From positions 1 through 37,399 of the forward strand of contig CANRPT010000011.1 of the NCBI GenBank assembly GCA_947632565.1: DNA of 37,399 nt, read 5' to 3'. A model generated the notes under the pieces. That model did no database searches. It had not been told where the DNA came from and worked only from the letters and a program-made list of their open reading frames with translations. This DNA is from an uncultured Bacilli bacterium. GTDB lineage: Bacteria; Bacillota_I; Bacilli_A; RF39; UBA660. Below, in pieces: positions 1 through 37,399 of the stretch (its first letter is position 1; each line of letters starts with the position of its first letter). Made by a program: the position numbers and the translations under genes.

Positions 1-30
1 TATTTGTTACTAACTAGTCATCATACTTTA

Positions 31-70
31 AGTTGCATTTAACCTTAAAAAGTTGCGTTTACTTTAAAAT
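31..70. repeat. Two-copy ~20 bp direct repeat
   Basis: Two adjacent imperfect copies, agttgcatttaaccttaaaa (31-50) and agttgcgtttactttaaaat (51-70), lie just beyond the amidase relic. They differ by one transition and a one-base shift. They could be the edge of a mobile element or of a longer repeat array cut off by the window start. Nothing else identifies them. Confidence 0.5.
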
Positions 71-165
71 TTGAGCTTTACTTACCAAAATAGCCATTTC
101 TTCTATTTTTGGATTTAACCGATACCTCCATGCCCAGCATCAACTATTATTTTATAATCTCCCAT
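59..165 (-). pseudogene. Relic of an N-acetylmuramoyl-L-alanine amidase (Amidase_3) gene
   Basis: On the minus strand a good ribosome site (GAGGAGGAA) precedes an ATG at 165 that opens the peptide MGDYKIIVDAGHGGIG and stops at TAA (115-117). VDAGHGG is the zinc-ligand N-terminal motif of Amidase_3 hydrolases, which are normally about 180-250 residues long. Shifting frame just before the stop opens LNPKIEEMAILVSKAQILK, ending at TAA (59-61), so the gene looks frameshifted or internally deleted after the first motif. An intact amidase of the same family lies at 5244-5903, so this is a dead or truncated paralogue and not the only copy. The evidence is the motif plus the ribosome site; the remainder of the gene is not present. 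Confidence 0.6.
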
Positions 166-221
166 TTATATTCCTCCTCATAATAGTTTATGTTAAGAAG
201 ATAAATATGTTTTTATTTTCC

Positions 222-250
222 AAAAAAATAAAAGGTAATCAATACCTTTT
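222..250 (-). terminator. Rho-independent terminator of the thioredoxin-fold gene
   Basis: An 8 bp stem (AAAAGGTA / TACCTTTT, 230-237 with 243-250) with a 5-base loop is followed on the minus strand by ATTTTTTT. It sits 11 bases beyond the stop codon of the 261-833 gene. Confidence 0.8.
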
Positions 251-260
251 ACCTATTATT

Positions 261-833
261 TTATTCTGCTTCTGCTAAAGCATTATGTCTTCTAGTAATA
301 ACTACCATCGCAACAATTCCAACAATCATCACTCCAGCAACAATTCCTACTACAGTATCATAACTTGGCTTATTTTTTAAAGCTTCCATTACATCATAAC
401 GATCATCACTTCGATAAACTTCCATAATTCTTTCTAATAGTTGTTCTCCCATTGTTTGATCATCCGTTACCAAATTATCAGGTTCAAATCCATCTGGATA
501 AGTATATTTTCCAACTACTAAATATGGAACATATCCAACACTACTAGTATCTCCCATAAAAGTAGCTACTTCTTCAAATAAGGCGGAATTTTCTGGATCG
601 GAAGTTTCATAATCATATACATCGTAATAATCGCCATATTCTTCTTCCATCTCTTTTAAGAAGTTCATCGTATTAATACAATGTGGACAACTATCAGAAC
701 GGAAAATATATACTTTAACAGGTTCCTTATTTGCTTCCGGTTTTTCCATATCAGTTTCTTCTGCTTTTACTCCTATTGGTAAAATAGCTAAAATAGTGAA
801 TACTACTAACCATAAATTCAAAATCTTTTTCAT
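261..833 (-). CDS. Membrane-anchored thioredoxin-fold protein with CPHC active site
   Basis: The 190-residue protein starts with a hydrophobic signal or anchor (about residues 4-23) and ends with a second membrane segment (about 160-180) followed by a short Arg-rich tail. Between them is a thioredoxin-like domain with a CPHC redox motif (C49-C52) and a cis-proline loop (GYVP, P103). The domain should face outside the membrane, where it could act as a thiol-disulfide oxidoreductase, but no substrate is suggested by the neighbours. The CPHC dipeptide resembles DsbA or glutaredoxin-like folds more than classical CGPC thioredoxin. The start is supported by GAGGAG 5 bases upstream. It has its own promoter and terminator and is monocistronic. 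Confidence 0.8.
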   Translation of the reverse strand: MKKILNLWLVVFTILAILPIGVKAEETDMEKPEANKEPVKVYIFRSDSCPHCINTMNFLKEMEEEYGDYYDVYDYETSDPENSALFEEVATFMGDTSSVGYVPYLVVGKYTYPDGFEPDNLVTDDQTMGEQLLERIMEVYRSDDRYDVMEALKNKPSYDTVVGIVAGVMIVGIVAMVVITRRHNALAEAE

Positions 834-869
834 CTTGACTCCTCTTTTCTACTTTGTTTCAACAACTTC

Positions 870-899
870 ATTATACTATATTCTTTTTTCAGAAGTAAA
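870..899 (-). promoter_or_regulatory. SigA-type promoter of the thioredoxin-fold gene
   Basis: On the minus strand TTTACT (894-899) and a perfect TATAAT (870-875) are separated by 18 bases, about 37 bases before the start codon. Confidence 0.65.
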
Positions 900-929
900 T
901 AATATTTCCGTTATTTCACGATATTTTCA

Positions 930-960
930 CAAAAAAACATTGGACTCTTCCAATGTTTTA
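930..960 (-). terminator. Rho-independent terminator of the abi-htrA operon
   Basis: An 11 bp perfect stem (AAAACATTGGA 934-944 with TCCAATGTTTT 949-959) and a 4-base loop are followed on the minus strand by TTTTTTTG, directly after the htrA stop codon. Confidence 0.9.
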
Positions 961-963
961 TCG

Positions 964-2076
964 TTATTCTTCTATTTTCGTTAAAGTAACTTGTGTTTCT
1001 TTGGTTTTACCATCACGAATATAAGTAACAGTAATGGTATCTCCAACATGACATTTATATAACTCATATTTTAAGTAAGCTGCATTCGATACTTCTGAAC
1101 CATTTACTTCAACAATGACATCTCCCTTTTTCAATCCTGCAGCTTTTGCACCACTATTATCACTAACACTAATAATCACAACTCCAGAATCAATATTATC
1201 TTTTAGAATAATTCCATTTTGATATAGTCGGTAAGTATCTGTTACATTTAACATCGAAATTCCAATGAATGGTCTTTCTAATTCCTTTCCTTGTTCCAAA
1301 TCATCTATATATTCCATCGCATATTCAATAGGAATCGCAAATCCCATTCCTTCTATCTCATCTTCTACTAATTTTAAAGAATTAATTCCAATTACTTCTC
1401 CACGTATATTAACTAAAGGTCCGCCACTATTTCCCGGATTAATTGCAGCATCAATTTGAAGAACACTCATCATAAAATCATTTGTAGAGGCAATGCTTAC
1501 TTCTACCTTTCTATTTTTTCCAGATAAAGTTCCTCTTGTTACAGTTCCACGATATTCATATCCAACAGGAGATCCTACTGTAAAAACAGTATCTCCTAAG
1601 CTCATATTTTCACTAGTACCAAGTTTCGCTACTTGATGAACATGTTCTGCATCGATTTGAACAATCGCTAAATCTAAATATTCATCGCTTCCTAAAACTG
1701 TTCCTTCTACTTGATCATCATTCGATAACGTAATAACTACTCGATCTGCTCCCTCAATTACATGATGATTTGTCATCACATAACCATAATGATCATCTTT
1801 TTTATAAATAAATCCACTACCAGATGAAACAAGTCTTCCATTTTTATAATTTTGAATCGTTACCGTTGCATCATAGATTTCTCCTACTGCAGTTGCGATT
1901 CCCGATTCATCAATCGTAATATCATCACTACATTGGATGACTCCTGTTGTATAAGTAGATTGGGTTGGGGTATTTCGTACTACGATAGGATTTTCTTCCA
2001 AATAATAATACATTACTCCTCCTCCACATAAAAATGCTACTAAAACAGTTGCTAAAGTGATTAATCTTCCTCTCAT
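964..2076 (-). CDS. htrA: HtrA/DegP-type trypsin-like serine protease with one PDZ domain
   Basis: The 370-residue protein has an N-terminal membrane anchor (about residues 5-25). A trypsin-like domain follows, with the full catalytic triad visible: H105 in TNHHVI, D135 in DLAIVQ and S217 in GNSGGP. A C-terminal PDZ domain (about 270-365, with SGAKAAGLKKGDVIVEVNG) completes the usual DegP/HtrA layout. Such enzymes degrade or refold misfolded exported proteins at the membrane surface. Its ATG overlaps the TGA of the upstream Abi-family gene (ATGA, 2073-2076), so translation is probably coupled. No promoter is evident directly upstream, which fits a two-gene operon. The gene family is certain; the reason for pairing with Abi is not. 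Confidence 0.95.
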   Translation of the reverse strand: MRGRLITLATVLVAFLCGGGVMYYYLEENPIVVRNTPTQSTYTTGVIQCSDDITIDESGIATAVGEIYDATVTIQNYKNGRLVSSGSGFIYKKDDHYGYVMTNHHVIEGADRVVITLSNDDQVEGTVLGSDEYLDLAIVQIDAEHVHQVAKLGTSENMSLGDTVFTVGSPVGYEYRGTVTRGTLSGKNRKVEVSIASTNDFMMSVLQIDAAINPGNSGGPLVNIRGEVIGINSLKLVEDEIEGMGFAIPIEYAMEYIDDLEQGKELERPFIGISMLNVTDTYRLYQNGIILKDNIDSGVVIISVSDNSGAKAAGLKKGDVIVEVNGSEVSNAAYLKYELYKCHVGDTITVTYIRDGKTKETQVTLTKIEE

Positions 2077-3020
2077 TCTTCCACCTTCCTTACAATGTTA
2101 CTAATATTTTCCCAATTCTTAGGAAATCCCATTCGATCCAATACTTTATCGATTGGAATAGTCTTTACATTATATTCTAAATTATCTAAAGCATGTTTCA
2201 TTTCTAATACTAAATCTTTTACCTCATTTGGTTTTAAAAGATGTTTCATGATAATGATTAAGGCAAAAATATCATTTTTCCCATAAATATATTCTCCATC
2301 TACTTTCTCTATTCCTAATAAACTATGATAAAGAGTATCTGGAATAGCACGTTGTGTCCTATTTTCAAACACAATATCTTCATGAGCACATAAATTTCTA
2401 TAATTGGATAAAATTGGTAAATAAATGGTTAACGTATCTACATCTACATGATAAATATCCGCAATTGCTTCTTGATCCTCCTTCTTTAGTATGGCAAATA
2501 ATTCTCCCACAATACCAAAGGATAATACTTTTACTAAAATCCATAAAGGAATATAACCATAATGATTCAGATAATGGCTTGTTGCTGAATGTTGTTCTGC
2601 ATTATAACGAACTTGTCTTTTCATTTTCTTAATTAAATCTTGGACTTGTCTAATCTTTTCTGGATTACTTGTAAAGTTCTTTGGTCTTAAGTAATCTCCT
2701 TCTTTATAACCATATTTTTTAGATAATTGATAAGAGATAATCGACTTCAAGTTATTTTCAATTACTAATAAATTCTTAAAAATAATGTTACGAAAAGTAC
2801 GATCAAATAAGAAAAGACTATAGAGTTCATCAAAAGTTGTTCCCGGAATAAATCTTTTTTCTTTTTCTGATTTAAAAAATAAATATCGATAACCATTTAG
2901 AAAAAAGTAATTTTCTCTTAATAAAACTTCTTTTGCATAATCATAATCAGGAATCTTAAGCCCTTTATATTCCATAATTTCAATTTGTTCTTCTAAGCTT
3001 TTAAATTCTTTATTTGCCAT
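2073..3020 (-). CDS. Abi-family (Abi_2 / AbiD-AbiF type) HEPN protein
   Basis: The 315-residue protein matches the Abi_2 family by its N-terminal MEYKGLKIPDYDYAKEVLL region, the YFFLNGYRYLFF block and the C-terminal RNLCAH motif (R208-H213). The last is an Rx4H motif of HEPN nucleases. Known members are abortive-infection proteins of Lactococcus (AbiD, AbiF), thought to act as RNases on phage infection; activity here is inferred from the motif. No partner toxin or antitoxin is visible, but the gene is coupled by an ATGA overlap to an HtrA protease. It has its own promoter with a palindrome in the spacer and is divergent from the phospholipase-like gene. Confidence 0.8.
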   Translation of the reverse strand: MANKEFKSLEEQIEIMEYKGLKIPDYDYAKEVLLRENYFFLNGYRYLFFKSEKEKRFIPGTTFDELYSLFLFDRTFRNIIFKNLLVIENNLKSIISYQLSKKYGYKEGDYLRPKNFTSNPEKIRQVQDLIKKMKRQVRYNAEQHSATSHYLNHYGYIPLWILVKVLSFGIVGELFAILKKEDQEAIADIYHVDVDTLTIYLPILSNYRNLCAHEDIVFENRTQRAIPDTLYHSLLGIEKVDGEYIYGKNDIFALIIIMKHLLKPNEVKDLVLEMKHALDNLEYNVKTIPIDKVLDRMGFPKNWENISNIVRKVEE

Positions 3021-3038
3021 ATTTATTTCTCACCTAGT

Positions 3039-3068
3039 ATTCATTATAGCACATCAAATGTGTAATTT
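3039..3068 (-). promoter_or_regulatory. Extended -10 promoter of abi-htrA with a palindrome in the spacer
   Basis: On the minus strand TGC-TATAAT forms an extended -10 just upstream of the Abi gene, with no strong -35. A 13-base inverted repeat CACATCAAATGTG (3050-3062) lies immediately upstream of the -10, where a repressor could sit. The palindrome is seen; the operator role is a guess. Confidence 0.45.
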
Positions 3069-3121
3069 ATATGAAAAAAACAGGAAAATTTATGGTAGAA
3101 TGAAAATAATGAGGTGATCAA

Positions 3122-4102
3122 ATGGCTGGAACAATGACGCATGCTTACTTTGCTTTAGATCTATATGAACGTTTAAGTATTCGAAGCAAAGAATTATTAA
3201 TGGATGAAAAAGAATCCCTAAAGCTATTTTCTCAAAATACGGATGTTTTATTTTTTTATAATATTACGAATTTAAGAAAAGGGAAAAAAATGAGAGACTT
3301 TGGCTACTACTCTCAAAAAAAGAAAACATATGATTTTTTTTCTACTTTAATCAACTACATTAAATATAATCACTATCAATATAGTCCTCAAGTCATGTCT
3401 TACTTATATGGAATGTTAGCCCATTATGTATTGGATAGTACCATGCATCCTTTTATTATTTATAAAACAGGGAGCTTCCATAAAAACGATAGATCCACCT
3501 ATAAATATAATCACTTGCATAATGAAATGGAATCTTATTTTGATAATTATCTATTAAGATTAAGAAAAGGAATCAATCCCCATCAGTTTAAGTGTTATCA
3601 ATTTTGTTTCAATGTAGATTTCCTTAGTAAAGATTTAATTGAAGTGATGGATTTTACTTACAAAGAAGTATTTCATATTGAAAAATTTCATAAGTATTAT
3701 TGGAAATCCACTAAACAAATGAAGTTTTTTTATCGGGTATTTCGTTATGATCCAACAGGACTCAAAAAAGGTTTTTATCAAATAGTAGATTGGATTTGTC
3801 CTAAAAGTTTATTAAGAAAAGTTCCTTTATCCTATCATATTAATCCAAAAGGAAAAAGGGAGTTTTTAAACTTAGAACATAAAACATGGTGTTATCCAAC
3901 AGACAAAAGGATAAAAAGAAAAGAATCTATTTTAGAACTTTACACCAATGCTTTAGATAAAACAGTAAAAATGATTCAAGAAATTAATCAATATATTTAC
4001 TATGATAAAAAAGTGAATTTAAAAAAAGTAATTGGTAACTTAAGTTATGAAACGGGAAAAGATTGTGAAAAAGACAAAGAACTAAAATATTTTGAGTTTT
4101 AG
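3122..4102 (+). CDS. Zinc-dependent phospholipase C-like protein
   Basis: The 326-residue protein matches the Zn-dependent phospholipase C family (Zn_dep_PLPC) by its N-terminal TMTHAYFA, the FSQNTDVLFF segment and the HYVLDSTMHPF block. These place His and Asp residues in the pattern expected for metal binding. Members without a signal peptide, like this one, are common in Firmicutes, and their substrate is not known; toxin-type phospholipase activity should not be assumed. The ribosome site GAGGTGAT lies 4 bases before the ATG. An extended -10 (TGG-TAGAAT, 3093-3101) lies upstream. The adjacent spoIID-like gene on the same strand starts 75 bases downstream. Confidence 0.75.
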   Translation: MAGTMTHAYFALDLYERLSIRSKELLMDEKESLKLFSQNTDVLFFYNITNLRKGKKMRDFGYYSQKKKTYDFFSTLINYIKYNHYQYSPQVMSYLYGMLAHYVLDSTMHPFIIYKTGSFHKNDRSTYKYNHLHNEMESYFDNYLLRLRKGINPHQFKCYQFCFNVDFLSKDLIEVMDFTYKEVFHIEKFHKYYWKSTKQMKFFYRVFRYDPTGLKKGFYQIVDWICPKSLLRKVPLSYHINPKGKREFLNLEHKTWCYPTDKRIKRKESILELYTNALDKTVKMIQEINQYIYYDKKVNLKKVIGNLSYETGKDCEKDKELKYFEF

Positions 4103-4177
4103 TTTTTTCTTTTGGAAAAATCATCTACTCTTGTATGAATTTTCAAATATTTTCCAATAATAAGATTAGGTGATATT

Positions 4178-5254
4178 ATGTTTTATAAATATTTATTGGT
4201 TAAAGAAGAAGAAAAACCAATTCTATATCTATATGTAAATGATGCTTTTGAATTTTCAAATGATTTTAATGCACAACAAAACAATTATGCAAATATCTAT
4301 CAAAAAGTAGATCACTATTTAAAAAGAAGTGGCATTACTTATCCAGGAGATAAAGTTTATTTTGTGAAAAATGGTATTATTTTAGGTTCTATCGATTTAA
4401 GTAATTATGATTTTCAAAATCATAGAATGGTAGAAATCATTGATTCCAATGCTAGTAATAAATTAATTGATATGCAAAATAGTAATGGTTTAGTTGAAAA
4501 GTTAAAATTAGAAGAATATGTATTTGGAGTAGTAAGTGCAGAAATGCCAGCTATTTTTCAAGAAGAAACCTTAAAAGCACAGGCTGTGATTGCTAGAACC
4601 TATGCTTTCAAAAGGTTAAGCAGAAATTTGCCTATTAAAAATTTTAATTCTACTCAGAATTATCGTGATAGAACTTATTTAAAAGAACTATGGCAAGATA
4701 AATATGAGGAATATCAATATAAGATTAAAAAAGCAATTAAAGATACAGAAAATGAAGCCATTAAATTTGATGGAGACTATATTGATTCTTATTATCATTT
4801 AGCAAGTAATGGTAGAACAGAAGATAGTAGTAATGTTTTAAAACTAGCTTATCCTTACTTAGTAAGTGTTCCAAGTAAATGGGATTTAGAACATGACTGT
4901 GTTAGCAGAAGAATTGTGCCGAATGATTACTTAAGTAAATTATTAAATATCGAAATTACCAAAAATACCAAAGTAGATATCCTAATGAAAACTATTGGGC
5001 ATCGTGTAAAATATATTCAATTTGGAGATAAAGTCTTTGATGGACTCATTTTAAGTAACCGTCTAGGACTAGATTCCAATGATTTTACTGTTAGTATTGA
5101 AGATGATTATACTACCTTTACTACTCGTGGTCATGGTCATGGTTTAGGACTGAGTAAATATGGTGCAGAAGCAATGGCACGTGCTGGTTATAATTATAGA
5201 CAGATTATTTCTCACTATTACCCAAATACCTATATTGAAAAAATTAACGATTAA
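4178..5254 (+). CDS. SpoIID/LytB-type peptidoglycan lytic protein lacking a signal peptide
   Basis: The 358-residue protein carries a SpoIID/LytB domain from about residue 108 to the end. It includes YVFGVVSAEMP with the Glu (E122) corresponding to the catalytic Glu of SpoIID, followed by KAQAVIARTYA, and a GHGHGLGLSKYGA block near the C-terminus. SpoIID is a lytic transglycosylase that acts on stripped glycan strands together with a SpoIIP or CwlD-type amidase. The first 100 residues are a hydrophilic region I do not recognise, and there is no signal peptide or membrane anchor, which is unusual for this family. It converges with a CwlD-like amidase and overlaps its 3' end by 11 bases. The start is supported by TAGGTGAT upstream. 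Confidence 0.8.
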   Translation: MFYKYLLVKEEEKPILYLYVNDAFEFSNDFNAQQNNYANIYQKVDHYLKRSGITYPGDKVYFVKNGIILGSIDLSNYDFQNHRMVEIIDSNASNKLIDMQNSNGLVEKLKLEEYVFGVVSAEMPAIFQEETLKAQAVIARTYAFKRLSRNLPIKNFNSTQNYRDRTYLKELWQDKYEEYQYKIKKAIKDTENEAIKFDGDYIDSYYHLASNGRTEDSSNVLKLAYPYLVSVPSKWDLEHDCVSRRIVPNDYLSKLLNIEITKNTKVDILMKTIGHRVKYIQFGDKVFDGLILSNRLGLDSNDFTVSIEDDYTTFTTRGHGHGLGLSKYGAEAMARAGYNYRQIISHYYPNTYIEKIND

Positions 5255-5903
5255 AATAAGTAATTACACTATCTACAATCACTTTGGATAGTTTTTTTTG
5301 ATAATCTTTTTTCTGTAATAAATAACGTTCATTAGGATTGGATAAAAATCCACATTCAATTAAAACTCCAGGTACTGTAGTGCTTTTATACATATATAAA
5401 TCTGTTGTTTTTAATTTTCTTTTCGAACCTAAAGCCGTTTGAAAATTTTTCATCAAAATTTCCCCAAAAATTTTATTTTCTGAGTTGATAGGATGATATA
5501 AGACTTCTGCTCCACTCCATCTTGTATCACTATAATAATTAATATGAATTGATAGATATAATTCCGCTCCATATTCCTTATACATTAAAATTCTACGATA
5601 CAAATCTCCTCTTTTTTTCCTAGCATCCCATTTACTAGATAAATCAGTATCTGTAGTCCTTGTCATATAAACAATGGCTCCTTTTTCTAAAAGTTGCTGT
5701 TCTAATTCTTTAGAAATTTCTAAAACTAAATCTTTTTCTTCAATCTTTCCATAAGATGTTCCAGGGTCTCTGCCACCATGTCCTGGATCAACAAAAATAA
5801 CTCTACCAAAAAGCGGAAGTTCTGATACAGTGGCATTTACTTTTACAAAAAAGAAAGAAAGGAACATTAAAAGAAAAAGGATAGAAAAAATTAATTTTTT
5901 CAT
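5244..5903 (-). CDS. N-acetylmuramoyl-L-alanine amidase (Amidase_3, CwlD-like)
   Basis: The 219-residue protein has a signal peptide or anchor (residues 1-24) followed by a single Amidase_3 domain. Zinc-binding and catalytic elements are visible: VDPGHGGRDPG (H42), the EEKDLVLE Glu, LSIHIN and VLIECGFLSNPNE. It should cleave the bond between MurNAc and the stem peptide outside the membrane. Size and single-domain layout resemble CwlD, which makes muramic lactam in spore cortex, but the same fold also serves vegetative cell separation. It converges on the SpoIID-like gene, a natural enzymatic partner. The start has AAAGGAG 8 bases upstream. Confidence 0.85.
   Translation of the reverse strand: MKKLIFSILFLLMFLSFFFVKVNATVSELPLFGRVIFVDPGHGGRDPGTSYGKIEEKDLVLEISKELEQQLLEKGAIVYMTRTTDTDLSSKWDARKKRGDLYRRILMYKEYGAELYLSIHINYYSDTRWSGAEVLYHPINSENKIFGEILMKNFQTALGSKRKLKTTDLYMYKSTTVPGVLIECGFLSNPNERYLLQKKDYQKKLSKVIVDSVITYFNR
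5268..5300 (+). terminator. Possible terminator of the spoIID-like gene inside the convergent amidase gene
   Basis: A 6 bp stem (ACTATC 5268-5273 with GATAGT 5287-5292) is followed by a run of T on the plus strand, 14 bases after the SpoIID-like stop. It is embedded in the last codons of the convergent amidase gene. The stem is short and the loop is 13 bases, so this is moderate evidence. Confidence 0.45.
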
Positions 5904-6070
5904 TATAGTTGGCTCCTTTGCTTAATAAATGATATGCAAGAATTTAAAATTTTTGATATTTCTCATCATTCTTTTCTTTTTACCAAAAATCGACTATTTT
6001 TAACTTTTTAAACAAATAATGATTACTAGAATAGAAAAAATGCTAGAATTTCTGATATGAGGTGGATGTT

Positions 6071-6811
6071 GTGGTAAATGTAATTATTTATGAAGATAAT
6101 AAGGAAATGCAACTTTTATACCAAGAAGAAATTAAACTTTTTTTTGAGGAGAGAAATCATTCAGTAAACTTTTATTTATTTTCCCACTACTCGAAGGATT
6201 TAGAGAAAATAATTCAAAAAATTCCAAGAAGAAAGCTTTTTGTTTTAGATATTGAAGTTCCTGGAAAATCGGGATTAGATTTAGCGCGTAAAATCCGTAT
6301 GAATGGAGATTGGACGAGTCCTTTTATTATTATTACTAATTATGATTCTTTTAAAAATACTGGATTTACTAGTAAAACTCTATTACTAGATTTTATTTCT
6401 AAAAAGGAAAATAGAAAAGAACGTTTAAAAGAAGCCTTAGAAATCGCTTATGAAATGCTCAATATGAAAGATGCTTATACTTTTCAATATAATGGAGAAA
6501 TTTATCATATTTTATATCAAAATATTCTATACTTTGAGAAAGATTTAAATGATAATTACACCTTTCTTTATACGGAAGATAATCGATATAAGGTGAAAGA
6601 TAGTATTTCTAATATTGAAAAAGAGTTGGAAAATAATCCCATCTTTTTTAAAACTCATAGAAGTTGCATCATTAACTTAAATCAAGTAGATTACCTAGAT
6701 TGGGATAAGAATAAGTTATACTTAAAAAATCACATTATCAGTTTATTAACGAAAGAGAAAAAAGAAAAATTAAAAAAGTTATTATCAAAAGAAAAAATCC
6801 TACAAGTATAA
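6071..6811 (+). CDS. LytTR-family response regulator (AgrA-like), no adjacent kinase
   Basis: The protein is about 246 residues with an N-terminal receiver domain (acidic pair E8-D9, phosphoacceptor D60 in LFVLDIEVPG) and a C-terminal LytTR DNA-binding domain (about 140-245, with ILYFEKDLNDNY and FFKTHRSCIINL). AgrA-type regulators bind direct repeats and often control peptide-signalling or cell-wall genes. I chose the GTG at 6071 because GAGGTGG (6059-6065) sits 5 bases before it; a GTG at 6062 in the same frame would overlap that site. No histidine kinase or signal-peptide gene adjoins it, so its sensor must be elsewhere. The gene just downstream is a small protein with its own strong promoter. 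Confidence 0.85.
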   Translation: MVNVIIYEDNKEMQLLYQEEIKLFFEERNHSVNFYLFSHYSKDLEKIIQKIPRRKLFVLDIEVPGKSGLDLARKIRMNGDWTSPFIIITNYDSFKNTGFTSKTLLLDFISKKENRKERLKEALEIAYEMLNMKDAYTFQYNGEIYHILYQNILYFEKDLNDNYTFLYTEDNRYKVKDSISNIEKELENNPIFFKTHRSCIINLNQVDYLDWDKNKLYLKNHIISLLTKEKKEKLKKLLSKEKILQV

Positions 6812-6866
6812 TGGAAGAAAAGTGAATTTTCTAAAATCCCCAAAATAAAACAATTAAAAATATTTT

Positions 6867-6895
6867 TTTACATCTAGCCTAACTCATGTTATAAT
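6867..6895 (+). promoter_or_regulatory. Strong SigA-type promoter of the 67-residue gene
   Basis: TTTACA (6867-6872) and a perfect TATAAT (6890-6895) are separated by 17 bases, ending 33 bases before the start codon. Confidence 0.8.
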
Positions 6896-6927
6896 TACTA
6901 CTATACTTAAAATAAAGGAGGATAGGC

Positions 6928-7131
6928 ATGATAATTCAACGAAAGATAGAAGAAAAGGTGAGAGATGTTGATTATACTAATCCATCGATTAATCGTTTAA
7001 CTATTTACTCTAATCTTTTAATGGAAGGTAATCAAACTTTTCGAGATAATGCTGTTACCGATTTGGCATTTATTGATTGTGTAAATGGAATTAAAAATTC
7101 AAAACTATCTAACAGCAGTTTTTCCCCATAA
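6928..7131 (+). CDS. Small hypothetical protein, 67 residues
   Basis: I do not recognise this protein. It is hydrophilic, has one Cys, no signal peptide and no membrane segment, and ends in a Ser/Asn-rich tail. It is likely real because it has a near-consensus promoter, a strong ribosome site (AAAGGAGGA) 7 bases before the ATG, and a clean terminator that overlaps its stop codon. It lies directly after an orphan LytTR response regulator, so it could be a target or partner of that regulator. No LytTR binding repeat is obvious in the 116 bases between them. Confidence 0.65.
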   Translation: MIIQRKIEEKVRDVDYTNPSINRLTIYSNLLMEGNQTFRDNAVTDLAFIDCVNGIKNSKLSNSSFSP

Positions 7132-7157
7132 AACTACCAAAATAGGTAGTTTTTTTC
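7130..7157 (+). terminator. Terminator of the 67-residue gene
   Basis: A stem of AAACTACC with GGTAGTTT and a 6-base loop is followed by seven T on the plus strand, immediately at the stop codon. Confidence 0.85.
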
Positions 7158-7161
7158 ATAT

Positions 7162-7187
7162 AAAAAAGCCCACAAATTGGGGCTTCT
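7162..7187 (-). terminator. Terminator of rplM-rpsI
   Basis: On the minus strand AAGCCCC and GGGCTT form a GC-rich stem followed by six T, 13 bases after the rpsI stop codon. It is back to back with the plus-strand terminator at 7130-7157. Confidence 0.8.
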
Positions 7188-7199
7188 TGAAACTTTCTT

Positions 7200-7619
7200 T
7201 TAACGTTTTGAGAACTGTGGTGCACGACGTGCTTTCTTTAATCCTGGTTTTTTACGTTCTTTCTTACGAGAATCACGAGTAATAAATCCTGCTACTTTTA
7301 ATGGTTTTCTAAAACTATTTTCAGAATCTTTAGCGGTTGTTGAATCATAACTCAAAAGTGCTCTAGTAATTCCTAAACGAATTGCTCCAGTTTGTCCTGA
7401 AAAACCACCACCACTAACATTTACTTCTACATCAAAAATTTCATTTGTTTTCGTTAAAACTAATGGTTGCATTAAATCCATAATTAGAGTTTCATATGGT
7501 AAATATTCATGAACGTCTCTACCATTGATTGTTACTTTACCTTTTCCTGGAATTAATTTAACTCTAGCAACACTAGTCTTTCTTCTACCAGTTCCAGTAT
7601 AAACTTTTTCTTTTGCCAT
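7200..7619 (-). CDS. rpsI: 30S ribosomal protein S9
   Basis: The 139-residue protein has the S9 start ([15 protein letters not shown]), the [12 protein letters not shown] core and the conserved basic C-terminal tail ending FSKR, which reaches the decoding site of the 30S subunit. Relative to the usual 128-130 residues it carries about 7-8 extra residues between ALLSYD and the KPLKVAGF block ([11 protein letters not shown] region), and IRLGIT replaces the common IRHGI. It is the second gene of rplM-rpsI, 9 bases after rplM, with TAGGAGGAG upstream of the ATG, and is followed by a terminator. Confidence 0.97.
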
Positions 7620-7628
7620 ATTCTCCTC

Positions 7629-8060
7629 CTACTTTAACTCAATACTAACAGGCTTTTGTGCTTGTTGATTATGAGTTTCTCCTTCATATACGAATAATTT
7701 CTTATACATTTGTCTTCCTAAACGATTATGGGGAAGCATTCCTTTTACAGCTCTTTCTACCATTTCAACAGGATATTTTTCTTTCATTACTCTAGCAGTT
7801 CTTTCTCTTAATCCACCAGCATACATGGAGTGATTATAATATACTTTTTGATCTAGCTTGTTTCCTGTTAACTTCACATCTTTGGCATTGATAATGATAA
7901 TGTAATCTCCACAATCAATATGTGGTGTGTAAGTAGGTTTATGTTTTCCTCTTAACATATGTGCAGCCTTGGCAGCTACTTTTCCTAATGGTTGATCTTT
8001 GGCATCAATTACATACCATTTACGATCCACCGTTTCCTTTTTTTGCATAAAACTTGTCAT
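7629..8060 (-). CDS. rplM: 50S ribosomal protein L13
   Basis: The 143-residue protein is a full-length L13: [21 protein letters not shown] near the N-terminus (after about 12 residues) and [21 protein letters not shown] near the C-terminus are both intact. L13 is an early-assembly 50S protein. It heads the rplM-rpsI pair with its own promoter and a structured leader upstream that is likely used for feedback control. The start has AAGGAGAA 6-7 bases upstream. Confidence 0.97.
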
Positions 8061-8074
8061 ATATATTCTCCTTT

Positions 8075-8145
8075 AACTTTTTTCCCTTCTTAATTACATT
8101 TTCCCAGGACATAATCAAGAATTTGGAATATATAAAATGTACCAG
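8075..8145 (-). promoter_or_regulatory. Probable L13 leader RNA (ribosomal-protein autoregulation)
   Basis: The transcribed leader contains two complementary octamers, UACAUUUU and AAAAUGUA (8134-8141 and 8095-8102), bracketing a 31-base loop, with CUGG and CCUGGG elements just outside and inside them. This pairing resembles, from memory, the L13 leader motif of Firmicutes, in which L13 binds its own mRNA. The complementarity is directly visible; the family assignment needs a covariance search. Confidence 0.6.
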
Positions 8146-8150
8146 TTAAA

Positions 8151-8180
8151 ATTATATGATAAAATCATTAGAAAAGTCAA
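8151..8180 (-). promoter_or_regulatory. SigA-type promoter of rplM-rpsI
   Basis: On the minus strand TTGACT (8175-8180) and a perfect TATAAT (8151-8156) are separated by 18 bases, about 90 bases before the rplM start codon. Confidence 0.8.
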
Positions 8181-8187
8181 TAAAAAT

Positions 8188-8229
8188 ATGAGTTTTTTGC
8201 AGTTTTTTATGAGTTTTTTGCAGTTTTTT
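8188..8229. repeat. Tandem 21 bp duplication upstream of the rplM promoter
   Basis: The unit ATGAGTTTTTTGCAGTTTTTT occurs twice in perfect tandem (8188-8208, 8209-8229). Inside it AGTTTTTT recurs every 10-11 bases, giving four phased T-tracts (starting 8191, 8201, 8212 and 8222), 8-50 bases upstream of the -35 of the minus-strand rplM promoter. Phased A-tracts of this kind bend DNA and can act as UP-like promoter elements. Confidence 0.85.
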
Positions 8230-8264
8230 ACGAAAAAATCGTCCTAAACTTCTCATTTTTTTGC

Positions 8265-8996
8265 CTAATACCACACTTTATTCAAATAAAGTCCCTCAGC
8301 CGGAGCTATTTTTACAGATTTTGTTCGATCTTTTTGTTTTAAGATAGTTTCAACATCCGCTACCTCTTTTTTCCCACTTCCGATAGTTAATAATAGACCT
8401 ACCATATTTCTGACTTGATATTTCATAAATCCATCCGCTTGGAAATGAATTTCTATGATATGATTCTTTTCTTGAATATTGGTCTTTAAAATAGTTCTTA
8501 CTTTATTTTCTCTTTCATCTTCACTAGACACAAAAGAAGTAAAATCGTGAGTACCTTCAAAATATTTGATTGCTTTTTTCATTTTTTCCATATCTAATTT
8601 TCTATTATATTGATAGATATAATTTCTCATGAGCGGATTGTATTCCCCCATATTGATTTTATAAATATACTCCTTTTTTTTCGCACTAAATCGGGCATGA
8701 AAATGATTGGATACTTTTGTTACCTTTTTCACATGAATATCTGCAGGTAAATTAGAATTTAATCCTCTTTTTATTTTATCCAAAGGAATTTCTAATGTTA
8801 AATCAAAATGAGCCACTTGATTCATAGCATGAACCCCTTTATCTGTTCTGCCAGAGGAATAAACGGTTGTAGGAGTTTGTCCATTTAAATAACTCACTGC
8901 TTTTTCTAATTCTTCTTGTACTGTTCTTAATTTTGGCTGACATTGATAACCATTAAAATGAGTTCCATCATAAGAAAAATCAATTCGATAACGCAT
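8265..8996 (-). CDS. truA: tRNA pseudouridine(38-40) synthase TruA
   Basis: The 243-residue protein has the TruA start (YRIDFSYDGTHFNGYQ), the catalytic-Asp motif SSGRTDKGVHA and the C-terminal QVRNMVGLLLTIGSGK block. TruA isomerises uridines 38-40 in the anticodon arm of many tRNAs. It lies 2 bases downstream of ecfT in the order ecfA1-ecfA2-ecfT-truA that is standard in Bacilli. No clear terminator follows; the next 200 bases hold the rplM promoter region. Confidence 0.96.
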   Translation of the reverse strand: MRYRIDFSYDGTHFNGYQCQPKLRTVQEELEKAVSYLNGQTPTTVYSSGRTDKGVHAMNQVAHFDLTLEIPLDKIKRGLNSNLPADIHVKKVTKVSNHFHARFSAKKKEYIYKINMGEYNPLMRNYIYQYNRKLDMEKMKKAIKYFEGTHDFTSFVSSEDERENKVRTILKTNIQEKNHIIEIHFQADGFMKYQVRNMVGLLLTIGSGKKEVADVETILKQKDRTKSVKIAPAEGLYLNKVWY

Positions 8997-8998
8997 AA

Positions 8999-9643
8999 CT
9001 ACCTCCCATAAACAAATACAAAACAGAAAAGAATCAGATGAATCATTAAATAATTACTATCCCAAGGTTCCCACTTTCTTTTTTCAATATCCGTTCTTCT
9101 TTTCGAATCATTATAAAATCTTAATTGATTTACTACTAAAAAGTCCTTCATTTGGATTTTGGTTTTGTGATATGCTTTCTGGAGGATATTAAAAAGGTAT
9201 CCACGATTAGAAAAACCATATTCCTTTTTTAAATCATATAATATTTCCCCATTTTTTCGAAAATATTTTCCAAAATAAATCAAATATAAAATTCGATAAG
9301 TAATTTTTTTGGATTGAAAACGATAGAGAGTTGCTTCTAACAGATATCTAAGTTCTACGGTTTTCGTAACTTTTTTCAACAAAATTGTGTAAATGATTAA
9401 AATTTCCAATTTAGTTATCCACAAAAATTGTGGAAAAAAGATTCCTAAAATATTCATCAATATGACGAAAAGATGAAAAGAAAATATATTTCGATACTGT
9501 TTGGTAATTAATAACAAAAAGAAATTCACAAATAGAATAAAATAACTTTCCCGACAAATCATCAAGGCAATTAATACTAGTAAGTAACAAAAAACTTTAT
9601 TAAAAATATGAACTTCTTGAATCATAGAATTTTTAAGAAACAT
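8999..9643 (-). CDS. ecfT: Energy-coupling factor transporter transmembrane protein EcfT (divergent)
   Basis: The protein is about 214 residues, with several membrane segments in its N-terminal 120 residues, a cytoplasmic helical region and a last membrane segment at the C-terminus (LMIHLILFCFVFVYG). This is the EcfT layout, but it is shorter than the usual ~265 residues. The coupling helices that normally carry Ala-Arg-Gly motifs are not recognisable (the region reads LVVNQLRFYND). The ATG at 9643 is preferred: AAAGGA sits 12 bases before it, while the in-frame ATG at 9655 directly abuts that site. Identity rests strongly on position between ecfA2 and truA. EcfT couples two ATPases to a vitamin-binding S component encoded elsewhere. 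Confidence 0.75.
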   Translation of the reverse strand: MFLKNSMIQEVHIFNKVFCYLLVLIALMICRESYFILFVNFFLLLITKQYRNIFSFHLFVILMNILGIFFPQFLWITKLEILIIYTILLKKVTKTVELRYLLEATLYRFQSKKITYRILYLIYFGKYFRKNGEILYDLKKEYGFSNRGYLFNILQKAYHKTKIQMKDFLVVNQLRFYNDSKRRTDIEKRKWEPWDSNYLMIHLILFCFVFVYGR

Positions 9644-10445
9644 GTTTATACACATCCTTTATTAAATCTCTAATATCTCTATGAAAAGAAAGTTTTATTT
9701 TTTTCTTTCTAGCTAACATCGTAAACCTTACTAAATCAGGAATTTCTAACTCGTTTTCTATTAAAAAAGGAATATCCTGATAAATCTCTAACACATTACC
9801 AAAAGCTAATAAATGTCCTTTTTTTAAAATGATGATATCATCCACTAATTCATATAATAAATTGATATGATTACTGCTAATCAAAATAGTTTTATGATAT
9901 TTTTCTTGTAATACTTTTATAAAATGAGTTAATTTTTTTTGTTTCTGATAATCTAGTTCCACAAATGGTTCATCTAATATGATAATACTAGGATTATAGA
10001 TTAAACTTAGTACAATTTGAACTAATTTGATTTCCCCTGTTGATAAAGTAGAAATAGGTTTCTGAAAATAGGATTCCTCTAATCCTACCATCGTAAACGC
10101 TTGACTTATTTTTTTAGAAAGATTTTTAGGATGATAATTTAACCTAGATATTAAAAATTCCATTTCTTCTTTTAAACTATCCGTGAAAAACTGTTCTTTC
10201 GGATTTTGGGTAACCAGAGCAACCTCTTTTCGAACTTGACATAGATTTTCTGAATTAATTTCTAAATTTCCAACCGTAATACTTCCTGTAGAAGGAAATT
10301 TTAGGGCATCTATCAATTCACATAACAAAGTCTTATATTCCCCTGTGATACCAGTAATATGATTGGATTCGATTTTGAAATTGATACGATCTAACAGTTT
10401 TTTATTTTTATAACGGTATCCTACATTTTTCAAGATTATTTCCAT
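9633..10445 (-). CDS. ecfA2: Energy-coupling factor transporter ATPase EcfA2 (altered Walker A)
   Basis: The 270-residue ABC ATPase keeps Q80 of the Q-loop (VTQNP), a near-normal signature (LSTGE, 134-138), Walker B with catalytic Glu (ILDEP, D158-E159) and the switch His (SSNH, H193). The Walker A reads GITGEYKT (32-39): the Gly before the Lys is replaced by Tyr. It overlaps ecfA1 by 10 bases and ecfT by a few, as expected for the co-translated ECF module. It should form a heterodimer with EcfA1, where its Walker A pairs with the EcfA1 signature, which is also degenerate. Confidence 0.85.
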   Translation of the reverse strand: MEIILKNVGYRYKNKKLLDRINFKIESNHITGITGEYKTLLCELIDALKFPSTGSITVGNLEINSENLCQVRKEVALVTQNPKEQFFTDSLKEEMEFLISRLNYHPKNLSKKISQAFTMVGLEESYFQKPISTLSTGEIKLVQIVLSLIYNPSIIILDEPFVELDYQKQKKLTHFIKVLQEKYHKTILISSNHINLLYELVDDIIILKKGHLLAFGNVLEIYQDIPFLIENELEIPDLVRFTMLARKKKIKLSFHRDIRDLIKDVYKHVS

Positions 10446-11254
10446 AATGTATTCACCATCCGATCCATATCTAATTCTGTCTCTTTCAATAATTCGTAAA
10501 ATTCTAGTTTGCAGGATAAATCTACTATAAAAGGGAGAGAAAATCCTAATCGATTTAGTAACGTATCTTCTTTTAATACCAAAAGTGGTTTTCCTTCCAT
10601 TACTATTTTTCCTTGATTTAAAATATATAAATAGTCGGTATCTAAAGTATCTTCTAAATTTGTTGTTGTTAAAAGAATCGTTACCTTATTTTTCTGTTGA
10701 TAGTCTTTTAATACTTTTTTTATGAATTGTTTTGTTTTAGAATCCATCATAGAAAAAGGATGATCTAATAATAAAATTTTAGGTTGATGAAGAATCGCTA
10801 TTGCTAACAGAAGAATTTGTTTTTCTGCATTGGTTAGATCACTAGTCTTTTTTTCTAGTAGTTTATTGATTTTAAAAAGATGAGCTACTTCTAAAATACG
10901 ATGTTCTATTTCTTCTATAGAATAATTCAAATTTTCTAGAGGAAAAGCCATTTCTTTATAAACATCTTCAAATAAAAAAGGAGTAGATAGATTTCCAAAA
11001 ACAATTCCTAAATCTTTGGTATGGTCTTTTATTCGGTTAGAATCAACATAAGAATAGTCAATTGTAATGGTATCTTTACTAGGTAAAAGTCCTGCAATTA
11101 ACTTTATTAAAGTGGTTTTTCCGCTTTGATTATTTCCTGCAATACTAATATAACTTCCCTCTTCAATCGATAAATGAAAGCGATGAAAGATTGTAGTATT
11201 ACCATATTGAAAATTTAAATTTTTAATTTCAATGATTTTTGCCATTCTAACCAC
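10436..11254 (-). CDS. ecfA1: Energy-coupling factor transporter ATPase EcfA1 (degenerate catalytic motifs)
   Basis: This ABC ATPase (272 residues from the GTG at 11254, or 269 from the ATG at 11245, which has AAAGGAA 12 bases upstream) has an intact Walker A (GNNQSGKTT, 40-48). The other motifs have drifted. The Q-loop is VFGN (G87 for Gln), the signature is LTNAEK (140-145), Walker B is LLLDHP (H165 for the catalytic Glu) and the switch His is N199 (TTTN). It therefore probably binds ATP but cannot hydrolyse it by the usual mechanism. The gene heads the ecf-truA operon with its own promoter about 75 bases upstream. Confidence 0.85.
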   Translation of the reverse strand: MVRMAKIIEIKNLNFQYGNTTIFHRFHLSIEEGSYISIAGNNQSGKTTLIKLIAGLLPSKDTITIDYSYVDSNRIKDHTKDLGIVFGNLSTPFLFEDVYKEMAFPLENLNYSIEEIEHRILEVAHLFKINKLLEKKTSDLTNAEKQILLLAIAILHQPKILLLDHPFSMMDSKTKQFIKKVLKDYQQKNKVTILLTTTNLEDTLDTDYLYILNQGKIVMEGKPLLVLKEDTLLNRLGFSLPFIVDLSCKLEFYELLKETELDMDRMVNTLWK

Positions 11255-11269
11255 ACATTCCTTTCACTT

Positions 11270-11326
11270 TGTTCAAGGCACACATAGTGATGAAAATAAT
11301 TATTTTTCAGACTACCATCTCACTGA
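11270..11326 (-). promoter_or_regulatory. Structured 5' leader of the ecf operon
   Basis: In the minus-strand transcript a nearly palindromic hairpin (TGAAAA-TAATTA-TTTTCA type) is nested inside AGTGA/TCACT complementary arms. It lies between the promoter and the ecfA1 ribosome site. No known vitamin riboswitch consensus was recognised in it. Confidence 0.35.
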
Positions 11327-11332
11327 CTTATT

Positions 11333-11361
11333 ATTATACTTGAATATAAATTTGAATTCAA
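11333..11361 (-). promoter_or_regulatory. SigA-type promoter of ecfA1-ecfA2-ecfT-truA
   Basis: On the minus strand TTGAAT (11356-11361) and a perfect TATAAT (11333-11338) are separated by 17 bases. An independent promoter here fits the separation of the ecf genes from the ribosomal operon. Confidence 0.8.
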
Positions 11362-11395
11362 TAAAAGAATGAAAGAAAATTTTGTTTCTAAAATC

Positions 11396-11404
11396 TGGTA
11401 TAAT
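11396..11404 (+). promoter_or_regulatory. Extended -10 promoter of the DUF898-like pseudogene
   Basis: TGG-TATAAT (11396-11404) is an extended -10 on the plus strand, 64 bases before the pseudogene start. No convincing -35 is seen. Confidence 0.5.
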
Positions 11405-11467
11405 GAAGATATTGAATAACAACAAATTAAAAATTTGTTTTATAGCTGCTTTTCATATAAGAAAAAA

Positions 11468-11782
11468 ATGAATGAACAAGAATCTTATTTTGATGGTGGA
11501 TTACTACAACTAATAGGTTGGATACTCTTAGGATCACTTATTACCATATTTACATTGGGAATTTATTTTCCTTGAAGTTACTGTATAATTTACAATTGGG
11601 AAATAAAACATACTGTAATTAATGGAAAAAGACTTGCCTTTGATGGAACAGCAGTACAATTATTTGGAAATTGGATAAAGTGGATTATTCTAACAATTAT
11701 AACACTAGGAATTTATAGTTTCTGGGTAAATATTTCATTAAAAAAATGGAAAACCAAACATACACATTTTCTCAGTGTATAA
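11468..11782 (+). pseudogene. DUF898 (YjgN-like) small membrane protein gene, interrupted by one in-frame TGA
   Basis: Reading from the ATG at 11468 gives 35 residues ending TFTLGIYFP, then TGA (11573-11575), then 68 further in-frame codons to TAA. The continuation includes NWEIKHTVINGKRLAFDGTA and a second LGIYSFW block. The two halves together form one DUF898-type membrane protein of about 104 residues with two similar repeats. By comparison with the second repeat (LGIYSFW) and with family members (LGI.YPW), the TGA sits exactly where Trp is expected, so a single TGG-to-TGA change explains the break. All other Trp in the window are TGG and some genes stop with TGA, so recoding is unlikely. 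A plus-strand promoter and a strong terminator flank it. No good ribosome site precedes the ATG. Confidence 0.75.
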
Positions 11783-11823
11783 TAAAAGATTTCTAACAGA
11801 CTCGTTAAAAATCTTTTATTTTG
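11781..11823. terminator. Long hairpin terminator between the DUF898 pseudogene and the SDR gene
   Basis: A 12 bp perfect stem (AATAAAAGATTT 11781-11792 with AAATCTTTTATT 11809-11820) extends inward by TAAC/GTTA. It overlaps the pseudogene stop and precedes the convergent SDR gene stop, so it can serve both strands. The T-run is better on the plus side. Confidence 0.8.
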
Positions 11824-11829
11824 GAAAAA

Positions 11830-12582
11830 CTATTTTTTCTTCTTTTTCTGAATTTGATAAGTAATTTTCATCAATGCTTTATCGGATAAAAATCTTCCAA
11901 AAAATTTACTACATTTCATTAGAAATCCTGGAATAATTAATAATTTCTTTTGAAACATTTTATCAACAGCATATCTAGCCACTTGATTTGCTTTCATTGG
12001 TTTGATAGAAAATTGTACTCCTGCAATTTGATTGAAATTTGTATCTACTGGGCCAGGACATAAACAAGAAACAGATACTTTTGACTTTTCTTTTTTTAAT
12101 TCATAGGAAATTGCTTCTGTAAAACGATATACATAAGACTTGGTACTATAATAAGTTGCCATTAAAGGTCCTGATTGAAAAGCTGCGGAAGAAGCAACAT
12201 TTAAAATGTATCCTCTATTTTTTCTTTTCATATCTTTTAAGAATAGTTTTGTTAATACATGAACTGCTTTAATATTAATATCAATCATATTTAATTCTTG
12301 ATTTAAATCTAATTCTGTAAAAGAACCAAATAGTCCAAATCCTGCATTATTAACTAAAATATCAATATCGTCATTTTTTACCAGTACATATAAAGATTTA
12401 ATATCCTCCACTTGAGATAAATCCATTACGATAATTTTTGGTTTGTGTTTTAACGTTTTGGCAACACTTTCTAGTTTTTCTTTATCCCTAGCAACTAGAA
12501 TAACTTCATATCCCAAACTATCTAAATACTTAGAAATTTCTAAACCTATTCCCGAAGAGGCACCTGTTACTAAAGCTTTCAT
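11830..12582 (-). CDS. Short-chain dehydrogenase/reductase (DltE/YqjQ-like)
   Basis: The 250-residue classical SDR shows the nucleotide-binding TGASSGIG at residues 6-13, NNAG in the fourth strand, a catalytic Ser in NVASSAA and the YSTK (YxxxK) active site, followed by CPGPVDT. It should be an NAD(P)-dependent oxidoreductase of unknown substrate. The closest-sounding group from memory is the DltE-like SDRs of Bacilli. The C-terminal ~40 residues are hydrophobic and then strongly basic (ending in a Lys run), suggesting membrane association. It has its own promoter and is part of the insertion between ecfA1 and rplQ. Confidence 0.88.
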   Translation of the reverse strand: MKALVTGASSGIGLEISKYLDSLGYEVILVARDKEKLESVAKTLKHKPKIIVMDLSQVEDIKSLYVLVKNDDIDILVNNAGFGLFGSFTELDLNQELNMIDINIKAVHVLTKLFLKDMKRKNRGYILNVASSAAFQSGPLMATYYSTKSYVYRFTEAISYELKKEKSKVSVSCLCPGPVDTNFNQIAGVQFSIKPMKANQVARYAVDKMFQKKLLIIPGFLMKCSKFFGRFLSDKALMKITYQIQKKKKK

Positions 12583-12599
12583 ATTACCACCCTAAGTTT

Positions 12600-12627
12600 A
12601 TTATATCACTCATTAATGTTTTTGCAA
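12600..12627 (-). promoter_or_regulatory. SigA-type promoter of the SDR gene
   Basis: On the minus strand TTGCAA (12622-12627) and a perfect TATAAT (12600-12605) are separated by 16 bases. The -10 lies about 17 bases before the start codon, so the leader is very short; GGGTGG serves as ribosome site. Confidence 0.65.
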
Positions 12628-12708
12628 AACACTTTTTACATAGAATAATCTATTAAAAATAAGTATTATTTGTCAGAATAAGTACATTGAAAAAAAGTTT
12701 TACAATTC

Positions 12709-13188
12709 TTATCTTTTATAGACTAAATGTTTATATTTAATATTTTCATATTGATTTTCTGATAACAGTTCTTCCTGCCATTCCTCTTGATCAAAATCTG
12801 GAAAAAAAGCATCTGCATCTTGATCGGATTCTTCAATTCGCGTTAACAACATTCTATTAGCATAAGGAATCATTTGTCCATAAACTTGACTACCACCAAT
12901 AACCATAACTTCTTGATTTAACTTTTCAATATAAGCAAGTAAATCTTCCATATTATGAACAACAACAATTTGTGGATCTAAATCGATCTCTTGATGAGTT
13001 AAAACAATATGTTTTCGATAAGGTAATAGTTTAGGTAATGATTTCAAAGTATTCATTCCCATGATAATAGGCTTATTGATGGTATGTTCTTTAAAAAATT
13101 TCATATCACCTGGAATATGCCAAATCAATTGATTATTTTTTCCCAATTCATTATTTTTACCAATAGCAGCAATTAATGTAATATTCAT
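12709..13188 (-). CDS. folA: Dihydrofolate reductase
   Basis: The 159-residue protein has all DHFR landmarks: the start ITLIAAIGKNNELGKNNQL, the catalytic acid D28 in IPGDMKFF, GMNTLKSLP for cofactor binding, VMVIGGSQVYG, and a C-terminal acidic FFPDFD region. It reduces dihydrofolate to tetrahydrofolate for thymidylate and purine synthesis. No thymidylate synthase gene is nearby. It follows a truncated HAD gene by 11 bases with an AGGAGATGAT ribosome site, on the same strand as the purA-like gene, so all may be read from the purA-like promoter. Confidence 0.95.
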   Translation of the reverse strand: MNITLIAAIGKNNELGKNNQLIWHIPGDMKFFKEHTINKPIIMGMNTLKSLPKLLPYRKHIVLTHQEIDLDPQIVVVHNMEDLLAYIEKLNQEVMVIGGSQVYGQMIPYANRMLLTRIEESDQDADAFFPDFDQEEWQEELLSENQYENIKYKHLVYKR

Positions 13189-13199
13189 ATAATCATCTC

Positions 13200-13604
13200 C
13201 TAATTTTCATTTAAATATTCTTTTAAAAAGGTAATGACACCATCTTCATCATTAGATAATGTTGTATACTTAGCATTTGTTTTTACCTGCTGTAAAGCAT
13301 TTTCCATAGCAACACCAATTCCGCATTTTTCTAACATTTCTTGATCATTCAAACCATCACCAAAGGCAATAATATCCTTATTATCAATTTTACACATATC
13401 TGCTAAAAAGTCATCTATTTGATTGAAATAATAAATATTAGAATGAATAATTGTTTTCTTATCATCACTAATTTGATTTACTACTTCTTTTTGATATTGT
13501 CCAAATATAAAGTTAAAACTTATATTATCAATTCCATAATAATCAATAGCAGTAGATATATAATCATAACTACTAATTTCAGCATTTTCTATATTTTCTT
13601 TCAA
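13200..13604 (-). pseudogene. C-terminal fragment of a Cof-type HAD phosphatase
   Basis: The 134-codon frame opens at a TTG directly after an in-frame TAG, with no convincing ribosome site. Its C-terminal half is a clear Cof/HAD IIB ending: DIIAFGDGLNDQEMLEKCGI, then VAMENA and an NDEDGV tail. What is missing is the N-terminal half, including the DxDGT nucleophile motif. The usual SKG-type Lys is not recognisable either. Without the nucleophile Asp it cannot be a phosphatase. It is most simply a truncated gene inside the island; a stand-alone small protein is possible but less likely. Confidence 0.65.
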
Positions 13605-13616
13605 CTATATATATTT

Positions 13617-13755
13617 TTATAATATATTTAAACAATGTTTGCGGTATTTTTCTAATTCTTGTGGTTTCTTTATAAAATCATTTACTAAAGTGTTGATATT
13701 TTTTTAGAGATTGTTGCCATGTTAATTCCTCTTTTTTTATAAAATAAGAAATCAT
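13617..13755 (-). pseudogene. Short ORF remnant coupled to the purA-like gene, frameshifted at a run of seven A
   Basis: The ATG at 13755 overlaps the purA-like stop codon (TAATG). It opens MISYFIKKEELTWQQSLK and then reads into an early TGA. Removing one A from the A7 run at 13699-13705 continues the frame through KNINTLVNDFIKKPQELEKY to a TAA at 13617. The joined product would be 45 residues of amphipathic, helix-like sequence that I do not recognise; it looks like the C-terminal end of a larger protein. Frameshift decay, polymerase slippage or a homopolymer sequencing error all fit. Confidence 0.45.
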
Positions 13756-15131
13756 TAAGATTTTTTTATTTCTTTTATTAATTGTTTTTTTAGTATTCTT
13801 TCACCATTTTTAGCACCAGTTCCTAGTGCTGCTATTTCTGTATTTGTTTGATCTTCTAACCAAGAAAAATATTCCCTTATATATTTATTAAAATAATAAT
13901 CATCAAACATTCCTTTTGTTTCAGAATATTCTAACCCTAAATGTTGAAAAAAATTCAAATACAAACTAGAAGGTGTATTGATACGACAATTATTCTGTAA
14001 TTTATGAATATCTAAATCAAAAATTCTTCTTTCCATTTTGGTAACCGTTGTTTGTTCTGATTGATCAAATATAGTATTCGGTGGAAAATCATTATCAACC
14101 CATGGTAAATCAAGTAATCTAGTTTCATATTCATGAATTCCTTTTGATTTATGAAATAATCGCTCTAGTTCCAATGCTTCCAATAAGGTTACCTCATTAG
14201 GATCTTTTGCCCGATAGTCTTTCCCAAATAATTGCTTAAGATAATAATCAGGAACACGAGCCATCCACTTTTTTACTAACTCTGGTTTTAAATAATTGCC
14301 ATAACATTCAACATCACCTTTACATGGATAACCACCATACATAGAAGCCAAATTAATCTGTGTCCACGTAAGTTCATCACCACTACCATAGCTACCTGTA
14401 TAAATAAAATCTCCAGATTTTGTGATATTACTGATTCGAATGGGAAATGGTCTAATTACCATAATTGTTTGTAGCAATCTTTCACTAGAGATACCACTAT
14501 CAGCTAATAATTGGGTAGTAGAAACATTTCTACTAGTTACATAAGGATAATTACCACTGTGGTTTAAACATAAATCACAGCCTTGAGATCCCTCCAATAT
14601 AGTATACTCATTCTCATTATCAAGATGTTTATAAAGCTTATCCATCCATTCATCATTCGATAGTTTCATTGCATTTTTATAATCCTTAAAAAAATCTAAG
14701 ACTGGATAGCGAATTACTTTCTCTTGAATAACAGCTCCACATCCTTTAAAGGTAGAACCTGTCTTTATATTTTTTCTTTCATATTCCTTATGTCTTTCAT
14801 CTATTAATGGAACTAGTTCATGAACATATATTTTTCTATTACCCAAATATTTTTGAGTCTGTTCATATTCTTCTTTAAAAACTTCCATATCAATTGCAGA
14901 ACCTGGACCAATAAAAAGTTCTGTATTAGGATTTACCGATGATACAGGAATATTTCGAAAAATCGTTTTATTTCCTTTTTCATCTAAAAAAGTATGTCCA
15001 GCATTTGGCATACAATTGGTAATAGATGCACCTAACTGAATTTTCGAATCTGTCGCTATTTCTCCAACTACTTTAGCTTTGCCACAGCTTCCAGCTGCTC
15101 CATCTATTACTGATATTACATTTTTTAACAT
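13755..15131 (-). CDS. Adenylosuccinate synthetase-like enzyme with PurZ-type Asp-to-Ser substitution
   Basis: The 458-residue protein has the PurA fold signatures: NAGHT with the catalytic His (H46), GPGSAIDMEVF, the STFKGCGAVIQEKV block (PurA: TTGRGIGPAYEDK), EGSQG (180-184) and YPYVTSRN (195-202). The N-terminal GDEGKGK loop of PurA reads GSCGKAK (14-20), so the catalytic Asp is Ser15 and the next Glu is Cys16. PurA joins IMP and aspartate using GTP. From memory, phage PurZ enzymes, which use dGMP on the way to 2-aminoadenine, lack this Asp and carry a small residue there. The gene has its own promoter and an AGGGGGAA ribosome site. It is much diverged from housekeeping PurA, so substrate and role are open. 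Confidence 0.8.
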   Translation of the reverse strand: MLKNVISVIDGAAGSCGKAKVVGEIATDSKIQLGASITNCMPNAGHTFLDEKGNKTIFRNIPVSSVNPNTELFIGPGSAIDMEVFKEEYEQTQKYLGNRKIYVHELVPLIDERHKEYERKNIKTGSTFKGCGAVIQEKVIRYPVLDFFKDYKNAMKLSNDEWMDKLYKHLDNENEYTILEGSQGCDLCLNHSGNYPYVTSRNVSTTQLLADSGISSERLLQTIMVIRPFPIRISNITKSGDFIYTGSYGSGDELTWTQINLASMYGGYPCKGDVECYGNYLKPELVKKWMARVPDYYLKQLFGKDYRAKDPNEVTLLEALELERLFHKSKGIHEYETRLLDLPWVDNDFPPNTIFDQSEQTTVTKMERRIFDLDIHKLQNNCRINTPSSLYLNFFQHLGLEYSETKGMFDDYYFNKYIREYFSWLEDQTNTEIAALGTGAKNGERILKKQLIKEIKKS

Positions 15132-15173
15132 ATTTTCCCCCTAAGTCACATAATGATTTTTCTGTTTCTTTTT

Positions 15174-15201
15174 ATTATATCAAAAAAAAGAACTATATCA
15201 A
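15174..15201 (-). promoter_or_regulatory. Promoter of the purA-like gene, overlapping the rplQ terminator
   Basis: On the minus strand TTGATA (15196-15201) and a perfect TATAAT (15174-15179) are separated by 16 bases. The -35 lies inside the terminator stem-loop of the ribosomal operon. Confidence 0.7.
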
Positions 15202-15207
15202 TAGTTC
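15182..15207 (-). terminator. Terminator of the S10-spc-alpha operon after rplQ
   Basis: A 7 bp perfect stem (GAACTAT / ATAGTTC) with a 4-base loop is followed on the minus strand by eight T, 8 bases after the rplQ stop codon. Confidence 0.9.
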
Positions 15208-15214
15208 ATTTTCC

Positions 15215-15559
15215 TTATTTTACTAATTGTAAAATAACCATTAGGGCATCGTCGCCTTTTCTTTCTGTTGTTTTTAAAATTCTAGTATAACCACCATTAC
15301 GGTCTTTATAACGAACTGCTAAGTCGTCAAATACTTTTTTTACCGCTTCTGTATCATTTTGTAAGAATGCTAAAGCTTTTCTTCTAGATACTAAGCTTCC
15401 ATTTTTACCATAAGTAATCATTTTATCAACAAAACTACGAACTTCTTTTGCTCTTGTTTCTGTTGTAGTAATTGCTTCATGCATGATAACATCTTTTACT
15501 TGGTTTGCAAGTAAACTTCTTCTATGCTTGTTATCACGACCTAATTTTCTATATGCCAT
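15215..15559 (-). CDS. rplQ: 50S ribosomal protein L17
   Basis: The 114-residue protein starts [20 protein letters not shown] and contains the [21 protein letters not shown] block typical of L17, ending in the ILQLV strand. It binds the 50S subunit near the tunnel exit. It is the last gene of the operon, 18 bases after rpoA with AAGGAGGAG upstream, and is followed by a strong terminator. In most Bacilli ecfA1 would come next; here an insertion intervenes. Confidence 0.97.
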
Positions 15560-15577
15560 CTTGCTCCTCCTTACTTA

Positions 15578-16528
15578 TTAATCTTCATCACGAAGTACTA
15601 ATCCTAAGTCTCTTACTTTATCTAATACTTCTTTTAATGATTTTTTTCCTAAGTTACGAATCTTCATCATATCTGATTCAGATTTGTTAACAAGGTCTTG
15701 TAATGTATGAACTCCAGCACGTTTTAAGCAATTGTAAGCACGAACTGAAAAATCTAAATCTTCGATTGTTGTTTCTAATGCTTTCATTTTTGGATCTTCT
15801 GTTTTCTCAATCATGATTCCACTCATATCTGCAATACTACTTAAATCTGTTAAAATTTCAAAGTGTTCAATTAAAATACGAGATGCCAAAGCCACTGCTT
15901 CTTCTGGTCTTATAGAACCATTTGTCCATACACTTAATACTAATTTATCATAATTTTCATTTTGTCCTACACGAGCTGGTTCTACTTCGTAAGCAACTCT
16001 TTCAATCGGAGAATATAGAGAGTCGATTGCAATTGTTCCGACTTTTTTGTCTGATAATAACTTCTTATTATCATCACTTTTTACATATCCTCTACCATTA
16101 CCTACTGTCATTTCCATGATTAATTTTCCACCTTTTGATAAGGTAGCAATTTCTTTCTCAGGATTTAAAATTTCAATATCGCTATCATGCTCGATATCTC
16201 CAGCTGTAACAACTCCTTCTTTAGTTGCATTTAGACGAATTACTTTATTTTCCTCTGTATGATTTTTGATCACAATTCCTTTTAGATTTAAAACAATTAA
16301 TGCAACATCTTCTCTTACTCCATCAATTGTTTGGAATTCATGAGAAACTCCTTCAATCTTTACACTTGTAATTGCACTACCTGGTAAACTAGATAGCATT
16401 ACTCTTCTTAATGCATTTCCTAAAGTAGTACCAAAACCTCTTTCAAGTGGTTCTAGTTCAAATTTTCCATAAAAATTACTTTCTACATTTTCTACGATTT
16501 TGTATACTGGTTTTTCAAATTGTAACAT
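15578..16528 (-). CDS. rpoA: DNA-directed RNA polymerase subunit alpha
   Basis: The 316-residue protein has the alpha N-terminal assembly domain (LEPLERGFGTTLGNALRRVM, residues about 25-45) and a complete C-terminal domain (about 250-310: DLDFSVRAYNCLKRAGVHTL and IRNLGKKSLKEVLDKV). The C-terminal domain contacts UP elements and activators. It sits between rpsK and rplQ with AAGGAGG upstream of the ATG, the usual alpha-operon position. Confidence 0.98.
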   Translation of the reverse strand: MLQFEKPVYKIVENVESNFYGKFELEPLERGFGTTLGNALRRVMLSSLPGSAITSVKIEGVSHEFQTIDGVREDVALIVLNLKGIVIKNHTEENKVIRLNATKEGVVTAGDIEHDSDIEILNPEKEIATLSKGGKLIMEMTVGNGRGYVKSDDNKKLLSDKKVGTIAIDSLYSPIERVAYEVEPARVGQNENYDKLVLSVWTNGSIRPEEAVALASRILIEHFEILTDLSSIADMSGIMIEKTEDPKMKALETTIEDLDFSVRAYNCLKRAGVHTLQDLVNKSESDMMKIRNLGKKSLKEVLDKVRDLGLVLRDED

Positions 16529-16549
16529 GAAACTAACCTCCTTATTTAA

Positions 16550-16933
16550 TTACCCACGTGGGCGTTTTGGTGGACGACATCCGTTATGTGGAATTGGAGT
16601 TTCATCTGAGATGGCTGTTACTTCTAATCCAGCAGTTTGCAATGAACGAATTGCTGTTTCACGTCCAGGACCCATCCCTTTTACTCTTGCTTCAACTTTA
16701 CGCATTCCCATATCATAGGCTGCCTTTCCTGCTGCTTCTGCTGCCATACCAGCTGCAAATGGGGTAGATTTTTTACTACCTTTGAATCCAATTGCTCCAC
16801 TAGATGCCCAACTAATTGCATTTCCTTCTTTATCACAGACAGTTACGATTGTATTATTGAATGTTGCATGGATATAAGCAATTCCTTCAGGTACATTCTT
16901 TTTGACTTTTCTTTTTCTAGTTTTATAAGCCAT
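16550..16933 (-). CDS. rpsK: 30S ribosomal protein S11
   Basis: The 127-residue S11 includes [19 protein letters not shown], the [15 protein letters not shown] block and the ending [18 protein letters not shown], all of standard length. It lines the platform of the 30S subunit near the 3' end of 16S rRNA. It lies between rpsM and rpoA with AAAGGAGG upstream of the start. Confidence 0.98.
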
Positions 16934-16960
16934 AAGTCTTTCCTCCTTTATTTCAATTTA

Positions 16961-17326
16961 TTATTTCTTTTTATTCGCAATTGTTTTAGGTTTTCCTTTA
17001 CGAGTACGGGCATTTCTATTTGTTCTTTGTCCTCTTACAGGTAATCCTCTCTTATGACGGGTTCCTTGATAAGAATTAATTTCCATCTTGGTTTTAATAT
17101 TCATGTTTACTTCACGACGAAGATCACCTTCTGTTAAGTATTTATTTACTTCATCACGAATTCTAGATAATTCATCATTATCTAAATCTTTTGCTTTTTT
17201 CGTTGGTTCTACTTTCGCATCCTTACAAATTGTAAGACCTAAGTTTCTACCAATTCCATAAATACTTGTTAATGCAATAGAAATATGTTTCTCATTTGGA
17301 AGATCGATTCCTTTAATACGTGCCAT
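16961..17326 (-). CDS. rpsM: 30S ribosomal protein S13
   Basis: The 121-residue S13 begins [20 protein letters not shown] and has the TYPICAL GIGRN turn, the [12 protein letters not shown] segment and the basic tail [20 protein letters not shown] that reaches the P-site tRNA. It is downstream of rpmJ with TAGGAGGTG 7 bases before the start. Confidence 0.98.
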
Positions 17327-17344
17327 AAATACACCTCCTATTTA

Positions 17345-17458
17345 TTATCCTTGTTTTTGTTTGTGCTTTGGATTTTCACAAATAATTCTGACTTTACCTT
17401 TTCTTTTGACTACTTTACATTTTGCACAAATTGGTTTTACTGATGCTTTTACTTTCAT
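17345..17458 (-). CDS. rpmJ: 50S ribosomal protein L36
   Basis: This 37-residue gene lies between infA and rpsM. The protein begins [20 protein letters not shown] and ends in a KHKQKQG tail. The Cys/His pattern of zinc-binding L36 is intact (C11, C14, C27, H32). The start has TAGGAGGG upstream, overlapping the infA stop. It is the normal position for rpmJ. Confidence 0.97.
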
Positions 17459-17469
17459 TTTTTTCCCTC

Positions 17470-17688
17470 CTACTTTCTATAGGTAATTCTCCCATGTGTT
17501 AGGTCATAAGGCGTTAATTCTACTGTTACGGTATCACCTGGTAAAATGCGAATGTAATTCATTCGGATTTTACCAGAAACATGGGCTTCTACAATATGTT
17601 CATTTTCAAGTTTTACTTTAAATTTTCCCCCAGGGATAATTTCTAAAACTTTTCCTTCCACTTCGATGATATCATCTTTCTTAGCCAT
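17470..17688 (-). CDS. infA: Translation initiation factor IF-1
   Basis: The 72-residue protein is a single OB-fold IF-1: [20 protein letters not shown] at the start, the [17 protein letters not shown] core and a [10 protein letters not shown] end. It binds the A site of the 30S subunit during initiation. It starts 4 bases after the map TGA stop, and the ribosome site (GGGAGAG) lies inside the end of map, so translation is probably coupled. Confidence 0.97.
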
Positions 17689-17692
17689 TTCA

Positions 17693-18439
17693 TCACTCTC
17701 CCGTTAAAATTTGATAACCTTCTTTGGTTACTGCGACAGTATGTTCAAAGTGAGCTGATGGTAATCCATCATCGGTTTTAATGGTCCAATCATCATCTAA
17801 AAGATAGATATCTTCACTTCCTAAATTTAACATTGGTTCTACCGCAATTACCATTCCTTCTTTGAGGATTGGTCCTGTTCCTCTTTTTCCATAGTTTGGA
17901 ACTTCTGGTTCTTCATGAATCTTAGTTCCAACCCCATGTCCTACTAGTTCTTTTACGACTCCTAGATGATGATGTGTTGCATATTCTTCAATGGCAGCAC
18001 CAATATCTCCAATTCTAGCACCCGGCTTAATTTTCGATAAGCCTACAAACAAAGCCTTTTCCGTATGCTCTAGAAGATATTGAATTCCTTCATTTACATC
18101 TCCAACTGGATAACTCCAAGCAGAGTCGCCATGATATCCTTTATAGCATGCTCCAATATCAATCGATATGATATCTCCATTTTTCAATTTTCTATTTCCA
18201 GGAATTCCATGTACTACCTCATCATTAATACTAGTACAGATAGAACCAGGAAACCCTTGATATCCTTTAAAAGAAGGAGTTGCATTCTGACTACGAATAA
18301 ATTCTTCTGCTAAACGATCTAATTCTTTTGTTGTGATTCCTTCTTTTAAATAAGGTTTTAGATATTGATGAGTACGATAAACTATGTTACCTGCTTCTTT
18401 TAATAACTCTATTTCTCTTTTACTTTTTATAGTAATCAT
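17693..18439 (-). CDS. map: Methionine aminopeptidase, type I
   Basis: The 248-residue enzyme shows the five metal ligands in context: D in [14 protein letters not shown] (two Asp), H in [15 protein letters not shown], and Glu in AVEPM and near FEHTVAV. It removes N-terminal Met from new proteins. It is a type Ia-like short form without an N-terminal zinc extension. It starts 4 bases after adk, ends with tandem TGATGA stops, and sits in its usual place between adk and infA. Confidence 0.97.
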
Positions 18440-18443
18440 CTAA

Positions 18444-19094
18444 TCATCTCTTTCCTAAGATAGCTTGAATCTTACTAAAAATTTCTTCTTTGGATAATGT
18501 TCCATCTACGACTTTCAATTTCCCTTGCTTTTGATAATAATCGATTAAAGGTTGTGTTTTCTCAAAATATTCTTGATAGCGAACTTGAAAGGTTTCTTGA
18601 TTATCATCACTACGTGTATATAATTCATTTCCACAAGAATCACAGATTCCTTCTATCTTTGGTTTTAACGAGTCTATATTCATATTGTAACTTTTTCCGC
18701 AACTTTTACATAATCTACGACCAGTAATTCTATCAAGCAAAATGGAATATGGAACATCTAACTCGATGACAAAATCGATTTGACTATTTTTTTTTGCTAG
18801 CATGTCATCCAATTTTTCTGCTTGATAAAGATTTCTAGGAAAGCCATCTAATAATAAGTGAGAACAATCGATTTGATCGAGGTATCGTTCTAGTATTGCT
18901 AAGACAATATCGTCACTCACTAAACTACCGCTTTCCAATACTGCTTTGATTTTTTTTCCAAAATCACTTTCTTCTTGAGAAACTTCTCTTAATAAGTTTC
19001 CGGTTGAAATATGATTGATTTGATATGTTTCTTTTAATAACTCAGCCTGTGTTCCTTTTCCGGCTGCAGGCGGAGCAAGTAAAATAATATTCAT
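18444..19094 (-). CDS. adk: Adenylate kinase, zinc-containing type
   Basis: The 216-residue kinase has the P-loop GPPAAGKGTQ variant (APPAAGKGTQ), the NMP-binding STGNLLRE region, LLDGFPRNL, and a LID domain with four Cys (CKSCG and CDSCG) that should bind structural zinc as in many Gram-positive enzymes. It interconverts ATP + AMP and 2 ADP. The start overlaps the secY stop by one base, and the gene ends in TGA 4 bases before map. Confidence 0.97.
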   Translation of the reverse strand: MNIILLAPPAAGKGTQAELLKETYQINHISTGNLLREVSQEESDFGKKIKAVLESGSLVSDDIVLAILERYLDQIDCSHLLLDGFPRNLYQAEKLDDMLAKKNSQIDFVIELDVPYSILLDRITGRRLCKSCGKSYNMNIDSLKPKIEGICDSCGNELYTRSDDNQETFQVRYQEYFEKTQPLIDYYQKQGKLKVVDGTLSKEEIFSKIQAILGKR

Positions 19095-20374
19095 TATCTT
19101 CTCCTATAACTCTTTCGATAACTACGAGTTACTAAGCTACCTTCTAATTGTTTATAAGTCTCTAAGGCAACTCCGACTACAATTAATAATCCGGTACCTC
19201 CAATTGTTACCTGACTTGATAAAGTAATTTGATCGGATAAATTTACCAAGTTAGTAAATAAAATAGGAAGTCCAGCAATAATAATTAAGAAAATAGAACC
19301 AACCACAGTCAATCTAGAAATTACTTTTGATAAATAAGTTTCTGTTTCTTTTCCAGGTCTTACTGCTGGGATAAATCCACCATTTTGTTGGAGATTTTTG
19401 GCCATTTCTTCTGGTTTCATTTGGATAAATGTATAAAAGTATCCAAAGAAGAAGATTAAGATTGCATATAAGATAAATCCAATTGGAGTTGCATAACTTA
19501 AGTAATGATTACAGAAGTTAATGAATCCTTCTTTTCCTGTAAATTGTGCTATAGTAGATGGAATCATTAAGAAACTAGATGCAAAGATAACAGGAACCAC
19601 TCCAGCTGAATTAATTTTAATTGGCATGAAAGATTGTTCTTTTCCATAAGCACTGGTTGATTTATTGGCATATTGAATTGGTATCTTTCGATCTGCTTCT
19701 TGAATCCAAATAACTCCAATGACAATTAAGAAATATACAATCACAAATACGACAAATAGTAAGATTCCTAACCATTGTTGTAGAGATGACTCTAAAATTA
19801 AACCTTGGAAGGCTAATACAAACATAGTTGGAAGTTCCTTAATGATACCAGCCATAATAATTAAGCTCATACCATTACCAATTCCCTTTTGGGTAATCTG
19901 ATCTCCTAACCATAATGTGAAAGCAGTACCAGCTGTTAGAATCGTTGTAATATACAAGTGATCTAATGCACTGTTAGCACGGAAAAACACGAAAGAAAAG
20001 GCAAAACCTTCAATAAAGGCAAAGATAATACCTATATAACGAGTAATTTGATTAATTTTTTGTCTTCCTACCGGTCCTTCTTTGGCTAATTCACTAAAGT
20101 AAGGAATAATATCTAATTGTAATAATTGCATAATAATCGATGCTGTAATATAAGGCATAACCCCTAATGCAAAGATAGAGAAATTTTTAAGAGATCCTCC
20201 ACCCATCGCATTCATTAATTCTAGAAAACCTAGATTACTAGTGATTTCATCCGTTCCTGGAACTCGAATTGATGTTCCAATTACGAAAATCATTAATGCA
20301 CCGAGCGTAAATAAAATTCTTTGTCTTAAATCCTTATTCGTTGGTGCAAATAATTGTTTCATGGTCTGAAACAT
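19094..20374 (-). CDS. secY: Protein translocase subunit SecY
   Basis: The 426-residue membrane protein has ten predicted spans and SecY landmarks: a plug-region IFALGVMPYITASIIMQLL, QEADRKIPIQYANK in a cytoplasmic loop, FIPAVRPGKETETYL in loop C5 with the Arg-Pro-Gly used by SecA and ribosomes, and a basic C-terminal tail (SYRKSYRRR). It forms the protein-conducting channel with SecE and SecG, which are not in this window. It lies between rplO (1-base gap) and adk. Confidence 0.98.
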   Translation of the reverse strand: MFQTMKQLFAPTNKDLRQRILFTLGALMIFVIGTSIRVPGTDEITSNLGFLELMNAMGGGSLKNFSIFALGVMPYITASIIMQLLQLDIIPYFSELAKEGPVGRQKINQITRYIGIIFAFIEGFAFSFVFFRANSALDHLYITTILTAGTAFTLWLGDQITQKGIGNGMSLIIMAGIIKELPTMFVLAFQGLILESSLQQWLGILLFVVFVIVYFLIVIGVIWIQEADRKIPIQYANKSTSAYGKEQSFMPIKINSAGVVPVIFASSFLMIPSTIAQFTGKEGFINFCNHYLSYATPIGFILYAILIFFFGYFYTFIQMKPEEMAKNLQQNGGFIPAVRPGKETETYLSKVISRLTVVGSIFLIIIAGLPILFTNLVNLSDQITLSSQVTIGGTGLLIVVGVALETYKQLEGSLVTRSYRKSYRRR

Positions 20375-20375
20375 C

Positions 20376-20819
20376 TTAGATCACCTCAGCTTTACTTCCG
20401 CTCTTTTCAATTTTCTCTAAAGCACTAGTTGAGAATTTGTTTGCTTGAATCGTTAATTTCTTTTCTAAGTTTCCTTCTCCTAATACTTTAACCCCATCTA
20501 ATCCTTTTTTCACTAATCCTACTTCTTTTAATAAAGCAGGAGTAACTACCGTACCTTCATCAAATCTGTTAAAATCACTTAAGTTAATAACTGCATAAAC
20601 TGTTTTAAATTCACTATTAGAGAATCCACGTTTTGGTAAGCGTCTATATAAAGGTAATTGTCCTCCTTCAAAAGTTGCTCCTTTTCCGCCACCACTACGA
20701 GCTTTTTGACCTTTTTGACCTTTACCACTTGTTTTTCCTAAACCACTACCTGGTCCACGACCAACGATTTTCTTTTTTGTTGTAGCTCCTTCATTTGCTA
20801 CTAATTCATGTAATTTCAT
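20376..20819 (-). CDS. rplO: 50S ribosomal protein L15
   Basis: The 147-residue L15 begins [20 protein letters not shown] and shows the Gly/Lys-rich [21 protein letters not shown]-terminal extension plus the [15 protein letters not shown] motif. Its ATG overlaps the rpsE stop (TAATG). In most bacteria rpmD (L30) sits between rpsE and rplO; there is no room for it here. Confidence 0.97.
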
Positions 20820-21328
20820 TATCCCAAAATCTCCTCTACTTTTTTTCCTCTTAGTTTTGCAACTTCTTCTACAGATTTTACAGATTTTAAGGCATTAATC
20901 GTTGCAGTAGCCATATTTAATTTTGTACGAGATCCAAGTGATTTAGATAAAATGTCTTTTACTCCAGCTAGTTCCAAAACAGCACGTACAGATCCACCAG
21001 CGATTACTCCAGTTCCGGCAACAGCAGGTTTTAAGAAAACTTTTGCAGCTCCGTTTACTCCTGTTACTTCATGCTGAATGGTACGTCCATCAACTAAAGG
21101 TATTTTAACGATATTTTTATTGGCAGCTTGAATTGCTTTTTTAATTGCATCAGGAACTTCATTAGCTTTTCCAATTCCTAATCCAACTTGACCTTTTCTA
21201 TCCCCAACAACAACACAAGCAGAGAATCTTCTTTGACGTCCACCTTTGTTTACTTTTACAACAGATTTTACTTCAACGACTAATTCTTCTAATTGTTTTT
21301 GTTTAGGGTCATTATTTTTATTTTGCAT
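20819..21328 (-). CDS. rpsE: 30S ribosomal protein S5
   Basis: The 169-residue S5 has the double-stranded RNA-binding N-terminal domain with [20 protein letters not shown] and the [17 protein letters not shown] helix. Its C-terminal domain includes [19 protein letters not shown]. It contributes to decoding accuracy at the mRNA entry site. It follows rplR by 14 bases and is directly coupled to rplO, with rpmD absent between them. Confidence 0.97.
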
Positions 21329-21342
21329 AAATACCCTCCTTT

Positions 21343-21699
21343 TTAGAATTCTAATCCATTTTCACGTGCAGCGGTAGCTAAAGCTTCTACACGTCCATGA
21401 TAAAGGTATCCACCTCTATCAAATACTACTTTAGTTATTTTTGCTTTTTTTGCCTCTTCTGCTATTTTCTTTCCTACAGCAGTTGCAGCTTCTATATTTC
21501 CACCATTTTTTAGTTTTAATCCTAATGATGAAGCACTAGCTAAAGTAACACCGTTTTCATCATCAATAATTTGACAACTAATATTTTTGTTTGAACGAAA
21601 TACGCATAATCTAGGAATTTCCGTTGTTCCAAATAACTTAGAACGAACTCTTTCATGTCTCATTACACGCATTTGGTTACGAGATACTTTATTAATCAT
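21343..21699 (-). CDS. rplR: 50S ribosomal protein L18
   Basis: The 118-residue L18 includes [20 protein letters not shown], the central TLASASSL strand, and the C-terminal [19 protein letters not shown], all typical. It binds 5S rRNA together with L5. The start lies 26 bases after rplF with a GGAGGG-type ribosome site. It keeps the normal rplF-rplR-rpsE order. Confidence 0.97.
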
Positions 21700-21725
21700 A
21701 AGTAAACCCTCCTTCTACTTATTTA

Positions 21726-22262
21726 TTAGGCAGCTTTCTTTCCTTCTTTACGACGGATATATTCATCTTTATAACGAATTCCTTTTCCTTTATAAGGTTC
21801 AGGTTCTCTTACACTTCTAATTTCTGCTGCAAATTTTCCAACTAATACTTTATCAATACCACTTACAGTAATTTCAGTATTAGAAACTAATTCTACTTTT
21901 AAACCAGTTGGAATACTTAATTCTACTGGATGAGAATATCCAGCATTAATCACTAGTGTATTTCCTTTGACATTGAAACGATAACCTACACCAATAATTT
22001 CTAATCCTTTGGAAAAACCTTCTGTTACCCCAACAATCATATTATGAATATTGGCATTGGTTGTTCCGTGCATTGCTTTCGTTTCTTTCTCATCGTTTGG
22101 ACGAGTTACGACTAAAGTATTTTCTTCTTGTGTTAACTCAATACCACCCTTTAATTCTAATGATAATTCTCCTTTTGGTCCTTTTACAGAAACAAGATGA
22201 TTTTCATTTGTTACTGTAACACCACTAGGTACTATAATTTTTCTATTACCAATACGGCTCAT
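21726..22262 (-). CDS. rplF: 50S ribosomal protein L6
   Basis: The 178-residue L6 starts MSRIGNRKIIVPSGVTV and has the two related L6 domains, with VEIIGVGYR-like GLEIIGVGYRF in the middle and the EPEPYKGKGIRYKDEYIRRK rRNA-binding end. It binds near the sarcin-ricin loop. It follows rpsH with an AGGAGG ribosome site. Confidence 0.98.
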   Translation of the reverse strand: MSRIGNRKIIVPSGVTVTNENHLVSVKGPKGELSLELKGGIELTQEENTLVVTRPNDEKETKAMHGTTNANIHNMIVGVTEGFSKGLEIIGVGYRFNVKGNTLVINAGYSHPVELSIPTGLKVELVSNTEITVSGIDKVLVGKFAAEIRSVREPEPYKGKGIRYKDEYIRRKEGKKAA

Positions 22263-22288
22263 ACTTGCACCTCCTTATATAATGTTTT

Positions 22289-22690
22289 TTACCAAATATA
22301 AGCTAAAACTTCTCCACCTAAACCTTGTTTTCTTGCTTCTTTATCTGTCATAATTCCACTAGATGTAGATAAAATTGCGATTCCTAATCCATTTAATACT
22401 TTAGGAACTTCATCTTTCTTTGCATAAACTCTTAATCCTGGTTTAGAGATACGTTTTAATCCAGTGATAACTCTTTCTTTTTTCTCACCATATTTTAAAG
22501 TAATTAGAATCATTCCTTGTACATTTTCATCTAATACTTTATAGTCTTTAATAAATCCTTCTTCTTTTAAAATTCTAGCTAACTCTAATTTTAATTTTGA
22601 AGCAGGTACTTTTACTTCTGTATAACGCATACTATTTGCATTACGAATACGAGTTAGCATATCTGCGATTGTATCTGTTACTACAGCCAT
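22289..22690 (-). CDS. rpsH: 30S ribosomal protein S8
   Basis: The 133-residue S8 includes [20 protein letters not shown] and the C-terminal [20 protein letters not shown] block that binds helix 21 of 16S rRNA. In Gram-negatives S8 also controls its operon; no such site was identified here. It follows rpsN with AAGGAGG upstream. Confidence 0.98.
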
Positions 22691-22714
22691 ATCATTAATC
22701 CTCCTTCCCAGATC

Positions 22715-22900
22715 CTACCAGCTTGATTTCTTAACACCTGGTATTTGTCCTTTACTTGCTAATTCTCTAAAACAAATACGACAAATTCCAAATTTACTCA
22801 TGACAGCATGTGGTCTTCCACATCTTTCACAACGAGTATATTCACGAACTTTAAATTTTTGTTTACGATTAGCTTTCACAATCATACTTTTCTTTGCCAT
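22715..22900 (-). CDS. rpsN: 30S ribosomal protein S14, zinc-binding short form
   Basis: The 61-residue protein is the type Z S14 with CERCGRPH and CRICFREL, i.e. the C-x2-C-x12-C-x2-C zinc site, and ends [11 protein letters not shown]. Gram-positives often keep this zinc form in the operon and a zinc-free copy elsewhere; only this one is in the window. It lies between rplE and rpsH as usual. Confidence 0.98.
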
Positions 22901-22912
22901 AATATCCTCCTA

Positions 22913-23452
22913 TTACTTTCTAAAAGGAATTCCAAGTTCATTTAATAAGTCAAATGCTTCTTCATTAGATTTCGCAGTGGTAACGAATACGATATCCATT
23001 CCACGAACTTTTACCACACTATCATAATCAATTTCAGCAAAAATTAATTGCTCTTTAATTCCTAATGTATAGTTTCCTCTTCCATCAAATGCTTTGGTAG
23101 ATACTCCTCTAAAATCACGTACACGAGGAAGTGCAATAGAAATTAATTTATCCATAAAGTTATACATGTTTTCTCCACGTAAAGTAACTTTACATCCAAT
23201 GGATTGTCCTTCTCTTACTTTGAATCCAGCAATTGATTTTCTAGCTTTGGTAATGACTGGTTTTTGTCCAGAAATCACTTCTAGATCTTTTGCTGCTGCT
23301 TCTATTAATTTAGAATTTGATGTAGCATCTCCTACACCCATATTAATTACTATTTTTTCTAATTTTGGAACTTCCATGATTGACTTATAACCATGTTTTT
23401 CTTTTAAACTTGGAACTACTTCCTTAAGATATTTTTCTTTTAGGCGGTTCAT
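22913..23452 (-). CDS. rplE: 50S ribosomal protein L5
   Basis: The 179-residue L5 has [20 protein letters not shown], the [20 protein letters not shown] loop and [20 protein letters not shown], which contacts 5S rRNA and the P-site tRNA. It starts 18 bases after rplX with a GGAGGG ribosome site and ends 12 bases before rpsN. Confidence 0.98.
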
Positions 23453-23470
23453 AGATTACCCTCCTTCCAA

Positions 23471-23782
23471 CTAATCAATCTTTTCATTTGATTTTTTTGA
23501 AATTCTAATTTTTTTATTTGTTTTTTCATCTTTTTTGTAACCGATTCTAGTTCTTTTCTTGGTCTTAGGGTCGATTAACATGACATTGGAAACATGAATT
23601 GGTGCTTCTGTTTCTAAAATTCCACCTGTTTCTTGTCCGTTTCCTTTTTTATGTTTTTTTACGATATGAACACCTTCCACAATTACTTTATCTTCATTTC
23701 TTAAGGTCTTCGTTATCTTTCCTTCTTTTCCTTTACTAGATCCGGCTATTACTACAACTTTGTCTCCTACTTTAAGTTTCAT
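23471..23782 (-). CDS. rplX: 50S ribosomal protein L24
   Basis: The 103-residue L24 has the KOW-type start [37 protein letters not shown], and the [18 protein letters not shown] segment, followed by a Lys-rich tail. L24 starts 50S assembly and lies at the tunnel exit. It follows rplN by 11 bases with an AAGGAGG site. Confidence 0.97.
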
Positions 23783-23793
23783 AATATCCTCCT

Positions 23794-24162
23794 TTATAGC
23801 ACTTCTTTAGCTAAAGATACTATTTTCATGAAATCTTTGTCACGTAATTCACGTGCTACTGGTCCGAAGATACGAGTTCCTACTGGACTCTTATCATCTC
23901 TTATAATTACGCAAGCATTATCATCAAACTTAATGTAACTTCCATCATCACGACGAAGACCTTGTTTGCTTCTTACGATAACTGCTTTCACAACTTTTCC
24001 TTTTTGTACAGTTCCATTAGGTGTGGCATCTTTGATTGTACCAACAACTATGTCACCGATATTACCAGTTTTTACTTTGCTTCCTCCAAGAACACGAATG
24101 ACTAATAAGCTTTTTGCTCCTGAATTGTCTGCAACTTTTAAACGGCTTTCTTGTTGTAACAT
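23794..24162 (-). CDS. rplN: 50S ribosomal protein L14
   Basis: The 122-residue L14 is highly conserved: [20 protein letters not shown] at the start, [20 protein letters not shown] in the middle and [19 protein letters not shown] at the end. It sits at the subunit interface. It follows rpsQ by 26 bases with a GGAGGAA site. Confidence 0.98.
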
Positions 24163-24188
24163 AAATTATTTCCTCCTTCACCTAAGAG

Positions 24189-24446
24189 TTATAAAATAAC
24201 TGCTTCTTTTACAATTTCAGCTAAATAGAAGTGTTTTGTCTTAGAAATTGGTTTGCATTCTACAATTCTAACAGTATCTCCTACTTTTGCTTTATTGGTT
24301 TCATCATGAGCTGCATATTTTTTAGAATATCTCACTCTTTTTCCATATTTTGGATGTTTTTTATAAGTTTCAACTCTAACAGTAATTGTTTTGTTATTGC
24401 AAGCACTGACAACTGTACCAACAAATTCTTTTTGTACTTTTTCCAT
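24189..24446 (-). CDS. rpsQ: 30S ribosomal protein S17
   Basis: I place the start at the ATG at 24446, giving 85 residues beginning [15 protein letters not shown]. The ribosome site GGGGAGG sits 9 bases upstream, inside the last codons of rpmC. A longer frame from 24479 would add 11 unconserved residues and overlap rpmC, so I reject it. The S17 OB-fold is evident ([20 protein letters not shown] and [18 protein letters not shown]). Confidence 0.96.
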
Positions 24447-24447
24447 C

Positions 24448-24651
24448 TTATTTAACCTCCCCGTTAAGTTCACGTTCACGTAATACGGTTTTAAAACGTG
24501 CTACATCGTGTCTTAATTCTCTTATTCTTGAAGGTTTTTCTAAGTTTCCAGTTGCTTGTTGAAAACGTAAGTTGAATAATTCTTCTTTGTTTTCTTTGAT
24601 CTTTGCAACAATTTGTTCAGTGGTTAGTTCTCTTATTTCTTTAACCTTCAT
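24448..24651 (-). CDS. rpmC: 50S ribosomal protein L29
   Basis: The 67-residue two-helix L29 includes [40 protein letters not shown] and the basic end. It forms part of the tunnel-exit docking site for signal recognition particle and trigger factor. Its start overlaps the rplP 3' end by 11 bases, suggesting coupled translation. Confidence 0.97.
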
Positions 24652-25072
24652 TTATTTCACCACCATTTTCTTTCTTTACAAATTTTGTTTGAATTGGTAG
24701 TTTGTGTGAGGCAAGTCTTAATGCTTCACGAGCAGTAGCTTCATCAATACCACTAATTTCAAACATAATTTTTCCTTCTTTTACTACGGCAACCCATTCT
24801 TCTACGTTTCCTTTTCCTTTTCCTTGACGAGTACCAATTGGTTTCTTCGTTAAAGGCATATGTGGGAAAATATTAATAAATACTTTACCACCACGTTTCA
24901 TATAACGTGTCATTGCAACACGGGCTGCTTCGATTTGGTTGGATGTAATCCAAGCTCCTTCTTTTGCCATTAATCCATAGTCACCATTTGTTAAGGTTGT
25001 ATTTCCTTTGGCATGACCTTCGTAAGGTAATCTATGAACACGACGATATTTTGTTCTTGATGGAATTAACAT
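24641..25072 (-). CDS. rplP: 50S ribosomal protein L16
   Basis: The 143-residue L16 starts [20 protein letters not shown] and includes [20 protein letters not shown], a [20 protein letters not shown] block and the [16 protein letters not shown] helix. It helps place tRNA acceptor ends near the peptidyl-transferase centre. It starts 2 bases after the rpsC stop. Confidence 0.97.
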
Positions 25073-25074
25073 AA

Positions 25075-25728
25075 TTAATTACCTCCTTTAGCCTTTTTAG
25101 AAGGAAGAATTTCTCCTTTATAAATCCATACTTTTACTCCAATTTTACCAAAAGTAGTATTGGCTTCACTGATGGCATAATCAACATCAGCTCTTAATGT
25201 ATGTAGAGGTATTGTTCCTTCTGTATATCCTTCACTACGAGCCATTTCAGCCCCACCTAAGCGTCCAGATACTAATGTTTTAATACCTTTTGCTCCAGCT
25301 TTCATAGCATTACGGATTGCTCTTTTTTGAGCCATTCTGAATGATGCACGATTTTCAATTTGTGATGCAATAGAATCTGCAACAATCTGTGCATTGATAT
25401 CAGGTTTTTTAATATCAACAATAGAAATTTGAATATCTTCCCCAACTAGTTTAGATAATTCTTTTTTCATTTTTTCAATTTGTTCTCCACCTCTTCCGAT
25501 AATTACACCGGGTTTAGCAGTATGAACAATGACTTCACATCTTTTAGAATTTCTTTCGACTTGAATTTTACTAATTCCATTAGACTTTTGTCCTTTTTCA
25601 AAATATTCACGAATTTTTACATCGTTATTTAAATATTTGGAAAAATCTTTTTTATTGGCATACCATTTCGAATCCCAATCTTTATTAATTCCAAGTCTTA
25701 GTCCATTAGGATTTACCTTTTGACCCAT
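25075..25728 (-). CDS. rpsC: 30S ribosomal protein S3
   Basis: The 217-residue S3 starts [20 protein letters not shown], has a KH domain with the [17 protein letters not shown] loop, and the C-terminal [20 protein letters not shown] and [18 protein letters not shown] blocks. It forms the mRNA entry channel with S4 and S5. It follows rplV with AGGAGGG upstream. Confidence 0.98.
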
Positions 25729-25746
25729 TTCTAACCCTCCTTTTGC

Positions 25747-26079
25747 CTACTTAGTTGCCACAACGATTACGATGTGACTTGTTCTTTTATCGTTATGTCC
25801 AATGTGACTACGTGAATCAAACATATGTCTTTTCATCACTGGACCAGCATCTACTCTTGCTTCTTTTACATAAAGCTCTTCTTGTTTTGCTCCGTTATTA
25901 TTTACGGCATTTGCGATTGCTGATTCAAGAACTTTTTTTGTAAGACGAGCAGGCTTTTTATTCATATTGTTTAAAATATCTAATGCAACACTCACTTTTT
26001 TCCCACGAATTAAATCTACTACTAAACGAGTTTTAATAGGGGATACTCGAAGAGTTTTTGCAATTGCTCTTGCTTCCAT
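25747..26079 (-). CDS. rplV: 50S ribosomal protein L22
   Basis: The 110-residue L22 contains VSPIKTRLVVDLIRGKKVSV at the start, ESAIANAVNNNGAKQEELYV in the middle and an extended beta-hairpin ending HIVIVVATK that lines the exit tunnel. It keeps its usual place between rpsS and rpsC. Confidence 0.97.
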   Translation of the reverse strand: MEARAIAKTLRVSPIKTRLVVDLIRGKKVSVALDILNNMNKKPARLTKKVLESAIANAVNNNGAKQEELYVKEARVDAGPVMKRHMFDSRSHIGHNDKRTSHIVIVVATK

Positions 26080-26097
26080 ATTTTCTCCTCCTAGTCA

Positions 26098-26367
26098 CTA
26101 TTTATCTTTTTTCTCGCCATGTCCACCAAACTTACGAGTTTGTGAAAACTCACCAAGTTTATGTCCTACCATATCTTCTGTAATATATACGGGAATAAAT
26201 TCTTTTCCATTATGTACTGCAAAGGTATGTCCAATAAATGCAGGATAGATTGTTGAACGGCGTGACCATGTTTTAATGACTTCTTTTTTTCCAGTTTCAT
26301 TTAACTTTTCAACCTTAGCTAGTAATCTTTCGAATACATAAGGCTTTTTCTTTGCACTTCTTGCCAT
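26098..26367 (-). CDS. rpsS: 30S ribosomal protein S19
   Basis: The 89-residue S19 includes [40 protein letters not shown] and [14 protein letters not shown], all canonical. It sits on the head of the 30S subunit with S13. It lies 14 bases after rplB with AGGAGG upstream. Confidence 0.98.
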
Positions 26368-26381
26368 AATAATCTCCTCCT

Positions 26382-27212
26382 TTACTTACTATTACGACGA
26401 CGTACGATAAATTTATCAGACGCTTTATTATTTCTTGTTTGATATCCAAGTGCTGGTTTACCCCAAGGAGTAACTGGTGCTTTACGACCAACAGGTGCAC
26501 GACCTTCTCCACCACCATGTGGGTGATCATTAGGGTTCATAACAGAACCACGAACCGTTGGACGAATTCCTTTATGACGAGTACGACCAGCTGTTCCTAA
26601 TCTTACTAAGTTTTGATCTTCATTTCCAACTTCTCCAATGGTAGCATAACAAGTTCCTAATATTAATCTTTGTTCTCCACTAGAAAGTCTTACCATTACG
26701 TAATTTCCTTCACGTCCAAGGATTTGAGCACTAGCTCCAGCACTACGAGCAAGTTCTCCTCCTTTTCCAGGACGAAGTTCGATATTGTGAATCATAGTTC
26801 CAACTGGAATATTCATAATAGGTAAACTATTTCCTACTTTAATATCTACGTTTTCTCCTGATACTATGATATCTCCAACACTCAATTTTTTTGGAGCGAT
26901 GATATATCTCTTTTCACCATCGGTATAATGAATTAATGCAATATTTGCAGTTCTATTTGGATCGTATTCAATTCCAGCAACTTTTCCGTAAATATCATGT
27001 TTATCTCTTTTAAAATCAATCACGCGATATTTTCTTTTTGCTCCTCCACCTTGATGTCTTACGGTTATTTTTCCTTGATTGTTACGACCACCGTTTTTCT
27101 TTAAGCTAACTACTAAACTTTTTTCTGGAGTAGTTTTCGTAATTTCTGTATTGACTAAAACACTTCTTTTTCTTTGTCCAGCAGTAATTGGCTTATAGTT
27201 TCTTACTGACAT
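26382..27212 (-). CDS. rplB: 50S ribosomal protein L2
   Basis: The 276-residue L2 has the RNA-binding core and the universally conserved [20 protein letters not shown] loop with the His needed near the peptidyl-transferase centre. It also has [20 protein letters not shown]. The end [10 protein letters not shown] is typical. It lies between rplW and rpsS. Confidence 0.98.
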
Positions 27213-27226
27213 GAGTAACCCTCCTC

Positions 27227-27508
27227 TTAATTAAGTTCAATTGTTTGACCTTCTGCTAGTGTTACAATGGCTTTTTTAGAGCGATTGGTAAGTCCAGCAT
27301 AACGTCCAACTCTTCTTTTCTTTGTTTTTACATTTAAAGTACGAATTTCTTCTACTTTCACATGAAATAATTTTTCAATTGCTTGTTTAATTTCTGTTTT
27401 ATTTGCTTTTGGATCCACCAAAAAAGCATATTGTCCTTTTTGACCGATTGCTGCAGATTTTTCAGTAATGACTGGCGCTTTAATGATTTCTAAGTATTTA
27501 GTATCCAT
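27227..27508 (-). CDS. rplW: 50S ribosomal protein L23
   Basis: The 93-residue L23 includes [17 protein letters not shown], the [20 protein letters not shown] segment and [20 protein letters not shown]. It is the docking point for trigger factor and SRP at the tunnel exit. Its start overlaps the rplD stop (TAATG). Confidence 0.97.
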
Positions 27509-28104
27509 TAACGAAGCACCTCCTCTATTTGTTCTAATCCTTCTTTTGTTGTTAATAAGACATCTGCATAACTTAAATCAAGTACATTTAATTCTGTTGG
27601 TTCTAAAATCGCAATATTTTTTAAATTACGAGATGCAAGGATTAAGTTTTCTTCTAATTCTTTTACTACAATTAGTACTTTTTTATCCGCTAATTCTAAC
27701 GTATTTAACATAGCAACAAATTCTTTTGTTTTTGGTGTAGCTAAACTAAAAGAATCTACTACTACTAATTGTTTATTATGATACATACTTAAGAATGCTG
27801 TTTGTAATGCTAATTTTCTTTCTTTTCGATTTTGTTTTTTTGAATAATCTCTAGGAACTGGAGTACCATATCTTCCTCCACCTACCCATTGTACGCTACG
27901 GATAGATCCTTGACGAGCATGTCCGGTTCCTTTTTGACGCCATGGTTTTCTTCCACCACCGCTTACTTCACTACGTGTTTTTGTTGCATGTGTTCCTTGT
28001 CTTAATGATGCTCTTTGTAAAATAATGGCATCATATAAAACTTTATCATTGGTTTCTACACTAAGTAGTTCTTTTCCTAATTTAATGTCCTTTAGTTTTT
28101 CCAT
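27508..28104 (-). CDS. rplD: 50S ribosomal protein L4
   Basis: The 198-residue L4 has the conserved loop ILQRASLRQGTHATKTRSEV and GGGRKPWRQKGTGHARQGSI, which extends into the exit tunnel, and a C-terminal globular Rossmann-like domain. The N-terminus is slightly shorter than in most L4 proteins. L4 can autoregulate its operon in some bacteria. The start has GAAAGGAGGAA upstream. Confidence 0.97.
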   Translation of the reverse strand: MEKLKDIKLGKELLSVETNDKVLYDAIILQRASLRQGTHATKTRSEVSGGGRKPWRQKGTGHARQGSIRSVQWVGGGRYGTPVPRDYSKKQNRKERKLALQTAFLSMYHNKQLVVVDSFSLATPKTKEFVAMLNTLELADKKVLIVVKELEENLILASRNLKNIAILEPTELNVLDLSYADVLLTTKEGLEQIEEVLR

Positions 28105-28156
28105 CTTTAATTCCTCCTTTCATCACAATTTTAAATTTCTATTTAATCTGTGATGA

Positions 28157-28936
28157 TTATTCACTTACTTCTTCTTGTGGTTCTTCTTTCTGTTCTTCTG
28201 TTTCAGTTGATTCTGTAACAGGAGCAGATTCTTCTACCGTCTCATCCGTATTTTCAGGTTCTTCTACAACTTCCACATAAGAAATAAATTCTTCTGTTTC
28301 ATTTACTTTTTCACCTTTTTTTACTGATGTTCTAATCATAACTAAAGATTGTTTAGGACCTGGTACATTACCTTTTACTAAGATAACATTATTTTCTAAA
28401 TCGACATCGACAATTTCAAGATTTTGAATCGTACAATTTTCATTTCCCATGTGACCTGGCATTTTCTTTCCTTTGATAACATGCATTGGTAACATGGTAC
28501 CTAATGAACCAACACCTCTATGATATTGAGAACCATGACCCATTGGTCCACGACTTTGGTTATAACGTTTGATAACACCTTGAAATCCTTTTCCTTTGCT
28601 AACTCCGCTTACATCTACGATTTCTCCTTTTGTAAATAAGCTAGCATCAATTACTTGTCCTAAGGTGTAATTACTAACATCTACTCCCCTGATTTCTCTT
28701 AAGAAGCGCTTAGGTTCTGTATTGGCTTTGTTGGTATGACCGATTTTGGCTTTATTGCTTACTTTTGGTCTTACTGTTTGACATCCTAATTGGATGGCAT
28801 CATATCCGTCTTTTTCTGTTGTTTTAATTTGTGTCACAACGTTTGGTTCGACTTCAATGACTGTGACAGGAATTAACTTTCCACTTTTCGTGAATACTTG
28901 TGTCATTCCTTTTTTAATCCCTAAGATTCCTTTCAT
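28157..28936 (-). CDS. rplC: 50S ribosomal protein L3 with long acidic C-terminal tail
   Basis: Residues 1 to about 210 are an ordinary L3: [20 protein letters not shown] at the start, the loop [20 protein letters not shown] that approaches the peptidyl-transferase centre, and [20 protein letters not shown]. The last 48 or so residues are an added tail, low in complexity, with about 20 Glu/Asp and one Lys. Typical L3 proteins stop near residue 205-215. The tail is in frame and ends at a normal TAA just before rplD. Its function is unknown. Confidence 0.96.
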
Positions 28937-28953
28937 TTTTTCTTCCTCCTAAA

Positions 28954-29271
28954 TTATTGTTGTTCTACTTTGATTTGAATATCAACACCGCTTGGTAAAT
29001 CTAAATGTGCTAATGCATCAATTGTTTCCTTGCTTGGGTTCTTGATATCAATTAGTCTTTTATGGGTACGCATTTCAAATTGCTCACGGCTGTCTTTATA
29101 TATATAAACAGCTCTTAAAATAGTGAATTTTTCAATTTCTGTTGGAAGTGGTACTGGTCCACTAATTTCTCCTCCAGATCTTTTTACAGTCTCCACTATT
29201 TTCTTTGCAGCATTGTCTAGAATTCTATGATCATATGCTTTTAATCTAATGCGAACTTTGTCTTTTGACAT
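28954..29271 (-). CDS. rpsJ: 30S ribosomal protein S10
   Basis: The 105-residue S10 contains [40 protein letters not shown] and [20 protein letters not shown], all canonical. It heads the operon, is the NusE partner of NusB in antitermination, and has a ~130-base untranslated leader with its own promoter. The start has GGGAGGA upstream. Confidence 0.98.
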
Positions 29272-29399
29272 TTCGAATCCTCCCTTCGCCTATATCTAGT
29301 ATAGACTTGCTCCGTGTAAAAAACCTGATATTTCCGTTTAAATTACTAACAACTTAACCCGGTGTATCAGCAACCTCACACATCTAAGCAGCCACACAG
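29272..29399 (-). promoter_or_regulatory. Leader RNA of the S10 operon
   Basis: The untranslated region between the rpsJ promoter and start codon contains a GC-rich, hairpin-capable segment (minus strand GTGTGAGGTTGCTGATACAC, around 29358-29383, GTGT with ACAC) that stands out against AT-rich surroundings. It resembles, from memory, sequences ahead of rpsJ in other Bacilli and is a candidate for ribosomal-protein feedback control. Structure and ligand are not established here. Confidence 0.5.
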
Positions 29400-29404
29400 T
29401 TAAA

Positions 29405-29434
29405 AGTATAACATATTTTAGTGAAATATTGCAA
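29405..29434 (-). promoter_or_regulatory. Promoter of the S10-spc-alpha operon
   Basis: On the minus strand TTGCAA (29429-29434) and TATACT (29405-29410) are separated by 18 bases; the -10 also has an extended TG one base upstream. This is the only clear promoter for the 14 kb operon. Confidence 0.75.
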
Positions 29435-29547
29435 GCATTTTTTTCTTTTTTTTTCGTTTTATTAGCAAATTTTACAGAACAATTTTTTTCTATTCTCTGT
29501 TATAAGGATAGAAAAAGCCTATTTTTGATAGAAAACGAAAAAAAAGA

Positions 29548-29577
29548 TTGACAAATCCCTTTCATTTATCTTATAAT
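29548..29577 (+). promoter_or_regulatory. Consensus SigA promoter of rpsD
   Basis: TTGACA (29548-29553) and TATAAT (29572-29577) are both perfect consensus hexamers, separated by 18 bases, and divergent from the rpsJ promoter about 115 bases away. The 110 AT-rich bases between the two promoters hold no gene. Confidence 0.9.
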
Positions 29578-29583
29578 CTAAAC

Positions 29584-29735
29584 TGCATATTCATGAACAG
29601 TGCTATAAGAAGTTTATTAATGTGTTTATGAAATGAGTAGTAACTTCACTGTTAGTGAACCTCTGAAACATAAACTCCCTAGTAAATGATTTTATAGAGT
29701 TCGATGTTTATGACAAAATATCGAAGGAGGACATT
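29584..29735 (+). promoter_or_regulatory. Probable S4-binding leader RNA of rpsD
   Basis: The ~150-base leader can form a long helix (GTTTATG 29624-29630 with CATAAAC 29669-29675) enclosing a TTCACT/AGTGAA hairpin (29645-29659). A second hairpin (TTCGAT 29700-29705 with ATCGAA 29720-29725) touches the ribosome site AGGAGG. Firmicute rpsD genes are known to carry an S4-responsive leader; this arrangement fits repression by blocking ribosome access. Confidence 0.65.
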
Positions 29736-30338
29736 ATGTCAAGATACACAGGTTCTAGTTACAAACAAGCACGTAGAGTTGGATTTTCTATTTCTGAAAC
29801 AGGAAGAGAATTAGCTCGTCATCCTTATGGTCCAGGTCAACACGGACAAGATCGTAAAGGAAAATTATCTAACTATGGAGAACAATTAAAAGAAAAACAA
29901 AAAGTTAGATTCATGTATGGAGTAAATGAAAGACAATTTAAGAAAACATTCCATGAAGCATCTAAAATGAAAGGAATTACTGGTGATAATTTCTTAAGAT
30001 TACTAGAGTCAAGACTAGATAATATCGTTTATCGTTTAGGACTTGCTACTACTCGTCGTGGAGCTCGTCAATTAGTAAATCATGGACATATTACTGTAAA
30101 TGGAAAGAAAGTAGATATTCCATCTTATCGTGTTAAAGTGGGAGATATTGTTGCTGTAAAAGAAAACGCAAAAGATCATCCAGCAATCAAAGCTAGTTTA
30201 GAAAAAGTAACAAAACGTGTAGAATTTGTAACATTTGATGAAAAGAAATTAGAAGGTAAACTTGTTAGATTACCAGAAAGAAGCGAACTTAACGCTGATA
30301 TTAATGAATCATTAATCGTTGAATTCTATAACAGATAG
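29736..30338 (+). CDS. rpsD: 30S ribosomal protein S4
   Basis: The 200-residue S4 starts [20 protein letters not shown], contains [15 protein letters not shown], an S4 RNA-binding domain (about 92-155, with [20 protein letters not shown] and [10 protein letters not shown]), and a conserved end. It lacks the N-terminal zinc Cys cluster, so it is the zinc-free form. It is monocistronic, as usual in Firmicutes, with a consensus promoter, a structured leader and a terminator. S4 is a primary 16S rRNA binder and here probably regulates its own synthesis. Confidence 0.98.
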
Positions 30339-30344
30339 AAAGAA

Positions 30345-30377
30345 AAAAGGACTTCACAAAATGTGAAGTTTTTTTTG
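30345..30377 (+). terminator. Terminator of rpsD
   Basis: An 8 bp perfect stem (ACTTCACA 30351-30358 with TGTGAAGT 30362-30369) and a 3-base loop are followed by eight T on the plus strand. Confidence 0.93.
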
Positions 30378-30404
30378 GGAAGAAAAAAAGAATTTTTTTC
30401 GGCA

Positions 30405-30421
30405 TATACTGAAATAGTATA
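30405..30421 (+). promoter_or_regulatory. Promoter-like inverted repeat before the 133-residue gene
   Basis: TATACT-GAAAT-AGTATA is a 6+5+6 inverted repeat ending 13 bases before the TTG start. The first arm also reads as a -10. It may be a promoter with an overlapping operator; no clear -35 is seen. Confidence 0.35.
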
Positions 30422-30433
30422 GGGCGTGATGAT

Positions 30434-30835
30434 TTGGAAAACCAAGAAACACAAGAACAACAACTTTTTATTATTGATGGTCAATTGGTAGGATGCATTT
30501 TATATATTCTTTCTTTAGGGATTTCTATCGTTTTAATTATCAATCAAAGAAAAAGAGCCAATGGGAAAGAAGGATTCCTTACTCCCAAAGAATCCCAAAT
30601 TTTAGCCCTTTTTAATAAAATTTTTATTTTACTATTACTATTCTTATTTTTATATTTAGATTATGAAGCGAAAGATCTAGCGGAAAATACAGGTCAAGAT
30701 ACTTCTGCCTTAGAGCTTCAAATTCTAGCATCCATCATCTCACTCATCCCAATATTTATTGGATTATATGTCGTCATCACAGATTTTTCTAATACCAATC
30801 TACAAACAGCTGAAATCGAAAATCCATTTGCATAA
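30434..30835 (+). CDS. Small hypothetical membrane protein, 133 residues
   Basis: I do not recognise a family. Three hydrophobic segments are visible (about residues 17-37, 62-82 and 99-121), separated by charged loops (RKRANGKEG; DYEAKDLAENTGQD). The start codon is TTG, preceded by GGGCGTGAT, which is a weak ribosome site, so expression may be low. It stands alone between the rpsD terminator and a bidirectional terminator shared with the convergent propeller gene. Nothing suggests a transport or enzymatic motif. Confidence 0.65.
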   Translation: MENQETQEQQLFIIDGQLVGCILYILSLGISIVLIINQRKRANGKEGFLTPKESQILALFNKIFILLLLFLFLYLDYEAKDLAENTGQDTSALELQILASIISLIPIFIGLYVVITDFSNTNLQTAEIENPFA

Positions 30836-30837
30836 AG

Positions 30838-30860
30838 AAAAGAGCTTTTTAGCTCTTTTA
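30838..30860. terminator. Bidirectional terminator
   Basis: A 9 bp perfect stem (AAAAGAGCT 30838-30846 with AGCTCTTTT 30851-30859) around a TTTT loop lies between two convergent genes and can end transcription from either side. Confidence 0.8.
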
Positions 30861-32747
30861 TCTTACCATTAGCGTTCTAAACTTCATATCTAGTTTAATG
30901 ATTTTTCCAAAATAATCTTTTCCATTATTTTTTGCTGTTGTAATATTCCCGTTTTTGCTATTACTATATCCTGCAATATAGATACTTACCCCATCGGTAT
31001 AAATTTCTGTTAAGTTATCATCATGACTTCCACCTAAGGCATCTTTCTTTTCCATATTTCCATTTAAGTCATAACATACTAAAATTCCTGCCATATATTC
31101 TTGGTTGGTATCTGTTTTTAATCCGGCATCTTCAGAAGTTGTATGTCCTACCACATAGAGTTTATTTTTATAAATGAAAATATCATTATAACGTTCAAAA
31201 TTACTTCCACCAAATGTTTTTTCAAAAATGATGTTTCCCTCTAAATCATATTTGATTAAAACCGCATCTGTATTATCTGTGTCACGATTATCATCATCTG
31301 TCGTTCCTTCCGACAAAATTTTCTTAGAACCAACTACATATAATCCATTATCCTGATATACAATATCAGATAATCCTAAGCCATCCGTATAACTATAATT
31401 CTTATGCCATTGATAAATTCCATTAGCATCATATTTTACGATATTACCACTATCAGAAGCATCTTTTCCTACTACATAGAAATTTCCATCTACTTCTACA
31501 ATTCCATTAAAGTTACCTGATTTGGTTCCTCCATGATTATTGTGCCAAATTTCATTTCCTTCTGCATCGTATTTGACGATAATTCCTCCACCAGTTTGAT
31601 GATTTCCTAATTCCATATTTGCATAAATACTTTGTCCTATGGCGATAAAGTTTCCATCCTGTGTTTGAATTACTTTATTAAATCTAGTATTAGTCAATAC
31701 ACTATAAAATTTTTCCCAAAGGATTTCTCCTTCTTTACTATATTTGATAATAAAGGCTTCTCTTCCTTCATTTTCTTGTTCTTCTTCACTAAATTCTCCG
31801 CTACCTACCACAATATAACCATCGGAAATGGAGATAATAGAACTAAAAGTAGTATTTATGCCTTTTTTATACATTTTTTCAAAGATAATCTTGCCATCTT
31901 TATCATACTTTATTAATTTACCCTTTTCTAGTCCCTTGGTATAGTCATTTTCTTTACTATATTTAAAATTACTACTTCCAACAGCTACAATGTCTTGATT
32001 ATCTAAGATTAAAGAATTCAAACTATCATAATAAACGGTATGAAATTCTCTCTGAATGAGTAAGATTAGAAGATAAATTCCTTCTATGAAAATAATGGTT
32101 ACACAAATACCCATGATAATCTTTAACCATTTATTTGTTTTGATAAAAAGAATTAGCTCTGAAGTATTTTTTTTCTGTTCTTGCTTGTTTTTTACTTTTT
32201 TCGATTTTGGCTTTTTCAAAAATTGAAAATGCTGTTTTTTTTCTTTTGGTTTTTTCTGTTCTGTTTTTGGTTTTGATACCGATTTCTTTTTTATTTTACT
32301 TTTTTCGTTTTTTTCTGTCTTTTTTTGTTTGAAAAAAGAAAATAATGGTTTCTTTTCTTTGTTTTCTTTATCTTTTTTTATTTCTGTATCTACTTTTTTA
32401 GGGGAAGATTTTTCCTTTTCCACTTTTAAATTCGTAACAGTACTAAACTTTGGTACTTTTTTTTCTGTCTTTTTGGTAGTTCCTTTTTTCTTTGCATTTG
32501 ATGTTTTTTTCTTAGAAACTTCCTTTTTTTCTATTACCTTAGAAAGTTCTTTTTTTCCAACCTTCTTCGTAGAAGCAGATTTTGCATTACTCTTTTTTTC
32601 TTTGGTTTGGTTGGTAGAATTTTTCTTTGGATCCTCTTTTTTCGATTTTTCTACTACTTTTTCATTTTCTTGGATTTTGGTCTTTTTTTCGTTTACTGAA
32701 TTCGTGACAGTTTTCTTTTTCGCATTTGTTTTCTTTTTGGCTGGCAT
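30858..32747 (-). CDS. Membrane protein with Lys-rich cytoplasmic tail and extracellular beta-propeller-like repeats
   Basis: The 629-residue protein has three parts. Residues 1-205 are a low-complexity tail rich in Lys (with Ser, Thr, Glu), starting PAKKKTNAKKKTV, with two short aromatic motifs (LFSFFKQKK, 135-143; HFQFLKKPK, 173-181). Residues 207-231 form one membrane span, and positive charge on the N-side puts the tail in the cytoplasm. Residues 240-629 are outside and consist of repeated units of the form IVKYDxxGNxxWxxxxGG...F..I....D..YVVG, resembling delta-60 or PQQ-type beta-propeller blades. It starts 14 bases after tyrS with GGGGGAG upstream and shares the Tyr T-box control region. 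No function is known to me. Confidence 0.75.
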   Translation of the reverse strand: MPAKKKTNAKKKTVTNSVNEKKTKIQENEKVVEKSKKEDPKKNSTNQTKEKKSNAKSASTKKVGKKELSKVIEKKEVSKKKTSNAKKKGTTKKTEKKVPKFSTVTNLKVEKEKSSPKKVDTEIKKDKENKEKKPLFSFFKQKKTEKNEKSKIKKKSVSKPKTEQKKPKEKKQHFQFLKKPKSKKVKNKQEQKKNTSELILFIKTNKWLKIIMGICVTIIFIEGIYLLILLIQREFHTVYYDSLNSLILDNQDIVAVGSSNFKYSKENDYTKGLEKGKLIKYDKDGKIIFEKMYKKGINTTFSSIISISDGYIVVGSGEFSEEEQENEGREAFIIKYSKEGEILWEKFYSVLTNTRFNKVIQTQDGNFIAIGQSIYANMELGNHQTGGGIIVKYDAEGNEIWHNNHGGTKSGNFNGIVEVDGNFYVVGKDASDSGNIVKYDANGIYQWHKNYSYTDGLGLSDIVYQDNGLYVVGSKKILSEGTTDDDNRDTDNTDAVLIKYDLEGNIIFEKTFGGSNFERYNDIFIYKNKLYVVGHTTSEDAGLKTDTNQEYMAGILVCYDLNGNMEKKDALGGSHDDNLTEIYTDGVSIYIAGYSNSKNGNITTAKNNGKDYFGKIIKLDMKFRTLMVR

Positions 32748-32761
32748 AATACTCCCCCATT

Positions 32762-33997
32762 CTATATTTGATAGACTCCAAGGTAGTATTTCTTTTTTCC
32801 TCTTCTTATGATAACATATTTTTCTTCTATTGCTTTAGATTTGGTAATTACCATTTCTAAATCTGTTACCTTTTCTCCATTTAGTGTAATACTACCACTA
32901 TTTAAGAATTCTCTTCCTTCTCTCTTACTAGTTACTATACCATGATTTACTAAAAAATCAAGTATATTTTCATCCTCTGTTATTTCAAAAGTTGGAACAC
33001 CATGGAAAACCTCTTCTATCTCTTTTCCTGTTAATTCTGATACCTTTCCATTAAATAATGTTTCACTTAAATGTAAAGCTTTTTCGTACTCTTCTTTGCC
33101 ATGAATATCGGTTATCATTTCTCTAGCAAGAGTTTGTTGTGCTAATCTTTTTTCTGGCATTTCGAAATGTTCTTTTTCGACTTTTTCTATTTCTTCTTTT
33201 GATAAGAAAGTAAATACTTTTAAATAGTGAATAACCATTTCATCATCTGTATTAATTAAATATTGGTATAATTGATAAGCAGAAGTTTTATCTAAATCTA
33301 ACCATAACGCATTTCCTTCACTTTTTCCAAATTTATTTCCATATTTATCTAAAATTAATGGCATCGTAAAACCATAAACATCCGTTCCACACTTTTTCTT
33401 AATTAAATCAATTCCCGTCGTAATATTTCCCCATTGATCAGAACCTTGTACTTGCATGATACAATGATTGTGTTCATATAAATATAAAAAATCATATCCT
33501 TGCATTAGTGTATAAGAAAACTCCGCATAAGTAATTCCCGTTTCTAATCTTCTACGGATAATATCTTTATCTAACATATAATTAATATTGATATACTTTC
33601 CAATATCACGAAGAAATTCTAGGTAATTATAATCTTTCATCCAATCATAATTATTGACTACGGTTGCTTTTCCCTCAAATAATTTGGTAATCTGATTTTT
33701 AATCCCTTCTAAGTTCTTTTCTAATACTTCTTTTTGGATGATTTCTCTTTCACTGGTTGGTCTAGGATCCCCAATTAATCCTGTAGCCCCTCCTACTAAT
33801 AGAATCGGATGATGTCCAGCAAGGGCTAATCTTTTAGCCGTAACTAAAGAAGAATAATGTCCTAAATGCAAACTATCAGCGGTTGGATCTGTTCCCCAAT
33901 AAAAAGTTATTTTTTCTTCATTTAGTTTCTTTTTTAAATCCTCTCCAGCAACATCTTTGATTAGACCTCTCCACACTAAATCTTCATATAAATTCAT
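32762..33997 (-). CDS. tyrS: Tyrosyl-tRNA synthetase
   Basis: The 411-residue class I synthetase has the HIGH-type motif in TADSLHLGHYS (HLGH), Tyr-binding YTLMQGYDFLYLY, QVQGSDQWGNITTG, a KMSKS-type loop KFGKSEGNA, and a C-terminal S4-like RNA-binding domain (ILDFLVNHGIVTSKREGREF, about 340-400). It charges tRNA-Tyr. A T-box leader directly upstream controls it. The next gene follows after 14 bases. Confidence 0.97.
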   Translation of the reverse strand: MNLYEDLVWRGLIKDVAGEDLKKKLNEEKITFYWGTDPTADSLHLGHYSSLVTAKRLALAGHHPILLVGGATGLIGDPRPTSEREIIQKEVLEKNLEGIKNQITKLFEGKATVVNNYDWMKDYNYLEFLRDIGKYININYMLDKDIIRRRLETGITYAEFSYTLMQGYDFLYLYEHNHCIMQVQGSDQWGNITTGIDLIKKKCGTDVYGFTMPLILDKYGNKFGKSEGNALWLDLDKTSAYQLYQYLINTDDEMVIHYLKVFTFLSKEEIEKVEKEHFEMPEKRLAQQTLAREMITDIHGKEEYEKALHLSETLFNGKVSELTGKEIEEVFHGVPTFEITEDENILDFLVNHGIVTSKREGREFLNSGSITLNGEKVTDLEMVITKSKAIEEKYVIIRRGKKKYYLGVYQI

Positions 33998-34009
33998 GAT
34001 ATCCCTCCA

Positions 34010-34225
34010 TTAAAAAACCACGAAAACATCATTAAGGACGAATCTTTCCGTGGTACCACCTTATTTTATAAGTTTCTGCTTATACACTTTATGACTATAA
34101 CGCGTTACCGATTTAACTCAGAATCTGTATTTCATCCATATGATTCTACTTACTTGCACCAACCGTAAGTTCTCTATTCAGAATTGATATTTCTTACTAA
34201 AATCCCTCTTCATTAAATATTACAC
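34010..34225 (-). promoter_or_regulatory. tyrS T-box: Tyrosine T-box leader (riboswitch) of tyrS
   Basis: On the minus strand the leader has an AGAGA element and a Stem I with GGTTGGTGCAAG, then the T-box sequence AAGGTGGTACCACGG (34048-34062). A terminator hairpin follows (CCACGGAAA pairing with TTTTCGTGG, ending in TTTTTT at 34012-34017). A TAC triplet in the 3' strand of Stem I (GAAATACAG) is the likely Tyr specifier. Uncharged tRNA-Tyr would stabilise the antiterminator. The gene it precedes agrees with the specifier. Confidence 0.92.
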
Positions 34226-34229
34226 TAAT

Positions 34230-34258
34230 ATATTAACATAAATTCCTTCAAAATCCAA
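34230..34258 (-). promoter_or_regulatory. Promoter of the tyrS T-box transcript
   Basis: On the minus strand TTGGAT (34253-34258) and TAATAT (34230-34235) are separated by 17 bases, with TG one base before the -10 (extended -10). The -35 overlaps the end of the upstream gene region. Confidence 0.6.
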
Positions 34259-34265
34259 TTATTTT

Positions 34266-35189
34266 CTATCGATAAATCGTATTTTGATCAAATAATTCTA
34301 CAATTTTCATTGCTTGTTGAGTGATTTCTCCTATTTTATTAATTTTTGCTTTTTGAAACCATTTTTGAGTTTGTAACTCTTTCTGTAATTCTAGCGATTT
34401 CTTTAAATATTTGGATAGTTCTAATAATGCTCCTTGTCTTCCTACTATGGAATCAAAAAAGTGGTGGATATCTTCTATTTGTCCTTCCATTCTTAAATTT
34501 TCTAAAGTAGAGAAAAAAGTTTTATTATCCATTAACTTTTTACAAACTAAAGATTCTAATATATAACTATTGGAATGATAATTACTATCGATTGCATGAT
34601 GAATTGCATAAAGGGTATTTTCTACTACTGGATTTGTAATTGTATATTGAGACATATTTTTAATAATATCAATAATCTTTTCTGTTTGTTTGGTATTCAT
34701 TACTTCTTCTAAAATTACTTCTTCTCCTTTTTTTATAAAAGTTAAATTTTTCTTTTCAAAATAATTGTATACAATTCCAGTTCTTACTAAAATTTGATCT
34801 TTTTCTATTATTTCATTTTGAATAGAATTAACAGCATGATTCATTTCATGCACTAAATTATCTAATAATTGCATTAAGCCAATATCTTTATAATTTTTTA
34901 AGACAATTCCTTTTTGGGTAATCACTTTCCCGTTTTCCCATTTGGGGATACTAACATAATAAGCCTGAGAAATTTCATCGTGTTCATCTTTAATTAAAAT
35001 AGGAACTTCTTTGAAACAGTTTTCTAATAATTGTCTATGATTCATTCCATATTTCAAAAGAAAAGCAGGAATCATGACATAAAGAAGATGGGTAATATTA
35101 TCTGGATAATGATATTTTTCTGCTAACTGATTACTCAATAGGATTTCTTGTTCTATTAACTGATTGATTTGTTCGTTACTATATAACAT
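34266..35189 (-). CDS. Putative zinc metallopeptidase (HExxH) of unknown family
   Basis: The 307-residue soluble protein contains HEMNH at residues 114-118 within LVHEMNHAVNS, the HExxH zinc-binding motif. No signal peptide or membrane span is present, so it would act in the cytoplasm. A possible third ligand Glu lies about 100 residues downstream (ILESLV), but I cannot place it in a known peptidase family. The C-terminal third is helical and charged. It starts 21 bases after the dinB stop, so it may share the dinB transcript, which hints at a stress context without proving it. Confidence 0.6.
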   Translation of the reverse strand: MLYSNEQINQLIEQEILLSNQLAEKYHYPDNITHLLYVMIPAFLLKYGMNHRQLLENCFKEVPILIKDEHDEISQAYYVSIPKWENGKVITQKGIVLKNYKDIGLMQLLDNLVHEMNHAVNSIQNEIIEKDQILVRTGIVYNYFEKKNLTFIKKGEEVILEEVMNTKQTEKIIDIIKNMSQYTITNPVVENTLYAIHHAIDSNYHSNSYILESLVCKKLMDNKTFFSTLENLRMEGQIEDIHHFFDSIVGRQGALLELSKYLKKSLELQKELQTQKWFQKAKINKIGEITQQAMKIVELFDQNTIYR

Positions 35190-35210
35190 TCTATCAACTC
35201 CTTATTCATT

Positions 35211-36401
35211 TCATTCCTCTTTTTTTAAGGATGCAGGAATAATCACTCCATCTCCATATTTTTCGGAAATATGATCCATTACTTCTTGAATTTTATCATT
35301 ATGGAAATCTTTTTCTTGATCAAATAAAGAAATTTGTTTCCTATTATCATTCGTAAAATCAGATAAGCGAATTCCAATTAATCTTAATGGTTCTCCTCTC
35401 CATCCTTTTTTTAGAATTTCGATAGATTTTTGATAGATTTCAGAGGTTATATTAGTAGGATTGGTTAATTTGATTTGATGGGAGTAACTAATAAAATCTC
35501 CTGTTTTAAAAATTAAAGTGATGGTTTGCGCATAAAGTTTTTCTTTTCTAGCTTGTCTTCCTACTCTATCGGATTGTTTTAATAAGATTTTTTTTAAAAT
35601 GGGAATGGAATCTTCATCTTTTGGTAAAGTCTCTGTTACGCTAATACTTTTACTTTTCGCATTTCTAGGTTCTACTTTACTAAAATCAATACCATTTGCA
35701 TATTCATGCATTAAATCTCCTTGACTTTTGAATCTTCTTCTTAATAAATTGATATCTGCATGAGCTAAATCACCAATGGTTTTAATTCCCATTTCCATTA
35801 ATGTTTTACTAGAAGATTTTCCAACCATAAATAATTCTGTTACTGGTAGGGGCCACATCTTTTTTTCTATTTCATAAGAAAATAGGGTATGCACTTTATT
35901 AGGTTTTTCAAAATCACTAGCCATCTTTGCACATAGTTTATTATTGGCGATACCAATATTTACTGTATATCCAAAGTTATGATAGATTTCATCTTTCATT
36001 TGGTGAGCTAATTCAACGATATCTGGATATAATAATTCCATACCAGTCATATCTAAAAAGCATTCATCAATTGAAAATCTTTCTACTTTATCAGTAAATC
36101 TACAAAAATATTCATAAAGTTGATTAGAATTGTGGTGATATAAATCGTAATCTCCCTTAAAAATTTTTAACCCTGGACACTTTCTTCTAGCCATATAAAG
36201 TGGTTCAGCTGTTACTACTCCCATTTTCTTTGCAACAGGGCTTTTCGCAGTCACAATCCCACGTCTTTGTTCTTCATCTCCACCAATAACAGAGGGAATG
36301 GTTCTAATGTCAATGGGATATCCTTTCTTTAATAAATCTACTGCAGTCCATGATAAAAAAGCATTATTCACATCAATATGAAATATGATTCTTTCTTTCA
36401 T
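35211..36401 (-). CDS. dinB: Y-family DNA polymerase (DinB-like, pol IV)
   Basis: The 396-residue polymerase has the catalytic acid motifs HIDVNNAFLSW at the N-terminus and RFSIDECFLDMTG in the palm, plus a helix-hairpin-helix region (ELFMVGKSSSKTLMEMGIKT) and a little-finger domain. QISLF near the C-terminus is a beta-clamp-binding motif. Such enzymes copy damaged DNA. The IDVNNAFLSW variant of motif I is common in Clostridia and Bacilli Y-family enzymes. It has its own promoter; no LexA box was recognised. It ends in TGA. Confidence 0.93.
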   Translation of the reverse strand: MKERIIFHIDVNNAFLSWTAVDLLKKGYPIDIRTIPSVIGGDEEQRRGIVTAKSPVAKKMGVVTAEPLYMARRKCPGLKIFKGDYDLYHHNSNQLYEYFCRFTDKVERFSIDECFLDMTGMELLYPDIVELAHQMKDEIYHNFGYTVNIGIANNKLCAKMASDFEKPNKVHTLFSYEIEKKMWPLPVTELFMVGKSSSKTLMEMGIKTIGDLAHADINLLRRRFKSQGDLMHEYANGIDFSKVEPRNAKSKSISVTETLPKDEDSIPILKKILLKQSDRVGRQARKEKLYAQTITLIFKTGDFISYSHQIKLTNPTNITSEIYQKSIEILKKGWRGEPLRLIGIRLSDFTNDNRKQISLFDQEKDFHNDKIQEVMDHISEKYGDGVIIPASLKKEE

Positions 36402-36418
36402 AAAACCACCTTGATATT

Positions 36419-36447
36419 ATTATAAAACAGAAGAAAAAAAGAGACAA
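36419..36447 (-). promoter_or_regulatory. SigA-type promoter of dinB
   Basis: On the minus strand TTGTCT (36442-36447) and a perfect TATAAT (36419-36424) are separated by 17 bases. The -10 lies about 18 bases before the dinB start. Confidence 0.65.
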
Positions 36448-36457
36448 TCGAACATCT

Positions 36458-36631
36458 TTATTTTTTGGTATAAACAATCATTGCGGAAAAACAATAGATT
36501 TGTTCTTCACTAAAGATACTAGAAGAGACTTGATATTTTATATCAATTACTTCTAAATCATCATCTAAAAAGTCATTGATTGCTTGCTCCAAATCTTTTT
36601 CATCTTCAAAATCAAATAATTTTACTTTCAT
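36458..36631 (-). CDS. Cse60-like small protein, 57 residues
   Basis: The minus-strand frame starts at the ATG at 36631 after GGTGATT and encodes MKVKLFDFEDEKDLEQAIND followed by IDIKYQVS and EEQIYCFSAMIVY. This is the pattern of the Spore_Cse60 family, small acidic proteins of about 60 residues known in Bacillus as SigE-controlled. Homologues also occur in phages and non-sporulating Firmicutes, so it does not by itself prove sporulation. It lies between a terminator and the dinB promoter. Confidence 0.8.
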   Translation of the reverse strand: MKVKLFDFEDEKDLEQAINDFLDDDLEVIDIKYQVSSSIFSEEQIYCFSAMIVYTKK

Positions 36632-36654
36632 AGAATCACCAATTTTATTCTAAA

Positions 36655-36692
36655 AGAAAAAAGATAAGAAAAAAGTCGTTTTCTTATCTTGA
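36655..36692 (-). terminator. Terminator of the gene at the window end
   Basis: A 12 bp perfect stem (AAGATAAGAAAA 36661-36672 with TTTTCTTATCTT 36679-36690) with a 6-base loop is followed by TTTTT on the minus strand. Confidence 0.85.
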
Positions 36693-36694
36693 TT

Positions 36695-37399
36695 TTATGG
36701 ATTTACTTGATGTACTGTAGAATAAGAAACATACCAAGTAACTGGATAATGATAGTCAGTTTCTGACTCCGTGTCTAGATAAATATAACCTGATGTTCCT
36801 AACGTTGTATAATTTGGAGCAAATGCATCTCCATACTGAATCAAAATAATATATTCTTTCCAATCCCCTGTTCCTTTATTATCCGTTAAAAAATATCTAG
36901 TTCCATTTAATCCTAAGGAGTTTGATGCAGCTTTCAAAACATATCCTTTTGGAATTTTCGCTATGATATGTTGAAGATACCTAGCGCCAAAACCAGTTGG
37001 AGTAATTGACTGAAAAAATCCTCCTAATCCAGGTACTGCCTCACCAGCGGTTGTAATCTCTAAGGCATTACTCATTCCAAAGTTAGTTTCCATGTTTTCT
37101 TTTTTTGTAACACTAACATTTCCATTTGCTGTATTATTATATACCATAGCATCATTCATATTTTTCACAAATTGGGAATCTGTCATTAAATTGGTAGTTG
37201 TTCCAAATTCTTGGGTAATTGGTAATTCGTAAATTCCTTTTACGACGTTATATTGTTCTCCATCTTTGGTTGCTATCATTTGATCTACTAAATTTGATGT
37301 TGCTGTTGTATAGTTTACTGTAATTTTGGCATTTGACTCTCTTGTTGTATCTGCAGCCTGATAAAATATGTTTTGATAACTTGTTACATTAGACATAAT
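36695..37399 (-). CDS. C-terminal part of a probable surface protein (5' end outside the window)
   Basis: At least 233 residues are present, open to the window edge. A Met occurs at 37396, but no ribosome site can be seen and the frame continues upstream of it, so the true start probably lies beyond the window. The sequence is rich in Thr, Asn, Gly and Tyr, has no Cys and no membrane segment, and ends TVHQVNP, as in extracellular beta-rich proteins. No LPxTG or other anchor is seen at the C-terminus. I do not recognise the family. Confidence 0.6.
   Translation of the reverse strand: MMSNVTSYQNIFYQAADTTRESNAKITVNYTTATSNLVDQMIATKDGEQYNVVKGIYELPITQEFGTTTNLMTDSQFVKNMNDAMVYNNTANGNVSVTKKENMETNFGMSNALEITTAGEAVPGLGGFFQSITPTGFGARYLQHIIAKIPKGYVLKAASNSLGLNGTRYFLTDNKGTGDWKEYIILIQYGDAFAPNYTTLGTSGYIYLDTESETDYHYPVTWYVSYSTVHQVNP

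Follow-up and report, generated by a model that had tools for sequence, protein, structure and literature searches.

T-box regulated aminoacyl-tRNA synthetase operons (RF00230) include an arrangement in which a tyrosine-specific T-box and a transcriptional terminator precede tyrS. The locus described here has the same organization, but differs in carrying a conserved gene for a membrane-anchored β-propeller as its second cistron. We know of no T-box synthetase operon with a conserved membrane propeller in this position, and a literature search returned no report of a T-box/tyrS/propeller operon or of its combination with a Lys-rich tail. Such tails do occur on other membrane proteins: the Lys-rich C-terminal tails of YidC/Oxa1 proteins bind ribosomes, and the basic-aromatic effector domain of MARCKS binds lipid. 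The protein described here resembles the former in its disordered, Lys-rich cytoplasmic segment and the latter in having Phe within Lys clusters; the likeness is in composition only and no homology is claimed. For the propeller itself, the closest solved structure is the C-terminal propeller of CylK from Cylindospermum licheniforme (PDB 7RON, 7FH6). In CylK, the active site is formed at the interface between the propeller and an N-terminal Ca2+-binding domain, and blade-bridging Ca2+ sites have been described (PMC8916777).

The window, a stretch of 37,399 nucleotides from the 1.44 Mb genome of an uncultured Bacilli bacterium, contains tyrS on the minus strand at 32762–33997, encoding a 411-residue tyrosine–tRNA ligase (TIGR00234, E 1.2e-109; PF00579, E 1.6e-73). 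The tyrosine T-box invoked by the original prediction lies outside the span which that prediction covered, and it is real: a match to RF00230 was found at 34031–34219 on the minus strand (cmscan E 8.5e-19, 83.9 bits), with UAC (Tyr) as specifier. Since this score is below the Rfam gathering score of 93, a default scan misses the T-box; leaders of relatives score up to 113.5 bits. In an alignment of 17 leaders, the specifier, read by eye, came after a conserved GAA stretch. The sequence and its predicted fold show an intrinsic terminator at 34013–34054 on the minus strand (CCACGGAAA...UUUUCGUGG followed by U6), the stem of which reads CCACG...CGUGG-U6, and an antiterminator around GGUGGUACC that, as read from the sequence, competes with it. 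The region 34010–34075 folds at −15.6 kcal/mol (z −2.3). The leader thus combines a covariance-model match ahead of a synthetase gene, a Tyr specifier and a competing terminator.

Behind tyrS is a 629-residue open reading frame with an ATG start (30858–32747, minus strand), encoding the propeller protein. The gap between the tyrS stop codon and this ATG (32748–32761, minus strand) is 14 nt long, as had been predicted, and contains a Shine-Dalgarno sequence, GGGGGAG, at 32752–32758. Neither a terminator nor a promoter was found in the gap by pattern scan, folding or inspection of the sequence. At the other end of the gene, a hairpin (AAAGAGC-loop-GCTCTTT, 30838–30858) with T-rich flanks reaches up to the gene end. 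It is absent from the terminator list of the pattern scan, but judging from its sequence and fold it is likely a bidirectional terminator between the propeller gene and a convergent reading frame, ending the transcript. The convergent frame (30434–30835, plus strand) encodes a hydrophobic protein of 133 residues, for which no Pfam or NCBIfam model scored above its cut-off; it adjoins rpsD and is kept in part of the genus. Farther along, an S10-Clostridia ribosomal protein leader (RF03136, 37.8 bits; 29286–29394, minus strand) precedes the S10 operon.

The propeller protein consists of three parts, all encoded on the minus strand: a Lys-rich, disordered tail of residues 1–205 (32133–32747), a single transmembrane (TM) helix, a putative signal anchor, at about residues 207–233 (32049–32129), and a seven-bladed β-propeller at residues 241–628 (30864–32027). 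In the full-length AlphaFold2 model, most of residues 1–196 had a pLDDT of about 30, followed by a helix (196–236) that holds the sole hydrophobic span, in agreement with the hydropathy profile. When the TM helix and propeller were modelled without the tail, the mean pLDDT rose to 91.2 with a pTM of 0.89, and the helix was at 2–32. By our own count, the 28 main strands at 241–628 make up seven blades of four strands each. No Pfam or NCBIfam family reached its cut-off for the 629-residue protein. The original prediction of a tail of about 205 residues, one membrane span and propeller-like repeats was therefore borne out. Its placement of the propeller on the outside is supported as far as charge goes: the positive-inside rule predicts a cytoplasmic N-terminus, from which we infer an extracellular propeller.

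Up to the start of the hydrophobic core (residues 1–212), the tail is 36% Lys and 11% Asp plus Glu, has no Arg, and carries a net charge of about +52. It had been likened to histone H1, with which it shares the high Lys content and the disorder, but the comparison goes no further: Ala (2%) and Pro (4%) are scarce over the same residues, unlike in H1, there is no Pfam or NCBIfam family match, and the tail is tethered to a membrane. Phe and Trp sit among the Lys residues in basic-aromatic clusters (KKPLFSFFKQKK, KKQHFQFLKKPK). In a proteome control comprising 717 reading frames from about 810 kb of the genome, no other protein had a Lys-rich stretch of similar length ahead of a single TM helix; the next longest tails of this kind had 41–54 residues. 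Lys-rich cytoplasmic tails as such are not unique in the genome, however, since a signal-peptidase-like protein (Peptidase_S24, E 6.7e-8; L180:9443–10150, plus strand) has a C-terminal tail with 55% Lys over 60 residues, richer than that of the propeller protein and containing KKKSFFAKLKEKLKRKKK. Ribosomal protein L20 (L187:15739–16293, plus strand) is likewise extended at its C-terminus by a Lys-rich stretch, which ends in a Rho_N/SAP-like domain.

Many propeller chains can be aligned to the structure, at Z scores of about 29–43, with CylK by far the closest (Z 43, 2.7 Å over 353 residues, 21% identity), compared to about 31 or less for other propellers. CylK was also the only sequence match (E 5e-14) when the family profile was compared with solved chains, and virginiamycin B lyase aligned at Z 29. 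These matches raise the possibility that the protein works as an enzyme outside the cell and is related to CylK or to propellers of the virginiamycin B lyase type. However, while the seven blades are common to both, the N-terminal Ca2+-binding domain that shapes the CylK active site (PMC8916777) is absent, its place being taken by the disordered tail and TM helix in the AlphaFold2 models. Furthermore, the nearly invariant positions of the propeller, read by eye, consist mainly of Gly and structural residues, among which no catalytic set is apparent, and we consider a catalytic role quite unlikely. A few orthologues weakly match the SBBP (E 4e-4) or PQQ_2 (BamB-like; E 1.5e-8) repeats of Pfam, whereas the protein in the window reaches neither cut-off.

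Most homologues also follow tyrS. The propeller orthologue lies directly behind tyrS in all 22 close orthologues, from 17 genomes of the genus (the present one included) and five others of the family. Within the genus, the gap between the two genes is 14–27 nt. Wider gaps occur in G058 and G025, where the T- and AT-rich sequence could carry a promoter. In a more distant set of 20 orthologues, 13 immediately follow tyrS, two come after it with one gene in between, and five are elsewhere. A T-box was found before tyrS, or before the gene just ahead of it, in 33 of the 34 linked loci that could be tested (21/21 in the close set and 12/13 in the distant set). The persistence of this arrangement across close and distant orthologues indicates that the Tyr-T-box/tyrS/propeller operon is old in the family. 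At a threshold of E 1e-20 or better, matches were found in 82 of 386 family genomes, a count that includes some matches to other repeat proteins only, and in 30 of 150 genera. The proteins form an undescribed family of TM-anchored, seven-bladed propellers that recur in second place in tyrS operons with a Tyr T-box.

Several variations on the operon were observed. In several genera, a protein starting HTEYEVRVLEI... and CYTH-like by eye only is encoded between the T-box and tyrS (L150:2681–3226, L149:2715–3296, L151:2633–3196 and L153:3511–4050, all on the minus strand), so that a Tyr T-box operon may comprise three genes. In G135, tyrS and the propeller gene are separated by an inserted reading frame for a secreted-looking protein of 645 residues (L138:1640–3577, minus strand). 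Three family members encode additional, divergent TyrS-like proteins (27–39% identity), at G033:C9:44423–47009, G032:C60:11973–13169 and G030:C17:15415–16551.

The connection to tyrosine can be broken from either side. Fourteen family genomes without an adjacent propeller orthologue have other genes after tyrS, often in the same slot between tyrS and rpsD, and no T-box was found in the DNA fetched around any of the five unlinked propeller orthologues. Judged from these arrangements, tyrosine control appears to be dispensable. The Tyr content of the propeller (7.1%) is somewhat above the mean of the genome sample (5.2%), falling between the 75th and 90th percentiles; as a reason for T-box control it was rejected as not striking, and we count it, to that extent, against the explanation that we favour below. 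The conservation of the linkage over many genera also counts against that explanation, in that tyrosine control could matter.

The tail has a much narrower distribution. It is present at 121–216 residues in all 17 genomes of the genus, and the two genomes sampled from genus g43 have one of about 255. In g136, a Lys-rich tail of 74 residues is found on a propeller that is not linked to tyrS. All remaining orthologues that were read have a stub of 6–31 residues that is basic in most cases. When “long tail” is mapped onto the propeller tree, three changes are needed, at least two of which are forced by well supported branches, which shows that the tail was gained late, and either more than once or gained and lost. 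The original prediction had treated the polycation, the propeller and the tyrosine supply as one unit, and this did not hold: many orthologues without the tail still follow tyrS, g136 has a tail without the linkage, and the five unlinked propellers have no T-box. Homologues lacking the tail, which had been named beforehand as evidence against the idea, are thus common. The composite is better described as a layer that particular lineages have added to an older pairing of propeller and tyrS.

These observations bear directly on the proposal that the protein is a surface sensor or scaffold tied to tyrosine, with a tail that links the cell exterior to the state of translation by binding nucleic acid or ribosomes. 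The Tyr T-box and the position next to tyrS, both conserved in many genera, and the strongly polycationic tail speak for such a protein, but tail and linkage are separable in both directions, the unlinked homologues have no T-box, and Pfam and NCBIfam searches found no nucleic-acid-binding domain. We regard the proposal as unlikely. A stronger version, in which the disordered polycationic tail of a surface protein induced by tyrosine starvation tethers ribosomes, mRNA or the nucleoid to the membrane under an extracellular propeller receptor, is very improbable; if it were true, it would represent a tRNA-controlled tether between envelope and translation that is specific to the lineage.

The selection analysis addressed whether the tail is maintained. 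In six pairs of close relatives, dN/dS was 0.25–0.42 for the tail and 0.08–0.22 for the propeller, indicating a real protein segment under weaker constraint. Several motifs (KEKAxKKSRQAN, xYISPSQLE and KKVPKFSTVTN) persist across subclades by eye, with SSPSQLE as the g43 counterpart of the second. The conserved tail motif AREKAIEKSRQVQK occurred only in the same protein among the genomes searched, and the tail alone, used as query against the genome, returned no further copy. The tail might nevertheless have no specific partner and be a low-complexity outgrowth of a short basic “positive-inside” stub, kept rich in Lys only because topology, solubility and A-rich codons loosely constrain it. 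The graded lengths of the N-termini, from stubs of 6–31 residues to 74, 121 and 255 residues, fit this, as do the Lys-rich stretches in other membrane proteins of the genome and the dN/dS of the closest pairs, where the tail exceeds the propeller roughly three- to fivefold. On the other hand, dN/dS is well below 1, a tail of at least 121 residues is kept in 17 of 17 genus genomes, and the short motifs persist. A partnerless tail is a possibility to be taken seriously, but we think it rather improbable. Going by its dN/dS and its distribution, the long tail is a derived elaboration under selection.

Of 54 Phe and Trp residues in the tails, 48 are found within 80 residues of the TM helix, compared to 22.7 expected (with related sequences counted separately). 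This clustering near the membrane fits lipid binding at least as well as nucleic-acid binding. In the subclade of G002, G006, G009, G015 and G012, however, Phe and Trp are absent from the tail except right at the membrane, which weakens a lipid-anchor reading there.

Our preferred explanation, held tentatively and at somewhat less than even confidence, is that the propeller is a surface binding module, the tail an inner-leaflet anchor, and tyrosine control a consequence inherited from the position behind tyrS. The product would cross the membrane once, in type II orientation (N-in, C-out); its TM helix would serve as the Sec signal anchor, and its polybasic N-terminus would fix the orientation. 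Outside the cell, the propeller would bind a protein or glycan ligand non-catalytically. Inside, the tail may serve as a fuzzy anchor, held electrostatically to the anionic inner leaflet or to another anionic surface, with the membrane-proximal basic-aromatic clusters mediating contact with the leaflet; it may also touch ribosomes or nucleic acid. Uncharged tRNA-Tyr would raise the tyrS and propeller transcripts together, assuming co-transcription across the short gap. On this explanation, expression would rise because the propeller gene sits behind tyrS, and no role of the protein in tyrosine metabolism would be required.

What is new here is a previously undescribed protein family whose place in its operon is both unusual and conserved, and whose polycationic tail is confined to particular lineages. 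The family spans many genera of uncultured gut Bacilli. The recent addition of a long, disordered polycation to an otherwise stable membrane protein provides a natural experiment on the function of such tails. If the linkage to tyrS is functional, these bacteria would have an envelope protein under the control of tRNA-Tyr charging.
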